Positions 1 through 64,000 of a stretch of 64,000 nt of DNA are shown piece by piece. Positions within the stretch are counted from its first letter, which is position 1, and every line of letters starts with the position of its first letter. The stretch covers positions 310,001 through 374,000 of the forward strand of contig NZ_CVPE01000005.1 of assembly GCF_001049895.1 (NCBI RefSeq). Reading direction: 5' to 3'. Both the position numbers and the translations under genes were made by a program. The stretch is from Rubeoparvulum massiliense. GTDB taxonomy: Bacteria; Bacillota; Bacilli; Rubeoparvulales; Rubeoparvulaceae. The notes below the pieces were generated by a model. The model had not been told where the DNA came from. It made no database searches and was given only the letters and a program-made list of their open reading frames with translations.

Positions 1-456
1 GGACGGTTTCAGCAGTTTCGCAACCGGTTCAAGCAGGTAGATCTGATCATTTTAGACGAAATGGGATATGTCCCATTCAGCCGGGAAGGGGCGGAGCTCC
101 TTTTCCAACTCATCTCGGATTGGTACGACCAAAAGAGTGTGATCATCACCTCCAATCTGGAGTTCAGTCAATGGAATCGGATTTTTAGCGATTCCAGACT
201 GACTGCGGCACTGGTCGACCGCGTGATTCATCACGCCCACATTTTGAGCTTTACAGGGGATAGCTATCGAGTCATGAACGCACTTTCTCGAAAAAATAAA
301 ATATGGATTGGAAGGCTACAAAGTTCTAAACTTTTCTATTGCAAAACACATATAGCTTATATTCTTCTGAATTTATCAATATTTCCTTTGTTGAAATATC
401 TCCATTTGAACATAGTTGGTCTACCTTACGCCTTATATGAGGAATACTTGGATTAG
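1..456 (+). pseudogene. istB: IS21-family helper ATPase IstB, C-terminal fragment
   Basis: The frame is open from the first base, so the gene begins outside the window. The segment with DLIILDEMGYVPFSREGAEL is the Walker B region of IstB, the AAA+ helper of IS21-family transposition. It is followed by the conserved ITSNLEFSQW and DRVIHHAHIL blocks. Recognisable IstB sequence stops near base 300 (SYRVMNALSRK). The last ~50 codons have no resemblance to IstB and read into the decayed PIN gene that lies on the other strand. So this is a 3' end joined to foreign DNA. No istA is visible. Confidence 0.85.
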
Positions 457-585
457 ATAACTCATCATATACCTGTTTAGGCAATACAACTATCTCTGGA
501 TAGAGTTTTAAATAAAAAATTCTCTCTCTTTCACCCACAAAAAGGTAGAGATACAATTAGTATCAAAAAACAACTTATTAGTCAT
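326..585 (-). pseudogene. PIN-domain toxin-like gene, frameshifted and truncated
   Basis: An ATG at 585 overlaps the stop of the ImmA/IrrE gene by 8 bases (ATGACTAA). It opens a frame reading MTNKLFFDTNCISTFLWV, a PIN-domain N-terminus with the first catalytic Asp in FDTN. That frame stops after ~25 codons. The matching continuation (IFYLKLYPEIVVLPKQVYDEL, with the family's conserved YDEL) lies in another frame. Removing one GA unit from the GAGAGAGA run near 520-527 joins the two frames cleanly. The protein then ends abruptly near base 345, where the IS21 remnant begins, so the later acidic residues are missing. I infer a toxin or nuclease gene inactivated twice. Confidence 0.7.
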
Positions 586-1336
586 ACTTTTCTTCCTCTT
601 GTGTATCAAACCCGTATACAATGTCTGCTCTAAAACCGTTTAAAAGTAATTCTTCATACTTACCAGTTGAAACGAGTTCTTTTGTTTTTAATTCCTCAGC
701 CAATTTGACATATTTTCCATAAGTGGCATATTGCTTTTCTTCTGGTGTGGGTATATATAATTTATCATCATAGCCAAGTTTTATGGCTGAAGCTATTATA
801 CCTGTCTTCATCGTATCGGCTTTTCCACGGGTTATATATCCGTCATTTATTAATCTCCATAACGTAGCCTGCCTGCTCAATCCATAGTGCTGTTCTATTC
901 TTACAATATCTTCTATCTCAAGTTGATGCTTTTCCTTTTTAAGCTTATTTTTAATGAAATAAGTCAGAGATTCATAAGGTGCTAGGAAATAAGATGCAAA
1001 CATATCTGCTTCCTTTTCCTGTGGGTCATTGTTTGCTTCAAGGTCATTTGAACAAACTATACCCTTAAAGTCTTCATGGAAAAATAAGTGATAGAGCTCG
1101 TGTGCTATTGTAAAACGTTGCCTACCATAGGTCGAAGTAGAGTTAATACCGATTATTTTATTCTTTCCATCTCTAATACACATTCCACTTACTCGATTGC
1201 TCATAGGGTAAAATATCATCGTTAAATCGTCATTGTTGTGAATCAAAGAGAATATATCTATTGGGGAATCTACATCTTCGCCAAATTCTTTACGAAGGCT
1301 TATTGCCTCACCATTCAGTTCTATTTTCTCTTTCAT
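578..1336 (-). CDS. ImmA/IrrE-family metallopeptidase
   Basis: This 252-residue protein has the zinc-peptidase motif HELYH in FTIAHELYHLFFHED and a downstream acidic partner in the EKEADMFASYFLAP block, the signature of the ImmA/IrrE family. Known members cleave XRE-type repressors such as ImmR to switch on a neighbouring element or operon. The ATG follows GAGGGGGAATAAACA and lies 3 bases after the XRE stop. The 3' end overlaps the PIN gene by 8 bases. The layout is therefore a tight XRE-ImmA-PIN operon. The frame is intact, but its presumed effector gene is broken. A C-terminal helical region after ~150 has no match I recognise. Confidence 0.85.
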   Translation of the reverse strand: MKEKIELNGEAISLRKEFGEDVDSPIDIFSLIHNNDDLTMIFYPMSNRVSGMCIRDGKNKIIGINSTSTYGRQRFTIAHELYHLFFHEDFKGIVCSNDLEANNDPQEKEADMFASYFLAPYESLTYFIKNKLKKEKHQLEIEDIVRIEQHYGLSRQATLWRLINDGYITRGKADTMKTGIIASAIKLGYDDKLYIPTPEEKQYATYGKYVKLAEELKTKELVSTGKYEELLLNGFRADIVYGFDTQEEEKYD

Positions 1337-1339
1337 TGT

Positions 1340-1678
1340 TTATTCCCCCTCGAGTAAGCCTTCCATAAAACGTAAGTTTAATGCAATTTTATTCATAGCA
1401 GCAATTGTCTTTAAATCCTCCACATCTACGCTCTTTGCCCTAAGAGCCATAGGCATTGGCACAAATTCACTTGCTTCATTTGTAAAATATTCTACAGTGC
1501 ATCCGAATAATTCTGCAGCTTTTTCTAGTATATCTACACTAAATTGTCTCTCGTTTTTTTCACATTTTGAAATATAGCTTTGAGCAACCTCTAAATACTC
1601 TGCTATTTGGCCTTGTGTAAAGCCACTAATTTTTCGTATCTCACTAAACCTTCTACCAATCAAGTCAAAGTTTAACAT
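1340..1678 (-). CDS. XRE-family transcriptional repressor
   Basis: This is a 112-residue protein with an N-terminal helix-turn-helix (GRRFSEIRKISGFTQGQIAEYL, then AQSYISKCEKNERQ) and a helical C-terminal half. The start chosen is the ATG at 1678, because AGGAGG sits 7 bases upstream at 1686-1691. A longer in-frame start at 1720 would lie within the promoter and operator. It is the first gene of the XRE-ImmA-PIN operon and probably represses it. An inverted repeat between the predicted -35 and -10 boxes is the likely operator. Confidence 0.88.
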   Translation of the reverse strand: MLNFDLIGRRFSEIRKISGFTQGQIAEYLEVAQSYISKCEKNERQFSVDILEKAAELFGCTVEYFTNEASEFVPMPMALRAKSVDVEDLKTIAAMNKIALNLRFMEGLLEGE

Positions 1679-1699
1679 TGCTACACCTCCTCTTACTAC

Positions 1700-1728
1700 A
1701 TTATATGTTAGTTTTGTCATAAACTAAA
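1700..1728 (-). promoter_or_regulatory. Promoter and operator palindrome of the first XRE operon
   Basis: On the minus strand TTTAGT (1723-1728) and TATAAT (1700-1705) are separated by 17 bases. The spacer carries a perfect 7-bp inverted repeat, TTAGTTT at 1708-1714 and AAACTAA at 1721-1727, with a 6-bp centre. This is the expected place for XRE autorepression. The call is inferred from position and symmetry. Confidence 0.6.
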
Positions 1729-1783
1729 ATGATCATTCATTTAAAATTATGACAAGACTTTTTGAGGTGTTGCTGTGGCTCAT

Positions 1784-1817
1784 AAAAAAAGCAGCTACTG
1801 CATTGACTGTAGTAGCT
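1784..1817 (-). terminator. Rho-independent terminator after the 347-aa gene
   Basis: A 10-bp stem with one G-U pair (AGCTACTGCA at 1793-1802, TGTAGTAGCT at 1808-1817) has a 5-base loop. On the minus strand it is followed by seven T residues (1784-1790). It separates the 347-aa gene from the XRE operon. Confidence 0.85.
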
Positions 1818-1859
1818 CACTTCTTTAATGGTTTAATAAAATGAAGACATCTCATTTTT

Positions 1860-2903
1860 TTATTTTTCTTTTGGATTAAACTCTAATATAATTTGGTTTT
1901 TGCTTGTAGATGTATCATCACTTTCATATTCATCAAACAAATTTTGATTTTTTTTGGCATCTTCTAGTTCAGATTTTATTTCTTCGTATGTGTTATTATT
2001 TAAAGCCTTTTCCATATGTTTAGTCTTAAGTAACTCTTTTTCAACTTGTAAACTTGCTATGATATCTTGTCTCTCTAATTCATTAACCTTATTTTCAATA
2101 TCCTTTTGCTTCTGTTTTAATTCAAGCTCAAGAATTTGATATTGGGTGTCTATTTCACGCTTTTTTTGAAGTTGGGATAATCTCTCTTCTGCATCTAATG
2201 TTGTTTCAGTGTATTTAATGAATTCATCAATCTTATCATTAATTTGCTGTAACTTTTGATTGCGTTCACTATATTCATAATTATCATTAGAACTGGGTAA
2301 TACTTTCAATGTAATTTTATGTTCATCTTCAGATGTGATGCGTATTTTTTTATTAATATAGTACTCTATATATTTATTATAGATTCTGCTGGTGGATGGA
2401 TCATTATCATACTTTTTATAAATTGTAAATTGTAGCCATCCTTCCGTTTCACTTGGAATCAACTCAAAGGCAGTAAAATATTCCTTCCTATTTTCAACCA
2501 TATTATAGAACTTATTTGCAAGATCAATTATCTCTTTTTGATACTGTTGATACTCTTTATCAAGAGTTAAGGATTTCTTTCCCGAAATATAGAGCCCATA
2601 TAAAGAAAAACCGATAGAGAAAGAAACAAGCAGGCCAAAAAAAAGAAGAATTGAACTGAGTGGGGACAGTAATAATAACCCTACTGTAACGTACTTAACA
2701 TTAGAATTTGAAGCAAAGAATCCTAATAGCAAATACTTGATGTAGCTTAAAAAATAATACTTACCGATTAGGTTCTCAACTATAGTCTCATGTTCCTGTC
2801 TATCAATTTTTGATAGATTATCAGCACTAATAGGTGTATCAGGATCTCTCTTAATTCGTTCAGCGACTTGTTTAATGAATTCATCCTTATCTTGGTTATT
2901 CAT
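1860..2903 (-). CDS. Membrane protein with long coiled coil, unknown function
   Basis: This is a 347-residue protein I do not recognise. Residues ~1-50 are soluble and charged. Two hydrophobic segments lie at ~50-66 and ~70-108. A mixed soluble region (~120-210) follows, then a long Lys/Glu/Gln-rich heptad region (~215-315) predicted to be a coiled coil, ending in an acidic tail. The start is supported by GGGAGG before the ATG. It is AT-rich like the surrounding accessory DNA, sits alone between its own terminator and an empty stretch, and has decayed defence genes on both sides. A role in a defence or mobile element is possible but not shown. Confidence 0.7.
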   Translation of the reverse strand: MNNQDKDEFIKQVAERIKRDPDTPISADNLSKIDRQEHETIVENLIGKYYFLSYIKYLLLGFFASNSNVKYVTVGLLLLSPLSSILLFFGLLVSFSIGFSLYGLYISGKKSLTLDKEYQQYQKEIIDLANKFYNMVENRKEYFTAFELIPSETEGWLQFTIYKKYDNDPSTSRIYNKYIEYYINKKIRITSEDEHKITLKVLPSSNDNYEYSERNQKLQQINDKIDEFIKYTETTLDAEERLSQLQKKREIDTQYQILELELKQKQKDIENKVNELERQDIIASLQVEKELLKTKHMEKALNNNTYEEIKSELEDAKKNQNLFDEYESDDTSTSKNQIILEFNPKEK

Positions 2904-3250
2904 AAAAAGTACCTCCCCAATATTTTTTATGTTTGCGCAATTCCGATTTTTCTATGTGTATATTTTTACCTATCTCGGACGCTTTAGTATGTAGATGATT
3001 TAATTATACTGTCTTGAGTAATAATTCTCATACAATTATGTTATAAATTTTCTCGTCGAATGTCAATGGATTCCAGTATTTTTTTAAAAATGCTTTACGT
3101 ATAAACTCGTCTATTTTTTCTTTAAAGAGAAACAGCAGTATATCTACTTTCTCTAATGGAGTATATTTCGCTTTAAATAAACCTGCTGTACTTGGTATAA
3201 AAAAGGACTAGGATAAGTAACCTAAAAAATCGTACGGAAATGGATTGGAT
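2904..3250. other. AT-rich gap without a recognisable gene
   Basis: About 350 bases of low-GC DNA between the membrane/coiled-coil gene and the IS3 remnant. I see no open frame with a ribosome-binding site and no strong hairpin. The part next to 2903 should hold that gene's promoter, but I cannot pick a convincing one. Confidence 0.5.
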
Positions 3251-3726
3251 TGTCAACACTTTTTCATACAGCTTTTATTCGGTCATCATAGCTAAACGAT
3301 ATTCCACAGGTGTCATATAATTCAATGCTCCATGAATTCTTTGATGATTATGCCAATTTACGTAATCTTCCAATTCATTCTTGATCTCTTCTAAACTAAG
3401 GAACATTCGATTAAACACAAACTCTGTCTTAATAATTTTTTTATCCAGCTTCAGCGATAGCATTGTCATATGGACAGCCTTACTGCTTAATGATCGCTGT
3501 ATTTTAAAGGCCTCTAGCACTTCATCAATCAATTGATTCTTAAATTCATTGCTCCGATCGGTATGGAATACTTTGATCTTGGATAGGTTTACTTGAGAGT
3601 TTAAATATGAATCGTATACTAGCCCAACATCCTTCTTGCTACCTACAGAGTAACCAATGATTTCTCGATTAAAGAGGTTCATCAATAGACAAAGATAATG
3701 CCATTTTTCCATGACATTGACATGTA
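3251..3726 (-). mobile_element. IS3-family (IS150-like) element, 3' remnant
   Basis: The piece contains the C-terminal half of an IS3 OrfB. It seems to end at the sequence TGTCAACACTTTTTCATACA beginning at 3251, which looks like an IS150-type terminal repeat. The other end is missing: at about 3726 the sequence changes abruptly into the DUF2326 gene fragment on the opposite strand. This suggests the element, or a later deletion, removed the 5' half of that gene. Confidence 0.75.
3275..3720 (-). pseudogene. IS3-family transposase OrfB fragment (rve domain)
   Basis: The frame has the integrase-core blocks KWHYLCLLMNLFNREIIGYS and FHTDRSNEF (second catalytic Asp), and the typical IS3 ending NWHNHQRIHGALNYMTPVEY. 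The stretch expected to read CPYDNAxAExxFKxxKTE, which holds the catalytic Glu, is out of frame. GCPYDNAIAEAG can be read in the next frame before a stop, and the frame returns at KIIKTEFV. Two compensating frameshifts thus destroy the active site. The N-terminal part, including the first Asp, is absent. Confidence 0.85.
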
Positions 3727-4765
3727 GATGGTAAAAACAAATCTGATATTAATGTGGCAAAAATCGAAAGTTTAAAGCTGGCACTTGAGCAACTGTCTCA
3801 AGAAACAGATAATGATTTTTCTGAAGAACAGATTGAGCGAGAGAATTTCAGATTGGATTTGAAAAATGAGGCATATCGATTAAACAGAAAAGTCGAGCAC
3901 AATAAAAAGTAAAATATCATTACTAAAGATAAATTTAGAAACTGGTCTATATCCTACAGAGGCTGACTTCGAATCGCTGGTTGGATATTTTCCTAATGTT
4001 AAGCTACGTCAACTACATGAAGTTGAAGGGTTTCATCAAAAGCTTGCTATTATTCTTAATGATGAGTTTGCTCAGGAACGTGAGTCCCTTGAATCGGAGA
4101 ATAAAGAACTGGAAGAGGCAGTTAATGCAGTGAACTTACAAATGAGCGAACTAGGAGTTTCAACACACCTTTCTCCAGAATTTCTTGATCAGTATTCAAG
4201 AATATCCAGAGAAATTCACGAGCTTGAAGCTCAAAATGATGCCTATAACAAACTAAATGAATTGAACGAAAAAAAGCGTCGAGCCAAGCAAGCACTTGAA
4301 CAAAGTATAGAAAGCATCTTATTAGAAATAGAAACACAAATAAATAATAAAATGAAAGAGTTCAACGACTGGCTATTTGATGAAAACCATAAGGCTCCAG
4401 TATTAAAGTTTAAAGCTTACAATAGCTATTCATTTTATACGCCAGATGATGATGGGACAGGTACAAATTATAAGGGTATGGTCTTATTCGACCTTGCTGT
4501 CCTATCTCTTTCTAGACTTCCTTCAATCGCCCACGACTCATTGATATTTAAGAATATAGAAGATGAATCAGTTGATGGAATTATGCAAATATACGCTGAG
4601 AGCAAGAAACAAATCTTTGTTGCGTTTGATAGAGCAAGTTCTTATAAGCCGAGTACGTCAAAAATTATATATGATAATACTCGATTAGAATTAGGCAAAA
4701 ATGGTCATGAACTTTACGGTGAAAACTGGAATGTAGAGGAGAATAATGGTGCATCTAAGCTATAA
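3727..4765 (+). pseudogene. DUF2326-type ABC ATPase, C-terminal part, frameshifted
   Basis: One frame from 3727 reads a charged helical segment ending KVEHNKK-stop at 3912. The next frame continues directly with SLLKINLETGLYPTEADFESLVGYF, so a single frameshift in an A-rich run near 3905 splits the gene. The rest is typical of DUF2326: a coiled coil (~4090-4330), then the C-terminal ATPase lobe with KGMVLFDLAVLSLSRLPSIA and LIFKNIEDESVDGIMQIY. The family is known as the SMC/Rad50-like ATPase of ABC-three-component systems. The Walker A half is missing, cut by the IS3 remnant. The reading frame downstream of the frameshift is otherwise clean, suggesting recent decay. Confidence 0.75.
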
Positions 4766-4958
4766 TAAATTATGGAAGATGTTGATAGATAGAGGAATGA
4801 ATAAGCAGGATTTAAGGAAGCTAACAGGACTTAGTGCTGCGTCCATCGCAAAACTAGGAAAAGGAGAAAATGTTAACACGGATAACCTTGTTAGAATTTG
4901 CAAAGCACTGGATTGTGATATCTCTGATATCGTAGAAATTAAGAAGGAATCCACATAA
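4746..4958 (+). CDS. Small XRE/YozG-type helix-turn-helix protein
   Basis: This 70-residue protein is almost only a helix-turn-helix: LIDRGMNKQDLRKLTGLSAASIAKLGKGENVNTDNLVRICKALDCDISDIVE, close to the YozG/Cro-like group. GAGGAGAATA precedes the ATG. It overlaps the end of the DUF2326 frame by 20 bases, so the two were translationally coupled. It is probably the regulator of the former ATPase operon and is intact although its partner is not. Confidence 0.82.
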   Translation: MVHLSYNKLWKMLIDRGMNKQDLRKLTGLSAASIAKLGKGENVNTDNLVRICKALDCDISDIVEIKKEST

Positions 4959-4977
4959 ACTCCTCATAGCAAAAAAG

Positions 4978-5030
4978 GCACCCCAGCAGACAAGCCTCTC
5001 AGAACGTTGAGAGCTAGTCCGCTAGGGTGC
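4978..5030. repeat. Dispersed imperfect hairpin element, copy A
   Basis: A 53-base imperfect hairpin: GCACCC pairs with GGGTGC, then AGC/GCT, GAC/GTC, AGC/GCT and an inner CTCTCA/TGAGAG, separated by single mismatches. Six T residues follow on the minus strand, so it can act as terminator for the gene at 5139-5732. The outer arms are nearly identical to copy B at 5877-5928, while the inner stem differs. Confidence 0.7.
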
Positions 5031-5138
5031 TTATTTATAATAAAAAAGAAGAACCAATCCCGAAAGGTCTATTCCTAGTTCCATTATTTTATGAAAAAAA
5101 TGCCTGCCCCCTTGTCCCGTTCGACAAAAATACTCTCA

Positions 5139-5732
5139 TTAATATGGGTAAGGTAATCTTCCATTAATTAATAATATGAAATCATAAAACTTTCTTATAT
5201 CTTTATGTAAGTCTAATTCATTTCCGATATCTCTGTGATTAAAGGCATGAATAGCATTTCTTTTATCTTGGATATCATCTACCCATTTAAACCAATCATC
5301 ATCTTTTCCCCATAGTTTCCCATTGCTGAAATCCTTTAATCCTTCAAATTTAATTTTATTTGGATCAATTAACTTTCCACTCTTCTTCCTAAATGCTTCT
5401 TCATCATTCATATAATCCTCATAATATACACAATAGAATAGCTTCAGCCATCCCTCAACTAGTGTTCCTAAATTAGTTCTCGCAAGTAATATTTCACCTT
5501 GGATCAATGGACTTTGTCGGTTTAACCATATTTTTAAACAATAAGTTAAATCTTTAAGCCAATCTAACCTAGCTATTTCTAATAAGTTTGCAGCGGAATC
5601 TGGAGCCCATCCCCTTGGGCTTTGCCAAAAATCGAAAGCATCATCTGATATGGAGATTATTCTATCTAATACTTGTTCTATAGAAAAGTGTTCCTCATCT
5701 TTTCTAATCCAGATTTTAGGATCTATACACAT
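5139..5732 (-). CDS. Unknown protein, possible HEPN-like fold
   Basis: This 197-residue soluble, mostly helical protein starts at an ATG 8 bases after AGGAGG. I do not recognise the family. Near the C-terminus it has DDIQDKRNAIHAFNHRDIG. An Arg-Asn followed closely by His (RNAIH) in a helical protein resembles the RNxxxH motif of HEPN ribonucleases, but the spacing is one residue short, so this is only a suggestion. It is the only intact gene between two copies of a hairpin repeat and lies in a stretch of decayed defence-type genes. Confidence 0.6.
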   Translation of the reverse strand: MCIDPKIWIRKDEEHFSIEQVLDRIISISDDAFDFWQSPRGWAPDSAANLLEIARLDWLKDLTYCLKIWLNRQSPLIQGEILLARTNLGTLVEGWLKLFYCVYYEDYMNDEEAFRKKSGKLIDPNKIKFEGLKDFSNGKLWGKDDDWFKWVDDIQDKRNAIHAFNHRDIGNELDLHKDIRKFYDFILLINGRLPYPY

Positions 5733-5876
5733 ACCCTCATACCTCCTCTACTTCATTATACAACAGAACTCCTAGATCTCCTTGAGGGCTTTACGTATTT
5801 GATTGGTTTGTTTTGCTTTTAGGTCTGGTTGTTAACACCCACTCCCACCTGGTGGTGTGAATATTTTGCAAACAAA

Positions 5877-5928
5877 GCACCCCGGCAGACAAGCTCATGT
5901 CAGTCAATGAGCCAGTCCACTAGGGTGC
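5877..5928. repeat. Dispersed imperfect hairpin element, copy B
   Basis: This is a second copy of the element at 4978-5030, in the same orientation. It shares the 5' arm GCACCCC(G)GCAGACAAGC and the 3' arm AGTCC(A)CTAGGGTGC. The inner stem is different (GCTCAT/ATGAGC) but still paired. On the plus strand it is followed by ATTTTTTAT. Confidence 0.7.
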
Positions 5929-6022
5929 TATTTTTTATCCCCGGGTGTAAATATATTTTAGTGTAAATGTTAATAGTCCATCACCAAATAAAACCCCCCC
6001 CTGCCACTTAACCCTGCCAACT

Positions 6023-6063
6023 AAAAAAAGAACCCCTTTGGATTTTACTCCGCTGGGGTTCTT
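6023..6063 (-). terminator. Terminator of the first SLH protein gene
   Basis: A perfect 9-bp stem (AAGAACCCC at 6028-6036, GGGGTTCTT at 6055-6063) is followed on the minus strand by a run of seven T residues. It lies about 50 bases after the stop codon. Confidence 0.9.
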
Positions 6064-6111
6064 CTTTGGTTAGAGAACCTTGTTAGGTGTCTCTAGTTTT
6101 TTAGTTTTTGA

Positions 6112-9100
6112 TTATTGACCTTTAACTATTACTTCAATTACTTTTGTATCACTTTCTGCATTACTTGTAATAGTAGCTGTCAATTTAACTCTTATGTCAG
6201 CTCCAGCAGGTCTTGTTACCACGCCTGCTGTACTTACAGCTGCATTATCAGAAGCCCAAGAAATTGTTGAGCCATTTACTCCTGTTGTTGCTAATGTTAA
6301 GTTAGCTGTTACATTATTTAAGTCTCCAGGAATTGTTAATGCTGCCTTGTCTGCTGCTACCTTTTCAGCATCATTCATAGCCGCTGCCTTAACAACTACT
6401 GTAAATACTTTAGTATCTGTTGCAGCTCCATTAGTAAGAGTTGCTGTTAATTTTACAGTCTTATCTCCAGCTGTATAAGTTGGTCTTGCTACAACACCCG
6501 TAGCCGCAGTTATTGCTGCATCATCTGATGCCCAAGTAACTGTTGTGCCTTTAGTTAGAGGACCTGCAGGTAATGAAACATTACCTGTTACGCTTGTTGC
6601 AGAATCGCCAGCTGTAAATCCTACAGCTAATGCTGCTTTATCTGCTGCTAAATTTGTAGCATCAGCTGATGCTACAGCTGCTTCTGCTGCTGTTAACTTA
6701 GCATAGTTTGTAACATAGTCTTTTTGTGCTGGTGCTGGTGCTGTTAATGCATCGTATGCTAATCTTGCTGTTGCAACTTCTCCACCAGTGTTAAATGTAG
6801 CATGTGCTGGATTCATTGCATCAGCGTTAAGAAGGTTAATTACATTAGTTACTGCTGCTGTTTGTACAGTAGCAATCTTATTAGCAACTAACGATGTTAT
6901 AACACCATCTGTAACTTTAATGTCTGTAACTTCATCATTTATAGCTAATTCGTAAGTTCCTGCTGCTTCAAATCCATTTGTACCAACTGCTATGATACTA
7001 CCTTTTGGAGATTTAACCATTGAACCTGCTCCATAAACATAAGGAACACCGTCTACATAAATAACTTTTAGAGTTTCGTCAATATAAGTTACCACACCAG
7101 AAGTAATGTTATCTTTTGGCGCTTCACCTGGTGTTACCAATGCAACGTTAACGAAACGAGTTGTACCTTTTACAAGATATAGTTCAACTCCATCGCCATC
7201 TTTAAGAGTACGTAACTCAACTGCTTTTTTGTTTGTTACATCATAAATGTAAGCATTGGAAACAAATTCGTATGTCACACCATCAATCTTAACAGTGTTA
7301 GTACGAAGATTTGGATCTTCACTTACCTTACCTGTAATCTTAACAACCGCATCTTCTGCATTTGTATTAACTTTTGCAGCGTCCATCTTATCATTAACCT
7401 GTAGAACAATTACAGAACCTTTTGTTACTACAGGAGTTGCATCAACAACAAATTCATATTTTGTCTTATCGATAACAACTTTAATTTGTTGTTTTCCACC
7501 TGTAAGGTTCTTAACATCACTTACATAAGCATTATAATTCTTGTAAGAATCAGCTGCATCACTATCTGTTACACGCATTGCAACTACACGATCGTTAGCA
7601 TCAAAATATACTTTACCAGCTTTAACAACGCTTAGATATTCTTTAGCGTCAGCCCAGTTGAATACTTTATACTTATCTCCATCAACGAGATAAACTACTG
7701 CGGAATCTTGTAGTTTCTTTCCAGAAGCATAAGTAGAAGTTACCTTAAATTCTGTAACTGAAATTCCAGAAATAACTTCGACTTTAGTTAATTTACCTTC
7801 ATCATTAACTGTTAACTTGACAATATCATTCTTTTCAAAACCAGGTGTTGCAACATTCATATTTTTTGGGAAATCTTTTGCATATGTTGTTACCGCACCG
7901 TTTTTAAACTCTGTTTTAGAATCTGCCTTAAATAACTGAGATTTACCATCTGGTTTAACAACTTCGACTGCGGCAATATCTCTTCCTAGTTCTGTGTCAC
8001 TAACAACATTTTCTTTTAATACGGAGTATAAAGAAGATGTTGCTACCTTACCAAGATCACCAGAGATGAATACCATCTCGCCTAGACGATCTAAGAAGAC
8101 TGTAACTTCGCCTTCTTCTTTCATAGCCTTAGCTTGGTCTTCACCAAATTCGCTAAGCTTATCTTCATCTAGATACACAGCTTTATCGTAGGAGTAGTCT
8201 TCACTGTCTACACGGATTCCATCAGTGAATACATGAGAAATCTCACCAGTTACAGTGTTATTAAATACTTCAGCAAATTCAGCTGTTGTGCTGTAGAAGA
8301 AGATATCACCTTGTTGTAGGTCTTCTGCTTTTACAGTCTTACCATCTTTAACAATGGTATAATCTTCAACATCTAGAGTTTCACCATAGCTGTATACAAC
8401 ATCATCTTTAGTTTCTTCAACTACAAGATATTTAGGCAAGCTGTATACTTCGATGAAACGAATATCATCGCTCTTATCTAGAGCAATTTTTCCATATTCA
8501 TAGTTAAGTACTGTTAAATCTTCAATGTCCTTTTCTTTACCATCAATATAAACGGTTACTTTGTCAGCAAACTCATATGATTTGTCTGCATCAACTAATT
8601 TAACCTTTTTGTCAGCAATATTTTTAGTATTTACAGCATCGTATAATACATCGCCAGCTTTAGCATATACGACTTCGCTGTTATCAAGGTAAAAAGTTGT
8701 TTCAGTACCAAATGCCAATTCAAAGTCGAACCCAGCTGGTACAGTTACAGTCTTAGTAACGTTCTTGTCATCTGCATCTTTATAAGCGATCTTGATTTCA
8801 TCATCATCAAGTTTGCTATCAGTACGTGGAATAGCAGTTACGATAGCTTTTTGTGATACAAATTTAAGGTCATTAGCTAAGATGGTTTGTTCTTTAGTAC
8901 CTTGAGTACCACTTACAACATAGTTAACTTCACCATTGATTGTAAAACCAGATGCAATTGCTTTTGGAACTGTTAATGCAGCTTCGGAAGCAAGAGCTAC
9001 GAAACCACGATTAGCTGGTTGGTTAGCAACTACACCATCAAGTTCTTCAGTTAAACCAATAGAATCAGCCATAACGATGTAGTTGTATGGCCATTGGCCT

Positions 9101-9564
9101 TGTTTGTCAGCAAGTGCTTTGTAGCCTAGTGCACGAACTAAGATTGTTAATGCTTCAGCTTGTGTAACAGGTTGGTTAGCACGGAATGTGCCATCTGGAT
9201 AACCAGTTAACAAGTTTTGTTGAACTGCAATGTTTACATAGCCAGAAGCCCATGGAAGAACTTCATCTTTAAATGGAGTTTTACCCACAGCTGCTTGAGC
9301 TGCTTTTTCATAGCCAAGTAAACGAACTACTACAGCAGAGAATTCTGCACGAGTAATAGAGTTGTCTGGTTTGAATGTGCCATCTGGATAACCTTGTAAT
9401 ACTGCTAAGCTAGAAAGAACCTTCACAGCATCAGCAACGTCAGCATTTTCGATATCGCTGTATTGTGCACCTGTTGCCACATTAGCAGCGAAAGCTGGCA
9501 TAGCCATGGTGAAGACTAGCGCGAATGCAAGAAATGTGAGAATACTTTTTTTCATAGCCTTCAT
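6112..9564 (-). CDS. SLH-domain S-layer-type surface protein
   Basis: The predicted 1,150-residue exported protein has a signal peptide (residues 1-26, cut after MPAFA). Three N-terminal SLH domains (~35-85, 97-150, 157-197; motifs GYPDGTFKPDNSITRAEF and GYPDGTFRANQPVTQAEA) should bind the pyruvylated secondary wall polymer. A long Asp/Lys/Val-rich beta region follows. Two C-terminal Ig-like repeats (each with TxxWASDxAAxxxxGVVxRP and TLTNxxxxDTKVxxVxVK) resemble the atrophied bacterial Ig domain. No cysteine is apparent. The start used is the ATG at 9564, after GGAGGAG. A second in-frame ATG at 9633 has its own GGGGG-type site and would give a 23-residue leader. The size and composition suggest the main S-layer subunit. 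Confidence 0.88.
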   Translation of the reverse strand: MKAMKKSILTFLAFALVFTMAMPAFAANVATGAQYSDIENADVADAVKVLSSLAVLQGYPDGTFKPDNSITRAEFSAVVVRLLGYEKAAQAAVGKTPFKDEVLPWASGYVNIAVQQNLLTGYPDGTFRANQPVTQAEALTILVRALGYKALADKQGQWPYNYIVMADSIGLTEELDGVVANQPANRGFVALASEAALTVPKAIASGFTINGEVNYVVSGTQGTKEQTILANDLKFVSQKAIVTAIPRTDSKLDDDEIKIAYKDADDKNVTKTVTVPAGFDFELAFGTETTFYLDNSEVVYAKAGDVLYDAVNTKNIADKKVKLVDADKSYEFADKVTVYIDGKEKDIEDLTVLNYEYGKIALDKSDDIRFIEVYSLPKYLVVEETKDDVVYSYGETLDVEDYTIVKDGKTVKAEDLQQGDIFFYSTTAEFAEVFNNTVTGEISHVFTDGIRVDSEDYSYDKAVYLDEDKLSEFGEDQAKAMKEEGEVTVFLDRLGEMVFISGDLGKVATSSLYSVLKENVVSDTELGRDIAAVEVVKPDGKSQLFKADSKTEFKNGAVTTYAKDFPKNMNVATPGFEKNDIVKLTVNDEGKLTKVEVISGISVTEFKVTSTYASGKKLQDSAVVYLVDGDKYKVFNWADAKEYLSVVKAGKVYFDANDRVVAMRVTDSDAADSYKNYNAYVSDVKNLTGGKQQIKVVIDKTKYEFVVDATPVVTKGSVIVLQVNDKMDAAKVNTNAEDAVVKITGKVSEDPNLRTNTVKIDGVTYEFVSNAYIYDVTNKKAVELRTLKDGDGVELYLVKGTTRFVNVALVTPGEAPKDNITSGVVTYIDETLKVIYVDGVPYVYGAGSMVKSPKGSIIAVGTNGFEAAGTYELAINDEVTDIKVTDGVITSLVANKIATVQTAAVTNVINLLNADAMNPAHATFNTGGEVATARLAYDALTAPAPAQKDYVTNYAKLTAAEAAVASADATNLAADKAALAVGFTAGDSATSVTGNVSLPAGPLTKGTTVTWASDDAAITAATGVVARPTYTAGDKTVKLTATLTNGAATDTKVFTVVVKAAAMNDAEKVAADKAALTIPGDLNNVTANLTLATTGVNGSTISWASDNAAVSTAGVVTRPAGADIRVKLTATITSNAESDTKVIEVIVKGQ

Positions 9565-9697
9565 AACTTTCGTTTCTCCTCCTCTAACATGTTTCGGTTG
9601 AAAGATATTGTTTGTAGTGCTCTGTTCTCTCATATGTACGCACCCCCTTTCCCGAGATGAGCGAGATTTTTATCTCTATCTCTATTTCTATAGGAGC

Positions 9698-9723
9698 TTC
9701 TGTATTCTATATAGAATACAGAA
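9698..9723. promoter_or_regulatory. 26-bp perfect palindrome in the S-layer gene leader
   Basis: TTCTGTATTCTAT is followed directly by its exact complement, giving a 26-bp uninterrupted palindrome about 135 bases before the ATG at 9564. It could be a regulator's operator or, in RNA, a 5' hairpin stabilising the message. A weak promoter (TTGGTT, 17 bases, TATATA on the minus strand) overlaps it. Confidence 0.6.
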
Positions 9724-9755
9724 AGTTGATAACCAATAGCAAAAACTAGCAAAAC

Positions 9756-9797
9756 CTGCAGAATGGACATGTCTTTAAGTATATCCATTTTCTGCAG
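9756..9797. promoter_or_regulatory. Second leader hairpin upstream of the S-layer gene
   Basis: CTGCAGAATGGA pairs with TCCATTTTCTGCAG across a short loop, with two unpaired bases. A third perfect 9-bp hairpin (TTATGAGAA/TTCTCATAA) lies at 9899-9920. Three hairpins within ~220 bases upstream of one highly expressed surface-protein gene suggest a long structured leader. The remainder of the ~500-base gap to yvyE holds no gene I can see. Confidence 0.5.
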
Positions 9798-10142
9798 CGA
9801 CGTAAAGAGGTTAAGTGGTTTACTATATTAAAATGTTGCCTTGCTATCTACACTTCTCTTCTATATCCTTAAACGCATAGGAGAATCAAAAGTTGCGCTT
9901 ATGAGAACTTTTTCTCATAATAAAATCAATACTTCTTCCTACCTATTTCGTTGTCAGAATAGGAATCCCTGCTCTACTAGCAAGTTTTTTCGCTAAAAAA
10001 GAACTTTTTTCAGCATGAATCGTAGAGTACGTATTGAAGATGTTCAATTTACTTTTTCTTGCTTTTCTCTAGAGTGTTAGACGTGACCTGAATATGAAAA
10101 GTTGCGCCTATTTATCCTTGGGAATCGGAGGTTATGATACAT

Positions 10143-10808
10143 ATGATGTACCAATTAATGAAATATCGTACAGTACGTCCAGAAGGTGAGGATGAAATCA
10201 TCATCCAGAAATCTCGCTTCATCGGTTATGTGGCTCATGTGGAGACCGAGGAGGACGCCATTCAGTTCATTGAAGTGATTAAGAAGAAGCATTGGAATGC
10301 CACCCATAACTGCTCTGCCTATATGGTGGGAGAGCATGATGAGAAGCAGAAGGCCAATGACGATGGCGAGCCCTCTGGGACAGCTGGGAAGCCCATCCTA
10401 GAAGTGATTAAGAAGATGGGCTTAAAGGATACCGCTGTGGTGGTGACTCGCTACTTCGGCGGGATTAAGCTAGGCGCTGGTGGATTGATTCGAGCCTATA
10501 GCCAAGCGACAACAGCTGGTATTCTGGCTACTGGTGTGATAGAGCGAACTAGACATCGTCTGGTGAAGGTGACGGTGGATTATCATTGGCAGGGTAAGCT
10601 GGATCATCAATATCGGCAGGCAGGGACCCTGGTACAGGAGACCATTTTCTTAGAGAAGGTGAGCTATCTTGTGGCAGTTCCTAGTGGAACAGAAGCGAGC
10701 TTCCACGACTGGATGCTGGAGTTGACCAATGGTGAGGCGGTTATCGAGGAAATGGAAGAGGTCTATGTGGATGTGGAAGTGAATCCACATGAGCATGATC
10801 TCTCCTGA
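10143..10808 (+). CDS. yvyE: YigZ/YvyE (IMPACT) family protein
   Basis: This 221-residue protein has the IMPACT signature: SRFIGYVAHV, DDGEPSGTAGKPIL and VVTRYFGGIKLGAGGLIRAY, with a C-terminal ferredoxin-like domain (DUF1949, ~140-215). The family is widespread and conserved; E. coli YigZ and yeast Yih1 are relatives. The bacterial function is not settled. GGAGG at 10127-10131 is too close to an upstream ATG at 10134, so the ATG at 10143 is preferred. It is the first plus-strand housekeeping gene here and stands alone, with a terminator ~80 bases downstream. Confidence 0.9.
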   Translation: MMYQLMKYRTVRPEGEDEIIIQKSRFIGYVAHVETEEDAIQFIEVIKKKHWNATHNCSAYMVGEHDEKQKANDDGEPSGTAGKPILEVIKKMGLKDTAVVVTRYFGGIKLGAGGLIRAYSQATTAGILATGVIERTRHRLVKVTVDYHWQGKLDHQYRQAGTLVQETIFLEKVSYLVAVPSGTEASFHDWMLELTNGEAVIEEMEEVYVDVEVNPHEHDLS

Positions 10809-10890
10809 GCGAAGATTGCAAGATATGTAGTAGGAACATTGTCTAGTGAACCGTAGGCTCTTACCGGTTATATACGTGATTAATGGCAGA

Positions 10891-10920
10891 TAACGGACAA
10901 GTGAATGTCCGTTATTTTTA
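10891..10920 (+). terminator. Terminator after yvyE
   Basis: A perfect 9-bp stem (TAACGGACA/TGTCCGTTA) with a 6-base loop is followed by TTTTTATTT on the plus strand. The rest of 10,809-11,187 is AT-rich and shows no gene; it presumably holds the promoter of the next gene. Confidence 0.88.
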
Positions 10921-11187
10921 TTTATGGTACAGGGTGGATGAATAGAACCAATTCATTGATTGACCTCATTAATACACTACGCTCTCGTTGAGGTGACTTA
11001 TAGGTTTGGTTGCTGGCTATTAGCTCGGATTGAATCGCAAAGTTCATGCTTTTGTAACATTAATATATTTATTTTGTATAATCAATGTATATTTAAAGTT
11101 CAACTTATGGTAATATCTTCAATGTACCATTGTAGATATCATCTAGTCGCTTACCATTGTACTTGTTGATGAAGGAGAGTGAATTCT

Positions 11188-11754
11188 ATGAATCGTCGTG
11201 TACCATTCCTACTAGAGGAATTCGCTGAACGTCAGCTCTTCATACCCTCTTCCTTTAAATATAAAGTAGAGGATTATCCACATGGGTGGAACTCTGCGGA
11301 ACTTGCACATTGGGAAGAGCTCTTTCGAGAATATGGGGAGTATCCCACCTGGCACGAAATGGTCATGATGAACAAAGGCAAGAAGTTCACTGATGAAGAA
11401 TACTACTTCTACCTGCAATTCTGGTATACCAGTGCAGAGAAGATGCATGAGAATCGTTTGATTCAGTTCCACAGCTATGATGACTTTGCCTTCTGCTTAT
11501 TTTTTGATTCACTCAGCACCTTATACAAGTGGTATCCTTGTGCACAAAGAGAGTTAGAACCACTTCTAGATCTCTATCACGAGGGGGACTTGGTAGATGT
11601 CTCGAAGAGGGTTACATCGATGAAAGCGCAATTGAACGATGAATTAATGATGAATGTGGATTGGTTGTATCGGTATCATACTACCATCGTTGATAATCCG
11701 CATTTTACGATTGCGAGGTATTATGAGGATTTGATGAGGCATGAGATCTTCTAG
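11188..11754 (+). CDS. Conserved-looking protein of unknown function
   Basis: This 188-residue soluble protein is rich in Tyr, Trp, Phe and Glu (for example EEYYFYLQFWYTSAEKMHENRLIQFHSYDDF). No signal peptide or membrane segment is seen. I do not recognise a family. The ATG at 11188 lies ~10 bases after AAGGAGAG; a GTG at 11179 is in frame but too close to that site. It is a single-gene unit convergent with the second SLH gene and shares a strong terminator with it. Base composition matches the chromosome rather than the accessory blocks. Confidence 0.7.
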   Translation: MNRRVPFLLEEFAERQLFIPSSFKYKVEDYPHGWNSAELAHWEELFREYGEYPTWHEMVMMNKGKKFTDEEYYFYLQFWYTSAEKMHENRLIQFHSYDDFAFCLFFDSLSTLYKWYPCAQRELEPLLDLYHEGDLVDVSKRVTSMKAQLNDELMMNVDWLYRYHTTIVDNPHFTIARYYEDLMRHEIF

Positions 11755-11787
11755 AACATAGGTTGAGGTATACATAGGAGAATGAGT

Positions 11788-11840
11788 AAGGGTGACTCCA
11801 TTCAATCGCTAAATGTGATTGAATGGAGTCACCCTTTTGT
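11788..11840. terminator. Strong bidirectional-looking terminator
   Basis: A perfect 20-bp inverted repeat (11788-11807 with 11817-11836, beginning AAGGGTGACTCC) has a 9-base loop between two convergent genes. The T tract is clear on the plus strand (CTTTTG) and poor on the minus strand. Confidence 0.85.
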
Positions 11841-11856
11841 GCTCTGTTCACTTTTA

Positions 11857-14800
11857 TTATTGTTTTGGAATTCTCTTCGCGTTGCTTAATACGTTCACTG
11901 CAATCGTTGCAGCTTCTGCACGTGTTAATTTCCCTTGGGGTTCATAGTAGAACTTGCTCTTTTCTCCTTCTTTCGCTGCATGTGGTTTCCCTGCCATCAT
12001 GCCCGCTTTAACAACCGATAGAACTGCTGGAGCTGCGTAGTCATCAATATTTCCTGCATCTGTGAATTGCTTTACGAGTTTTGGTTTTGCCTTTTCAATG
12101 GAATCCAGTTTGATTTTCGCTGCTCTTGCGATCATGACTGCTGCATCTTCACGAGTAATCTCATTTCGAGGTTGGAACTGTCCATCCAGTCCTCCTCGGA
12201 TGATACCAGCCCGTGCAGCTGTTTCAATTCGTTTATAATCATATAGCCCACGTGTTGAGTAATCGGAAGGATATACGTCTGTAAAGGTTAAGTTGCCCTC
12301 ATAATCTAATGGAATTTCAAATGCTTTAACAAGCAATGTAGCAAATTCTCCACGAGTGATAGTCTCATTCGGTAAGAACAAGTTCTTAGCTGCATTGTTC
12401 ATGTAACCCTTTGAGTACATCAAATCAAGATTATTACGCGCCCATGGATGGCTAATTACGTCCTCAAAACTGCGACGCATATACATGACTTGATAGTATC
12501 CAAATTCCTTAATTGGTACAGTAATGGTGTGTTTCTTCGGATCTACGACACCACCAACGTTTTCCCATCTCCATCCCGGAATACCACGATGGTCACGATA
12601 ATAGTGGAAGTGATACACCGTTACATATGGCCAACCACTATCGACGATCTTTTCATCATATTGTAAGGTCAATTTCACTTCTTTACCATTATCCGTGATA
12701 GGGACCATTAAATCTTTGTACTCTCGATCATAGAATGCTCTACCCTCATATGGTAAGGTGCCAGATCCTTGAATCGTTTCGGTAATATCATGCTCTTCAT
12801 CCCTTGGCTTCTCAATATAGCCTGCATCAATCCAGAATAGAGGGCTGATAGGGAAGAATCGTTCGGTAGGTTCTTGGAGTAAGTCTGCTCCTCTACCATG
12901 GTCAGGTGAATATCCATCTCGATTCACTTGCCCATCTTTTTGGTCAGCAATTGCGATGACTAATTGTCTTTCAGGTGTTAAATAGTAATTGGTATAGCTC
13001 ATATCATTTCGACGCAGGAAAGTTCCTTTGGGTACGTTAATTTGAACCATATTCGAATGAGCTTTGATTGTACCGTTAAATTCTGTCCAATACTGCGCTC
13101 CAGGTACAACCTTGTCTGCATAAATCACTTCGAATTCTTCGCTTCGCTTTTCTTCTCCACGCATGACATCTACTTTAATCTTATTGGTTTTATTCGCTTT
13201 CAATTCCTTGGTGTAGAATTCAAATACATCCGTTTCCCCTACAACCTTTTTGGCTTCTTTTTTGTTGAAAATGATTTTATCGGCACCTTCAGCTTGAACA
13301 CGAACCCGGAGAATGTTCGTTGTGACAACATTGCTCTTTGATAGATCTGGTTCAATGACGCGGAAGGTTTGTGGTTCTTTCACGATTTCAATGGTCTGAA
13401 TTGTTGTTAATCCGTCATTCTCTGCAATCAATTCAATGATGGTCGTGCCAGTAGGTGCAAGCTTCACTTTTGCGCGCTCGTCATGAGGTCTCGATGTATT
13501 ATTATCTAGGTAAGTTTGAAATCCTTTTACATCGGTTACAGCATCGTATTTTTTCAAATCTATTTCTTTGCTAGAAAAGTATTTTGAAGATGTAAAGTAG
13601 TAATTTTCTTCTTTGGCATTAGGTTTACGTACTACCATCTTCAATGACTTGATATTAATTGCATCCCCCTGAAGGGCAATATAATCTTCTGTCGTATGAT
13701 AAACGCCTGGTCTATTCCCCTTAACGAATTTTGCAGGGGTGTTATTATCAATTGGCATGACATTAACAAACTGTGGTACTTTCGTGGTGAACATATAAAT
13801 GTCAATTCCACTTTTTGCGATTACATTTTTGCGTTCTGTGTCACTGTAGAAATTGAAGGCGATACTTGTTTTACCTTGTTTATTAAATAGCTCGCCATCA
13901 CCTGTGGCCCATGTTGCTTTTGTAGTAGGTATCTCAAAATATATACCATCCACTCTTGACTCCAATTTATACCCTGTTAAGCCCTTGAGTTCTTTTAGTG
14001 ATTTAGTAAATGAACCCACTTTCAATGTAATCTTTTCTTCAACCGTACTATCGTAAGGGAAATTCATGATGTAACCAGTAATCTTGGTGATATTCCCTTC
14101 TTCGCTAAAGGTTTGATTTGCATAGGGACTTTTGAAAATTACGTATGGAATTGGTGTATAGGACACATCATAGGTGAGTTCTGCTGTCTTAGTACCATTG
14201 GATACTTGGATCTTTATCTTGTGCAGTCCTTCGCTCAAGTTATTAAACTTCTCAGAGTCAGTAAATTTTATTTCATAGTAACTATCTTCTTCATTTACTG
14301 TTATCAGCGTTGGATCTACTTTGTCGGTATCATCCAATATCGCTTTATCAATACCTACCTTGACGGTAAAGTTCTTATCAGTACCAAGTTGAATTTTGCT
14401 CACGTGAACCTTGAATTCAACGGGTGTTTTCGTTAGCAAATTGATATTACCATCTTGTAGGAATGTGCCATTTGCAATTGCGTTAGTAATGTATAGTTGA
14501 TCATTTTTAATGATTTGAAAAGGATAGATTCGTTTATTATTATCATCAAACTTCACAATCAATTTCACATTTCCTTTGGCATCAACGTCATTTTTATGAA
14601 TTGGTATGCTTACATCAGTTAATTTGAATTCTTCGTATAGTTCATATGATGTTCCGCCTGTTAAAGCAATATCAATAGGCGTGCCATTTTCATCGTTGAT
14701 AAAGACTTTTACCTCGGTATACTTAGCTGTTTTATTGCCATTGGTATCGATTGTAAAAGGGACTCGAACATCCGTATTTAGTTTAAATTGAATAGGATCA

Positions 14801-15672
14801 GTGGCAAATTCAGTATTGAAAGCAGGCTGCTGTGCTAGGAGCTGTTCACTTGTATCTAGAGCAATTTTTGTATTGTAAGAATATGCTCCTGTGTTATAGA
14901 TTAAATTTCGCTCTAAGGCATACATATCTTCCCCAATGCCTCGACCTGTTAAGGTGATGTAGTTATCACCAGGATATAACCTTAACATGTAAGATGAGTT
15001 AGGATTGATACCTGCATTGAAGTAAAATTGTCCCCTGCTAGGATCTACCTTTACAACTCTTTCAGGATCACTTGTGTTTTTAGCCCATACTTCTTGAAGG
15101 TTCTCACCTTTCCCTTCAATCGCAACAGCAGTGTTACTTTCGGCAGTTTCAGGATAAGGCTTGTCTGCCTTCCATTCTTGACCGTTCACTTTCAAATCAT
15201 AAAGCGTAGGTGCTGCTCGGAAAATAACGTAACCTGGTTGCGATTCCTGAATCGTTCCCTGTTTTTCATAACGTACAGTGATTTTGTTGACGCCTTCAAA
15301 GAGTTGGACGCGATCAAACTCGTATCGGTCTTTAACAAATACACCATTCTCCATTGGAATCTTCGCTGGATTATCTCTTACAAAGATTCGATTCCCTTCA
15401 ACAAGGGTTCCACTTTCATTCACCTGTTCGATCACATAATAGAGATAAGGTATATCATCTTCGGTGATTCCTTGAATATTCCCTGATATAGTGATTGAAG
15501 GTGTTGTTATTTTAGAGATTTTTTCCATTGGTGGCATGATATTATTGGCTACACCATATTGGTCAATTGTAATTGCTCCTGTGATTGCTTGCACTTTCGG
15601 CAATGGTGGGATCATCGTTACCAGAAGTGCAAATACTAACATTAGGATCGCTGATTTTTTCCATGTATTCAT
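11857..15672 (-). CDS. Large SLH-anchored exported protein
   Basis: The 1,271-residue protein has a signal peptide (1-29, cut after KVQA) and a long stretch of beta-rich Ig-like segments (several ~90-residue blocks with TxxPxxISGNI or VEFKVHVSK-type strands). A distinct region around 900-1060 has many Trp/Tyr/His (PGWRWENVGG). Three C-terminal SLH domains (~1066-1265; LFLPNETITRGEFATLLVKA, GQFQPRNEITREDAAVMIAR and PQGKLTRAEAATIAV) anchor it to the wall polymer. AAGGAGG precedes the ATG. It differs from the first SLH protein in having its anchors at the C-terminus, so it is more likely a surface-associated accessory protein than a lattice subunit. No enzyme motif is recognised. Confidence 0.87.
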   Translation of the reverse strand: MNTWKKSAILMLVFALLVTMIPPLPKVQAITGAITIDQYGVANNIMPPMEKISKITTPSITISGNIQGITEDDIPYLYYVIEQVNESGTLVEGNRIFVRDNPAKIPMENGVFVKDRYEFDRVQLFEGVNKITVRYEKQGTIQESQPGYVIFRAAPTLYDLKVNGQEWKADKPYPETAESNTAVAIEGKGENLQEVWAKNTSDPERVVKVDPSRGQFYFNAGINPNSSYMLRLYPGDNYITLTGRGIGEDMYALERNLIYNTGAYSYNTKIALDTSEQLLAQQPAFNTEFATDPIQFKLNTDVRVPFTIDTNGNKTAKYTEVKVFINDENGTPIDIALTGGTSYELYEEFKLTDVSIPIHKNDVDAKGNVKLIVKFDDNNKRIYPFQIIKNDQLYITNAIANGTFLQDGNINLLTKTPVEFKVHVSKIQLGTDKNFTVKVGIDKAILDDTDKVDPTLITVNEEDSYYEIKFTDSEKFNNLSEGLHKIKIQVSNGTKTAELTYDVSYTPIPYVIFKSPYANQTFSEEGNITKITGYIMNFPYDSTVEEKITLKVGSFTKSLKELKGLTGYKLESRVDGIYFEIPTTKATWATGDGELFNKQGKTSIAFNFYSDTERKNVIAKSGIDIYMFTTKVPQFVNVMPIDNNTPAKFVKGNRPGVYHTTEDYIALQGDAINIKSLKMVVRKPNAKEENYYFTSSKYFSSKEIDLKKYDAVTDVKGFQTYLDNNTSRPHDERAKVKLAPTGTTIIELIAENDGLTTIQTIEIVKEPQTFRVIEPDLSKSNVVTTNILRVRVQAEGADKIIFNKKEAKKVVGETDVFEFYTKELKANKTNKIKVDVMRGEEKRSEEFEVIYADKVVPGAQYWTEFNGTIKAHSNMVQINVPKGTFLRRNDMSYTNYYLTPERQLVIAIADQKDGQVNRDGYSPDHGRGADLLQEPTERFFPISPLFWIDAGYIEKPRDEEHDITETIQGSGTLPYEGRAFYDREYKDLMVPITDNGKEVKLTLQYDEKIVDSGWPYVTVYHFHYYRDHRGIPGWRWENVGGVVDPKKHTITVPIKEFGYYQVMYMRRSFEDVISHPWARNNLDLMYSKGYMNNAAKNLFLPNETITRGEFATLLVKAFEIPLDYEGNLTFTDVYPSDYSTRGLYDYKRIETAARAGIIRGGLDGQFQPRNEITREDAAVMIARAAKIKLDSIEKAKPKLVKQFTDAGNIDDYAAPAVLSVVKAGMMAGKPHAAKEGEKSKFYYEPQGKLTRAEAATIAVNVLSNAKRIPKQ

Positions 15673-15796
15673 TCACCGTTTCCTCCTTTGTATCAGGCTT
15701 ACACTGTTAATGATGGTTTACGATTACATCTTTACAGGTCGAATATGCCATACATAATCTAGTGGAGAATATGAAGAACTCTTTAGTAGCTTCAAA

Positions 15797-15820
15797 TTCT
15801 ATGTTTTAAACATATAGAAT
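15797..15820. promoter_or_regulatory. AT-rich inverted repeat in the leader of the second SLH gene
   Basis: ATTCTATGTTT pairs with AAACATATAGAAT with one bulged base, about 125 bases upstream of the start. The ATTCTAT/ATAGAAT ends recall the core of the 26-bp palindrome in front of the first SLH gene, at a similar distance. A shared regulatory or mRNA-stability element is possible. Confidence 0.4.
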
Positions 15821-15924
15821 CATAGTCCTATTCTTGACTACTTATTTTTCGTAGAGACAACACCGCCGAGTTTCCTCCTTTTCCCCGTTTCCCTTACTCT
15901 TGCTTGTTTAACAGACTATTACTC

Positions 15925-15951
15925 TTATCGGCAGAATGAAGGGCAACTATA
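15925..15951 (-). promoter_or_regulatory. Possible sigma-D type promoter
   Basis: On the minus strand TATA, 15 bases, then GCCGATAA resembles the Bacillus sigma-D consensus (TAAA, ~15, GCCGATAT). It would give a ~250-base leader for the second SLH gene. The match is partial and the call tentative. The rest of 15,673-16,100 shows no gene. Confidence 0.3.
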
Positions 15952-16104
15952 AGCAGTTCTATCATCCTACTTGCTTCAACTTTCCTATGTAAGATTTCCC
16001 ATTCCTCTACATTTATTGACGCCTTTTTAATAAAAAAGTTTTGGGTTTCGTGCTAATCTTATGTTCTGTTGGTCATATATAGGCATTTCGTATTATATTT
16101 TGCC

Positions 16105-16139
16105 ACAAAAATAAGCTGGATCCTCTGAAGGATTCCAGC
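16105..16139 (-). terminator. Terminator after the TagO-like gene
   Basis: GCTGGATCCT pairs with AGGATTCCAGC with one bulged T and a 4-base loop. The minus strand continues TTATTTTTG. Confidence 0.8.
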
Positions 16140-16205
16140 CTATGAACATGTTCATTTAAACGACTTTTTCCAAATGATTACGATATTACGATTCCTTCAA
16201 CAAAG

Positions 16206-17330
16206 TTACTTCTTCTGTCCGCTTCCTTGCCCATGTGCAGTGGCTGTTGCCGTTACATGGGGCTGCCGTGCTAGATGCTCCAGATGCAACAAGCTAAGAA
16301 GAGGACGATGATGGCTCAACAATCCTAGCATCTCCGAGCTAAACTGGATTCCAAGGAGTAACACCACCAACATGGTGAGCGCCACCCAAAGGGTGGAAAC
16401 AGAGAAGATAATGGCATTCAAGCCAAAGACCATGCTGATCCCATAGATAATTAAGACAGTCTGCCGATGGGTGAAGCCCATCTGTAAGAGACGGTGATGC
16501 AAATGTCCCTTATCTGCCATGGAGATCGGCTGATTATTCAACTTCCGTCGTACGATGGCAAAGAGTGTATCCCAAATGGGTACGCCCAGCATGACGATCG
16601 GGATGATGAAGGAGAAGAAGGTAACATGCTTAAAGCCTAACACGGAAAGTGAGGCAAGCATGAAACCTAAGAAGAGTGCTCCTGTGTCTCCCATAAAGAT
16701 CTTCGCGGGATGGAAGTTAAAGTAGAGAAAGCCGAGCGTTGCACCGAGCAATGCGCAGGCATAGAGAATAACTACAACATTCCCCATCAGAATAGCCATG
16801 ATTAGCATGGTGGCGGTAGCAATGGCCGAGACACCGGCTGCTAATCCATCTAATCCATCGATGAGGTTGATGGCATTGGTAACCCCCACAATCCAGAGAA
16901 TGGTGAAGGGGATGCCTAACCAGCTCAAATCCCAGCGACCATTGAATGGTAGATTCACCATATCAATGCTCAGTCCAGATACCACCACGACCGTCGCAGC
17001 TAGGAGTTGCCCGAGCAGCTTCTTCCGTGGTGAAATCTGATATTTATCGTCGATCATACCTGTAATCAACACAATTGTACTACCAAGGAAGATACCGATC
17101 GCTTCATGCCAATAAGGTAGATTGGGGTGGAGCATAATATAGATAAAGGCCACCGTTACCCCGATGAAAATGGCCAAGCCCCCCATCTGTGGCATCGCAG
17201 ACGTGTGAACACGCCGCGCGTTGGGATAGGATACAACCTTCCATTTTAATGCTAAGCGCTTGACCAATGGTGTGACCACCCAGGCAATGGCTAAAGCTAG
17301 GAAAAATATTCCCCAATAGAGTGCCGTCAT
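16206..17330 (-). CDS. tagO: Undecaprenyl-phosphate GlcNAc-1-phosphate transferase (TagO/WecA type)
   Basis: The protein has 374 residues and about ten or eleven membrane segments. It carries the polyprenyl-phosphate sugar-1-phosphate transferase motifs: DDKYQISPRKKL (metal-binding Asp pair), TNAINLIDGLDGLAAG, FNFHPAKIFMGDTGALFLG and KGHLHHRLLQMG. This enzyme starts teichoic acid and secondary wall polymer synthesis by linking a GlcNAc phosphate to the lipid carrier on the inner membrane face. The ATG at 17330 follows GAGGTG; a longer frame to 17390 lacks such a site. It lies next to a TagA-like transferase gene and close to two SLH genes, whose products need a wall polymer. MraY is excluded by the WecA-type loop. 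Confidence 0.92.
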   Translation of the reverse strand: MTALYWGIFFLALAIAWVVTPLVKRLALKWKVVSYPNARRVHTSAMPQMGGLAIFIGVTVAFIYIMLHPNLPYWHEAIGIFLGSTIVLITGMIDDKYQISPRKKLLGQLLAATVVVVSGLSIDMVNLPFNGRWDLSWLGIPFTILWIVGVTNAINLIDGLDGLAAGVSAIATATMLIMAILMGNVVVILYACALLGATLGFLYFNFHPAKIFMGDTGALFLGFMLASLSVLGFKHVTFFSFIIPIVMLGVPIWDTLFAIVRRKLNNQPISMADKGHLHHRLLQMGFTHRQTVLIIYGISMVFGLNAIIFSVSTLWVALTMLVVLLLGIQFSSEMLGLLSHHRPLLSLLHLEHLARQPHVTATATAHGQGSGQKK

Positions 17331-17494
17331 ATACGTAACACCTCGTTTAAGTCTCCTTTTCCCACTGAAAATACCGCTGAAAAATACCACTGAAAATTGG
17401 TTCTATTATCTAGCATTCCTGCCTTATCTATTAAACCACCAATGTCATAAAGATTCAACTTGATTTTATACTTGATGCCAGCTCTGCTATTGTC

Positions 17495-18247
17495 TCACTC
17501 TTTCCAAGCATGATAGAGAAAACGTGGGAGATCCAGCATCCGCTTCCAGCGTGAAGGCTGCTTCAGCAGACGATAGAGCCACTCCATATGAATGGACTGC
17601 ACCCATTGCGGTGCCCGCTTCACCTTCCCCGCCATGACATCAAGGCTTCCCCCTAAACCAATCATCAGCATCGGTGGAAGCTCCTCACGATAGCGAGCGA
17701 TCCACTCCTCCTGCCGAGGTGCTCCCATGGCCACCACCAGGAGATCGGGCTTGGCCTCTTGGATACGTTCCACAATCCTTCCTTCCGCTTCAGGAGGAAA
17801 GTAACCATGCTGCCGTCCCACTACACGGACACCGGGAAAACGTTCTTTGATCTTCGCTTCTGCTCCTGTATTGGCATCGGGAGAGGCACCGAGCAGGAAG
17901 ACTGACCAACCCTTCGTCTCACCCACCTGTAGAAGTGCTTGGAAGAGGTCGTAACCAGTCACCCGTTCATAGATGGGCTGGTTGCGCCACTTGGCTGCTA
18001 TCACAATCCCGATCCCATCCGGTGTCACCATCTCGGCCTCCTGCAAAATCCGGCGAAATGAGAGATTTCGTTGTGCCATCATCACGATCTCCGGATTGGC
18101 TGTCACCACATGGGTGGCTTCCTTCGCTTCAATCCGTTGCGTGCACCAATCCACCGTCTCAGCAAAGGTGAGGGTGGAAAATGGGATATCTAGAATCAAA
18201 GTGGTTGGCAAGCCTCCATGGTGGCTTGCCTGTTTATTATTCACCAT
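17495..18247 (-). CDS. tagA: WecG/TagA/CpsF-family glycosyltransferase
   Basis: The 250-residue cytoplasmic or peripheral enzyme has the family's conserved blocks: HVVTANPEIVMMAQ, MVTPDGIGIVIAA (catalytic Asp), FLLGASPDANTGAEAKIKERFPG, VAMGAPRQEEWI and GLGGSLDVMAGKVKRAPQW. TagA adds ManNAc to lipid-linked GlcNAc made by TagO, completing the linkage unit. The neighbouring tagO-like gene in the same direction supports that pairing. The start is at the ATG preceded by AAGGAAG; an adjacent GTG gives one more residue. Family assignment is firm. Whether the product is teichoic acid linkage or another wall polymer is not determined here. Confidence 0.9.
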   Translation of the reverse strand: MVNNKQASHHGGLPTTLILDIPFSTLTFAETVDWCTQRIEAKEATHVVTANPEIVMMAQRNLSFRRILQEAEMVTPDGIGIVIAAKWRNQPIYERVTGYDLFQALLQVGETKGWSVFLLGASPDANTGAEAKIKERFPGVRVVGRQHGYFPPEAEGRIVERIQEAKPDLLVVAMGAPRQEEWIARYREELPPMLMIGLGGSLDVMAGKVKRAPQWVQSIHMEWLYRLLKQPSRWKRMLDLPRFLYHAWKE

Positions 18248-18376
18248 CACAAATCTTCCTTTACATCAGCATCTGCATCTCTAGATGTTTATTTATTTCG
18301 TTGTTTCGTTTATCGAACCGTCTCGTGCATCCACTTGATTAGACGCACAATATATGAAAAGGTTACCAATCTGTTA

Positions 18377-18931
18377 TCAGTTCTCTCTGAAACCGCTAAT
18401 AAACCAGCCTATGAATTGAATCAATGCGATGATGATTAAGATGACCAGTGCGCCTGCTCCATCGATCATCACATCGGTCCAAGAGGCAAGACGTCCAGGG
18501 GTAAAATACTGATGCAATTCATCGAGGATAGCATACAGGATGGTTAGAAAAAAAGCGACGGGATAGGTACGCCAGCCTAAGCGTGGCCAATATCGCTGTA
18601 AGATCAGCCATGTCACAAGGGCTAGAAAGGCAAACGCCACGATATGCGCTACCTTGCGGATCAAAAACTCCAGAAAAGCAGGCACTCCTCGTGTTGCGAT
18701 GCTGATCTCTCGCCCTTCATAGATGAATGTCCAATCCCCTAGCTTCGCTTCCACCCAAGCCCGATCCACATGCTGTGCCAAGAATGGACGAATATCCTGG
18801 ACCTGATAGGGCTGTGATGAGAAGATAAAGATGACGCCCAGCCAGAATAAGAGGAGAAGCCACCAGAAGTAGCTCCTCCGACCATATGAACGTTTTTGAA
18901 CAGCATGTTTATTCTCATTCTTCATCGCCAT
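18377..18931 (-). CDS. VanZ-family membrane protein
   Basis: The protein has 184 residues. Hydrophobic segments lie near 22-38, 90-110, 122-140 and 157-177. The VanZ motifs are FLIRKVAHIVAFAFLALVTW and DELHQYFTPGRLASWTDVMIDGAGA. VanZ in Tn1546 gives low-level teicoplanin resistance; most chromosomal relatives have no known role. It lies between wall-polymer genes and the exported SAM-enzyme genes, with no overlap. A cell-envelope role is likely, but no specific resistance can be inferred. Confidence 0.9.
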   Translation of the reverse strand: MAMKNENKHAVQKRSYGRRSYFWWLLLLFWLGVIFIFSSQPYQVQDIRPFLAQHVDRAWVEAKLGDWTFIYEGREISIATRGVPAFLEFLIRKVAHIVAFAFLALVTWLILQRYWPRLGWRTYPVAFFLTILYAILDELHQYFTPGRLASWTDVMIDGAGALVILIIIALIQFIGWFISGFREN

Positions 18932-18987
18932 AATTCCTCGTATCTAAAATTTACTCTAATCCACACTTTCTATTCATGTAGTACATC

Positions 18988-20034
18988 TTACTTCTTTATC
19001 TTTGTGATCTCAATACTCCATTCTGCCCCAGATCCCACTTGATGCACTGCTGCAAAATTATCCATATTGATGGCCAGTGATAGGTTCATCAAGCTATTGA
19101 AGTAAAGCAAGGGCTCTCCTTCCTCTACACCACCGAAGCTGTATTGGTAGGGAATCGTTCCTTCATATATTAATGCTTTTTCATGATAGATTTTTACGAG
19201 GAACTGATCACCGTACTGAGGCTTCCACTGATCGAAAAGCTTCTTATCAATATTGGTCCACACATTGCCATATTGAATATCCAGGATGGGAATATTGCCC
19301 TTGAATACCCCATTCTTCAGCTCCGCCTTTTGATAAGGAATGGCTGTCACTTTGGCTTCTAATAAAGGACCCACTTCCTCAAAGCTGATCTGCCCTGAAG
19401 CAAGGCGTGCCCCTGTATAGGCATAGACGTCTCGTCCATGGAAGGTATAGGATTCCTCTGAGCCTTCTAGGCGATTCTTCGTCTCATCGATCTGCCGCAC
19501 TGCTTCCACACCCATGGACTCTGCCACCAAGCCGAAGCTGCCGTTATCGGGTCCCACAAAATAATGGCCTGTCTTTGTTTTCAACACAATGGATGAGCGC
19601 TCTGTCCCCACACCTGGATCCACCACAGAGACAAACACCGTTCCTGCTGGCCAATAGCTAGCGGTCTGCATCAAGCGGTAAGCACCCTCCCAAATATCAT
19701 AGGCAGGGATCTCATGGGTCAAATCAAACATGGCCAACTCACGATCGACGCCAAAGGCTACCCCTTTCATGGCTGACACCGCCCCGTCCTTCAAGCCAAA
19801 GTCCGACTGAAGGACCAATGCATTTCGCTCTACCTTCTTCATTTGTATTTGTTCTTCAGCCACCCCTTGATTCCCTGCTGACGAAGCTGGCAGATCTGAT
19901 GGAGCTGGTTGAACTGGCTGAGCTGTTTGATTCCCTTGCCCATCATTGCCAGCTGTACTCGCGAACGCCGGCTGAATCAACACCACCACAAGCACCAACG
20001 CCAAAGCTGTAAATACTAAACGTTTCCATTGCAT
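18988..20034 (-). CDS. Exported SAM hydroxide adenosyltransferase (DUF62) homologue
   Basis: The protein has 348 residues. An N-terminal signal sequence (hydrophobic 7-22, cut after PAFA) and a Gln/Pro-rich linker (30-65) precede a DUF62 domain. Characterised DUF62 enzymes hydrolyse S-adenosylmethionine to adenosine and methionine using an Asp-Arg-His set. Here VVDPGVGTER gives D139 and R146, and TFHGRDVYA gives H199, with QSDFGLKDG and GPDNG as substrate-binding loops. The set argues for the hydroxide rather than the halogenase type. Start at the ATG after GAGGGGAGAG. The export signal is surprising for a SAM-using enzyme. It is a paralogue of the next gene upstream. Confidence 0.87.
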   Translation of the reverse strand: MQWKRLVFTALALVLVVVLIQPAFASTAGNDGQGNQTAQPVQPAPSDLPASSAGNQGVAEEQIQMKKVERNALVLQSDFGLKDGAVSAMKGVAFGVDRELAMFDLTHEIPAYDIWEGAYRLMQTASYWPAGTVFVSVVDPGVGTERSSIVLKTKTGHYFVGPDNGSFGLVAESMGVEAVRQIDETKNRLEGSEESYTFHGRDVYAYTGARLASGQISFEEVGPLLEAKVTAIPYQKAELKNGVFKGNIPILDIQYGNVWTNIDKKLFDQWKPQYGDQFLVKIYHEKALIYEGTIPYQYSFGGVEEGEPLLYFNSLMNLSLAINMDNFAAVHQVGSGAEWSIEITKIKK

Positions 20035-20190
20035 TCCAATCTCTCCCCTCAAGTTTGTACTAACATCCAGCTCCATTATATACAATATAAGGGGTTATAC
20101 CTAATATTTTCTTCACACTGTCATTCGTGTCCTCTGCGCCACCACACTATCAGCCCCACCTACATCATACTCAACCTAACGCACCCCAAA

Positions 20191-20244
20191 TAAAAAAGCA
20201 TGTATCGTTGGGCTAAGTATAGCGAAGCTCCAACGATACATGCT
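20191..20244 (-). terminator. Long hairpin terminator between the two SAM-enzyme genes
   Basis: A perfect 15-bp stem (AGCATGTATCGTTGG at 20197-20211 with 20230-20244) is followed on the minus strand by TTTTTT. It closes the unit holding the upstream lipoprotein gene, so the downstream paralogue has its own promoter. Confidence 0.85.
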
Positions 20245-20303
20245 TTCCTAATGATATATTCTCTTCTTCCTAGCTGTTACGTAAAAGTGCAAATAAAAGT
20301 TTT

Positions 20304-20383
20304 GAAGCGTGTGTTGTAGGGTAAGAGCAGCGACACCGCAACCTCTGGTTGCAGGAGCGCGAAGACCCTACTACACACGCTTC
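20304..20383. repeat. Structured ~80-nt element, copy 1
   Basis: The outer 19-bp stem (GAAGCGTGTGTTGTAGGGT and its partner, one T-T mismatch) encloses a ~40-base core with its own GCAACC-TCT-GGTTGC hairpin. The core is almost identical to that of copy 2 at 22323-22404, although the outer stems differ in sequence. No T tract follows on either strand, which argues against a simple terminator. It lies ~23 bases after the lipoprotein SAM-enzyme gene. Confidence 0.75.
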
Positions 20384-20405
20384 TACCAATTCTTATTTCA
20401 CTTTC

Positions 20406-21407
20406 TTATTTCACTTTACTAACCTTCATTGTCCAATCATTCCCTGCATATACTTCATGAACATCAGAGAAGCTGTCCATGTTAATAGCAGCAGATAGAT
20501 AGAGCAATTCATTTAAGTAAAGCAATGGTTGACCTTCTTCAACATCACCGAAGGTATGGCAATATTTCATATCGCCTGCGTAAACTTGCTTGTCACCTTG
20601 GTAGAATTCTACGTGAACCATATCACCAATCTTAATACCAAGCTCGTCTACAAGATCTTTTCCGATATTACTCCATACGTTTCCGTATTGCACATCAAGA
20701 ATTGGAATATTACCAGATAGTACGTCATCCTTCAATTCTGCTTTTTGATAAGGCATGGTAACCACTTCAGCAGGTAGCTCTGGACCTACTTCTTCATAAG
20801 TGATGGTACCAGAAGCTAGACGTGCACCGGTATAGGCATAAACGTCACGACCATGGAAGGTATAGGAATCTTCAGAGCCTTGAAGACGGTTCTTAGATTC
20901 ATCAATTTCCCGAATGGATTCAATACCAAGATCCTCTGCAACCAATCCTAAAGTACCATTGTCAGGAGTTACAAAGTAGTGGCCTGCTTTGTCCTTCATT
21001 ACAACAGATTTGCGATCTGTACCGACACCAGGGTCTACTACAGAAACAAAAACAGTTCCTTCTGGCCAGTAAGCAGCAACTTGGTATAAACGATAGGATG
21101 CTTCCCAGATATTATAAGCAGGAATTTCATGAGTTACATCAAACATTTTTAATTCAGGGTCAACACCAAAGGCTACCCCTTTCATTGCAGAGACGGCAGA
21201 GTCTTTAAGACCAAAGTCCGTCATGAAAACAAGAGCATGTGGTGCGTCAGCTGCTTCTGTTGGTGCATCTGTTGCAGGAGCTTCAGCAGGTGCTTCTGCT
21301 GGTGCTTCGTTCTTCGTAGCGCTATCATCACTATTACAGCCAAATAGTGTGAAGCTAAGAGCGAGCACAATTGTCAATAATAATGTTAGTCGACGATGTT
21401 GTTTCAT
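20406..21407 (-). CDS. Lipoprotein SAM hydroxide adenosyltransferase (DUF62) homologue
   Basis: The protein has 333 residues. The lipoprotein signal peptide ends LSFTLFGC (Cys24). An Ala/Pro/Glu-rich linker (30-56) precedes a DUF62 domain with MTDFGLKDS, VVDPGVGTDR (D125, R132), TPDNG and TFHGRDVYA (H185). These match the residues of SAM-hydrolysing DUF62 enzymes. The domain is close to that of the downstream paralogue, pointing to a tandem duplication. The enzyme should be tethered outside the membrane, where no SAM source is obvious, so the true substrate may be different. The ATG at 21407 is chosen because the lipoprotein signal follows directly; a longer start at 21446 adds 13 charged residues. 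Confidence 0.87.
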   Translation of the reverse strand: MKQHRRLTLLLTIVLALSFTLFGCNSDDSATKNEAPAEAPAEAPATDAPTEAADAPHALVFMTDFGLKDSAVSAMKGVAFGVDPELKMFDVTHEIPAYNIWEASYRLYQVAAYWPEGTVFVSVVDPGVGTDRKSVVMKDKAGHYFVTPDNGTLGLVAEDLGIESIREIDESKNRLQGSEDSYTFHGRDVYAYTGARLASGTITYEEVGPELPAEVVTMPYQKAELKDDVLSGNIPILDVQYGNVWSNIGKDLVDELGIKIGDMVHVEFYQGDKQVYAGDMKYCHTFGDVEEGQPLLYLNELLYLSAAINMDSFSDVHEVYAGNDWTMKVSKVK

Positions 21408-21637
21408 CAACTTGTACCCCTTTCTCTTTTCTGTATGGTCTAGCAATTCAGTCCCATTCTAAACCAGCCATTGAATAAGGCAATGGAGAACACAGAAAAT
21501 GAGGGAAAAGTGCTCCCTCTCACACAATAAGTTTCAATCCTTATTCAAATATGTGACTTTTTTCACTAATTTCTACTTCTTTTTTACATGCCCTCCATTG
21601 TGAAGAAGAATTGGCTTTGAAGATTAGTATAGTCAAA

Positions 21638-21779
21638 AGAAAATAGACCACCCTTATGACCTAGAATAACTTAAGAATGGTCTATTTCACAAATGACTTG
21701 AGCCTGCCACTCTTTTATGAGGGCAACTGTTGTATCGACCATAGGTGTTAGCGCACCTACGGTCTTTTTTATTTATGCT
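21638..21779. pseudogene. Decayed copy of the type I toxin locus (3' part)
   Basis: The segment repeats the 3' region of the toxin locus at 21986-22126. It shares AAATAGACCACCCTTATGACC, the block GAGCCTGCCACTCTT, GAGGGC(A/G)ACTGTTGTA and a terminator hairpin GACCATAGGTG...CACCTACGGTC with T6. The toxin reading frame is reduced to its last codons (KRK-stop at 21645-21647). The terminator stem has one mismatch here but is perfect in the intact copy. Confidence 0.7.
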
Positions 21780-21916
21780 AAAATTAACAATACCATTTGC
21801 TACTATTTTTGTAAACACATTTATTGGATTGTATGGTATTATATATCTTATACAATAGTTAGGCTCCTTAAGGGTGGTCTGGCTCACTCCATTCCATATG
21901 GAAGGGGGTGAGGCTG

Positions 21917-21994
21917 ATGTCAGTATACCATGCATTATCACTAATGCTCACATTTGGTGTATTGATCATAATGCTACTAGATAAAAGGAAATAG
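21917..21994 (+). CDS. Small holin-like toxin peptide (type I toxin)
   Basis: A 25-residue open frame, MSVYHALSLMLTFGVLIIML then LDKRK, starts 6-12 bases after GGAAGGGGGTGAGG. One hydrophobic helix with a short charged C-terminus and the N-terminal pattern (M)SVYxALxLM matches the Firmicutes holin-like toxin family (Hol_Tox), whose members are type I toxins controlled by an antisense RNA. The 3' side carries the structured region expected for such a locus. It is too short for ordinary gene finders. Toxicity is inferred from the family. Confidence 0.72.
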   Translation: MSVYHALSLMLTFGVLIIMLLDKRK

Positions 21995-22118
21995 ACCACC
22001 CTTATGACCCACAAGTTATAGGGTGGTCTATTCCATAGACCTATTAGAGCCTGCCACTCTTATATGAGGGCGACTGTTGTACCGACCATAGGTGCGTCAA
22101 CACCTATGGTCTTTCTTA
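21986..22118 (-). ncRNA. Putative antisense antitoxin RNA overlapping the toxin 3' region
   Basis: By analogy with known type I loci, an antisense RNA should run on the minus strand across the toxin's 3' end. A stem AATAGACCACCC with GGGTGGTCTATT (21990-22032), followed on the minus strand by TTTCCTTTTAT, would be its terminator. The opposite terminator at 22084-22111 would end the toxin mRNA. No promoter was identified with certainty, so limits are approximate. Confidence 0.45.
22084..22118 (+). terminator. Toxin mRNA terminator
   Basis: A perfect 11-bp stem (GACCATAGGTG/CACCTATGGTC) with a 6-base loop is followed by TTTCTTATTTT on the plus strand. The decayed copy at 21737-21764 has the same hairpin with one mispair. 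Confidence 0.85.
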
Positions 22119-22322
22119 TTTTATGCTTTATTTAAGTATAACATAACATATTTATTTATAGAAGTAAATTTCATCCAATTATACAACATCACTTCAATTG
22201 AGACTCGTAGATTTACGAAATACAGGATGTACTACCGTCGACGTTGCAACAGAATGTTGCGTTCTTAGTCGACATTCCTTTATCCTTCCACTCACCTCAT
22301 ACTATTGTAAATCAGTTGATTT

Positions 22323-22404
22323 GAAGTTGGGGGGTGTGGGGTTAGAGCAGCGACACCGCAACCTCCGGTTGCAGGAGCGCGAAAACCCTACACCCCCCAA
22401 CTTC
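22323..22404. repeat. Structured ~80-nt element, copy 2
   Basis: The outer 21-bp stem begins GAAGTTGGGGGGTGTGGGG and pairs with only one G-T wobble. It encloses a core that differs from copy 1 in the hairpin loop (TCC instead of TCT) and at the core edges. The pieces AGAGCAGCGACACC and AGGAGCGCGAA flank the inner GCAACC/GGTTGC hairpin in both. It lies 9 bases after the M20 gene that ends the long transporter operon. No T tract follows on either strand. Confidence 0.75.
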
Positions 22405-22413
22405 CACCACAGC

Positions 22414-23604
22414 TTATTTACTCAATAACGTATCAAGTACTAATTGTGCCATCAACCCCGCTCCAATGGGCAGCACCCGTTCATCCAACTGAAACTGCGG
22501 ATCATGCAAGGGTTTCTGCACAGGACGATCCGGTAAGGCGCAGCCTAGCCAGAAGAAGGCACCGGGAATGCGCTGGAGAAAACGACTAAAATCCTCGCCT
22601 CCCATGGAGGGTTGAATGGCAGGTGTATTGCCTGTACCAAGGAGATGATGTGCTGTTTTTCGGACCTGTTCCACCCAATGGGCTGAATTGAAGGTGACGG
22701 GATAGCCTTCTTGGAATTGCACGGTGGCACGAGCACCCATGGCTTCCGCCACCTGTTCTACCACTTGATGTAAACGTTCCTTCAAGAGGAGACGAACCTT
22801 GGGATCGAGAGAACGTGTAGTTCCCTCCAACACCACCTCATCAGCGATCACATTGTAGCGGTACCCACCGGTTATTTTTCCAATAGTGAGGACGGCTGGC
22901 TCCAAGGGATTGATATTACGGCTGACGATGGTCTGAAGGGCATTAATCATCTGGGCTGCCACCACAATGGCATCGAGACCTTGATGTGGCATACTCGCAT
23001 GCCCACCTGCACCATGAATGGTGATGGTAAAGCCATCGGAGTTGGCCATAATCGCACCTTCCTTCACCCCAATGGTCCCCACTGGTAGATCAGGCCAGAC
23101 ATGCTGTCCATAGATCACATCGGGTAGATACTGGTCAAAGAGCCCATCATCCATCATAGGCTGAGCGCCACCATGGGGCACTTGCTCCTCCGCAGGCTGA
23201 AAGATAAAGAGCACACGACCTGGCAGCTCTGCCTGATACTCCTTGAGGATGGCTGCTGCACCTAGAAGCATGGCAGTATGGGCATCATGACCACAGGCAT
23301 GCATGACACCTGGGCGCATGGAGATCACCGGTCCCTCATTCTTTTCAAGAATAGGCAGGGCGTCCATGTCAGCGCGTAAAGCAACGGTTTTTCCAGGCTT
23401 CCCTCCCTCTAAGATCCCTAATACTCCGGTCTTAGCGAAGCCGGTTTTATATGGGATTTCCAAACGTCCTAACTCTGCTTGGACAAAAGCAGAGGTTTCC
23501 ACCTCGTCGCCACTTAACTCAGGATATTGGTGGAGATGGCGTCGCATCTGAACCAAATGCTCACCCCAATGCGCAGCGATCTCTTCTAATTGCAGTTTCA
23601 TCAT
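22414..23604 (-). CDS. M20-family amidohydrolase (HipO/AbgB-like)
   Basis: This 396-residue metal-dependent amidohydrolase has ALRADMDALPI, the metal site HACGHDAHTAM and FQPAEEQ, a dimerisation domain (~185-300, GAGGHASMPHQG) and a C-terminal catalytic lobe with SMGGEDFSRFLQ. Relatives remove N-acyl or aminobenzoyl groups from amino acids (hippurate hydrolase, N-acetyl-diaminopimelate deacetylase, AbgA/B). The adjacent AbgT-type transporter suggests aminobenzoyl-glutamate or another N-acyl amino acid as substrate. The ATG-ATG start follows AAGGAGG. It is the last gene of a minus-strand operon. Exact substrate cannot be read from sequence. Confidence 0.88.
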   Translation of the reverse strand: MMKLQLEEIAAHWGEHLVQMRRHLHQYPELSGDEVETSAFVQAELGRLEIPYKTGFAKTGVLGILEGGKPGKTVALRADMDALPILEKNEGPVISMRPGVMHACGHDAHTAMLLGAAAILKEYQAELPGRVLFIFQPAEEQVPHGGAQPMMDDGLFDQYLPDVIYGQHVWPDLPVGTIGVKEGAIMANSDGFTITIHGAGGHASMPHQGLDAIVVAAQMINALQTIVSRNINPLEPAVLTIGKITGGYRYNVIADEVVLEGTTRSLDPKVRLLLKERLHQVVEQVAEAMGARATVQFQEGYPVTFNSAHWVEQVRKTAHHLLGTGNTPAIQPSMGGEDFSRFLQRIPGAFFWLGCALPDRPVQKPLHDPQFQLDERVLPIGAGLMAQLVLDTLLSK

Positions 23605-23649
23605 TCTGCCTCCTTGTGTGAATCGTATGATCGATTTGGGTTACATAAT

Positions 23650-25185
23650 CTAGCGCATCAACATGCCGATCCCTGGTCCAATTGGAATCCCTAGTAGTAC
23701 CCAAGCTACCATGAGCACGGTCCAGCTGATTAAGAAGAAGATGGAGTAAGGTAACATCGTAGACATGAGGGTACCAAAGCCGGCATTTTTACTATATTGG
23801 CGCATGGCAATGAGAATAATCGGTAGGTAGGGATTGAGGGGTGTAATGACATTGGTAGAGGAATCCCCAATCCGATATGCCAGTTGAATAAAGGCGGGGT
23901 CATAGTTGAGAATCATGAACATGGGCACGAAGACTGGCGCCATCAAGGCCCATTGTGCTGAGCCACTAAAGATAAAGAGGTTCAAGAAGGCGGTTAGGAT
24001 AATAAACCCAATAATCGTCGACATCCCTGTGAGATTTAAGGCAGTGAGGAGATCGGCTCCCTTCACGGCCAACCAAATATCCAGATTACTATACTTAAAG
24101 TAGGCGATGAATTGGGCAGCAGCAAAGATCAGAACAATGAAGCCTGCCATATCCTTCATCGCTTCGCCCATTAAGTGAGGAATATCGCGACTACCCTTAA
24201 TCCTTCCCACGGTTACCCCATAGGTGATAGCCATAATCACCACCGCAAAGAGGATGAGGGGTACGATACCCTGAAAGAACGGAGATTTATGAAATGGCTC
24301 ACCTGGTGCACTATTGAGCCAACCATTGGCTGGGATGGTGATCAATGCGATAACTGCTGCATAGAATAAGAACGCGATACCTGAACGGCGTAAGCCGCGG
24401 ATCTCCTGGGGGCTAATCTCTTCTAGCGCCTGCTGGATCTCCCCTTCATATACGCCCAGCTTGGGCTCTACCAAACGTTCCGTCACCCAGGTCCCCACCA
24501 GTGATAGCACCAAAACAGAAAACGCCATGAAGTAGTAGTTATCCACAATGGATACCTCTAAGCCAGGAGTAATGGTCTGTGCAATGGGCGTGGTAATCCC
24601 CGCCATTAACGCATCGGTACCTGCAGGGATGAGATTCGCCGTAAAACCAGCACCTACCCCGGCGAAACCTGCTGCTAAGCCTGCCAAGGGGTGACGACCC
24701 AGATGATAGAAGACTGTTGCAGCTAGCGGAGGTACGATAACAAATGCCGCATCCGACGCCAGATTGCCCATGACCCCAGCAAAAACCACAGCGAAGGTAA
24801 CCAGGCGAGCTGGCGCATTGAGGATCACCCGCCGCATAAAGGTCTCAATCAGTCCTACCTTATCGGCAAGACCCATCCCTAGCATCATCACCAAGACCAA
24901 GCCCAAGGGCTGAAATCCGGAGAAATTCTTCAGCATGGAAGAGAGGATAAAGGTGAGACCCTCTTTGGAAACCATATTCTGTACAGTTACCTCTTCCCCT
25001 GAGCCTGGATGGACCACTTGGGCACCGAGGGAACTTGCTAACCAGGAAAGAGCAATCATGATAACCGCCAGATAAATAAAGATCATGAAAGGATGGGGCA
25101 AGCGATTCCCTACCCGTTCCACCACATCTAAAAAGCGCATGAAAAAGCCACGTTTTCCATGAACCTGTACCGTTGGTTGACTCAC
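23650..25185 (-). CDS. AbgT-family transporter
   Basis: The 511-residue polytopic protein has about 11-13 membrane segments and AbgT-family features: NRLPHPFMIFIYLA near the N-terminus, GNLASDAAFVIVPPLAA, FTANLIPAGTDALMAGIT, and RIGDSSTNVITPLNPYLPIIL near the C-terminus. AbgT of E. coli imports p-aminobenzoyl-glutamate; other members export sulfonamides. The GTG at 25185 follows AAGGTGGGA. A TTG at 25233 would overlap the upstream peptidase stop and is a less likely start. Flanking by two M20 hydrolase genes supports uptake and hydrolysis of an N-acyl or aminobenzoyl dipeptide. Confidence 0.9.
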   Translation of the reverse strand: MSQPTVQVHGKRGFFMRFLDVVERVGNRLPHPFMIFIYLAVIMIALSWLASSLGAQVVHPGSGEEVTVQNMVSKEGLTFILSSMLKNFSGFQPLGLVLVMMLGMGLADKVGLIETFMRRVILNAPARLVTFAVVFAGVMGNLASDAAFVIVPPLAATVFYHLGRHPLAGLAAGFAGVGAGFTANLIPAGTDALMAGITTPIAQTITPGLEVSIVDNYYFMAFSVLVLSLVGTWVTERLVEPKLGVYEGEIQQALEEISPQEIRGLRRSGIAFLFYAAVIALITIPANGWLNSAPGEPFHKSPFFQGIVPLILFAVVIMAITYGVTVGRIKGSRDIPHLMGEAMKDMAGFIVLIFAAAQFIAYFKYSNLDIWLAVKGADLLTALNLTGMSTIIGFIILTAFLNLFIFSGSAQWALMAPVFVPMFMILNYDPAFIQLAYRIGDSSTNVITPLNPYLPIILIAMRQYSKNAGFGTLMSTMLPYSIFFLISWTVLMVAWVLLGIPIGPGIGMLMR

Positions 25186-25225
25186 ACTCCCACCTTCTTT
25201 CTTTGATTTTTGAATGTTCTGTCTC

Positions 25226-26374
25226 TTAAACAAGCAATTGTAGTAGCCTTGCTAGTAAAGCGCCTCGTTCTATCAAGGAGGAGAGCTCAATATACTCCTG
25301 CTCACTATGGGCATTGCCGCCGATAGGTCCTAGTCCATCGAGGGTAGGAACCCCTAAGGCGGCCGTAAAGTTCCCATCGGAGCCACCCCCTGTGAAGGTA
25401 TCCTGAACAACGATCCCCAGTTCATTACCAGCCTGTTGGACAAGGGCTAGGAATGCTTCAGTAGCAGCCGTTTTCGCCATGGGTGGACGACTGATACCAC
25501 CCTCCAGCTGTAGCTTCGTCCCCGCTAGATAAGTGTGAGAGGTAAGTTGCTCAATCCTTTGGGCAACCAGCCCCATCTGTTCCATGGTCGTAACACGAAT
25601 ATCCACCATGGCTGTGGCTTCCGCTGGTACCGTATTACAGGTGGTACCACCGCGGAAGGTCCCTACATTGAGGGTCACACCTTCCGCTATCCCATTGAGC
25701 TGCTGGAGCTGAATCACATGGTGCGCCAGTTCATAGATGGCATTCAACCCCTTCTCTGGCTCAATACCAGCATGGGCGGCTTTTCCCTGTACCGTAAGGC
25801 GATACTTCCCCCCACCCTTCCGTGCCGAAACGATGGCCCCATTGGCACGTGCCGGCTCCATGATAATGGCATAGCGTTTGCCTTTGCAAAGCTCTTCTGT
25901 CCAGGGACGGGAGGAAGGCGAACCAATCTCCTCATCGCTGTTCAAGAGGATCTCAATCTGCTGCACTGCCGGATCATGCTGAACAAGCAATGCCTTCATC
26001 ACATAGAGGAGCATCACCTGACTCCCCTTCATATCGATAACACCCGGACCGAACCCCCGCTCTCCCTCGATGCGGAAGGGACGGGATGCCGCTGTTCCCT
26101 TGGGAAAGACCGTGTCTAGATGGGCGATGATTAGAATGGAGGGCGTAGCTGCTTTAACACCTCCAGCCTTTGGCTCCATCCTGATGCGAAGATGGTTCCC
26201 ATACTTTTCTTCTTGGAGCACCTCAACCTGGAACCCCAGCTTGCTATACTCCTTCTGTAGCATCGTACCGAGCTTGTCGATCCCTTCCTTATTCGAGGAG
26301 CCACTATCTTGGTTGACGAGACATTCTAGCCAATCCAGCATCTCTTCATAATGCGCTTCAAAATATGCTTTCAT
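25226..26374 (-). CDS. M20-family carboxypeptidase (glutamate carboxypeptidase-like)
   Basis: This 382-residue zinc peptidase resembles carboxypeptidase G2: IIAHLDTVFPKG (first metal ligand), GVIDMKGSQVM (bridging Asp), NSDEEIGS (catalytic Glu), and a C-terminal His in GGNAHSEQEYI. A lid/dimerisation domain (~180-290, GKAAHAGIEPEKGLNA) sits between. CPG2-type enzymes cut C-terminal glutamate from folate-like compounds and peptides. The ATG at 26374 overlaps the stop of the upstream ATPase gene by 4 bases (ATGA), showing translational coupling. No signal peptide is seen, so it acts on imported substrates. Confidence 0.9.
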   Translation of the reverse strand: MKAYFEAHYEEMLDWLECLVNQDSGSSNKEGIDKLGTMLQKEYSKLGFQVEVLQEEKYGNHLRIRMEPKAGGVKAATPSILIIAHLDTVFPKGTAASRPFRIEGERGFGPGVIDMKGSQVMLLYVMKALLVQHDPAVQQIEILLNSDEEIGSPSSRPWTEELCKGKRYAIIMEPARANGAIVSARKGGGKYRLTVQGKAAHAGIEPEKGLNAIYELAHHVIQLQQLNGIAEGVTLNVGTFRGGTTCNTVPAEATAMVDIRVTTMEQMGLVAQRIEQLTSHTYLAGTKLQLEGGISRPPMAKTAATEAFLALVQQAGNELGIVVQDTFTGGGSDGNFTAALGVPTLDGLGPIGGNAHSEQEYIELSSLIERGALLARLLQLLV

Positions 26375-27417
26375 CGGAGCGCCCCCTTTCCTTGCTGGAG
26401 AGGATGGTGACAAGCAACCCAATGATTTATGGTCAGCTCTTGCAAGGGAGGAATCTCTTCCTGACAGACTTGCGTGGCATAAGGGCAGCGCGGGTGGAAG
26501 CGACAGCCGCTGGGAGGATTGGCTGGACTGGGCAAATCTCCTTCCAACAGCTGTACCTCCTTCCCCCGCAGGCTGGGATCAGGGATGGGAACGGCAGCCA
26601 GCAGCCCCTCTGTATAGGGATGACGAGGCTGGGCGAAGAGATCCACCTTCGAGGCTAATTCCACCACCTGTCCCAGATACATGACAGCGATACGATCGCT
26701 AATATGCTTCACCACGGGTAGCCCATGGGCAATAAAGAGATAGGTCAGCTGGTACTCCTTTTTCAATTTCACGAGAAGATTGAGAATCTGCGCCTGAATG
26801 GAGACATCCAGAGCAGAAACTGGTTCATCACAGATGATGAGCCGAGGACGGAGGGCTAAAGCACGGGCAATGCCAATGCGTTGCCGTTGTCCACCGCTGA
26901 ACTCATGGGGATAGCGGTTGCCATAGGAAGGATCCAGTCCTACCACTTCTAGAAGCTCCTCCACCTGTGCAGCAATCTGATTGCGACTAAGCTGTGTATG
27001 GGTACGGAGAGGCTCCGCGATCAGATCCTTGACACGCATCCGTGGATTGAGGGAGGAATAGGGATCTTGGAAAATCATCTGCATCTCCTTCCGCTTCTCG
27101 CGAAGATCACGGGCAGGGAGCGCTGTCCAATCGACGCCATCAAAGTAGATCTTCCCTTCTGTTGGTTCTAGCAAGCGCATGATCAGATTGGCGGTGGTGG
27201 ACTTGCCACAGCCGGACTCTCCCACAATTCCTAGGGTCTCTCCCTCCTTGAGGGTCAAACTTACATCATCCACCGCTCGTAAGGCGCTACCAGAACGTGG
27301 GCCCCGTTTCAGCCAGCCCTGCTTCAAGGGAAAGTGTTTGGTTAATCCTACGACTTCTAAAAGATATTCTGATTTGGACTCTCGCTTATGTGCCATTGCT
27401 TTCACCATCACCTTCAT
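26371..27417 (-). CDS. dppF: Dipeptide/oligopeptide ABC transporter ATPase (DppF/OppF type)
   Basis: The 348-residue ATPase has Walker A GESGCGKST, Q-loop MIFQDPYSSLNPRM, signature FSGGQRQRIGIARAL, Walker B LIICDEPVSALDVS and the peptide-transporter C-terminal extension (PHPCRFHPRCPYA-type segment, here GCRFHPRCPYATQVC, whose cysteines may bind an iron-sulfur cluster as in related DppD/F). It pairs with the DppD-type ATPase encoded immediately upstream; the two frames overlap by 32 bases. An internal ATG at 27396 is an alternative start. Confidence 0.93.
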   Translation of the reverse strand: MKVMVKAMAHKRESKSEYLLEVVGLTKHFPLKQGWLKRGPRSGSALRAVDDVSLTLKEGETLGIVGESGCGKSTTANLIMRLLEPTEGKIYFDGVDWTALPARDLREKRKEMQMIFQDPYSSLNPRMRVKDLIAEPLRTHTQLSRNQIAAQVEELLEVVGLDPSYGNRYPHEFSGGQRQRIGIARALALRPRLIICDEPVSALDVSIQAQILNLLVKLKKEYQLTYLFIAHGLPVVKHISDRIAVMYLGQVVELASKVDLFAQPRHPYTEGLLAAVPIPDPSLRGKEVQLLEGDLPSPANPPSGCRFHPRCPYATQVCQEEIPPLQELTINHWVACHHPLQQGKGALR

Positions 27418-28492
27418 GTGGGAGTTGCTGTAGCCAGCATCGGACCTTATTGCCCTGCTCCCCTGTACTCTCTAGCTCTGGATCTATCCCTGCCTTCCCA
27501 ATCCCTTGCAGAGGTGGATCTTCATGGATACAGGTTTCTAGTGCCACGGGGCAACGGGGATGAAACTTACAGCCATGAGGCAATGCCCCGGGGTGAGGAA
27601 CATTCCCCTCGATGGCATACAGCTCTTCTTCTAGCTGGTCAATCCGGGGCGTGCTCTGTAGTAGCCCTTTTGTATAGGGATGTTGCGGATTGGCAAAGAG
27701 TGATGCCACATCCCCTTCCTCCACCACCCGGCCTGCGTACATCACCACAACGCGATCTGCCATCTCCGCCACCACACCTAAGTCATGGGTAATGAGCAAG
27801 ATGGCTGTCTGCTGCTCCGCTACGATCCTGCGCATCAGCTGCAGCACCTGGGCTTGAATGGTTACATCCAATGCTGTGGTAGGCTCGTCGGCGATGAGTA
27901 GCTTGGGCTGACAGGAGAGGGCCATGGCGATCATCACCCGCTGCCGCATACCCCCACTCAATTGGTGGGGATAGTTATCATAGACCTCACGAGCCCGGGG
28001 AATCCCGACATATTGGAGCCAGCGGATCGTCTCCTCCCTGGCCTCCTTCCGCTTCATCCCTTGATGAAGTCGAATCCCTTCGGCAATCTGCTCTCCCACG
28101 GTAATCACAGGATTCAATGCACTTAGGGGCTCCTGAAAGATCATGGCTAGCTCCTTACCACGTAGCTGGCGTAGCGCCTGTTTCTTTAAGCGCGTCAGAT
28201 CTTGCCCCTGGAACCAAATCTCTCCTTCTACCTTCCCAGGTGGACGAATTAACCCCATGATGGAGAGCGAGGTGACACTTTTTCCACAGCCTGATTCACC
28301 AACGAGCGCCACTACTTCCCCTGCCTTGATGGAGAAGCTCACGCCATTCACCGAGGGTACCACCCCATCCTCACCATAAAAATAGGTGTGGAGATCCTTC
28401 ACCTCTAAAAGTGGCTGCTGACTTGAGCTACTATCCTGGTTCAATTCTTCGATTCTATTAACACAACTCGTTTCATATAAGCACTGATTCAT
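27386..28492 (-). CDS. dppD: Dipeptide/oligopeptide ABC transporter ATPase (DppD/OppD type)
   Basis: The 368-residue ATPase has GESGCGKSV (Walker A), MIFQEPLSALNPV (Q-loop), LSGGMRQRVMIAMAL (signature), LLIADEPTTALDVT (Walker B) and ITHDLGVVAEMADRV (H-loop). A C-terminal GCKFHPRCPVALETC segment is typical of peptide importers. The ATG at 28492 follows GAGGTATC and lies just inside the region after the permease stop at 28503. The ~25-residue N-terminal extension before LLEVKDLHTYF is unusual but shows no motif. It would form a heterodimer with the DppF-type ATPase. Confidence 0.92.
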   Translation of the reverse strand: MNQCLYETSCVNRIEELNQDSSSSQQPLLEVKDLHTYFYGEDGVVPSVNGVSFSIKAGEVVALVGESGCGKSVTSLSIMGLIRPPGKVEGEIWFQGQDLTRLKKQALRQLRGKELAMIFQEPLSALNPVITVGEQIAEGIRLHQGMKRKEAREETIRWLQYVGIPRAREVYDNYPHQLSGGMRQRVMIAMALSCQPKLLIADEPTTALDVTIQAQVLQLMRRIVAEQQTAILLITHDLGVVAEMADRVVVMYAGRVVEEGDVASLFANPQHPYTKGLLQSTPRIDQLEEELYAIEGNVPHPGALPHGCKFHPRCPVALETCIHEDPPLQGIGKAGIDPELESTGEQGNKVRCWLQQLPHEGDGESNGT

Positions 28493-28502
28493 CCTGGATA
28501 CC

Positions 28503-29420
28503 TCACTTTCGCACCTGGGAGCGAGGATCAAGAACATCCCGCAGCCAGTCACCGAGGAAGATGATCCCTAGCACCGTGATGGTGATGGCTAAGCCTGGGA
28601 AGGTGGCCACCCACCAGCTACTGGCTAGATAATCCCGTCCTGAATTGAGCATGAGTCCCCAAGAGATATCTGGGGGTTGAATACCTAAGCCAAGAAAGCT
28701 TAAGGAGGCCTCTAAAATAATGGTGGTGGCCACACTTAAGGTAGAGATCACGATGAAGGAAGGGAGGATATTGGGAACCAGATGACGGAAGAGAATGATG
28801 CCATTCCGTACTCCCATGGACCGAGCAGCCTTCACAAACTCCCGCTCCTTGAGACTTAAGACCTCGCTGCGAATTACGCGAGCATAGCTGACCCAATTGG
28901 TAATCCCTAACACAAAGATCAGGGTTAGCACACTGGGTCCCAAAATTTTGACCACCACCAAGGTGAGCAAAATATTGGGCAAAGCGAGAAAGGAGTCCAC
29001 AATGCGCATTAGCATACTATCGATAATGCCACCATAGAATCCAGCGATGATTCCTACCAAGATCCCGATAGTACCTGCAACTAGCACAGAGCAAATCCCC
29101 ACCAAGAGCGTAATCTGTGTACCGGCAATGATTCGACTTAAGAGATCACGGCCGAGATTATCTGTCCCCAGCCAGTAGCCCGGCTCACCCCCCTCCTGCC
29201 AAGCAGGTGGCTTAAACATGAGCATGGGATTGGTAGCACTAGGATCATGGGGGGTGATCACCGGTGCAAGGAACGCTACCAAAAAGACGAGGCTAACGAT
29301 GAGAAAGCCCACCGTACCTGTTTTGCTTCGGAGAAGACGTCTCAACCAGCGGCGAGCAATGCTTGGACTGCGCCGCTCTTCCAACTGCTGCTGGCTCTGT
29401 ATCACCATGGATTGCTTCAT
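28503..29420 (-). CDS. dppC: Peptide ABC transporter permease (DppC type)
   Basis: The 305-residue permease has an N-terminal cytosolic segment, then about six membrane helices. It includes the OppC_N region, PxLMFKPPAWQEGG-type periplasmic loop, GTDNLGRDLLSRII, and the coupling helix EFVKAARSMGVRNGIILFRHLVPN that contacts the ATPases. GGGGGGAG precedes the ATG. It is separated from the DppB gene by 14 bases. Together with DppB it forms the import channel of this operon. Confidence 0.93.
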   Translation of the reverse strand: MKQSMVIQSQQQLEERRSPSIARRWLRRLLRSKTGTVGFLIVSLVFLVAFLAPVITPHDPSATNPMLMFKPPAWQEGGEPGYWLGTDNLGRDLLSRIIAGTQITLLVGICSVLVAGTIGILVGIIAGFYGGIIDSMLMRIVDSFLALPNILLTLVVVKILGPSVLTLIFVLGITNWVSYARVIRSEVLSLKEREFVKAARSMGVRNGIILFRHLVPNILPSFIVISTLSVATTIILEASLSFLGLGIQPPDISWGLMLNSGRDYLASSWWVATFPGLAITITVLGIIFLGDWLRDVLDPRSQVRK

Positions 29421-29434
29421 ACTATTCTCCCCCC

Positions 29435-30349
29435 TCAGTCATAACGAATTCGTGGATCGAAGATGCGATAGAATAGATCAGCTACTAGATTCATGCCAAT
29501 AACAAAGAGGGCAATGATAAAGACTGCCGCTTGCACAACGGCCATGTCCCGTGAATTGACGGACTGAATGAGAAGTTGCCCTAAACCTGGCCAGGAGAAG
29601 ACCGTCTCGGTAATCAAGGTACCACCGATTAAGGTGGAGGTTTGTAACGCCATAATGGTAATGGTAGGCACCAACGCATTCCGAAAGGCGTGCTTCACCG
29701 TCACCATGCCATCATGGAGACCCTTGCTCTGGGCGGTACGAATGTAATCTTGACCAAGAATCTCGATCATGCTAGATCGGAGTAGGCGTGTCATCTCTGC
29801 AGCGATCCCTGTTCCCAAGGTAATGGCTGGTAGCACCAGATTGAGCCAGGTCCCTCGCCCCGAAACCGGGAAGATCGGGAAGGTAACCGCCAATAGAAGA
29901 ACCAGCATAATCCCCAACCAAAAGTTGGGCATCGCCTTCCCTACCACGGAAGCCCCTGTAATGAAGAGGTCGAGGAGCGAGTTCTGGCGCGTTGCGGACC
30001 AGATTCCAAAGGGAATGGCGATGAGAGTGGCCACCAGCATGGAACCCATAGCCAGCTCTAAGGTAGCAGGAATCCGCTCTAAGACAATGGGCAGTGCCGC
30101 TTGCTTATACTTAAAGGAGGTGCCAAAATCTCCTTGCAGTAGATTGAGCAAATAGTTGCCATACTGGATGATAAAGGGTCGATCCAGCTTCAATGCTTTC
30201 CGTAAATTCTCAATATCCTCTGCTGTTGCATCCTCTGGTAGCATGAGTGCCACGGGATCGCCTGCCAGAAAGAGTAGACTAAAAACAACGAATGATAGAA
30301 TGAACAACACTGGAATGATCTGCAAAATTCGGCGAATGAAAAATCTCAT
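29435..30349 (-). CDS. dppB: Peptide ABC transporter permease (DppB type)
   Basis: The 304-residue permease begins MRFFIRRILQIIPVLFILS, the standard DppB N-terminus. The GDFGTSFKYKQ loop, about six membrane helices and the coupling motif DYIRTAQSKGLHDGMVTVKHAFRNAL follow. It ends SRDMAVVQAAVFIIALFVIGMNLVADLFYRIFDPRIRYD-like (last residues seen as FDPRIRYD). A 9-base gap separates it from the binding-protein gene upstream, so it is in the same transcript. Confidence 0.93.
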   Translation of the reverse strand: MRFFIRRILQIIPVLFILSFVVFSLLFLAGDPVALMLPEDATAEDIENLRKALKLDRPFIIQYGNYLLNLLQGDFGTSFKYKQAALPIVLERIPATLELAMGSMLVATLIAIPFGIWSATRQNSLLDLFITGASVVGKAMPNFWLGIMLVLLLAVTFPIFPVSGRGTWLNLVLPAITLGTGIAAEMTRLLRSSMIEILGQDYIRTAQSKGLHDGMVTVKHAFRNALVPTITIMALQTSTLIGGTLITETVFSWPGLGQLLIQSVNSRDMAVVQAAVFIIALFVIGMNLVADLFYRIFDPRIRYD

Positions 30350-30357
30350 GCTATCCT

Positions 30358-31935
30358 CTACTTCCGTTTAATTTCTGTAGCGATAATCATCTCATCGAGA
30401 CGTGGCGCAAACTGAATGGAATCGCTCACACCATAATTGCTCTTCTGTAGATAGAGATGGATATGGGGACGGTCCTCTGCAATAATCTCCTGGATCCGTT
30501 GATACTGCTTTTCCCGTTCCTCTGCATTCATATTGATACGCGCTGCTTCAATCAGCTGATCCACCTCAGCATTAGCATAATCGATCTCACCCGCTGCTCG
30601 TTGGGAATGATAGAAATCCACGACTAGATCCGCGTCAAAGAGGGAATTACCGATCCCGATGAGATAGAGTTCCTTGTTGTTCTTCGCCTTCCGCATCTCC
30701 ACAAAATTACTCCACTCCATGAAGTCCAAATTCACCTGAATCCCTACCTGACCGAGATAGGCAACGATCATCTCCGCCACCTCCCGATCCTGAAGGTAAC
30801 GACCCTGTGGTGAATGAAGGGTTAAGGTCAAACCATTAGGATATCCTGCTTCTGCAAGGAGTGTCTTCGCCTTCTCTGGATCATAGAGATAATCATTATA
30901 GAGATTGGGATTAGCACCAATATTGCCTGGTGTTACCCGAGTTCTCGTCGGAACTCCAGCTCCACCTAAGAGCTGCTCCGCCAATGCCTTATCATCAATG
31001 GCATAATCGATAGCTTCCCGCACTCGGGGATCTGCTGTAGGAGTCCCTTCGGTATGGCGGACCACCAAGAACATCACGCGATTGGACTCTGCCAATGCCA
31101 CATGAGTTCCATCATTATTATCGATCCGCTCCCAATCATTGGGTGGTACATTCATGGCAATCTGTACGCCACCAGTGAGCAATTCATTCACCCGGGTAGA
31201 CGCTTCAGGAATAACTCGGAAGACGACGCGCTCCCACTCCTCGTTGCCACCAAAATAATAGTCAGTGAAGCGTTCTAAGACAACGCGGTCATCACGAACC
31301 CACTCCACAAACTGATAGGGACCTGTCCCAATGGGGTGCTCAAGGAAGGTCTCCCAACCCTTCTCTTCAATGTACGCCTTAGGTAAAATGCCAGAGCCTA
31401 AACGAGCTAGGCGGTTGAGGAGGGCAGGCTGCGGTCCATCGGTGAGAATCTGTACCTTATAATCCTCCAGCACCTTCACCTCAAGGATCTGCTTATAGTT
31501 GGGATGCTCCCGCAGCGCAGAATCCTTCGCCACCCGCTCCAAGGTGAACTTCACATCCTCCGCCGTCAGCTCTGTCCCATCATGGAACTTCACGCCCTGA
31601 CGCAGGGTGATCTCCCAGGTTGTATCATCGACCAGCTTGTAGCTCTCTGCCAATTCAGGCTGTAGCTGCTGATTCTCATCGAACTTAAAAAGATAGTTAA
31701 AGAGATTCACATGAATCGCTTCTGTTGAGGTATTGTTATGATCATGGATATCGAAGCTGACCATGTCGGTACCCATGGCGATGGTCAATGTCGTATTCGT
31801 TGCCTTCGAACCCGTTACTGCATCTCCTGTGCCATTTGCTGATGAGGTAGAAGATGGTTCACTCGCCTTTCCGCAAGCGCTTACAATTGTGGTAACCAAT
31901 AATAGTGCAGTCAGTACATAGAACCACTTTTTCAA
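30358..31935 (-). CDS. Peptide-binding lipoprotein of ABC transporter (SBP family 5)
   Basis: The 525-residue solute-binding protein has a lipoprotein signal (TTIVSAC, Cys21) and a Ser/Thr linker. SBP_bac_5 features include LAESYKLVDDTTWEITLRQGVKFHDGTELTAEDVKFTLER, PIGTGPYQFVEW and DYAIDDKALAEQLL. The TTG start at 31935 is well placed after AAGGAGGAG. It is the first gene of an eight-gene operon (binding protein, B, C, D, F, M20, AbgT, M20). The ligand is probably an oligopeptide or N-acyl dipeptide; sequence alone does not decide. Confidence 0.92.
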   Translation of the reverse strand: MKKWFYVLTALLLVTTIVSACGKASEPSSTSSANGTGDAVTGSKATNTTLTIAMGTDMVSFDIHDHNNTSTEAIHVNLFNYLFKFDENQQLQPELAESYKLVDDTTWEITLRQGVKFHDGTELTAEDVKFTLERVAKDSALREHPNYKQILEVKVLEDYKVQILTDGPQPALLNRLARLGSGILPKAYIEEKGWETFLEHPIGTGPYQFVEWVRDDRVVLERFTDYYFGGNEEWERVVFRVIPEASTRVNELLTGGVQIAMNVPPNDWERIDNNDGTHVALAESNRVMFLVVRHTEGTPTADPRVREAIDYAIDDKALAEQLLGGAGVPTRTRVTPGNIGANPNLYNDYLYDPEKAKTLLAEAGYPNGLTLTLHSPQGRYLQDREVAEMIVAYLGQVGIQVNLDFMEWSNFVEMRKAKNNKELYLIGIGNSLFDADLVVDFYHSQRAAGEIDYANAEVDQLIEAARINMNAEEREKQYQRIQEIIAEDRPHIHLYLQKSNYGVSDSIQFAPRLDEMIIATEIKRK

Positions 31936-32039
31936 ACATTTCTCCTCCTTTAATTTTTAAAATAAATTACATAAATTGCTATAATTCGATTTGTTTGTCA
32001 TAGATTCGTCACTTTTATGCAAATTCCTGCTTAAATTTA

Positions 32040-32147
32040 CAAAAAAAACTGCTGACGTATGAACGTCAACAGGGTTGAAGTGAAATATGTGGAGAACAGT
32101 CACCGAGCAGGAGACTCTTTTCATGAAAATGTTCTCCAAAAATACTA
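32040..32147 (-). promoter_or_regulatory. Structured leader with terminator-like hairpin before the transporter operon
   Basis: On the minus strand GGAGAACA...TGTTCTCC forms an 8-bp stem around ~31 bases (about 32092-32138). A hairpin (CTGTTGACGT with ACGTCAGCAG) and a run of at least seven T residues follow at 32040-32073. The order structured domain, terminator, coding start ~105 bases on resembles a leader with attenuation. It could equally be the terminator of a gene lost to the IS256 insertion. It matches no riboswitch consensus I know. Confidence 0.4.
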
Positions 32148-32284
32148 GTCAGGGTACAGTGATCCCATTGCATCAATGAATTGCCCCCAACTTGGATTAT
32201 CTTTTTTTTCGTTCTGAGTTAAGTGGTATTGATATTTATACAACATTTTCAATGATTTGTTATCAGCTGAGAGTATAAAATATT

Positions 32285-33639
32285 TTGTGTAAATGAAAAA
32301 TTCCATGCAAAAAGGAAGACCTTTTTTTGGTAGGATTAAGTCACCATAACCAATCCTAGAAAAGAGGTCTTCCCTATGAATCAGTTTACAACAAAAATTG
32401 TCGATGCACTAGTGAAAAAACAAGATATTACTGAGGTCTTTCGTTCACATCTGGAAATAGCAATTAATTCACTACTGGCCACAGAACTAACAGAATTTCT
32501 GGACTACGAAAAATACGAACGGATCGGCTTCAACTCAGGCAACTCTCGCAATGGGTCTTATTCGCGCACGCTTCACACGGAGTATGGGGATTTAGCCATT
32601 CAGATCCCACGTGACCGCAATGGCGAGTTTAAACAACAGACTGTGGCACCTTACAAACGGTCAAATGACACGTTAGAGAACACGGTAATCCACCTATTTA
32701 AAAAAGGCATTACGATGGCTGAAATTGCACATTTAATCGAGAAAATGTATGGTCACCACTATACGCCACAAACGATTTCGAATATGACAAAGGCTGTTTC
32801 TGAAAACGTGAAAGCGTTCCAGAATCGTCCGCTGCACAATCGCTACGTGTGCGTGTATTTAGATGCGACATACCTTGCTGTTCGCCGTGATACAGTTTCT
32901 AAGGAAGCTGTTTACATCGCAGTGGGCATCCGTGAAGACGGCTCAAAGGAAGTGTTGGCCTACACAATCGCACCAACAGAATCGGCTTACAACTGGCAAG
33001 AGCTGCTAGAAGAGCTAAAGGAACGTGGTGTTGAAGATGTCCTATTATTCGTTTCAGACGGCTTAAAAGGCATGTCTGGCACTGTTTTTAACGTGTTCCC
33101 TAAAGCGAAATATCAAGTGTGTCTTGTACATGTTGGACGTAATATTGCCCATAAAGTTCGTGTAGAAGATCGCCAAGAAATTTGCGAGGATTTTAAAACG
33201 ATTCACCAAGCAACAGACGCAGAATCAGCTCAAACAGCACTTCAAACGTTCTGCGACAAATGGGGGAAATCGTATAAAAAAGTCACGCAAGGATTACTTG
33301 AAAACCCTTATTTACTCACGTTTTATCAGTTTCCAAAGGACATTTGGCGAAGTATTTACTCGACGAATTTAATTGAGTCGTTTAATAAACAAATCAAGAA
33401 GTATACAAAGCGTAAAGAACAGTTCCCTAATGAAGAATCGTTGGAACGTTTCTTAGTGACGCAGTTTGAGGATTACAATGAGCGTTTCGCCACACGGTGT
33501 CACATTGGTTTTAACAAGGCCCGTGCAGCACTGGCAGAAATGTTTGAAGAACTGCAGGATCCGGCTAAGTAAGTTGAACAAGTTCACTTGAATACAAAAA
33601 TAATGTTCTACCTAAAAAGGTTGAAAAATCATTTACACA
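32285..33639 (+). mobile_element. IS256-family insertion sequence, apparently complete
   Basis: The transposase gene is flanked by inverted terminal sequences GTGTAAATGA (32287 on) and TCATTTACAC (ending 33638), extended by A/T-rich similarity. The 8-mer AAAATATT occurs on both outer sides (32277-32284 and 33640-33647), consistent with the 8-9 bp target duplications of this family, with one base of uncertainty at the ends. It inserted just downstream of the PIN gene stop (33652). Confidence 0.85.
32376..33572 (+). CDS. IS256-family transposase
   Basis: The 398-residue Transposase_mut protein has an N-terminal helical domain with NSRNGSYSRTLHTEYGDLAIQIPRDRNGEF. The RNase H-like core has Asp in YVCVYLDATYLAV, Asp in LLFVSDGLKGM followed by KYQVCLVHVGRNI (the family C/H region), and Glu in IYSTNLIESFNKQIKKYTKRK. 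All three acidic residues are present and the frame is uninterrupted, so it is potentially active. The ATG follows AAAGAGGTCTTCCCT. Confidence 0.95.
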   Translation: MNQFTTKIVDALVKKQDITEVFRSHLEIAINSLLATELTEFLDYEKYERIGFNSGNSRNGSYSRTLHTEYGDLAIQIPRDRNGEFKQQTVAPYKRSNDTLENTVIHLFKKGITMAEIAHLIEKMYGHHYTPQTISNMTKAVSENVKAFQNRPLHNRYVCVYLDATYLAVRRDTVSKEAVYIAVGIREDGSKEVLAYTIAPTESAYNWQELLEELKERGVEDVLLFVSDGLKGMSGTVFNVFPKAKYQVCLVHVGRNIAHKVRVEDRQEICEDFKTIHQATDAESAQTALQTFCDKWGKSYKKVTQGLLENPYLLTFYQFPKDIWRSIYSTNLIESFNKQIKKYTKRKEQFPNEESLERFLVTQFEDYNERFATRCHIGFNKARAALAEMFEELQDPAK

Positions 33640-33651
33640 AAAATATTGACA

Positions 33652-34224
33652 CTACCTATCAGCTTGATTCATTTTATGTAAATAATAAATAAGTTCATAC
33701 ATTCTAATTACCTGAACATTATCAAGACCAGTATTCCAACTTTCAGCGTTCTCAATTAACCGAATTACATTAGAATCATTCACAGCAAAGTAAGGTAATC
33801 CCTTAACAGCTATATATGAGAGAGACTTTACTTCACCACGATCATCCTTATTATCAAGTAAAGGTTCATATCTTGTTAGTGGATATATTTTGTCTTCAAT
33901 GGCATTCCTAATAACTTTTTCTGTTGCCGTTAATGTTGAATCTCTATGAATTATTAAACGTGGTGTAAGTGCCCTAATATAATCTTGCAAAGATGGCAAA
34001 ATTAATTCATCATAAACCGCTTCATGTATTGCTAACTTAGAGAACACACTAAAGATTGGTTCCAGCCAGATACGTTTAAATACATCAAAATTTATCCTTG
34101 TTTCTGCAAATCTACTTCTGTCAGGAGGAATAAGGAAATTAGCATCCAAGGTAATAACTTGGTCTGGGTGTAAGAAAATACTCTCAAGAGCAGGATTAGA
34201 GGAGGTTAGATCAACCTTCATCAT
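33652..34224 (-). CDS. PIN-domain nuclease-like protein (probable toxin)
   Basis: This ~190-residue protein has the spaced acidic residues of a PIN domain: Asp27 in ITLDANFLIPP, Glu in IHEAVYDEL, Asp/Glu in NKDDRGEVKSL and Asp in FAVNDSNVIRL. PIN nucleases cleave RNA and are common toxins. Here it ends an operon of XRE, ImmA/IrrE and PIN genes, with SD GGAGG just before the ATG. It is the intact counterpart of the broken PIN gene at 326-585, though the two are not close in sequence. An IS256 element sits directly after the stop. Confidence 0.8.
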   Translation of the reverse strand: MMKVDLTSSNPALESIFLHPDQVITLDANFLIPPDRSRFAETRINFDVFKRIWLEPIFSVFSKLAIHEAVYDELILPSLQDYIRALTPRLIIHRDSTLTATEKVIRNAIEDKIYPLTRYEPLLDNKDDRGEVKSLSYIAVKGLPYFAVNDSNVIRLIENAESWNTGLDNVQVIRMYELIYYLHKMNQADR

Positions 34225-35101
34225 CAACCTCCTTATTGAAAAATGCCTTCATTTCATTTATGTCTTCTTCAGAAATATTCAACTCATAGCCAAAATCTTC
34301 TGGTCTTTTATTAAAAAGGCTGATAGCATCTAAAAATTCATCTTCGTTGATGATGTTGTCCTCATAATTTCTAATGATTACTTCAACATCTTTTGCAGAT
34401 GTACCAATATTATTTGAAATTGTATTGAGTTTTGAAAATACTTCGAGATTAGTTGCTTGACCTATACGCCCATAAAAGCCATTCATATCTCGTTCATTAA
34501 TACCATAAAGCGCTTCGTATTGCTGTTCAGAAATTGCATCAATCTCCTTTAAACGCTTGACTAATGAACGGTATGGCAACCACCATGTACAATGCAACCT
34601 AGCAATAAAACGCAATAGTGGGTTAAATTGAATATCAAAAAGTGAATTAGTTTTAAATTCATTAAGCACAAGACTCTTAAGTACATTTTCAGCTAAAAGA
34701 AATTCTGCCGCAAAGCGATTTGCCATCGCTTCGATTAGGTTATGCTCCTCTTCGTCTAAACGGCTTAGATGTGAACCAGTCTTCGTGAAAAAATGATAAA
34801 GTTCATGTGCAACTGCAAAAATTTGTTTATCAAAATAGTCAGCAGTGTTTAGTCCAATAAAAATAAGCTCTTTTGCTTCTTCCTCAGAATACATAAGAGC
34901 AGCAGAAAAAGAAGGAGTACCATCTTCCGACTTAACAGGATATTCCAGCAAAATAATATTCTTTTTTTCAAGAATAGTGAAAATATCATGTCCAATTGGC
35001 GTTTCTCCTATAAATCCTAATACTTGCCGCTGTTCTCCGACTAATTTCTTTATCTCCTCAATCTGTAACTCGTTAAGAGCAATGGATGGACTCATTTTCA
35101 T
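34211..35101 (-). CDS. ImmA/IrrE-family metallopeptidase
   Basis: This 296-residue protein has HELYH in IFAVAHELYHFFTKTG and the acidic partner in NLIEAMANRFAAEFLLAEN, the zinc site of ImmA/IrrE peptidases. Such enzymes cleave XRE repressors encoded next to them. Its ATG follows AAGGAGTAAAT inside the 3' end of the XRE gene (29-base overlap), and its 3' end overlaps the PIN gene by 14 bases, so all three are translationally linked. A C-terminal ~100-residue acidic helical part is not recognised. Confidence 0.88.
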   Translation of the reverse strand: MKMSPSIALNELQIEEIKKLVGEQRQVLGFIGETPIGHDIFTILEKKNIILLEYPVKSEDGTPSFSAALMYSEEEAKELIFIGLNTADYFDKQIFAVAHELYHFFTKTGSHLSRLDEEEHNLIEAMANRFAAEFLLAENVLKSLVLNEFKTNSLFDIQFNPLLRFIARLHCTWWLPYRSLVKRLKEIDAISEQQYEALYGINERDMNGFYGRIGQATNLEVFSKLNTISNNIGTSAKDVEVIIRNYEDNIINEDEFLDAISLFNKRPEDFGYELNISEEDINEMKAFFNKEVDDEG

Positions 35102-35438
35102 ATTTACTCCTTAACAGTATTTGCTGTCTAAGTGATAACATCATGGTAAAAAGTTTGTCTACACCTTCTCTCTCATATTCGCTTAGGGCTTCACTACGTA
35201 ATGCGATAAATGAATCTTTTCCTTGCTTTTCAATGAACATATCAGTAATTTCAAAGTCCAAAATATTAGATAAGGCTTCAAACTGACTCATTGATGGTAT
35301 ATAATTTTCACGCTCGATTCGCCCAATCATCGCTCGATTGATTCCAGTAAGATTACCTAGTTCTTCTTGAGTTAGCCCCTTCTGTTCACGCTTAAATTTT
35401 ACAGTTTCAGCAAGTTTTGCCGTTGATAATTTTCTCAA
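35073..35438 (-). CDS. XRE-family transcriptional repressor
   Basis: The 121-residue protein has a classic helix-turn-helix (KFKREQKGLTQEELGNLTGINRAMIGRIERENYIP) and a helical C-terminus. It starts with TTG at 35438, 9 bases after AGGAGG (35448-35453). It is first in the XRE-ImmA-PIN operon and presumably its repressor, to be cleaved by the ImmA/IrrE partner. The AT content is high compared with fabZ next door, consistent with acquired DNA. Confidence 0.88.
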   Translation of the reverse strand: MRKLSTAKLAETVKFKREQKGLTQEELGNLTGINRAMIGRIERENYIPSMSQFEALSNILDFEITDMFIEKQGKDSFIALRSEALSEYEREGVDKLFTMMLSLRQQILLRSKYENESIHCS

Positions 35439-35591
35439 TTTTATTGACCTCCTTTCAATACATAGTATGCACCTTTCTACTTTAAAGATACTAAAAATAT
35501 CATATAAAGTCTACAAAATCGAATAATATAAATATAAACGCCTAAAATGATACTTTAATTAACACTTTTTCTTTTTAATTATGTATATACT

Positions 35592-35624
35592 AAAAAAACC
35601 GCAGGTGCTATGAACACCTACGGT
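35592..35624 (-). terminator. Terminator hairpin resembling the type I toxin terminator
   Basis: ACCGTAGGTG pairs with CACCTGCGGT (one A-C mispair) and is followed by seven T residues on the minus strand. Its sequence is close to the toxin-locus terminators at 21737 and 22084 (ACC-TAGGTG...CACCT-GGT). It can terminate fabZ. The rest of 35439-35591 shows no gene and should contain the promoter of the XRE operon. Confidence 0.7.
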
Positions 35625-35655
35625 CAGATGCTGATTCCCTAAAAGGGGGAACGGC

Positions 35656-35798
35656 TGGTCAAGAAACTTTTGCTTACTTACAACGGGCGGGGCGCCCATC
35701 GAAGTGATAAAGAAATATCTAGAAAACCAAGGTATGAAGTGAGGTGATTCGAAATGGCAAACGCTCAAGGGTGGTTCACGAAGCACATTCGCACAAAT
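35656..35798 (+). pseudogene. IS605-family TnpA C-terminal and TnpB start remnants
   Basis: From 35656 a frame reads WSRNFCLLTTGGAPIEVIKK then YLENQGMK-stop (35742), the typical end of an IS605-type TnpA (Y1 HUH transposase). An ATG at 35754 (MAN, preceded by GAGGTGATTCGAA) is where a TnpB gene would begin, but recognisable TnpB sequence is lost within a few codons and runs into the 3' end of fabZ. Catalytic parts are absent, so it is inert. Confidence 0.6.
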
Positions 35799-36221
35799 TT
35801 AACCATTTATCGCAAACATCAATTCCCCTTCTGCAGCAACCTCACCATTCACCGTGGCCTTCCCTGCTGCTTTTCCAATGCTCCCCTTCATCCGGGTTAG
35901 CTCTACCTCCAGCCGAAGTTGATCGCCAGGACGAACCTGCCTCTTGAAGCGGAACTTGTCCACGCCAGCTAGTAGGCCAATTTTGCCCTGATTCTCTTCC
36001 TTCATGAGAATGGCCACAGCTCCTACCTGTGCCAGGGCTTCAATAATCAGAACACCTGGCATCACAGGGTATTCAGGGAAGTGGCCTTGGAAAAAGGGTT
36101 CATTGATGGTCACATTCTTAATGCCTACTGCGCGCTTCCCTTCTTCCACTTCTTCGATTTGATCCACGAGTAGGAAGGGGTAACGATGGGGGATGATGCT
36201 TTGAATCTCTTCAATATTCAT
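35799..36221 (-). CDS. fabZ: 3-hydroxyacyl-[ACP] dehydratase FabZ
   Basis: The 140-residue hot-dog-fold enzyme dehydrates 3-hydroxyacyl-ACP in fatty acid elongation. It shows [14 protein letters not shown], the catalytic His in [26 protein letters not shown] (His of GHFP and Glu of IEAL), and [20 protein letters not shown]. Length is normal. The location after mbl-flhO-flhP matches the ywpB (fabZ) position in B. subtilis. Confidence 0.96.
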
Positions 36222-36304
36222 AGAAAGCGCCTCCTCTAACTTTCATGTTTCATGTAAGGGTACAGCAATTCTCACATAATGCATGTCCCATAAGTATTAA
36301 GTAC

Positions 36305-36338
36305 ACAAAAATCCAAATGGGAGCCTTCTCATTTGGAT
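36305..36338 (-). terminator. Terminator after the pgsA-like gene
   Basis: A perfect 9-bp stem ATCCAAATG/CATTTGGAT with a ~10-base loop is followed on the minus strand by TTTTTG. It lies ~25 bases after the stop. Confidence 0.85.
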
Positions 36339-36362
36339 CGAGGGATGCCAGTGTATGTATTC

Positions 36363-36905
36363 TTAGTTGGTTGTCTCTTCATTCATCTGATGGCCCATAT
36401 GGTTGAGACGCCGAAATTGGATAATGTAGTTAATACTTGCTGTAATGGCTACCGTTAAGGCCAAGCATAAAATGTGGATGGCATACGGCCAATCAAAAAA
36501 GATGAAGAGGAAGAAGGTGTAGAAGAGCACGGTGGAGAGTTTCCCGAGAAAGTTTGCCTGTACCGTCTTCTTTCCCTTACTCACGAAGAAGATGGAGGCG
36601 AAGATCATTCCTAGATCCCGTGCAAAGAAGACAATGGCTCCCCAAATTGGGATTAGCTTGGCCACTAACAGGGTAATAAAAACAGAGACCATCATCAGCT
36701 TGTCAGCCAATGGGTCGAGCATCTTCCCGATATCAGTAACCAAGTTATATTTTCGGGCAATATAGCCATCAGCCACATCGGTGATCCCTGCTAAGACGAT
36801 AATCATAAAAGCCAAGTAACGGTGTTCCGGTCCGGAAAAGAAGACCCCAAAATACACAGGGACGAGACAAAGTCGAAACACCGTCAAGATATTGGGTATA
36901 TTCAT
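36363..36905 (-). CDS. CDP-alcohol phosphatidyltransferase (PgsA-like)
   Basis: The 180-residue membrane enzyme has the family motif D-x2-DG-x2-AR-x8-G-x3-D-x3-D, seen as DVADGYIARKYNLVTDIGKM then LDPLADK, and about five membrane helices. It starts MNIPNILTVFRLCLVPVY, as PgsA proteins do, right after GAGGAGGAGAAG. It probably transfers a phosphatidyl group to glycerol-3-phosphate, but related enzymes use other alcohols. It is shorter and more diverged than a typical PgsA, and it may be a second paralogue. Confidence 0.85.
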   Translation of the reverse strand: MNIPNILTVFRLCLVPVYFGVFFSGPEHRYLAFMIIVLAGITDVADGYIARKYNLVTDIGKMLDPLADKLMMVSVFITLLVAKLIPIWGAIVFFARDLGMIFASIFFVSKGKKTVQANFLGKLSTVLFYTFFLFIFFDWPYAIHILCLALTVAITASINYIIQFRRLNHMGHQMNEETTN

Positions 36906-36945
36906 CTTCTCCTCCTCGATGACTAAGATTCTTGATTCAGCATTT

Positions 36946-37365
36946 TTACTTACCTGAAGCAAAGACTAAGTCTAGCATATGTTTCCAGGTTTGAGGATTA
37001 AACACTTCAAAGGCTGGGCGATCACCGAAAACACCATAGCCGATCATTGCACCCACGGACATCGTGAATACAAAGAGGAGGATAAATACTGTGACCTTGA
37101 GACTGCGGCTCAGCTTGGGCATTTTACTCGCATCCTTCTTACTGGTGCCTTGATCCTTCGAGGTAGTAGCTTGCCCTTCTCTTGTTGCAGCTGCCATCGG
37201 TTCTACTGAACGTTCAGCTGAGCGCTGAACTGGCCGTTCTTGCACCGTTGCTCTCGTAGCAGGTCTTGGTGATGCTACGGATTGGCGAGGTGCACGCTGT
37301 TCTGCAGATAATGCCTTGCGACGCTCGCTTGCTTTTTCTTTTAGACGTTCTTCAAAGGATTTCAT
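36946..37365 (-). CDS. epuA: EpuA-family membrane protein
   Basis: The 139-residue protein has a basic, Ala/Arg/Ser-rich disordered N-terminus (~1-85), a single membrane helix (SLKVTVFILLFVFTMSVGAM) and the EpuA ending IGYGVFGDRPAFEVFNPQTWKHMLDLV. The family is often labelled DNA-directed RNA polymerase subunit beta in databases, a name with little support in the sequence. It commonly lies in the mbl-flhO-flhP-fabZ neighbourhood, as here. The ATG at 37365 fits GAGG better than the one at 37371. Function unknown; probably envelope-associated. Confidence 0.8.
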   Translation of the reverse strand: MKSFEERLKEKASERRKALSAEQRAPRQSVASPRPATRATVQERPVQRSAERSVEPMAAATREGQATTSKDQGTSKKDASKMPKLSRSLKVTVFILLFVFTMSVGAMIGYGVFGDRPAFEVFNPQTWKHMLDLVFASGK

Positions 37366-37458
37366 AACCATTCCTCAATTCTTCATCAATCTCGATATTC
37401 TTCTTCTATTGTATGTTGAACCCGTTAAAGATACAACGGGAAAGGAATGTCAGAATAC

Positions 37459-38349
37459 CTATGCCCGTCGGATATTATTGGCTAGCTCCCACATACGATC
37501 AGCACTGGAGAAGGCTCGTGCCTGAAACTGTAATGCACGTTGTGTTTGCAGGAGTTCCGTCATCTCATCTGCCATATTTACATTGGACATTTCCAGCATT
37601 CCCTGCTGTACAGCAGTAGAACCACTCCATTGTCGGATATCATCGAGCTCTGGCGTTCCATCCTCGGTGGTAAAATCCTCTAGCACCAATTGGTAACGTC
37701 CACCACCTTGAGGGCGAAGGAGCTGAGGATTGCTAAAGGAGGCAACTCCTAGCTGGGTCACATACTCTCCTTCTGGATAATCTGGTGTAATAGCATATAT
37801 CTCACCCTGCTCATTGATGCGCATCTCTGCTCCATAGGGGAGAATGATGGGTTCTTCATTCTGATCAAGGATGGGTAGGCCATTGGCATTGACCAACATT
37901 TTACCATCCCCTGTGGTATTGATCAGGCCTGTTCCAACGCCTGCTAGTAGCTGCCATTGGAGGTTACCTGCTCTTGTATACTGGGTATCATAGTCCACCA
38001 CAGCTCCATCCTCATCCAGCCGCGGCACCTGCACTAGCAGAAAGCCATCCCCTGTGAGTGCTAGATCCAATGGATTATTGGTCTCTTTCAATGTTCCTTG
38101 CTGTAGATCTTCAAATGTAACTACTGGTCCTAGACCTACACCGGTACGAATCTGTAGTGGAGTCAAACGGCCTTCCTCTTGATGGTGGGCAGGCTGATTG
38201 TCTACCTCACGAATGAGGGCTTCACGGAAACGAGTATCAAGGCGTTTATATCCTACCGTATCTAGATTGCTAATATTGGAACCAAGGTTGTCCACCTTAT
38301 GCTGGATCCGTTGGATCGCGCCTGCAGCGGTTAGCATGGATAGATTCAT
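37459..38349 (-). CDS. flhP: Flagellar basal-body rod/hook-type protein FlhP
   Basis: The 296-residue FlgF/FlgG-type protein begins MNLSMLTAAGAIQRIQHKVDNLGSNISNLDTVGYKR, the conserved rod-protein N-terminus (ANNxANxxTxGYK pattern). The central FlaG-like D1 region has LALTGDGFLLVQ and YTRAGNLQW. It ends MADEMTELLQTQRALQFQARAFSSADRMWELANNIRR, matching the C-terminal coiled-coil segment. Such proteins form the distal rod. In B. subtilis flhO-flhP follow mbl, the same order as here. Confidence 0.92.
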   Translation of the reverse strand: MNLSMLTAAGAIQRIQHKVDNLGSNISNLDTVGYKRLDTRFREALIREVDNQPAHHQEEGRLTPLQIRTGVGLGPVVTFEDLQQGTLKETNNPLDLALTGDGFLLVQVPRLDEDGAVVDYDTQYTRAGNLQWQLLAGVGTGLINTTGDGKMLVNANGLPILDQNEEPIILPYGAEMRINEQGEIYAITPDYPEGEYVTQLGVASFSNPQLLRPQGGGRYQLVLEDFTTEDGTPELDDIRQWSGSTAVQQGMLEMSNVNMADEMTELLQTQRALQFQARAFSSADRMWELANNIRRA

Positions 38350-38422
38350 GGGAACTCCTCCCTTCCTTTTACGCTTTACTACGATTAAATGTTGCAGTTA
38401 CTCTGCTTCATAAGTCTCTATA

Positions 38423-39304
38423 CTAAATTTTCGCAAGATCATTGACAGCTCGTCCGAGCAATTGATCATAGGATTGGAGTACTTTTTGATTGGCTTCATA
38501 GACGCGGAGTGCCTGCATCATATCACTCACGGTTGTAGCAGGGTCCACATTACTCTTCTCGATAAAGCCCTGCTTCACCCCGCTCTGAGTAGCGAGATAG
38601 GCAGCGGTCGCATCCTCTGTAGGTGCTGGGGCTGCATTACCATTCTGATAGCGATAATAGCCTGTACCTGCCTTCACCAATTCATTGGGATTGGTGATAA
38701 GAACCAGGTCAATTTTCCCTAGTTCTTCAGTGGTCTGCAAAGGATAATCGGGATTGCGGTACACTACATTCCCTTGTCCATCGATGAACAGATTGGACAT
38801 GGTGGGATCGAAGGGTTGGTCATATTCATTAAGGAGTTGAATCGGTTCATTCTCCCCATCTAGCACCTGATAGCCTTCTGGTGTAACTAAGTAGCCGCTC
38901 CCATCTAAGAAAAATCGACCTTGTCTTGTATAGCTAATCTCTCCATTCTGGTCTAGCACCTTGAAGAAGAGACGTGGGGCTACAGTTTCATTCTCTCCAA
39001 TGGGCAGCGCTGGCATACGGCTATCGTCGATGGCTAGCTCCAGAGGTTGGTTGGTCTCCACAATGGGTGCAGGCGTAAAGGTTGGTATTAACTCCTGAGC
39101 ATAGACACCAGTATTGAGTGGCCCCACTAGTTGAGGTTGTCCATCGCGAATCCGTTGAATTAGCAGCTCAGGAAAGGAGCGCTCCACCACCTGGTCCTGC
39201 TTATAGCCCGCTGTCTGTACATTGGCAATATTATTGGTCAATGCATCATGGATACGTTCCTGGGCAATCATTCCTGCAGCTGCTGTATAAAGACCCCGAA
39301 TCAT
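38423..39304 (-). CDS. flhO: Flagellar basal-body rod/hook-type protein FlhO
   Basis: The 293-residue paralogue of FlhP has N-terminal MIRGLYTAAAGMIAQERIHDALTNNIANVQTAGYKQ and C-terminal KSNVDPATTVSDMMQALRVYEANQKVLQSYDQLLGRAVND. The central region contains YTRQGRFFLDGSGYLVTPEGYQVL, the loop typical of FlgG-family proteins. It is required with FlhP for rod completion in B. subtilis. The ~75-base gap to flhP and same orientation suggest one operon with mbl upstream. Confidence 0.92.
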   Translation of the reverse strand: MIRGLYTAAAGMIAQERIHDALTNNIANVQTAGYKQDQVVERSFPELLIQRIRDGQPQLVGPLNTGVYAQELIPTFTPAPIVETNQPLELAIDDSRMPALPIGENETVAPRLFFKVLDQNGEISYTRQGRFFLDGSGYLVTPEGYQVLDGENEPIQLLNEYDQPFDPTMSNLFIDGQGNVVYRNPDYPLQTTEELGKIDLVLITNPNELVKAGTGYYRYQNGNAAPAPTEDATAAYLATQSGVKQGFIEKSNVDPATTVSDMMQALRVYEANQKVLQSYDQLLGRAVNDLAKI

Positions 39305-39380
39305 GCTACTTCTCCTCCTTCATCCCAAAGATGTAGTCAAGAAAGTCGAACAATATTGATGATTATAATTTATGCTATGT

Positions 39381-40382
39381 TTAGAATTTTTTACGTTTCG
39401 CTGAGCGATCGAGATAGTCTAGCATCTTACCTGTGCCTTCTGCCACGCAACTCATAGGATTCTCTGCAACGAGGACAGGTACCTTCAGTTCCTCAGCTAA
39501 GAGCATGTCCATGCCATGGAGGAGGGCGCCTCCTCCTGTTAAGAAAACACCCTTATCAATAATATCGGCAGATAATTCCGGTGGTGTACGTTCTAGAACA
39601 CTTTTTGCAGCCGCAACAATTTGTGCCACTGATTCCTCTAATGCCTCACGGATCTCCTCTGAACGTACGGTGATTGTTTGGGGCAGACCGGTCATCATAT
39701 CCCGCCCCCGAATATCCATCTCTTCATGACGAGCGTTGGGATAGACTGTGGCGATCTGAATCTTAATATCCTCTGATGTCCGTTCCCCAATTAAAAGCTT
39801 ATATCTTTGTTTAATAAACTTAGTGATGGCCGTATCGAACTTATCTCCTGCTACTTTAATGGAGGAGGCAGTTACAACATCCCCCATGGAAAGCACAGCC
39901 ACATCGGTGGTTCCTCCGCCAATATCGATTACCATATTGCCGCTTGGTTGATAGATGTCCATGCCTGCACCAACAGCTGCCACCTTGGGCTCCTCTTCAA
40001 GAAAGACAGTACGTGCACCGCTCCGTTGGGCAGCTTCACGAATCGCCTTCTGCTCTACTGAGGTAATATTGGTTGGACAGCAGATGAGGATCCGTGGTTT
40101 CATCATGAAGCCCTTCATCCCGATCTTCTCGATGAAATGCTTCAGCATCATTTCGGTAATATCAAAGTCTGCAATTACTCCGTCGCGTAGAGGCCGAATC
40201 GCTTGAATATTGCCCGGTGTACGACCCACCATTCGTCGAGCTTCTTCTCCTACTGCTAAAACACGTTTGCTTTCTGTGTCGATGGCGACCACCGACGGTT
40301 CATCGAGGACGACACCTCGACCTTTTACATAGACTAGTACGTTGGCTGTTCCCAAGTCGATTCCAATATCCTTGCTAAACAT
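39381..40382 (-). CDS. mbl: MreB-like actin homologue Mbl
   Basis: The 333-residue rod-shape protein has the actin-fold motifs SKDIGIDLGTANVLVYVKG (phosphate 1), MVIDIGGGTTDVAVLSMG (phosphate 2) and FLTGGGALLHGMDMLL (adenosine). It organises elongation machinery along the membrane. The start is the ATG at 40382 after GGGAGGACC; a frame extending to 40502 adds 40 residues with no support. Its position directly after spoIIID and before flhO identifies it as Mbl rather than MreB or MreBH. Confidence 0.95.
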   Translation of the reverse strand: MFSKDIGIDLGTANVLVYVKGRGVVLDEPSVVAIDTESKRVLAVGEEARRMVGRTPGNIQAIRPLRDGVIADFDITEMMLKHFIEKIGMKGFMMKPRILICCPTNITSVEQKAIREAAQRSGARTVFLEEEPKVAAVGAGMDIYQPSGNMVIDIGGGTTDVAVLSMGDVVTASSIKVAGDKFDTAITKFIKQRYKLLIGERTSEDIKIQIATVYPNARHEEMDIRGRDMMTGLPQTITVRSEEIREALEESVAQIVAAAKSVLERTPPELSADIIDKGVFLTGGGALLHGMDMLLAEELKVPVLVAENPMSCVAEGTGKMLDYLDRSAKRKKF

Positions 40383-40505
40383 GCATGGTCCTCCCTGCCT
40401 GAGATCGTTATCTATTATCATAGCGTATTTTTTTGAATCTCGCACCATTTCCTCTCCATTTCTTTCGTGATTCGACAGGGATCTTCCTTCTCCTTTTTTC
40501 ATTTT

Positions 40506-40856
40506 TTACTTATTAATCCTTGAAGGGCCTCCTTCCCTGGTCGCTGCAGGTTCTTCTCCCACCATGGGCAGTACCGGCTTACCCCGCTTTTTCAAGCGCG
40601 TCCGTCTGCTCTCTCCCTTATACTTCTCCTTGGTTGCCTCCCCGCCACGGATATGTCGGATCGACTTGTGATACTCCAAAATCTCTTTAGCTTCCTTCGC
40701 CAGTTCAGGATTCACTTCAGGCAATCGTTCTGTTAGGTCTTTGTGTACGGTGCTTTTGGAAACTCCGAATTCTTTGGCGATGGCGCGAACCGTGCTCCTC
40801 GTCTCAACCAGATAGCGGCCTATTTTGGTGGTCCGCTCTTTGATGTAATCATGCAC
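40506..40856 (-). CDS. spoIIID: Sporulation transcription factor SpoIIID
   Basis: The 116-residue DNA-binding protein has a helix-turn-helix in KERTTKIGRYLVETRSTVRAIAKEFGVSKSTVHKDLTERLPEVNPELAKEAKEIL, followed by the basic HKSIRHIRGGEATKEKYK. B. subtilis SpoIIID (93 residues) ends near here; this one has ~25 extra residues (RRTRLKKRGKPVLPMVG...) of unknown meaning. It acts in the mother cell with sigma-E. AAAGGAG precedes the ATG. A sigma-E-like promoter can be seen 35-65 bases upstream. Confidence 0.95.
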   Translation of the reverse strand: MHDYIKERTTKIGRYLVETRSTVRAIAKEFGVSKSTVHKDLTERLPEVNPELAKEAKEILEYHKSIRHIRGGEATKEKYKGESRRTRLKKRGKPVLPMVGEEPAATREGGPSRINK

Positions 40857-40890
40857 TCCTTTCGCCTCCCTGCTTCGGCTTTGTCTGATA

Positions 40891-40920
40891 CATTATATTG
40901 GCAAGGTGGGGCACTTATTC
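40891..40920 (-). promoter_or_regulatory. Possible sigma-E promoter of spoIIID
   Basis: On the minus strand GAATAAG, 13 bases, then CAATATAATG resembles the sigma-E pattern (ATA-type -35, CATAxxxT -10). Its placement before spoIIID fits the known regulation in B. subtilis. Match is partial. Confidence 0.4.
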
Positions 40921-40947
40921 GTTGGAGTCAAGCCTGACAAGCCAAAT

Positions 40948-40991
40948 AAAAAAACCCTTTCTGCCTATTCGACAAAAAGGGTCTTTTCCCA
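40948..40991. terminator. Terminator/direct repeat, left copy (after RloB)
   Basis: ACCCTTT pairs with AAAGGGT around ~15 bases; the minus strand continues into seven or more T residues and the plus strand into CTTTTCCC. It is almost identical to the segment at 43139-43181 (41 of 43 bases), so it is both a terminator for the RloB gene and one arm of the repeat that frames the RloA/RloB pair. Confidence 0.85.
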
Positions 40992-41024
40992 GGTTCATAT
41001 GTTACGTTCTAACATGCTATACTT

Positions 41025-41669
41025 TTATCTTCTTAGTCCAATAAGAAATTCGATCGCCTCATGTACCGTTGTAAATGTATGTGTTCCTTGATACAACCAA
41101 CGGTTGCGGGTATCGTTATCTTCACGAGTAGGTAATCCGTCGTCCACTAATGAGACAAGCGTCCATTTTCCATTTTCGATGGCGGTCTCGTAGTTTCTTG
41201 CAATCTCGCATGTGGATTTGAGGTCGCCTTTTTCATAAAGTGGTATGTGCCTTTTCACATTCTCTTTAATGCGAGCTTTATCCGCTGGTGAGACGATTGA
41301 AGGTCTAACACGTTCATAATGAAGTAACAGCCAGTACTCTACACATGCTGTTGTCATGAGTAACCGAACCTTAATCCCACGTTTATGAAGCCTGCGCAGT
41401 CTTTTGATAATCTGATAATTGCCATCCCAATGTTGAGCCTTCTCAATCTCAGTGTCGAAGAAAAACCAGATTTCATCTGTAACTCCAATATTATTTCGAT
41501 ACTCTGCGTTATTTTTGAACATCCGCTCTGCCTCAATAAACAATCCTGAATTAGGTGGAATTTTTATAACAGCAACGTCCTCAAACGCTGATTTAAGGAA
41601 TTTTGTATATGCCTGTTCAGTTTCTCCTTCCCAGAACACATAGATCAGAGGCTTGATCCTACGTGCCAC
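41025..41669 (-). CDS. RloB-family protein (AbiLii-like), predicted nuclease subunit
   Basis: This 214-residue protein has the RloB pattern: YVFWEGETEQAYTKFL (an early conserved Glu), an acidic pair in EIWFFFDTEIEKAQHW, and CVEYWLLLHYE. The fold is thought to be TOPRIM-related, with the acidic residues binding metal. The gene follows its ATPase partner with a 2-base gap. RloA/RloB pairs, like AbiLi/AbiLii, act as or are predicted to be abortive-infection systems against phage. Activity is inferred from the family. Confidence 0.82.
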   Translation of the reverse strand: MARRIKPLIYVFWEGETEQAYTKFLKSAFEDVAVIKIPPNSGLFIEAERMFKNNAEYRNNIGVTDEIWFFFDTEIEKAQHWDGNYQIIKRLRRLHKRGIKVRLLMTTACVEYWLLLHYERVRPSIVSPADKARIKENVKRHIPLYEKGDLKSTCEIARNYETAIENGKWTLVSLVDDGLPTREDNDTRNRWLYQGTHTFTTVHEAIEFLIGLRR

Positions 41670-41671
41670 TG

Positions 41672-42973
41672 CTACACCTCCTCTATTTCTAAGTTGGGCG
41701 TAGCGCCATACTTGCCGACTAAGTAACCCTTATGGATATTCTCATCTGGATGAGGAGAAAATTCAGTGATGTTATAAATTTCAGAAACTCCTGTTTTTCT
41801 GTTTTTATCTACGAAGTAAATCTGATCGCGACGCAGGACCTCCATATTTAGTAGCTCTGTGTTGTGTGTGGTAAAAACAATCTGAGCTCCGGTCTTATTG
41901 CTGTTTTTGCTTTGATAACGTGCCACGATATACTCTACAAGTAACGGATGCAATTCCTTTTCTAACTCATCGACAATCAAGGTACCTCCGTTAGACAGGG
42001 TTTTTTCGATGGCTGGCGCTAGCGCCATTAAATTTTTCGTACCATCTGATTCATCTGCAAGATCTAGAGGATAATACTTGACTTCTCCTGTCTTAGACAC
42101 ACCGTAATGTAGCGATGTAGCCTTTAGTTCACTGACTCTGAGTCTTGCTTCTGCTTCATTGGGGGTACTAGACAAGGCCTTCATCATATTTTGTAATGCA
42201 GCTTTAATATCTTCTGGGAGGTTTGCTGGTAAATCCTCATGTCTAGACAACTCTTTATTGCTAATCTCAAATCTCATATCTTGAATGCCGAGATCTGCCT
42301 TTTGTGCTGCAGAAACCATTGCCTTTAACATCCCTCGATCCTCTGCATGCTCAAGAATCTGATTCGGAATATCTGTATAATCTCGAGAGAAGACCACACA
42401 CTCACGAAACCATTTCATCGCTGCGATACAAAGTTGATAATTCATTGTGCAGGATACTGCAAAAAAGAGTTGATTTGAGGCCACTGCCTCGCTGATTAGC
42501 TCTTTTTTCTTTTTCTCTGTATCAGTTGGAAAGGAAAAATCCTGACCCTTTCGCTCAAAGATCGTTGCTCTCTTTCCCTTAGGGCTATGATATAGATATT
42601 CCGTTACAATCTTAGCCTTCGTCGCTGAAAAGCCATAGATGTACTTAATACCATCCTGCATATAGGTATATTCAAATGCTGTTGGTTCATTTTGTGAAAC
42701 ATCATCGAGAGAAAAGGGTTGCACAGGAATCGTTGCCTTCTCATGCTGTGTCCGCTGAGCATTACGTACAAACTGTACACCTAACCAAAAGGCTCGAATA
42801 AGGTTGCTCTTTCCGCCACCATTTTTTCCAAATATCGCAGCCGCTGGTAGCACTTTTTTTGACCCATAGGGAATTAAGCAATCCCTATATTCTTTAAGGC
42901 CTGCTGCAACCATAGATAAAACAGCTTCATCTCGGAATGAACGGAAATTGGATACCATAAATTTTATAAGCAT
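41672..42973 (-). CDS. RloA-type AAA ATPase (OLD/AAA15 class)
   Basis: The 433-residue SMC-like ATPase begins IKFMVSNFRSFRDEAVLSM. Walker A is AAAIFGKNGGGKSNLIRA, an inserted helical region (~95-310) follows, then the signature-like ADESDGTKNLMALAPA, Walker B TLIVDELEKELHPLLVEYI and the H-loop IVFTTHNTELL. This is the sensor/motor partner of RloB. AGAAGGGGTGATC precedes the ATG at 42973; an upstream extension to 43042 has no such site. With rloB it forms a two-gene island inserted between spoIIQ and spoIIID. Confidence 0.88.
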   Translation of the reverse strand: MLIKFMVSNFRSFRDEAVLSMVAAGLKEYRDCLIPYGSKKVLPAAAIFGKNGGGKSNLIRAFWLGVQFVRNAQRTQHEKATIPVQPFSLDDVSQNEPTAFEYTYMQDGIKYIYGFSATKAKIVTEYLYHSPKGKRATIFERKGQDFSFPTDTEKKKKELISEAVASNQLFFAVSCTMNYQLCIAAMKWFRECVVFSRDYTDIPNQILEHAEDRGMLKAMVSAAQKADLGIQDMRFEISNKELSRHEDLPANLPEDIKAALQNMMKALSSTPNEAEARLRVSELKATSLHYGVSKTGEVKYYPLDLADESDGTKNLMALAPAIEKTLSNGGTLIVDELEKELHPLLVEYIVARYQSKNSNKTGAQIVFTTHNTELLNMEVLRRDQIYFVDKNRKTGVSEIYNITEFSPHPDENIHKGYLVGKYGATPNLEIEEV

Positions 42974-43138
42974 AAGATCACCCCTTCTAATTCTATTATA
43001 TCCAATATTTAATAAATGCAACTTGTATTTTAGGAAAACCAATAAATAATTGCCATATTTATTAATATTTCATTCGGACCTTGGCGGCACTTTACTCCCG
43101 CCTATAAAGATAAGGATATTAATAAAGCCACAGAGATC

Positions 43139-43181
43139 AAAAAACCCTTTCTGCCATTTCGACAAAAAGGGTCTTTTCCCA
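43139..43181. terminator. Terminator/direct repeat, right copy (after spoIIQ)
   Basis: The same ACCCTTT/AAAGGGT hairpin as at 40948-40991, with two adjacent base differences in the loop. It follows the spoIIQ stop by ~28 bases on the minus strand and ends in TTTTTTGAT. It probably is the original spoIIQ terminator, the other copy being the duplicate, or vice versa. Confidence 0.85.
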
Positions 43182-43208
43182 AGCGAATTTCCTTGTCTAT
43201 CTAGTTGC

Positions 43209-44072
43209 TTATTCGGTCTGTTCCTTCTCATTATTCTGCTGATTCTCTGGTTCTAATTGAGACGCAGGTTCTTGTTCTGGAGTATCCTGATCTTGATCAC
43301 GCTGCTCATCCTGTTGCTTCTCTTCCTTATTCTCCTTCTTCCAGAACTTGCTGAGGATCTCCTCCGCATTGGCAAAGGTGTCGTCCTGAATCACCTCAAA
43401 ATGAAGATGATTCCCAAGCTCCTTCTCAAAGAGATTGCTGCCTGCTTGTCCCAGCAAGGCACCAGCTTGGATCTCATCCCCTTCTTTCACAAGAAGGTTC
43501 TGTAGACTCTGATAAACGGTCTTCAGCTGATCAGTATGCTGGATTTCTACCACATAGCCGGCCAGTACATCCTGCTCAGCCCGAACCACCTTACCAGCTT
43601 GTGCTGCGACCACATCAAAGGATTCGCCATCGGCGCGAGCCAGGTCAACACCATTATGGGGATAGTAGCCATTGGCATATTTCACGATATTGGGTGCTGC
43701 TACATTACCCTCCTGGGCTGCTGCTGGCTGTTCTTGACTCGCCACATAGAATCCCATGATCATCTGGACATCGACGCCTCGAGCAACGGGCCAGCCAAGC
43801 TGACTGCGATCAGCACTAACTGGAATGGCTTCACCATCTTCTAACCAAGGTTGTCCACCGGCTTCACCCTGCAGTTCAGAGTTTGGCTGCTCCTCTGTGG
43901 TGTTGTTCACATTCTGGACTATCATAATGGTAGCTAAGATAATTGCTGCAAGGCCTAAGTATAGGGCTGGGTAAAACCACTTTTTCTTCACATATCTTTG
44001 CCAACCTTGACGCCCCTCCTGTGAGGAAGTCTCTTGTTCATCCATTGGTTTCTTTTGATCTTCTTTGGACAT
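43209..44072 (-). CDS. spoIIQ: SpoIIQ-like M23 (LytM) sporulation protein
   Basis: The 287-residue protein has a charged N-terminus, one membrane helix (~32-52) and a LytM domain (~110-240), followed by a Gln/Glu/Asp-rich tail (~245-287). SpoIIQ lies in the forespore membrane and pairs with SpoIIIAH across the intermembrane space during engulfment. The metal site looks complete: YPHNGVDLA gives HxxxD and NHLHFEV gives HxH. The B. subtilis protein lacks one ligand, so this version may be a working endopeptidase, as in clostridia. Neighbouring spoIID and spoIIID support the identification. Confidence 0.9.
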   Translation of the reverse strand: MSKEDQKKPMDEQETSSQEGRQGWQRYVKKKWFYPALYLGLAAIILATIMIVQNVNNTTEEQPNSELQGEAGGQPWLEDGEAIPVSADRSQLGWPVARGVDVQMIMGFYVASQEQPAAAQEGNVAAPNIVKYANGYYPHNGVDLARADGESFDVVAAQAGKVVRAEQDVLAGYVVEIQHTDQLKTVYQSLQNLLVKEGDEIQAGALLGQAGSNLFEKELGNHLHFEVIQDDTFANAEEILSKFWKKENKEEKQQDEQRDQDQDTPEQEPASQLEPENQQNNEKEQTE

Positions 44073-44204
44073 TTTTAATCACCTCAGCAACATTCTTGCC
44101 CAGGTGACTTCCACTTTATACCTCACCTTCACACTTTTTCAGCAAATTTTTATGGAATAGCCGAGAACACTCGTGGCTTTAGCCATGAGTGGTTCAACCG
44201 TTTG

Positions 44205-45326
44205 TTACTCAAGCTTTGCTAGCTTCGTTCCCTGATAATAATGAAGTAGAATGGCCTCTGCGGTATAGCCTTCCTCCGCCATGCCGGCAGCACCCCATTG
44301 ACTCATTCCCACGCCATGACCGTAGCCATAGGTGATCACCTTCACCTCATCTCCCTCTAGCTCCAGCTGAAAATGAGCCGACTTCAATTGCAGGCGTTCT
44401 CTGATCTCACGTCCGCTCCATGACTTGTCCTCGATGGCATAGGTCTTTACCCGTTTGCCTGTTGTCCAGTTCAACACATGACCCACTGTGGCCATCTGCT
44501 TCCCCTGCTGTCCATTAGAGCCTTGTACTGTCACCGCTGATGCTAGCTTCACACCCAATTCCTGCTCCACGTCACTCCTCTTCATCCGCTTGGTGGTCAC
44601 TGCATGGGGAGAGGCTTGATCCCAGGGTGAGGACACACTCCGCAGATAAGGGAGTGCTTGCTGCCAATATTCCTCCACGTTCTCTGTAAAGCCATTGCTT
44701 GTAGAAAAATATAGAGCAAGAATGGGCTTCCCCTCATAGGTAAGGATCTGATTCTCAGTGGCGGTCACTGCCCCCTGCACCTTCTGCCAGTTCTGTTCAT
44801 ACTGGGCGCCCCAGCGGTCTCGTAATCCCTCTTCATCTAAATAGACTTGATCCTTCACCTGATCGCTAAGAATGGTTGAACCCTTCCCATGATAGACCGC
44901 ATAGGTTCGGGCTGCGATAGCCTGAGCCTTCAAGGCCTCCAAGGGAAATTCTGCGGGCATCTCCGCCGCTACCACGCCCGCTACATACTGATCGAGAGGG
45001 AGGGTTTCTACCTTTCCATTATTACTTCGCTTCAGCTTAACGAACCATTCTCCTCCCTCCTGCTCACCTGTATTGAGAATCTTCCATTGTAGGGCTCGCC
45101 CTGACGCCGATGCAGATATTGATTCTGAGCCGATCATTGCTCCTACCTCGAGATTAGTAGCTCCTTGGGAATGAGAGGGGCTCGGCTCCACCCCTGAATC
45201 AGCACCTGCTGCTGCTGTCCACCAAGCCGTCAAAGCTGGGACAAGCAAGAGCATGAGGGCTGTTCCTGTAAGATAGAGAAGCCATGGCAGGCTCCGCTCC
45301 CAATGACGCTTTCTCCTTCTGAACAT
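44205..45326 (-). CDS. spoIID: Stage II sporulation protein SpoIID (lytic transglycosylase)
   Basis: The 373-residue protein has one N-terminal membrane helix (~13-36) and a SpoIID domain (~95-370): LPLDQYVAGVVAAEMPAEFPLEALKAQAIAARTYA with the catalytic Glu in AAEMP, YFSTSNGFTENVEEYWQ, and the ending YGYGHGVGMSQWGAAGMAEEGYTAEAILLHYY. It degrades denuded septal glycan with SpoIIM and SpoIIP in engulfment. AAGGAGG precedes the ATG. The order murA... spoIID spoIIQ spoIIID is that of many Bacillales, but here murA is separated from spoIID by the peptide-salvage cluster. Confidence 0.95.
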   Translation of the reverse strand: MFRRRKRHWERSLPWLLYLTGTALMLLLVPALTAWWTAAAGADSGVEPSPSHSQGATNLEVGAMIGSESISASASGRALQWKILNTGEQEGGEWFVKLKRSNNGKVETLPLDQYVAGVVAAEMPAEFPLEALKAQAIAARTYAVYHGKGSTILSDQVKDQVYLDEEGLRDRWGAQYEQNWQKVQGAVTATENQILTYEGKPILALYFSTSNGFTENVEEYWQQALPYLRSVSSPWDQASPHAVTTKRMKRSDVEQELGVKLASAVTVQGSNGQQGKQMATVGHVLNWTTGKRVKTYAIEDKSWSGREIRERLQLKSAHFQLELEGDEVKVITYGYGHGVGMSQWGAAGMAEEGYTAEAILLHYYQGTKLAKLE

Positions 45327-45450
45327 GAAAAGACGCCTCCTTCTACGACTCTCTCAGCTTCTGCTCTTCTCTTCTTCCAACCTATGCTGGGACAAGAAAG
45401 AATAGACGAGAAACTGTATCATCGTGAAGGAAGCGCCGCGAACTCTCCCC

Positions 45451-46407
45451 TTATACCACAGGGGATGACTTGCTTACCGGAGAATCCTTGCTTACCAGCG
45501 TTCGGTTCTCTGTATCCAATTGGCAGAGTAGGCCGATGGGGATGACACCGGTTGGCTCACAATGACCTACTTGTAAGCCGCCCATCACCGGTTTTCCCAA
45601 GGGTTGGAGGTAATGACGTAGCACCTCTTCGAGACTGAAGGAATGATTATGCCGTGCTGGCTCACATTGCTGAAAGTCGCCGATTAGGAATCCTGCACAA
45701 GCGTCCAGCTTCCCTGCTTGCTGCAGTTGATTCAGCATCCGATCAATACGGTAGGGCTCCTCATTCACCTCTTCGAGAAATAGTAATGCTCCCCTGGTAT
45801 CTAGCTCATAGGGTGTACCGAGGGTACTGGTGAGTAAGGTGAGATTTCCCCCTAGAATGGGACCCTCTGCTTTCCCCTCCACCCAGACCCAAAGAGAATC
45901 TGTCACTTCTCCATGCTCACCATATTCATAGGGCTTCACCTCTTGCAGGAGCTGGAGACTCTGCCAGGTAGGAGATTGGTATGGCGCCTTACCTAGATCA
46001 GTACTCAGCATGGGTCCGTGGAAAGTGACAAGACCTGTGCGCTGATAGATAAGATTAAGCAAAAATGTAAGATCGCTATAGCCCCAGATAATTTTCGGAT
46101 TGGCAGCGATGACCTCGAAGTCCAGGTATGGAACCATGCGAGCACAGCCATAGCCGCCACGGACAGCCAGGATGGCTTTCACCTCAGGATCGGCGAAGAG
46201 CTGTTGGAGTTCTAGCGCCCGCTCCTCATCTGAGCCTGCCAGATAACACCATTGCCGTTCGAGACTGCTCCCCCGCTTCACCTGAAAGCCTTGCTCCTCA
46301 AGGAAGCTAATGGCTCGTGCCGCTTCCTCGAAGGACCTGGTAGGACTGGCTGGTGCCACGAGCCCGATGGTATCTCCTGGTTGAAGCTGACGCGGTATGA
46401 CCATCAT
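45451..46407 (-). CDS. ykfA: L,D-carboxypeptidase (LdcA/YkfA, S66 family)
   Basis: The 318-residue serine carboxypeptidase has nucleophile Ser in KIIWGYSDLTFLLN, Glu in LLFLEEVNEEPYRIDRML and His in GGLQVGHCEPTGVIPIG, the S66 triad. It would remove D-Ala (or similar) from the L-DAP stem of murein tetrapeptides in the cytoplasm. Start at the ATG (46407) that overlaps the stop of dppE by 4 bases (ATGA); the longer frame to 46422 is less likely. It is the last gene of the murein-peptide operon, as ykfA/ldcA in similar clusters. Confidence 0.9.
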   Translation of the reverse strand: MMVIPRQLQPGDTIGLVAPASPTRSFEEAARAISFLEEQGFQVKRGSSLERQWCYLAGSDEERALELQQLFADPEVKAILAVRGGYGCARMVPYLDFEVIAANPKIIWGYSDLTFLLNLIYQRTGLVTFHGPMLSTDLGKAPYQSPTWQSLQLLQEVKPYEYGEHGEVTDSLWVWVEGKAEGPILGGNLTLLTSTLGTPYELDTRGALLFLEEVNEEPYRIDRMLNQLQQAGKLDACAGFLIGDFQQCEPARHNHSFSLEEVLRHYLQPLGKPVMGGLQVGHCEPTGVIPIGLLCQLDTENRTLVSKDSPVSKSSPVV

Positions 46408-48062
46408 GGGAGATCGGCCCATTTCAGTTCGAGATAGCCTACAGGATGACGAACGATCCCAGTCACCTCTGGCTTCTGTAGCAGATTACGGTTGTAGAAA
46501 TAGAGGGGAAGAATGGGGGACTCCTCCATTAAAATCTTCTCCGCTTGATACATGAGCTCAAAGCGCTGCTTCTCATCGGTCGCAGCCAGGATCTCATTGA
46601 GGAGCTGATCATAGGTGGCATTGCTCCAACCGGTCCGATTCATGGAATCGCCACCCCGATACCCTTCCAAGTAGTTGATGGGATCCGCATAGTCGGCTAA
46701 GAAGGAGGAACGGTTAAATTGGAGCTCCAACGCCTTCTGGGCTGCTAAGTGCACCTTCCACTCCGTATTCTCCAGCTTCATCTCGATGCCCAGATGCTCC
46801 TTAATCATCTGCTGCATGGCTTCAGCAATCTGCTTATGGGCATCGCTGGTATTATAGGTAAGGGTAACGGGCGGTAGTGTGGTATATCCCTCCTCCTTCA
46901 TTCCTTCCTCTAAGAGTCGCTTCGCCTCTGCTGGATCAAATTTGATCAGAGCACCATTGGTCTGGCGGAAATCTTGCCCCTCACTGTCGAGGAAGCCGGT
47001 GGAGACGAAGCCGTAGGCTGGTTCCACACCACCCTTCACAATAAACTTGGTGATCTGCTCCCGATCGATGGCCATGCTAAAGGCCTGACGAATCTTCTGA
47101 TTCTGGAACGGTTCCATGGTAAGATTGAATCGATAGAAATAGGTCCCTGATTGCGGTGCAATGACCAGCTCTGCACTGGTAGCCAACTGATCTGCTAGAT
47201 CACCAGGTACTCCAGAGGTGTGAAGCTGCCCTGCTTGATACATCTGGTACTCTGTATCTCCATCGGAGATCATATGCCAGACCACCTCATCGAGCTTCAC
47301 ATTGGCCACATCCCAGTAATGCTCGTTCTTCTCCGCGATCATCTTCTCCTCATGGACCCACTCCTTCAGCTTGAAGGGACCATTGCTCACGAAGGTAACG
47401 GCATTCTTATGCCAATCTGCATTGGCTTCTGCTGTTGCTTGGTGGACGGGGAAGAAGACCGGCATAGAAGCAATATGCAGAAAATAGCCCTGAGGCTGAC
47501 GGAGCTTCACCTCTAATGTGGTGGCATCAAGGGCCTTCACCTGCATCTCATCACGTGTACCCTCGCCATTATTAAAGGCCTCAGCCCCTTCAATATTGTA
47601 GGTGAGGAAAGCTGCTGTAGAGGCTACTTCAGGATCAGCAATGCGCTTCCAAGCGTATTCAAAGTCATGGGCGGTAACCGGTTCGCCATTAGACCATTTC
47701 GCATCCTCACGAAGATAGAAGGTATAGACCCTACCGTCCTCACTCAGCTTCCAGTCCTTGGCCATGGCTGGGTGCGGTGTATGATCTGCACCGAGACGCG
47801 TTAAACCTTCCATGAGATTATTCAAGATGTTATAAGAGACCTCATCAAAAGCAATAGGGGGGTCAAAGGAGGTAGGTTCATCCCCATTATTTAAGATCAG
47901 AACCTTTCGTTGCGCTGCCTCTTTCCCTGGATCGGTGGGACTTTCATTTGCAGAGCCCTTTGGATCCGACGTACCATCTGTGGTTTTCCCTGTGGTGCAA
48001 CCGCTTACAACAAAGATGATACATAAAACTACAAGAAGCCACCAACTGCTCTTCCTTTTCAA
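46404..48062 (-). CDS. dppE: Peptide-binding lipoprotein DppE
   Basis: The 552-residue SBP family 5 protein has a lipoprotein signal MKRKSSWWLLVVLCIIFVVSGC. The mature part has LMEGLTRLGADHTPHPAMA, WSNGEPVTAHDFEYAWKRI, FVSNGPFKLKEWVH, AFSMAIDREQITKFIVKG and the C-terminal SFLADYADPINYLEGYRGG. TTG at 48062 is chosen because AAGGAGAG lies 6 bases upstream and the signal peptide then starts normally; ATG at 48080 has no adequate site. It belongs with DppBCD downstream/upstream in the same operon, presumably binding murein tripeptides or D-Ala dipeptides. Confidence 0.92.
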   Translation of the reverse strand: MKRKSSWWLLVVLCIIFVVSGCTTGKTTDGTSDPKGSANESPTDPGKEAAQRKVLILNNGDEPTSFDPPIAFDEVSYNILNNLMEGLTRLGADHTPHPAMAKDWKLSEDGRVYTFYLREDAKWSNGEPVTAHDFEYAWKRIADPEVASTAAFLTYNIEGAEAFNNGEGTRDEMQVKALDATTLEVKLRQPQGYFLHIASMPVFFPVHQATAEANADWHKNAVTFVSNGPFKLKEWVHEEKMIAEKNEHYWDVANVKLDEVVWHMISDGDTEYQMYQAGQLHTSGVPGDLADQLATSAELVIAPQSGTYFYRFNLTMEPFQNQKIRQAFSMAIDREQITKFIVKGGVEPAYGFVSTGFLDSEGQDFRQTNGALIKFDPAEAKRLLEEGMKEEGYTTLPPVTLTYNTSDAHKQIAEAMQQMIKEHLGIEMKLENTEWKVHLAAQKALELQFNRSSFLADYADPINYLEGYRGGDSMNRTGWSNATYDQLLNEILAATDEKQRFELMYQAEKILMEESPILPLYFYNRNLLQKPEVTGIVRHPVGYLELKWADLP

Positions 48063-48085
48063 TTCAATCTCTCCTTCCATTCCTC

Positions 48086-49177
48086 TTATTCATGCTTACC
48101 AAAGGTCATCTTCACTTTCGTCTCCGCTACTCGCTGAAGGGGATGACCACTTCGAGCCTCTTGCTGTTCGCGGATCCCTGCTGCAAAATGAGGAAACAAC
48201 TGTTGACCACGGGGATCCTGTAACCAGCAGGCAACATAATGAGTGGGTCGCACCCGTGTACGAGGTGGCGCCAAGTGCACACATGCTTCCATAGCATAGG
48301 GGCAACGTGCTACAAAGGCACAGCCTGGCGGGGGTGCGAAGAGATCAGGTGGTACACCAGGGATGGGCTGCAATACTTTCTTTGTCCAATCGAGGCGCGG
48401 AACAGAATGCAATAACCCACGGGTGTACGGATGCTGGGCACGATAAAAAAGCTCCTCCGTCTTTCCCTCCTCCACCACCTGACCTGCATACATGACCAAT
48501 GTACGATCGGCAATGCCTGCTACCACGCCAAGATCATGGGTAATGAGGAGCAATGCCACCCCGATCTTGGCTTGGAGCTCTTGGAATAGTTCGAGGATCT
48601 GTGCTTGGATGGTCACGTCCAGGGCTGTGGTAGGCTCATCGGCAATAATGATGGCAGGTTCACAGATAAGCGCCATAGCAATCATGATGCGCTGTCGCAT
48701 CCCACCGCTAAACTGATGAGGATACTGCTTCAGCCTCGTCTCTGGAGCAGGGATTCCCACAAGCTGCAACATCTCCAAGGCCAGCGTACGTGCTTTCTTT
48801 CGCGATACCTGACGGTGCTTCCGCAGCCCTTCTGTAAGCTGCTCACCAATGGTGATGGTAGGATTGAGGGAAGTCATAGGATCCTGAAAGATCATGGCGA
48901 TCTCAGCGCCGCGGATCCTGCGCATCTCCTCCTCCCCCATGGAGAGAAGCTCTTGACCGCGGAAGCGAATACTCCCCTGTGTGATGCGCCCAGGAGGTGT
49001 GGGGATGAGCTGCATGATGCTCTGTGCGGTCACGCTCTTTCCACAGCCAGACTCTCCCACGATGGCTACAGTCTCTCCCTGTCGGATGGTGAGATTGACA
49101 CCACGAACCGCCTTCACGGTACCTCCATAGGTTTGAAACGCTACATGTAGATCCTCCACTTCAAGGATGGTATCCAT
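48086..49177 (-). CDS. dppD: Dipeptide ABC transporter ATPase DppD
   Basis: The 363-residue ATPase has GESGCGKSV, MIFQDPMTSLNPTI, FSGGMRQRIMIAMAL, IIIADEPTTALDVT and the peptide-importer tail GCAFVARCPYAMEACVH. The operon has one ATPase only, as in the B. subtilis dppABCDE locus, unlike the two-ATPase operon at 26371-28492. The last ~50 residues form an unusual basic/Gln-rich tail after HYVACWL. Start ATG after GGAGGGAAGGG. Confidence 0.93.
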   Translation of the reverse strand: MDTILEVEDLHVAFQTYGGTVKAVRGVNLTIRQGETVAIVGESGCGKSVTAQSIMQLIPTPPGRITQGSIRFRGQELLSMGEEEMRRIRGAEIAMIFQDPMTSLNPTITIGEQLTEGLRKHRQVSRKKARTLALEMLQLVGIPAPETRLKQYPHQFSGGMRQRIMIAMALICEPAIIIADEPTTALDVTIQAQILELFQELQAKIGVALLLITHDLGVVAGIADRTLVMYAGQVVEEGKTEELFYRAQHPYTRGLLHSVPRLDWTKKVLQPIPGVPPDLFAPPPGCAFVARCPYAMEACVHLAPPRTRVRPTHYVACWLQDPRGQQLFPHFAAGIREQQEARSGHPLQRVAETKVKMTFGKHE

Positions 49178-49246
49178 CCCTTCCCTCCTTCCTTATGCGA
49201 ATATGAATATGATTTTGCTCGCTTTTTGCTTCATCCTTGCTTAGCC

Positions 49247-50161
49247 TTAACGGAGACGTGGATCTAGCGCATCCTGGAGCCCATCGCCAAACAGATTGAA
49301 GGCGAGCATGGTCAAGGAGATAAAGAAAGCTGGGAAAAAGAGGCGCCACCAATGGCCTGAGAGAATGGTGCCTAACGCATCATTGGCCATGGTACCCCAG
49401 CTGGCAATGGGAGCCTGTACGCCTAAGCCTAAGAAGCTTAAGAAAGCCTCTGCAAAGATGGCAGCAGGTACGGTGAGCGTCATCTGCACAATGATGGGAC
49501 CCATGGTATTGGGAATGAGATGGCGAAAGATGACACGTGGGCTTGATGCGCCTAATGTGCGAGCAGCCAGCACATATTCATTACTCTTAAGCTGCAGCAT
49601 CTGGCCCCGTACGATCCGTGCCATCCCTACCCAGCCTGTAATCGTGAGGGCAACGATGATGGTTGTAAGTCCCGGCTCCATCACCACCATAAGGAGGATC
49701 ACCACAAGAAGATGGGGTAAGCCATAGAGGACATCCACAATCCGCATCATCCAGTTATCTACACGACCGCCAAGATAGCCACTGAATCCACCATAGACCA
49801 CGCCGATCACCACATCGATGAGGGCAGCCATCATTCCAATAAAGAGGGAGATTCTTGCGCCATACCAGGTACGGGCAAACATATCCCGTCCAAGATGGTC
49901 CGTGCCAAACCAATGCTCGCTGGAAGGTGGTTGATTCTGATCTTCTAGTACTTGCTGCTCATAGCCATAAGGCACCATGAGGGGACCGATGATGGCCATA
50001 AAGATTAACAGTAGGATGACGATGAGACCGATAAAGGCCATACGGCTCTCCATTAAGCGTTGCCATACATCCTGCCAGTAGCTACGGCTTGGCCGAACGA
50101 TGAGATTCTGTTCCGCTACTTCAATCTGTCGTGGAACGAAATAATGATCCGGTGCTTGCAT
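49247..50161 (-). CDS. dppC: Dipeptide ABC transporter permease DppC
   Basis: The 304-residue permease has an OppC-type N-terminal segment, WFGTDHLGRDMFARTWYGARISL, about six helices and the coupling motif EYVLAARTLGASSPRVIFRHLIPNT. The C-terminus ends FNLFGDGLQDALDPRLR. A 3-base gap to dppB upstream indicates a shared transcript. With DppB it forms the channel for peptides supplied by DppE. Confidence 0.93.
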   Translation of the reverse strand: MQAPDHYFVPRQIEVAEQNLIVRPSRSYWQDVWQRLMESRMAFIGLIVILLLIFMAIIGPLMVPYGYEQQVLEDQNQPPSSEHWFGTDHLGRDMFARTWYGARISLFIGMMAALIDVVIGVVYGGFSGYLGGRVDNWMMRIVDVLYGLPHLLVVILLMVVMEPGLTTIIVALTITGWVGMARIVRGQMLQLKSNEYVLAARTLGASSPRVIFRHLIPNTMGPIIVQMTLTVPAAIFAEAFLSFLGLGVQAPIASWGTMANDALGTILSGHWWRLFFPAFFISLTMLAFNLFGDGLQDALDPRLR

Positions 50162-50164
50162 CGC

Positions 50165-51094
50165 TTACTCCCCTTTCTGATCCAGACGAATCCGTGGATC
50201 TAGGAGACTATAAGCCAGATCCACTACCAGCATCATCAGGATGAAGAAGCTACTGTAGAGGACGGTGGTTCCCATAATGGTGGGATAATCACGATTGTTA
50301 ATACTCTCCACAAAGTATCCTCCGATTCCAGGAACAGCGAAGATCTTCTCGATGACGAAGCTCCCTGTTAGAATACCTGGAATCAAGGCGCCTAGGAGCG
50401 TCACCACCGGTAGCAAAGCATTGCGCAGCGCATGCTTCAGCACGATCACCACGGGGTGAAGTCCTTTGGCACGAGCGGTTCGGATATAATCCTGTGTTAA
50501 GACCTCCAGCATATTGGATCTAGTGAGACGGGCGATGATGGCGAGGGGACCAAAGGTGAGCGCCAAGGCTGGAAGCACAATATGGAGCGGTGTCCCCCAG
50601 GTGGCTACCGGCAAGAGATTCCATTCTACGGCGAGGTATTTCTTCAGCAATGCTGCCATGATGAAATTGGGCACGGAGATCCCAATGACCGCCACCACCA
50701 TCGCTCCATAATCCAGGAGACGGTTATGACGGAGGGCAGCGATCACTCCCAGTGTAATCCCGGTAATGGTCGCCACTAGTAGCGCCCAAAATCCTAGCTC
50801 CAAGGAGACGGGAAAGCCGCTGGCCAGCATCTGATTTACCGTCTGTGTATCCTTCACCAGTGAAGGGCCAAAATCCAAGGTTAAGATGGACCTGAGATAG
50901 GAGAAATACTGGATCATATAGGGTTGATCCAGCTGATAGTAGGCGCGGATATTCTGCATCACCACTTCATTGCTGGAACGTTCCTTCTCAAAGGGATCAC
51001 CTGGTGCCAGATGCATGAGAATAAAGGTAAGGGTGATAATCACCCAGAGGGCTAACACCATGGCGATGAAGCGTTGTAGTAGATACCGTTTCAA
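50165..51094 (-). CDS. dppB: Dipeptide ABC transporter permease DppB
   Basis: The ~309-residue permease begins MKRYLLQRFIAMVLALWVIITLTF; the TTG at 51094 follows AGGAGGGGG. Features are FGPSLVKDTQTVNQML, IGISVPNFIMAALL, and the coupling motif DYIRTARAKGLHPVVIVLKHALRNAL. The end is typical: ILMMLVVDLAYSLLDPRIRL. The frame extends 18 codons upstream but without a usable site. The gene lies ~65 bases after dppA. Confidence 0.93.
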   Translation of the reverse strand: MKRYLLQRFIAMVLALWVIITLTFILMHLAPGDPFEKERSSNEVVMQNIRAYYQLDQPYMIQYFSYLRSILTLDFGPSLVKDTQTVNQMLASGFPVSLELGFWALLVATITGITLGVIAALRHNRLLDYGAMVVAVIGISVPNFIMAALLKKYLAVEWNLLPVATWGTPLHIVLPALALTFGPLAIIARLTRSNMLEVLTQDYIRTARAKGLHPVVIVLKHALRNALLPVVTLLGALIPGILTGSFVIEKIFAVPGIGGYFVESINNRDYPTIMGTTVLYSSFFILMMLVVDLAYSLLDPRIRLDQKGE

Positions 51095-51161
51095 GCATGA
51101 CCCCCTCCTTTCTGGTGATGGGCGGGAATAACTTGTACACCAAACCAACTTCCTTAGTACA

Positions 51162-51986
51162 TCATGAAAATTTCGCCATGCAGGCTAGCTCTGTCATGAC
51201 TAGCATCGCTTGATAAGCTTCCTTCATATCCTTCGCGGCGAAGCGGACGGTGACGTGATCGTCCTCCAGCTCTGAGCCTGGGAGAAGATGAGCTAATTCT
51301 GCATGCCCACAGTTAACGAACTGAATACGGAGGACAGGCTGAGCTGGTGGCTGTAGCGCTTCAATAGACCCAAGCTTCGTCAATGCTTCCGCTGTCTTCG
51401 CCTGTAGGAGCTCCCCGGCCTTGGCAGGCGTAAGGCTGAGCGCTGCTGAGCGAGAAATGGACTCCTTCACTACTGCGGTAACCACACCGGGGATCAGCTC
51501 CTCTGCCTCTCTGGCTGCATAATCATCCCCTGCGACCATAATGACAGGAACGCCATAGTAGCCTGCCAGCATGGCATTCAATCCCAGCTCCCCCAATAAG
51601 CGATCATCGATCCACATATGACGAACGCCAAAGATCATGGTATGGCTTAACGTACCAGGCGTTGTCGCACGGGCATGATACCCTACATAAATGGCTGCAG
51701 TAAAGCTAGCATCGAGGCCCTGTACCATGGAGTAGGGCTTGGGCGATCCAGAGATGAGCTTCGCAGCAGGATGTAGATCCTCGATCAGTAAGTTATTCAT
51801 TTGGGAATGGCTATCATTGACGATAATCTCCGTTGCACCTGCTGCCACTGCTGCCTCGATCACATTGTTGGTCTCTGTAGTCATGATTCTCTGCCCTCGT
51901 TGGTACTGATATTGCCGTGAGGAGATATATGTTTCATCCACCATGCCTGTAATTCCTTCCATATCCACGGAAACATAAAGCTTCAA
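51162..51986 (-). CDS. dppA: D-aminopeptidase DppA (M55)
   Basis: The 274-residue zinc D-aminopeptidase has the metal ligands in SVDMEGITG (Asp8, Glu10), VNDSHSQMNN (His60), YVGYHARA (His104) and LLGELGLNA (Glu133). DppA of B. subtilis hydrolyses D-Ala-D-Ala and D-Ala-Gly-Gly and is the first gene of the dipeptide transport operon. It is likewise at the head of dppBCDE-ykfA here. No signal peptide. In B. subtilis the operon is repressed by CodY and AbrB; no such sites were identified in the 140-base upstream gap. Confidence 0.94.
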   Translation of the reverse strand: MKLYVSVDMEGITGMVDETYISSRQYQYQRGQRIMTTETNNVIEAAVAAGATEIIVNDSHSQMNNLLIEDLHPAAKLISGSPKPYSMVQGLDASFTAAIYVGYHARATTPGTLSHTMIFGVRHMWIDDRLLGELGLNAMLAGYYGVPVIMVAGDDYAAREAEELIPGVVTAVVKESISRSAALSLTPAKAGELLQAKTAEALTKLGSIEALQPPAQPVLRIQFVNCGHAELAHLLPGSELEDDHVTVRFAAKDMKEAYQAMLVMTELACMAKFS

Positions 51987-52129
51987 ATGACCCCATCCTT
52001 CCCAATCATGTTAATGTTTTCCTCATTTCATGTGTATGGATTCTTCGACAAAACCATGCTATATCCTCTTAATATTTTTATTACCGTGAATATTGTGATA
52101 ATTTTAGGCTTTTTTCCCTAGATCGATCT

Positions 52130-52156
52130 AAAAAAGCCACCTCAATGAGGTGGCTT
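52130..52156 (-). terminator. Terminator after lysA
   Basis: A perfect 10-bp stem AAGCCACCTC/GAGGTGGCTT with a 3-base loop is followed on the minus strand by TTTTTT. It separates ykfB-ykfC-lysA from the dppA operon, so the two halves of the salvage cluster are transcribed separately or linked by readthrough only. Confidence 0.9.
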
Positions 52157-52218
52157 GGCATCTTAGATTCGTGATGCCCATGATGATTTGCAAGATTGGT
52201 AATGGATGATGAAATTGG

Positions 52219-53553
52219 TTATGGCTGATGGATTGGGTTCTTTTTGGATGAAGAATAGGGACGATCATGGCGAATTAGATCGGCATAGCTCTCCCGTTCC
52301 ACCACAAGCTGAGCCTCACTATTCTCTACGAAGACGATGGCGGGTCGGGGAAGGCGATTATAGTTGCTGGCCATGGCATAGCCGTAAGCACCTGTACAAA
52401 AGACAGCGAGAAGATCCCCGTGCTCCGGCTGGGGCAAGGGAAGATCCCAGATCAGCATATCGCCTGTCTCACAGCACTTCCCAGCGATGGCGAAGGCCTG
52501 CTCTGCTCGATCCCGCATCCGATTGGCCAAGACCCCTTCATACTGAGCATGATAGAGGGCAGGTCGGATATTGTCCGTCATACCGCCATCTACCGCTACA
52601 TAACGATGCATCCCAGGTACATGCTTCATAGAACCGATGGTATAGAGAGTGGTACCTGCATCTCCTACTAAGGAGCGCCCTGGCTCAATCCAGATCTCTG
52701 GCATGGGCCAGCCTCGCTTCGTCGTCTCCTCCCGAATCGTGATAATAATGGCATGAACATGCTGCTCCACAGGAATGGGGCGATCCCCTTCCACATAGCG
52801 GATTCCAAAGCCTCCCCCTACATTAAGAACAGGAAAGCGTCGTCCAAATTGGCCTTCCCACTGCTCAAGATGGAGATAGATCTTCTGAATCGCTTGGATG
52901 AAGCCAGCAGGATCAAAGATCTGCGAGCCAATATGGGAGTGGACCCCTAAGAGCTGAAGATTGGACGATTGTAGCACCTGCTCAATGGCCGCTGTGGCCT
53001 GCCCACTGACGAGGTCGAAGCCAAACTTGGAATCCTCCTGACCGGTGGAGATATACTCATGGGTGTGAGCCTCTACACCAGGGGTTATACGGAGGAGGAG
53101 ATTAATGCTCTGTTTATATTGCTCACTCAGTCTCTTGAGCCAGGCGATTTCGTAGAAATTATCGGCGACGAAACAGCCCACCCCGGCTTGGATGGCATAT
53201 TCCATCTCCGCTGGACTCTTATTATTCCCATGGAAGTGAATCCGCTCTGGAGGAAATCCAGCTTGGATGGCCGTGTAGAGCTCGCCACCAGAGACCACAT
53301 CGAGGCTGAGTCCCAATTGATCCACCAGCTGAATGATAGCAATGGAGCTAAACGCTTTACTCGCATAGGCTACCTGTGCCTGTAACCCTTCCTCTGCAAA
53401 AACCTGGAGAAATTGCTGAGCTCGCTGCTGAATAAGTGCTACGTCATACACATACAGAGGCGTACCAAACTGCTTTGCTAACTCAACTGTATCCACCCCG
53501 CCGATCTCCAGATGGCCTGCTGCATTGACGCTACTGGTCCCATGCAATACCAT
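52219..53553 (-). CDS. lysA: Diaminopimelate decarboxylase LysA
   Basis: The 444-residue PLP enzyme of fold III converts meso-diaminopimelate to L-lysine. The PLP lysine is in VAYASKAFSSIA; HSHIGSQIFD, VGGGFGIRY and EPGRSLVGDAGTTLY bind the cofactor; CETGDML holds the catalytic Cys of the neighbouring subunit. The ATG at 53553 is preceded by GAGGTG. It lies in the same direction as ykfC, with an 80-base gap, between genes for murein-peptide salvage. Here it may use DAP released from recycled wall peptides as well as biosynthetic DAP. No second copy is visible in the window. Confidence 0.94.
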   Translation of the reverse strand: MVLHGTSSVNAAGHLEIGGVDTVELAKQFGTPLYVYDVALIQQRAQQFLQVFAEEGLQAQVAYASKAFSSIAIIQLVDQLGLSLDVVSGGELYTAIQAGFPPERIHFHGNNKSPAEMEYAIQAGVGCFVADNFYEIAWLKRLSEQYKQSINLLLRITPGVEAHTHEYISTGQEDSKFGFDLVSGQATAAIEQVLQSSNLQLLGVHSHIGSQIFDPAGFIQAIQKIYLHLEQWEGQFGRRFPVLNVGGGFGIRYVEGDRPIPVEQHVHAIIITIREETTKRGWPMPEIWIEPGRSLVGDAGTTLYTIGSMKHVPGMHRYVAVDGGMTDNIRPALYHAQYEGVLANRMRDRAEQAFAIAGKCCETGDMLIWDLPLPQPEHGDLLAVFCTGAYGYAMASNYNRLPRPAIVFVENSEAQLVVERESYADLIRHDRPYSSSKKNPIHQP

Positions 53554-53630
53554 ATGCTTCACCTCTTCTGTCAAATTGCTGTCGATGTTTTGGCTACTCT
53601 TGACAATAATATTTCATTGATTGTACATCT

Positions 53631-54740
53631 CTAATTCGTCTCTGTCCAGTAACGTCTTGCTCCACAAAACTCTTCTTCGTAGATCGTCCCAGCAATAGCG
53701 ATGATTTCAATGCTCTTTCCGGTATACGGTGAATGGAGCATTCGTCCGTTCCCTCCATAGAATCCCACATGATGGACCCGCCCTCGCCCCTGCTCATAGG
53801 CAAAGAACAGCAGATCCCCCGGTTGCAGCTGATCCTGTGTAATGGGCTGACCTGCCTCACTCTGATCACTGGCATCACGGGGGATGGTTATACCAAATGC
53901 CTGATGTATGCTATAGGCAAAGCCAGAGCAATCGTAACCATAGGCGGACATCCCACCCCATAGATAAGGAAGCCCTAGGAAGCGCTGCCCTTGGGCAATC
54001 AGCTCTGCTCCCTCCCGTGGTGGGAGCAAGGGTTGTGTTGTGGTTACTACTCGAACATGATCCCGTGCCACCACACCGGACCCGAGGGGTGTCTCTACCT
54101 GAAGCCAGGCAGATGACCCGCTCGTATTCGCTTCTTGACTGGTTTTTATACGACTCTCTGCAAGGGGAAGGCGGGTCTGATAGCTCAGAATGACCTCCTG
54201 CTTATTCATCGAGGGCACCTTGGCACCCTCCCCTTCTTCTCCAGCCTCTTCTCTAGCCTCGTTAGCTAGAACCAATGTAGTCAATGGTTCCGTGACAACC
54301 ACATAAGGGACGAACTGCACCGCTGCTTTAGCCTCGTTCAGCATAGCTGGGATATCGCCCCCATAAAGCTGCCTGGCAACAGCCCATTCTCCAGGAGTCA
54401 CCATGGCAATCTGCTGCGCAGGGAGCCAACCAGGATAGCCTCGTTTTTCCTTCTCACTCGACTGTGAGGGAACCACCACTTGGAACCACGAATCGGTCTG
54501 ATCAATTACCTCTACTGGTGTGCCCATGAGGAGCTGACTCTGAATCCTGTTGGTCTCCCAGAGGCGGAGGCGTCCACCTTCCCCCAATCGCTCCAACCAT
54601 TGATTTAGCTGGGGATGCTCTCCCAATACTAGCCGATCCACCGCTTCACAGCTCATGGGGTGGGTCCAAAGCGTAGCCACAGCCGCCTTCACGACGCCCC
54701 ATCGCCCTCGACTCGCTTCTCTTCTCCCAAGCTCTCTCAT
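53631..54740 (-). CDS. ykfC: Gamma-D-glutamyl-L-diamino acid endopeptidase YkfC (NlpC/P60)
   Basis: The 369-residue cysteine peptidase has two SH3b-like regions (~70-120 and ~175-240) and a C-terminal NlpC/P60 domain: GLPYLWGGMSAYGYDCSGFAYS (catalytic Cys), RVHHVGFYGGNGRMLHSP (catalytic His). The absence of a signal peptide matches the cytoplasmic YkfC, which splits L-Ala-gamma-D-Glu from DAP in murein peptides. It overlaps ykfB by 4 bases, so the two are translationally coupled, and its dipeptide product is the substrate of that epimerase. Confidence 0.92.
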   Translation of the reverse strand: MRELGRREASRGRWGVVKAAVATLWTHPMSCEAVDRLVLGEHPQLNQWLERLGEGGRLRLWETNRIQSQLLMGTPVEVIDQTDSWFQVVVPSQSSEKEKRGYPGWLPAQQIAMVTPGEWAVARQLYGGDIPAMLNEAKAAVQFVPYVVVTEPLTTLVLANEAREEAGEEGEGAKVPSMNKQEVILSYQTRLPLAESRIKTSQEANTSGSSAWLQVETPLGSGVVARDHVRVVTTTQPLLPPREGAELIAQGQRFLGLPYLWGGMSAYGYDCSGFAYSIHQAFGITIPRDASDQSEAGQPITQDQLQPGDLLFFAYEQGRGRVHHVGFYGGNGRMLHSPYTGKSIEIIAIAGTIYEEEFCGARRYWTETN

Positions 54741-55852
54741 CTTCCATCCCCTTTAGCATAGACTTGAACCCCGATATAGCGGGGATGCGCAGCACCTAGG
54801 CCTGGCTTCGTAGGAAGCTGGATCATCCTACCCTCGTAGCAAATCCCCCCTACTGTAGGATCGTTGCTCAGCATTAGTGGCGCATCAAAATCGACACGAG
54901 TAATCCCCGGCTTGCTCGCTGCAAAATGAGCAGCGGCTGTTACACTGAGCCGTGATTCGATCATACTCCCTACCATACACTCCACCCCTGCACTTGCTGC
55001 CAGCTCGTAGATCTGCAGGGCATGCCTAATCCCTCCGCTCTTCATCAGCTTGATATTGAAGAGATCCACGGCACGAAGCTTCAAGAGCTGTAAGGCATCC
55101 TGAGGGGAGAAAAGGCTTTCATCGGCCATAATGGGTGTGGAGACTGCATCAGTAATCGCCTTCAACCCTTCTAGATCATGGGCCTTCACCGGCTGTTCCA
55201 CAAACTCAATGGGAATACCCCAGTCCTCTAGCATATGAATGGCCCGGATGGCTTCCTTCACATTCCAGCCTTGATTGGCATCAATGCGCAGAAGAACCCC
55301 TGCCCCAGCCGCTTGATGAACCGCTTTAATCTTGGTTAAATCGTCGTTGATCTCTCCTTTGCCCGCCTTAATTTTTAAAATTCTGAACTCTCGGTTCGCC
55401 AGTTGGGCTGCCTGTGCTGCCATCTCCTCAAGGGTGGCGATCCCTACAGTATAGTCAGTCTCCAGCTGTGTACGAACACCACCTAAGTACCGATAGAGAG
55501 GAAGTCCAGCAAACTGGCTCAAACAATCATAGCAGGCCATATCCACCGCCGCCTTGGCGCTGGTATTCCCCACCATCACCTGATGGATGCGGTGAAAAAC
55601 CTGCTCATAATCCAGGAGATCTAGCCCAATGATAGCAGGTGCTAAGACCGCTTTAATAGCCCACTCAATACTGTCTGTACTCTCACCTGTAATCTCCAAG
55701 GTGGGCACTGCTTCACCCCAGCCTATGATTCCTTCATCGGTATCCAGACGTACTGTTACAGCCTCTGTTGCAGTGACGGTACGTAGCGCTGTCCGAAAAG
55801 GCACCTTCAGCTGATGAAGCTGACGTTTCACTTCCACACTGGTTATTCTCAC
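54737..55852 (-). CDS. ykfB: L-Ala-D/L-Glu epimerase YkfB
   Basis: The 371-residue enolase-superfamily (MLE subgroup) enzyme has catalytic lysines in FRILKIKAGKG and LFNIKLMKSGG, and metal ligands in LRIDANQGW, EFVEQPVKA and PIMADESLF. It converts L-Ala-D-Glu from murein to L-Ala-L-Glu so that ordinary peptidases can cut it. GTG start at 55852 after AGTAGGGG. First gene of ykfB-ykfC-lysA. The dipeptide specificity is known for YkfB; here it is supported by context. Confidence 0.93.
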   Translation of the reverse strand: MRITSVEVKRQLHQLKVPFRTALRTVTATEAVTVRLDTDEGIIGWGEAVPTLEITGESTDSIEWAIKAVLAPAIIGLDLLDYEQVFHRIHQVMVGNTSAKAAVDMACYDCLSQFAGLPLYRYLGGVRTQLETDYTVGIATLEEMAAQAAQLANREFRILKIKAGKGEINDDLTKIKAVHQAAGAGVLLRIDANQGWNVKEAIRAIHMLEDWGIPIEFVEQPVKAHDLEGLKAITDAVSTPIMADESLFSPQDALQLLKLRAVDLFNIKLMKSGGIRHALQIYELAASAGVECMVGSMIESRLSVTAAAHFAASKPGITRVDFDAPLMLSNDPTVGGICYEGRMIQLPTKPGLGAAHPRYIGVQVYAKGDGR

Positions 55853-55893
55853 AAAATATCCCCTACTTCCACTTTTTACCCTATTCTCTCCTA

Positions 55894-55974
55894 CAAAAAA
55901 AAATCCGTCAACCCATGATTCTACTCTTCATTCGCGAGATCGTCGCAAATCGAGAAAGAACCATGTTTGACGGA
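55894..55974 (-). terminator. Large structured terminator after murA
   Basis: TCCGTCAA pairs with TTGACGGA across ~60 bases that contain a second imperfect hairpin around GCGA/TCGC. About nine T residues follow on the minus strand. It occupies most of the gap between murA and ykfB. Confidence 0.8.
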
Positions 55975-55988
55975 AAGAATAATACCAT

Positions 55989-57332
55989 TTATTCATGTAC
56001 TAGCCGGATGAGGGGAGGGATTCCAGCAGCTGCAGCATAAAGCAGCTCATCTTCTTCCTCCTGAATAACTTCTCGTTCTTGAATGCGACAGATGTCCGCA
56101 CCAAGTTGTTGAAGCTTCTCCACGAAATGGACGTATCCACGGTCAAGATGCTCCAAGCCCGTTACTTCCGTTTCCCCATCTGCGGCCAGCCCCAAGAGGA
56201 CCAGGGCTGCAGCTGCGCGTAAGTCGGTGGCGCACACCTTAGCTCCAGAAAGATGATCTCCTCCTTCGACCAAAGCGGTGCGTCCATCAATCTTTATTTT
56301 TGCATTCATCCGTTTGAACTCTTCGCAGTGCATAAACCTGTTTTCAAAGACCGTTTCACTGATCACCGAGCTACCGTTTACTGTTAAGAGTAGGGCCATC
56401 ATCTGGGCTTGCATGTCGGTAGGAAAACCTGGATAGGGCATGGTCTTCACATCCACAGGCTTCAGCGGATCCTTGGCATAGACACGGATGCTATCCTCCC
56501 CTTGCTCCACGCCAACTCCCATCTCACGGAGCTTGGCTGTGATGGAGCGTAAATGATCGGGGATGGCATTGAGGATGGTCACATCCCCTCTGGTGATAGC
56601 TGCTGCCACCATAAAGGTGCCCACTTCGATCCGATCAGAGATGACATAGTGTCGTGTTGCCTGAAGTTCAGCAACCCCTTCAATGCGGATCTCCGAAGTA
56701 CCAGCTCCTACGATACTTGCGCCCATGCTGTTTAAGAAGTTAGCCAAGTCCACAATCTCCGGCTCCTGTGCTGCATTCTCAATGATGGTGGTACCCTCCG
56801 CTAATGTGGCCGCCATCATAATATTCTCGGTGGCACCTACACTAGCAATATCCAGATAGATCTTTGCACCTTGTAGCCGGCCATTGATCCTTGCTTCAAT
56901 ACAACCATTCTCCATGTCGATGGTGGCTCCCATGGCTTGGAAGCCTTTTAGATGAAGATCGATGGGGCGACTTCCGATGGCACAACCTCCAGGCAATGGA
57001 ATACGTGCCTTCCCTACACGTGCCAATAGTGGACCCATGACAAGAAATGATGCACGCATTTTTCGAACGTATTCATAAGGTGCTTCCGTCATTGTTAAAT
57101 GCCTCGCATCAATGTGTAAAGCGTCCCCTACCCGCTCTGTGGTGATCCCTAATGTCTCAAGAACTCGGATGATGGTACTTACATCCTGTAATGGTGGGAT
57201 CTCGTACAACACATTCTCCCCACGCTTGCAGAGAATCGTGGCAGCTAAGATGGGTAATACGGCATTTTTTGCTCCATGAGCGCGAACGGTTCCATGTAGT
57301 TTATGTCCCCCGCGGACGATGATTTTATCCAA
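55989..57332 (-). CDS. murA: UDP-GlcNAc 1-carboxyvinyltransferase MurA
   Basis: The 447-residue EPSP-synthase-fold enzyme has substrate motif [12 protein letters not shown], the fosfomycin-target Cys in [17 protein letters not shown], and [14 protein letters not shown]. It makes UDP-GlcNAc-enolpyruvate, the first committed step of peptidoglycan synthesis. TTG at 57332 fits GGAGGG (7 bases upstream) and gives the normal N-terminus [13 protein letters not shown]; the ATG at 57383 lacks a site and adds 17 unlike residues. Length and Cys place it with MurAA of Firmicutes. Confidence 0.95.
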
Positions 57333-57389
57333 TTGCGTTCCCTCCGCGTACTGTACTATTTTGCTGCGAATTCCTGGTTCCATCCTATC

Positions 57390-58217
57390 TTATTCAGCAA
57401 ATAAGATAGGCGTTCCCATCTTATGGTCAATTTGACTTGTTTCTTCATTGCGATGACTCATCCATTGTAGATTGATCCTGGTGTTGTGATTAGGCAATCG
57501 ATGCTGAATTTGGGCATCCTCATAGGCTGTTACCCAAGAATTATCATCCTCATAGGCACTCAGCTCAAGCGCTTCTACAAGTGCTTGAAATTCTTGCCGT
57601 TGTTGGGCCATCTCCTCATTGGTGCGCCAGTCATTTTCCGTTCCACGCAATTCAACAAAGTAATAGGGATCAATATGTATATCGCCTAGGACCCCGTTCC
57701 ATTCTGTTGCCACCTGATGAATATAAGCTTGGTCACCTGGGAAAAATTGAAGCTTGAATAATACAGTGACACGCTCTGAATTCTCCTGTTGAATCAACTG
57801 TAACTTCACTTCATAGCTCCGGTTAACGCCAAGCTCTGAGCTTTCTTGATGAAAGCCTTGCCATACCATCTGGTATTGGTCTGCTTCAGACTGCCAATGG
57901 AGGTGTGGAAAATGATTTTGCAGGTGGGTAGAAATTTGCTTCTGTTGAAGGGGTTCTTCAAGTGATTGCACCGTGGATCGATGCAGTAAAATGGTTTGCT
58001 GAAGGGGTAATTGCAGGGTGGAGAAATAGTGAGCCATCACTTGCCAATCATCCATGCGCTGTTGAAGTGCGAGCGACTGCTGCGTTGAAGCTTCGTCTCG
58101 CCCAGCATCCACCGGAATGAAAAGCCAGCTAATCAAGAGTATAAAAAGGCCCACGCTAAGTCCAGCCATACAGAGGAGAACATGCTTCTGATCTCCCCCG
58201 TTCCAACCATGTTTCAT
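57390..58217 (-). CDS. ywmB: YwmB-family exported/membrane protein
   Basis: The ~275-residue protein has one N-terminal membrane helix (HVLLCMAGLSVGLFILLISWLF) and a hydrophilic Gln/Glu/His-rich external part with alternating strands. The family fold is TATA-box-like. In B. subtilis ywmB lies next to murAA and spoIID; the role is unknown. ATG at 58217 after GGGAGAGG. A ~7-base gap (57383-57390 frame edge) to murA suggests one transcript. Confidence 0.85.
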   Translation of the reverse strand: MKHGWNGGDQKHVLLCMAGLSVGLFILLISWLFIPVDAGRDEASTQQSLALQQRMDDWQVMAHYFSTLQLPLQQTILLHRSTVQSLEEPLQQKQISTHLQNHFPHLHWQSEADQYQMVWQGFHQESSELGVNRSYEVKLQLIQQENSERVTVLFKLQFFPGDQAYIHQVATEWNGVLGDIHIDPYYFVELRGTENDWRTNEEMAQQRQEFQALVEALELSAYEDDNSWVTAYEDAQIQHRLPNHNTRINLQWMSHRNEETSQIDHKMGTPILFAE

Positions 58218-58343
58218 TTGTAACCTCTCCCTTTTTTCCATCTATCTCGCGATACGCTCTTGTCTTGATTGATTACCTATAGTCTTGACGGATGGAAGGA
58301 GAGATATACTTTCAAAATGCAGTTGAAGAACGATTTCTACCCC

Positions 58344-58595
58344 TTAACTAAAGAAAAAACGTAATTGACTTGTCCAGATATAATAGTCAATAAAAAACCT
58401 ACCCACTCCATGACCAATGATAATGGCCAAAAAGAGGATTAGCAATTTGCTTTTTTTACTGGAGGGCTCTGCTAAAAAAAGATCTACGCGAAAGCCCTGC
58501 AAAAGCCACCAGCTGATAGCAATAAAAAAAAGTGTAAGCAAGATGCTGAATAACCCTTGAATCCCTATGCCTGTTAGATGATTTGCTACATCCAC
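58344..58595 (-). CDS. ywzB: DUF1146 membrane protein YwzB
   Basis: The 83-residue protein has two membrane helices (GIQGLFSILLTLFFIAISWWLLQ and LLILFLAIIIGHGVGRFFIDYY). It has the DUF1146 arrangement with a charged loop and the RFFIDYY ending. GTG at 58595 follows GAGGTGATACAG; the longer frame to 58655 has no site. Its usual place is between the respiratory or ATP-synthase genes and ywmB-murA. Function unknown. Confidence 0.85.
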   Translation of the reverse strand: MDVANHLTGIGIQGLFSILLTLFFIAISWWLLQGFRVDLFLAEPSSKKSKLLILFLAIIIGHGVGRFFIDYYIWTSQLRFFFS

Positions 58596-58705
58596 CTGTA
58601 TCACCTCGATATACACTGATCTATTATACTGATCTTTACCTATAGTTGACAGCATTTTTTCTGTAAAGATTAGAAATATTTGTGTACCCCCTTATTGAAG
58701 GGGAT

Positions 58706-58749
58706 AAAAAACGGGCGGATGGGAGGGAGTTACCCTACGAATCCGCCCG
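58706..58749 (-). terminator. Terminator of the nuo operon
   Basis: A perfect 9-bp stem CGGGCGGAT/ATCCGCCCG with a ~20-base loop containing an inner GGG/CCC hairpin is followed on the minus strand by TTTTTTATCC. It is ~30 bases after the nuoN stop. Confidence 0.9.
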
Positions 58750-58780
58750 AATTACCGTCATGAACAAGGCACATTCTCGA

Positions 58781-60298
58781 TTATGGAATGCTAAAGAGAT
58801 CATTGAATACGTTGAAATTCTCATGGATAAAATCGATGGCAAAGTTCGGCATTAAACCGAGCCCAATGGTCACAATAAAGGTAACCAATAATACGAAGGC
58901 GATGGGAATAGGTGTGATCACCCGTTCTTCTGTCTCACCAGGCCGCATATACATCTGCCGCACGATGGAGAAGTAGTAAAAGTAAGAGACCACCGTTGTG
59001 GCAAGCATGATGGCCACCAACCAATAGAGCTCATGACCTAAGGCTGCCATTAAGAGATAGAACTTCCCAAAGAAGCCTGCGGTAATGGGTATGCTCGCTA
59101 AGGACATAAGGAAGATGGTCATGGCAACCGCCAACATCGGTGACCGATGATAGAGACCGGCAAATGCCTTTAAATCCTCAGTCCCCTGCTCCTTGGTCAG
59201 CAAGGTGATCATGGTGAAGACCCCTAAGTTGGCAAACAAGTACGCAATGAAGTAAAAGAATAGCTGATCAAAGAAAAGCTGACTAAATGCCACAAAGGGT
59301 ACGAGAAGATAGCCTGCTTGCGCAATACTGGAATATGCCATCATCCGCTTCACATTCACCTGGCGGATCGCCATGGTATTCCCTACGATCATGGTGATGG
59401 CTGCAATCATTCCCACGAGGAGGGTGAGATCTACATAGAGCACACTCCGCATCTGACCTTGCTCGGTAAAAGTAAAGTCGAGATAACCCACGAGGAAGAT
59501 CCGGAGAATCATGGCAAAGCCTGCTGCCTTCGAAACCACTGATAAGAATGCAGTTACTGGTGTAAAGGCTCCTTGGTAAACATCTGGTGCCCACATCTGG
59601 AAGGGAACCACCGAAATCTTGAAGGAGAGCCCTACGAGAATCAGAATAAAGCTGAGATAAACCAAGAGATCATAGCCTTGATCAAAGGCGATATTCAAAT
59701 GCTCCCACATCCCATAGAGATTGGTGGTGCCCGTTAAGCCATAGAGATAGGAGAAGCCAAAGAGCATGATGGCACTGGCGATTCCCCCATTTACAAAGTA
59801 CTTAAAGGCCGCTTCATTGGAGAGCTGGTTCTTCTTCCGAATCCCCACCAGAATGTAGGAGGAGATACTGAGTAGCTCCATGGCAATGAAGAGGGTGATG
59901 ATATCCGCAGATGAGGCCATCATCATGGCTCCCAAAAGGCCTGTGAGTACGAGGGTGTAATATTCTCCCTGATAAACAATCTCCCGTCGTTCGATGGCTT
60001 GTAAGGATAAGATGAACATGATGGCTGTACCGATCAGGAAGAGAAACTTAAAGGCGATGGCAAAGGAGTCTAACCGGTACATCTCATTGAAGAGCTCCTT
60101 CGGCGCTGTGCCAAGATCCTGATAGAGGAAGTAACCTGCCATCACCACCGCAGCCAAGGCAAGCCAGCCTAAGAAACGCCTGCTACGATTGGTACGGAGA
60201 AAAAGGTCAATCAAAGTGATTAAAAATGCTGCAATCACAATGGTTAGTTCGGGTGCCATGATACTCCATTCATATTGAAATAACTGATCTGTTAACAT
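58781..60298 (-). CDS. nuoN: NADH-quinone oxidoreductase subunit N (NuoN)
   Basis: The 505-residue antiporter-like subunit has ~14 membrane helices and conserved Lys/Glu/His of complex I pumps in segments such as LFIAMELLSISSYILVG, NEAAFKYFVNGGIASAIMLFG, FKISVVPFQMWAPDVYQGAFTPVTAFLSVVSKAAGF and VNVKRMMAYSSIAQAGYL. It is one of the proton-pumping arms. It ends the operon, and its ATG follows NuoM by 4 bases. Confidence 0.95.
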   Translation of the reverse strand: MLTDQLFQYEWSIMAPELTIVIAAFLITLIDLFLRTNRSRRFLGWLALAAVVMAGYFLYQDLGTAPKELFNEMYRLDSFAIAFKFLFLIGTAIMFILSLQAIERREIVYQGEYYTLVLTGLLGAMMMASSADIITLFIAMELLSISSYILVGIRKKNQLSNEAAFKYFVNGGIASAIMLFGFSYLYGLTGTTNLYGMWEHLNIAFDQGYDLLVYLSFILILVGLSFKISVVPFQMWAPDVYQGAFTPVTAFLSVVSKAAGFAMILRIFLVGYLDFTFTEQGQMRSVLYVDLTLLVGMIAAITMIVGNTMAIRQVNVKRMMAYSSIAQAGYLLVPFVAFSQLFFDQLFFYFIAYLFANLGVFTMITLLTKEQGTEDLKAFAGLYHRSPMLAVAMTIFLMSLASIPITAGFFGKFYLLMAALGHELYWLVAIMLATTVVSYFYYFSIVRQMYMRPGETEERVITPIPIAFVLLVTFIVTIGLGLMPNFAIDFIHENFNVFNDLFSIP

Positions 60299-60302
60299 TG
60301 GC

Positions 60303-61805
60303 TCACCCTCCTATCCCTGAAACGATAAATTGTATGGTAACTTGCAATGGCTCACTTAAGACAGCAGGGTAGATCCCAATCAAGAGGATGAAGGCCAACA
60401 GAATAATCATGGGCACCACTTCTAATGGACGAGCATCGATGGTACCTGCCAAGGTCTCCGGCAATGGTCCAAACGTGGTACGAAGTACAGCACGAAGGAG
60501 ATAGACTGCTGCAAGGATAATTCCCAATGTCCCCATGGCAGCGATGATGGGCATGGTCTGGAAGAGACCTAGGAAAGCAAGGAATTCACTAATAAAACCA
60601 CTCATTCCTGGTAAACCTAATGATGCCATGGCCGCTGCTAAGAAGACTCCAGAGATAAAGGGAGCTGTCTTCGCCAGTCCACCCAGTTTCGTAATATCTG
60701 TAGTCCCTGTCCGCTCGTAGATCACGCCGATCATCAGGAAGAGCAAAGCGGAGATCAAGCCATGGGAGACTGCCTGGAAGATGGCTCCTTCAATCCCTGC
60801 TTCATTGAGGGCAGCGATACCAAAGAGGACGATCCCCATATGTGAGATACTGGCAAACGCCATCACTCGCTTTAAGTCCGTCTGAATCACGGCAAGGAAG
60901 GCGCCGTAGAGAATATTGATTAAGCCTAGGATGGCGATGAAACCTGCCAGCTCCTTCGCAACCTCAGGAAAGAGCCCCACGTTAAAACGTAGAATTCCGT
61001 AAGCGCCCATCTTCAGAAGAATACCAGAGTGAATCATCACCACGGCTGGTGGTGCCTGTACGTGCACCTTCAGCATCCAACTATGGAATGGGAAGATGGG
61101 CAGCTTGATTCCAAAGGCAACGAGTAAGGCCAAGAAAATCCCCTTCATCCAAGCTGCATTATCTGGATTCTCCGGTAGCATCTCGATAAAGGCAGCCAGC
61201 TCCGGATAGCTGATGAAGCCTGTCTGTGAAAAGAGCATGATAAAGGCGATAAGCATGATAGCAGAACCAATCCCGTTATAGAGGAGGAATTGAATCGCTG
61301 CCTTCTCCTTCTCAAAGTAACCCCAGATCCCAATGAGTAGGAAGGTGGTGACAAGGGTTACCTCAAAGAAGATAAAAAAGAGTAAGAGATTCTGCGCTGC
61401 AAAAACACCAAGCATCCCTACTTCTAGCAAGAGAAAGAGAATGAAATACTCCTTCCAACGCTTCTTGATCTGCATGGAAGCAAAGGCAGCCATGGTGGCC
61501 ACAATGGTAGTGAGCAGTAGCATTACCATGGAGAGGCCATCTACCCCTAGCTGGTAACCAATATCTAGCGAAGCCCCTTCCGTCTGTAAAGGAATAGAGA
61601 TCCACTGATCATTCTCTACAAACTGAAGCTCCGTGGTATCAAAGTTAAATTGACTAAAGAGAAAGAACGTGAAAATCAAGGGTAACAGTGTGGCAAGGAC
61701 ACCCACCCATTGAATCAGACCCGCTTTCTGCTTCGGTAAGAAAGCGAGAATTAAGACTCCGATCATGGGAGAGACGATGATGAGTGTTAATAGATGATCT
61801 ACCAT
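60303..61805 (-). CDS. nuoM: NADH-quinone oxidoreductase subunit M (NuoM)
   Basis: The 500-residue antiporter-like subunit has ~14 helices with characteristic LFFIFFEVTLVTTFLLIGIWGY, KLPIFPFHSWMLKVHVQAPPAVVMIHSGILLKMGAYGILRF and DLKRVMAFASISHMGIVLFG. Its ATG overlaps the end of nuoL by 7 bases. Confidence 0.95.
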   Translation of the reverse strand: MVDHLLTLIIVSPMIGVLILAFLPKQKAGLIQWVGVLATLLPLIFTFFLFSQFNFDTTELQFVENDQWISIPLQTEGASLDIGYQLGVDGLSMVMLLLTTIVATMAAFASMQIKKRWKEYFILFLLLEVGMLGVFAAQNLLLFFIFFEVTLVTTFLLIGIWGYFEKEKAAIQFLLYNGIGSAIMLIAFIMLFSQTGFISYPELAAFIEMLPENPDNAAWMKGIFLALLVAFGIKLPIFPFHSWMLKVHVQAPPAVVMIHSGILLKMGAYGILRFNVGLFPEVAKELAGFIAILGLINILYGAFLAVIQTDLKRVMAFASISHMGIVLFGIAALNEAGIEGAIFQAVSHGLISALLFLMIGVIYERTGTTDITKLGGLAKTAPFISGVFLAAAMASLGLPGMSGFISEFLAFLGLFQTMPIIAAMGTLGIILAAVYLLRAVLRTTFGPLPETLAGTIDARPLEVVPMIILLAFILLIGIYPAVLSEPLQVTIQFIVSGIGG

Positions 61806-63679
61806 ATGAAGTACCCCCCTGCTACTGTCAAGCCAAGGAGCAAGAGCACGAGGCCAAGAATGACCACCGCACCAGATACTTGGACCTGACCGTTTTGCAC
61901 TCGTACGCCAAGACGTGCGACGAGCTGAGTTAGGTAGGCTACTAGATTAACGAGACTCTCCACAACATAGCGATCCAACCATTGCAGCAGATAACCGATG
62001 CCTCGCACCGGACGAATCACCGTTGCTGTGTAGAACTCATCCACATAGTACTTATTGAATAGGAGCTGATGGAGCGGTCGAAGCCCTTCTGCAACCCCCA
62101 CTCGCTGGTGATGACGGCCATAGAAGAACCAGGCCAAGCCAATCCCAGCCAACGAGATGACCACGGCTACCACTTGAATCCAGATGGGACCACTAATATG
62201 GGCAGGATATAACGTCCCATTGGCAGTGAGCCAATCACCGAGGTAGCTCGTGAACGGTTGGGCATTGAAGAACCCTGCTACCAAACTGAGTGCCGCTAAG
62301 ACGATCATGGGGAAGGTCATGGAACCCGGTGACTCCTCTGCTGCTAAGCCGGAGCGATTTTCCCCAGTAAAAGCAACGAAAAAGAGACGGAACATATAAA
62401 AGGCTGTTAAGAATGCCGTAATCATCGCTACCCAGAGTAGGACGGTACGTCCATCAGCATAGAGTGCCATGAGAATCTCATCTTTCGACCAAAAACCAGC
62501 AAAGGGTACGATCCCAGCGAGGGCTAAGGCGCCGATAAGGAAAGCCCAGCTCGTCACCTTCATCCGCTTCCAGATGCCACCCATTCGGAAAATATCCTGG
62601 GTTTGTAAACCATGAATCACACTTCCTGCAGCGAGGAAGAGCAATGCCTTGAAGAACGCATGGGTAAATAAGTGGAAGACACTTGCTACATACCCCATGG
62701 CTCCTAATGCTAGCATCATATAGCCGAGCTGACTGATGGTAGAGTAGGCAAGAATCCGTTTAATATCCCGCTGTACAAGCGCGATGGTTGCTGCGAAGAT
62801 GGCGGTAAATCCACCTACATAGGCCACCACATCCAGTGCCAACGGTGAAAGTAAGAAGAGATCAAAGGTACGGGCTACCAGATAAACACCTGCAGCCACC
62901 ATGGTCGCCGCGTGAATCAGCGCAGAAACTGGTGTAGGACCTTCCATGGCATCTGGCAACCAGGTATGAAGGGGGAATTGTCCCGATTTTCCCATGGCTG
63001 CGATAAAGATCAAGATAGCAATCAAACTAATCTGCCATGATTCCATGGGATGTTCTGCAATTACACCACGGGCTGCATTGGTAATCTGTTCAAAATCGAA
63101 GCTGCCCGTCCACCAGAAGATGAGACCGAGGGCGATAAAGAGTCCCATATCCCCGATCCTTGTTACGATAAAGGCTTTCTTCGCCGCTGCCTTCGCCTCA
63201 GGCTTATAGAAATAGAAGCCAATGAGCAGGAAGGAGCCTACCCCTACTAGCTCCCAGAAAATATAGAGCTGCAATAGATTGGGAGATAGTACAAGTCCTA
63301 GCATGGCAAAGGTAAAGAGGGCGAGATACGAATAGAAAACGGAAAACCGTTCATCTCCTTGCATATATCCCTTGGAGTAGATATGTACCAAAAAACTAAC
63401 CAAGGAGACCACAAGGGCCATTAAACTGTTGAGTGCTGTTACTTCAAAACCCATGGTAATGGTGGTACTCCCAATGGCCAACCATTCCACTGTATATTGG
63501 TAATTCCCTGCTCCTCCCGAAAAATGTTCCCAAAAGACAAAGAGGGAAATGGTCAAAGCTGCCATCGTCGCCAGGATGCCGATATATGCGGCAAACTCTT
63601 TCAGCTGTCTGCCAAAGGCGACTAAGATGATGAAGGCGATGAAGGGGATGAGCGGGATCAGCCATGAATTCTCAATCAT
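61799..63679 (-). CDS. nuoL: NADH-quinone oxidoreductase subunit L (NuoL)
   Basis: The 626-residue largest antiporter-like subunit has ~16 helices. Diagnostic blocks are LYIFWELVGVGSFLLIGFYF, GKSGQFPLHTWLPDAMEGPTPVSALIHAATMVAAG, DIKRILAYSTISQLGYMMLALG and FHLFTHAFFKALLFLAAGSVIH. The C-terminal transverse helix region is present. It pumps protons in the distal arm. Gap to nuoK is 29 bases. Confidence 0.95.
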   Translation of the reverse strand: MIENSWLIPLIPFIAFIILVAFGRQLKEFAAYIGILATMAALTISLFVFWEHFSGGAGNYQYTVEWLAIGSTTITMGFEVTALNSLMALVVSLVSFLVHIYSKGYMQGDERFSVFYSYLALFTFAMLGLVLSPNLLQLYIFWELVGVGSFLLIGFYFYKPEAKAAAKKAFIVTRIGDMGLFIALGLIFWWTGSFDFEQITNAARGVIAEHPMESWQISLIAILIFIAAMGKSGQFPLHTWLPDAMEGPTPVSALIHAATMVAAGVYLVARTFDLFLLSPLALDVVAYVGGFTAIFAATIALVQRDIKRILAYSTISQLGYMMLALGAMGYVASVFHLFTHAFFKALLFLAAGSVIHGLQTQDIFRMGGIWKRMKVTSWAFLIGALALAGIVPFAGFWSKDEILMALYADGRTVLLWVAMITAFLTAFYMFRLFFVAFTGENRSGLAAEESPGSMTFPMIVLAALSLVAGFFNAQPFTSYLGDWLTANGTLYPAHISGPIWIQVVAVVISLAGIGLAWFFYGRHHQRVGVAEGLRPLHQLLFNKYYVDEFYTATVIRPVRGIGYLLQWLDRYVVESLVNLVAYLTQLVARLGVRVQNGQVQVSGAVVILGLVLLLLGLTVAGGYFIW

Positions 63680-63708
63680 ATGATCACCATTCCTTTTCTC
63701 TTTACTCC

Positions 63709-64000
63709 CTAGTGTTTAAGCAAGTTGTATTGATCCACATCCACCGTCGCCTTATTCCGATAGAGGGCAATCAAAATGGCTAAACCTACGGCAGCCTCTG
63801 CTGCTGCAACGGAAATTGTGAATAAGGAGAAGATCTGTCCTGAAAGATTGGCAAAGAGACCATACTTGGCAAAAGCGACGAGATTAATATTGGTCGCATT
63901 TAGCATCAACTCGATGGAGAGTAAGACGATGACTGCATTCCGCTTCGTCAGCGCTCCATATAACCCGAGACAAAAGAGAAATAGAGCAATGATTAAGTAT
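63709..64000 (-). CDS. nuoK: NADH-quinone oxidoreductase subunit K (NuoK), N-terminus beyond the window
   Basis: The frame runs through the window edge. It reads [20 protein letters not shown], then [23 protein letters not shown] with the conserved Glu in SIELMLNA, and ends [33 protein letters not shown], the usual NuoK C-terminus. Only the first few residues are missing. Operon order K-L-M-N is standard. Confidence 0.95.

Follow-up and report, generated by a model that had tools for sequence, protein, structure and literature searches.

The locus studied here lies in the window, by which we mean the whole 64-kb stretch of DNA that was analysed, and its genes are all read from the (-) strand in the order spoIID, spoIIQ, terminator, rloA, rloB, terminator, spoIIID and mbl. 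The spoIIQ gene (43209..44072) is an M23 peptidase-family sporulation gene (PF01551) that in relatives is syntenic with spoIID, spoIIID and mbl, and spoIIID (40506..40856; PF12116, E 1e-39) is intact. A sequence-only reading of this DNA had described an ATPase gene and an RloB gene as the only genes between two repeats, with no integrase or transposase inside, and spoIIID and spoIIQ, normally neighbours, as the flanks. Our ORF and domain searches agreed on all of these points, finding no gene other than rloA and rloB between the repeats.

The first gene of the pair, rloA (41672..42976, with an ORF start that may lie upstream at 43042), encodes an AbiLi-like AAA_21 ATPase (PF13304, E 1.3e-31; PADLOC AbiLi, E 6.7e-88) in which a Walker A motif with K56 is present. 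The second, rloB (41025..41669), lies on the same strand at a distance of 2 bp and encodes an AbiLii-like protein of the RloB family, the presumed effector (PF13707, E 1.2e-14, 55.3 bits for a cut-off of 31.5; PADLOC AbiLii, E 1.5e-16), so that the two genes have the AbiL/RloAB architecture. The spacer between spoIIQ's terminator and rloA (42977..43135) contains the presumed rloA promoter region; the ~87 bp next to RloA resemble those of other RloAB loci, and this homology does not reach the first ~70 bp of the spacer. In an alignment, RloB showed invariant E14-G15..E18 and D65..D72, acidic residues whose order would suit a Toprim-like site, and these are compatible with the published relationship of RloB to AbiLii and OLD_TOPRIM domains (PMC10440598). 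The predicted structure of RloB (pLDDT 94) had no match among PDB folds at E < 1e-3. The profile of RloA matched solved PtuA ATPases of retron and Septu systems at E 2e-7 to 1e-5, and PADLOC also matched it to AriA (E 2.6e-31). By analogy with AbiL and PARIS (PMC12409363), infection would be sensed by the RloA ATPase, which would then set free or activate the RloB effector. As in AbiL of Lactococcus (AbiLi and AbiLii), an AAA_21 ATPase with Walker motifs is directly followed by an RloB-family gene, and by sequence the pair is AbiL-type; it differs from AbiL in being chromosomal, between spoIIQ and spoIIID, and framed by duplicated terminators. PARIS (AriA/AriB) and Septu/retron PtuA also combine an ATPase with a small effector, but the partner in the window is RloB and not AriB or PtuB.

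The pair is framed by a terminator repeat on the (-) strand. Copy 1 (43136..43181), presumably the original spoIIQ terminator, lies 28 bp past the spoIIQ stop; copy 2 (40946..40991), which was called as a terminator, lies 33 bp past the RloB stop and 90 bp before spoIIID. The copies are 46 nt long and identical at 43 of 46 positions. We found again the match first noticed from sequence alone, 41 of 43 identical positions between 40949-40991 and 43139-43181, 2,190 nt from start to start, and both mismatches of this core are loop positions of the hairpin (TA vs AT). Both segments had also been taken for hairpin terminators, and as gene-strand RNA they do form stable hairpins with a T-tract (-21.8 kcal/mol for copy 1, -23.8 kcal/mol for copy 2). 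With up to 3 mismatches allowed, the 46-nt repeat was found exactly twice in the window (0 in 100 shuffles) and exactly twice in the whole 2.84-Mb genome, and the hairpin repeat was absent from the 150 same-class genomes searched; it is thus not a common genome-wide terminator, a case that the earlier reading had raised against itself. Six families of direct repeats of at least 30 nt within 10 kb are present in the window, and the terminator repeat is the only one with a gene pair inside it and, outside it, genes that would otherwise be neighbours. An assembly artefact is unlikely because the copies differ in sequence and a single 556-kb contig contains both.

The empty site was inferred from distant relatives, those compared being of the same class only, in which the spoIIQ-spoIIID interval is usually ~130-330 bp with at most one terminator found. 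Removing the insert and one repeat copy from the window leaves ~160 bp, inside the range of these relatives. A systematic test found edge repeats in 0 of 35 short cargo-free intervals, and relatives that carry two hairpin copies without RloAB, the other observation that had been named as adverse to an insertion, did not appear among them. One interval (L012) with a 49-nt edge repeat contained no convincing cargo gene and was set aside as a local repeat. Edge repeats were also missing from eight other intervals of more than 450 bp; therefore, the site may tolerate insertions by several routes. In G753 (L140:2992-4772), a DUF488/DuOB gene set matching the candidate defence system PDC-M45 occupies the spoIIQ-spoIIID interval with no flanking repeats.

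We also compared the pair with its homologues, the best of which are in Clostridia. In the closest (L038, L039 and L040), which belong to three further lineages, RloA(B) lies between spoIID/spoIIQ and spoIIID-mbl, at the same site and without repeats, and in L037 it lies elsewhere. RloA of these three loci is 78-86% identical to that of the window at the amino acid level, compared with 56-58% for mbl, 53-59% for SpoIIID and 34-37% for SpoIID; among the three, RloA is 80-89% identical vs 59-67% for mbl. Identity at fourfold sites was 0.41-0.50 for RloA vs 0.24-0.26 expected, and near expectation for mbl among Clostridia (0.22-0.31 vs 0.26-0.30). As these values for RloA are far above those of the flanking genes, RloA has moved horizontally and yet occupies one site, and vertical inheritance of RloAB at the site is ruled out. 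The GC3 of RloA and RloB (0.37-0.38 vs 0.45-0.54 for mbl, spoIIQ and spoIID) is consistent with acquisition. No match to RloB was found in phages and plasmids, and the RloA homologues in viral contigs were only 55% and 27% identical.

DNA homology among the RloAB loci starts ~87 bp ahead of RloA and ends at the RloB stop; both terminators lie outside it. This rules out that the terminator travelled with RloAB; therefore, the terminator is local host sequence that was duplicated. Flanking repeats are not a constant feature of RloAB either: among ~30 RloA loci tested, only L049 was clearly above the null, and it represents a separate gene-start duplication. In this locus, from a pig-gut Clostridia genome (L049:4627-8577), RloAB is flanked by direct repeats of 300 nt (83%), and upstream there is an apparent serine recombinase C-terminus.

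The spoIIQ-spoIIID interval of other genomes contains a second type of cargo, an AAA_14/DUF4143 ATPase that corresponds to the PADLOC candidate defence system PDC-S01. It was found in or adjoining the interval in about 10 of the 12 genomes that have a copy of at least 84% identity, and it occurs together with RloAB in G752, G401 and G594; in L037 an AAA_14 tail follows RloB. Results showed that the duplications around this cargo are graded. Two are short: a 39-nt terminator repeat (95%) surrounds AAA_14 and an RloA scrap in G594 (L144), and a 33-nt hairpin repeat (97%) surrounds AAA_14 in G660 (L132), placed 17 bp after the stop of the cargo gene with 106 bp left to spoIIID, a geometry that closely matches the 33 and 90 bp of the window. 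Three are long and consist of duplicated intergenic DNA and the start of spoIIID, with an intact spoIIID to the right: 255 nt (98%) in G631 (L143) and ~240 nt in G751 (L131), in both of which the left copy ends in spoIIID codon ~38, and 183 nt (95%) in G566 (L148), in which it ends in codon ~16. Two tandem left relics of intergenic DNA and spoIIID start precede AAA_14 in G566 (L148:506-1297), which suggests repeated rounds of the same event. Other cargo between the same repeats had been put forward as something to look for in other genomes; other cargo is indeed framed by duplicated spoIIQ-side hairpins, but the hairpin sequences of the window, G594 and G660 are mutually unrelated. None of the terminator or hairpin relics that frame AAA_14 elsewhere holds an intact RloAB pair, and one has the RloA scrap.

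A possible source of these duplications was found in G752, in which spoIIID is split at codon ~38 (L125:6069-6182 and L129:10137-11874 (-)). The left end of the inserted element carries AAA_14 and RloAB, the latter decayed, together with what looks like a transposase remnant, and the right end carries a 533-aa serine recombinase (PF00239, PF07508, PF13408); the two ends lie on separate contigs, with a contig gap between them, and the element is possibly a new skin-like element. G631 and G751 share its left junction, ATACCGTGTTAAGAATTGGTGTCGG; in both, the left copies run to spoIIID codon ~38 and then into sequence equal to the left end of the G752 element. In G594, the element's left-end hairpin lies within ~25 nt after terminator copy 1 and the spoIIID fragment is gone; therefore, the terminator-only repeat of this genome looks like an eroded long form. 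Halves of spoIIID beside serine recombinases were also found in Mordavella massiliensis (G407; L135:2173-3877 and L136:4170-4283 (-)) and in Anaerocolumna sp. (G409; L133:5683-5799 and L134:2487-2654), where the split gene is a second copy of spoIIID, so that spoIIID is split at codons ~37-40 in three genomes and is the putative attachment gene of the carrier. A survey of 245 further genomes added candidate split genes, 15 of 170 positives giving two weak partial matches, as a split gene would give.

Considering these relatives, we lean, with slightly better than even confidence, towards RloAB of the window being the stranded cargo of a serine-recombinase element that targets spoIIID, and the repeat being the remnant of a duplication that restored spoIIID. 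The horizontally acquired AbiL-type system, with its ATPase sensor and RloB effector, would probably have arrived as cargo of an element whose large serine recombinase integrates, in a skin-like manner, into the conserved helix-turn-helix codons of spoIIID. A locus with the element could then have recombined with one that lacked it, which would have placed a second unit of spoIIQ terminator, intergenic DNA and spoIIID downstream of the cargo, giving a continuous spoIIID that needs no excision and leaving the defence genes behind. Later deletion of the recombinase and of the left spoIIID fragment would have made the duplicated terminator the sole repeat remnant in the window, where copy 2 should now terminate RloAB transcription and shield spoIIID, and copy 1 should still serve spoIIQ. 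G752 would thus represent the start state, G631, G751 and G566 intermediates, and G594, G660 and the window end states. The window is placed in this series by its anatomy and cargo, without remaining element sequence, and we infer its passage through these steps, the mode of the duplication and the defence function. Against a carrier element we count that a recombinase, a spoIIID fragment and a recognisable element end are all missing from the window interval, in which the spacer to the left of RloAB shows no resemblance to intergenic or spoIIID DNA (p 0.3-0.4), that the terminator-framed relics of other genomes hold AAA_14 in place of an intact RloAB pair, that the G752 element is divided between two contigs, that L038-L040 lack repeats and that RloAB of L037 lies elsewhere.

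The same absence of any element trace favours a simpler account, close to the sequence-only reading, in which no spoIIID element was involved: illegitimate recombination or template switching at the hairpin of the spoIIQ terminator would have brought RloAB straight into the interval and duplicated the hairpin. This takes the fewest steps for the window, hairpins are plausible recombination points, and other cargo reaches the interval free of repeats. However, it leaves unexplained that RloAB and AAA_14 reach the same interval in several lineages, and that relics there carry spoIIID fragments and element ends; we regard it as possible but rather unlikely. Of the earlier proposal that the pair entered at or with the spoIIQ terminator, the part that stands is that the insertion duplicated the terminator, considering the lack of repeats in the 35 empty intervals, the rarity of the hairpin and the parallels in G594 and G660. 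The terminator itself was probably not the target, as G631, G751, G566 and G752 point to spoIIID, and the repeat is probably what is left of a longer duplication.

Gene ends and terminators are used by integrative islands, and the length of the 43-bp repeats fits att cores, so that they could be read as attL and attR of a small island whose tyrosine integrase was lost or acts in trans. We consider this improbable: the unrelated hairpins of the window, G594 and G660 therefore offer no shared core, the window interval holds no integrase or remnant of one, and the repeats of G631, G751 and G566 are 183-255 nt long and run into spoIIID. Still harder to credit is a separate origin of copy 2, as a terminator that came to resemble copy 1 by gene conversion or by chance and does not mark an insertion, because, useful as a terminator would be after RloB and alike as terminators are in general form, the 41/43 identity includes sequence upstream of the stem, the genome has only two copies, and such pairs are missing from the 35 empty intervals and have parallels in other genomes. 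A classical transposon does not fit, given the lack of suitable inverted repeats in 39-45 kb of the window, repeats of 33-255 nt and no transposase in the interval.

Intervening elements of sporulation genes have been described for sigK (skin, PMC5025042), gerE (gin, PMC5595907) and yabG (yin, PMC10747680). G752, G407 and G409 resemble them in having a large serine recombinase beside a split mother-cell sporulation gene, and the window differs from them in its intact spoIIID and the lack of a recombinase. The proposed skin-like site in spoIIID, which encodes a mother-cell transcription factor, was not found as a target of intervening elements in the open-access papers searched. The site also resembles core-gene defence hotspots (for example PMC10250203), as AbiL, PDC-S01 and PDC-M45 occupy one interval in different genomes; compared with such hotspots, it differs in that the sporulation gene next to it contains a putative attachment site, and in that its relics carry graded duplications of host DNA.

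From a small number of independent events at the site, we give about an even chance to a more general proposal, namely that spoIIID is a recurrent serine-recombinase attachment site in Bacillota, like sigK for skin. Elements using it would carry defence genes across classes, and their decay by unequal recombination would leave these genes between duplicated host sequence, either just the terminator or a stretch of intergenic DNA that reaches spoIIID codon 38, as fixed host genes beside an intact spoIIID. Since the carrier interrupts a regulator of sporulation, its loss would be favoured. If true, this would explain how anti-phage genes come to stand alone in core-gene intervals without mobility genes: the carrier targets conserved coding sequence, and the cargo stays with a readable scar.

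Elsewhere in the window, tandem repeats at 21630-22121 overlap an Rfam match to BsrG, a type I toxin-antitoxin (21851-22108). A 57-nt hairpin-bearing repeat (93%), located in a longer palindrome, has its two copies 2,020 bp apart at 20315-20371 and 22335-22391, and a match to Bacillaceae-1 RNA lies near it at 22219-22284 (-).
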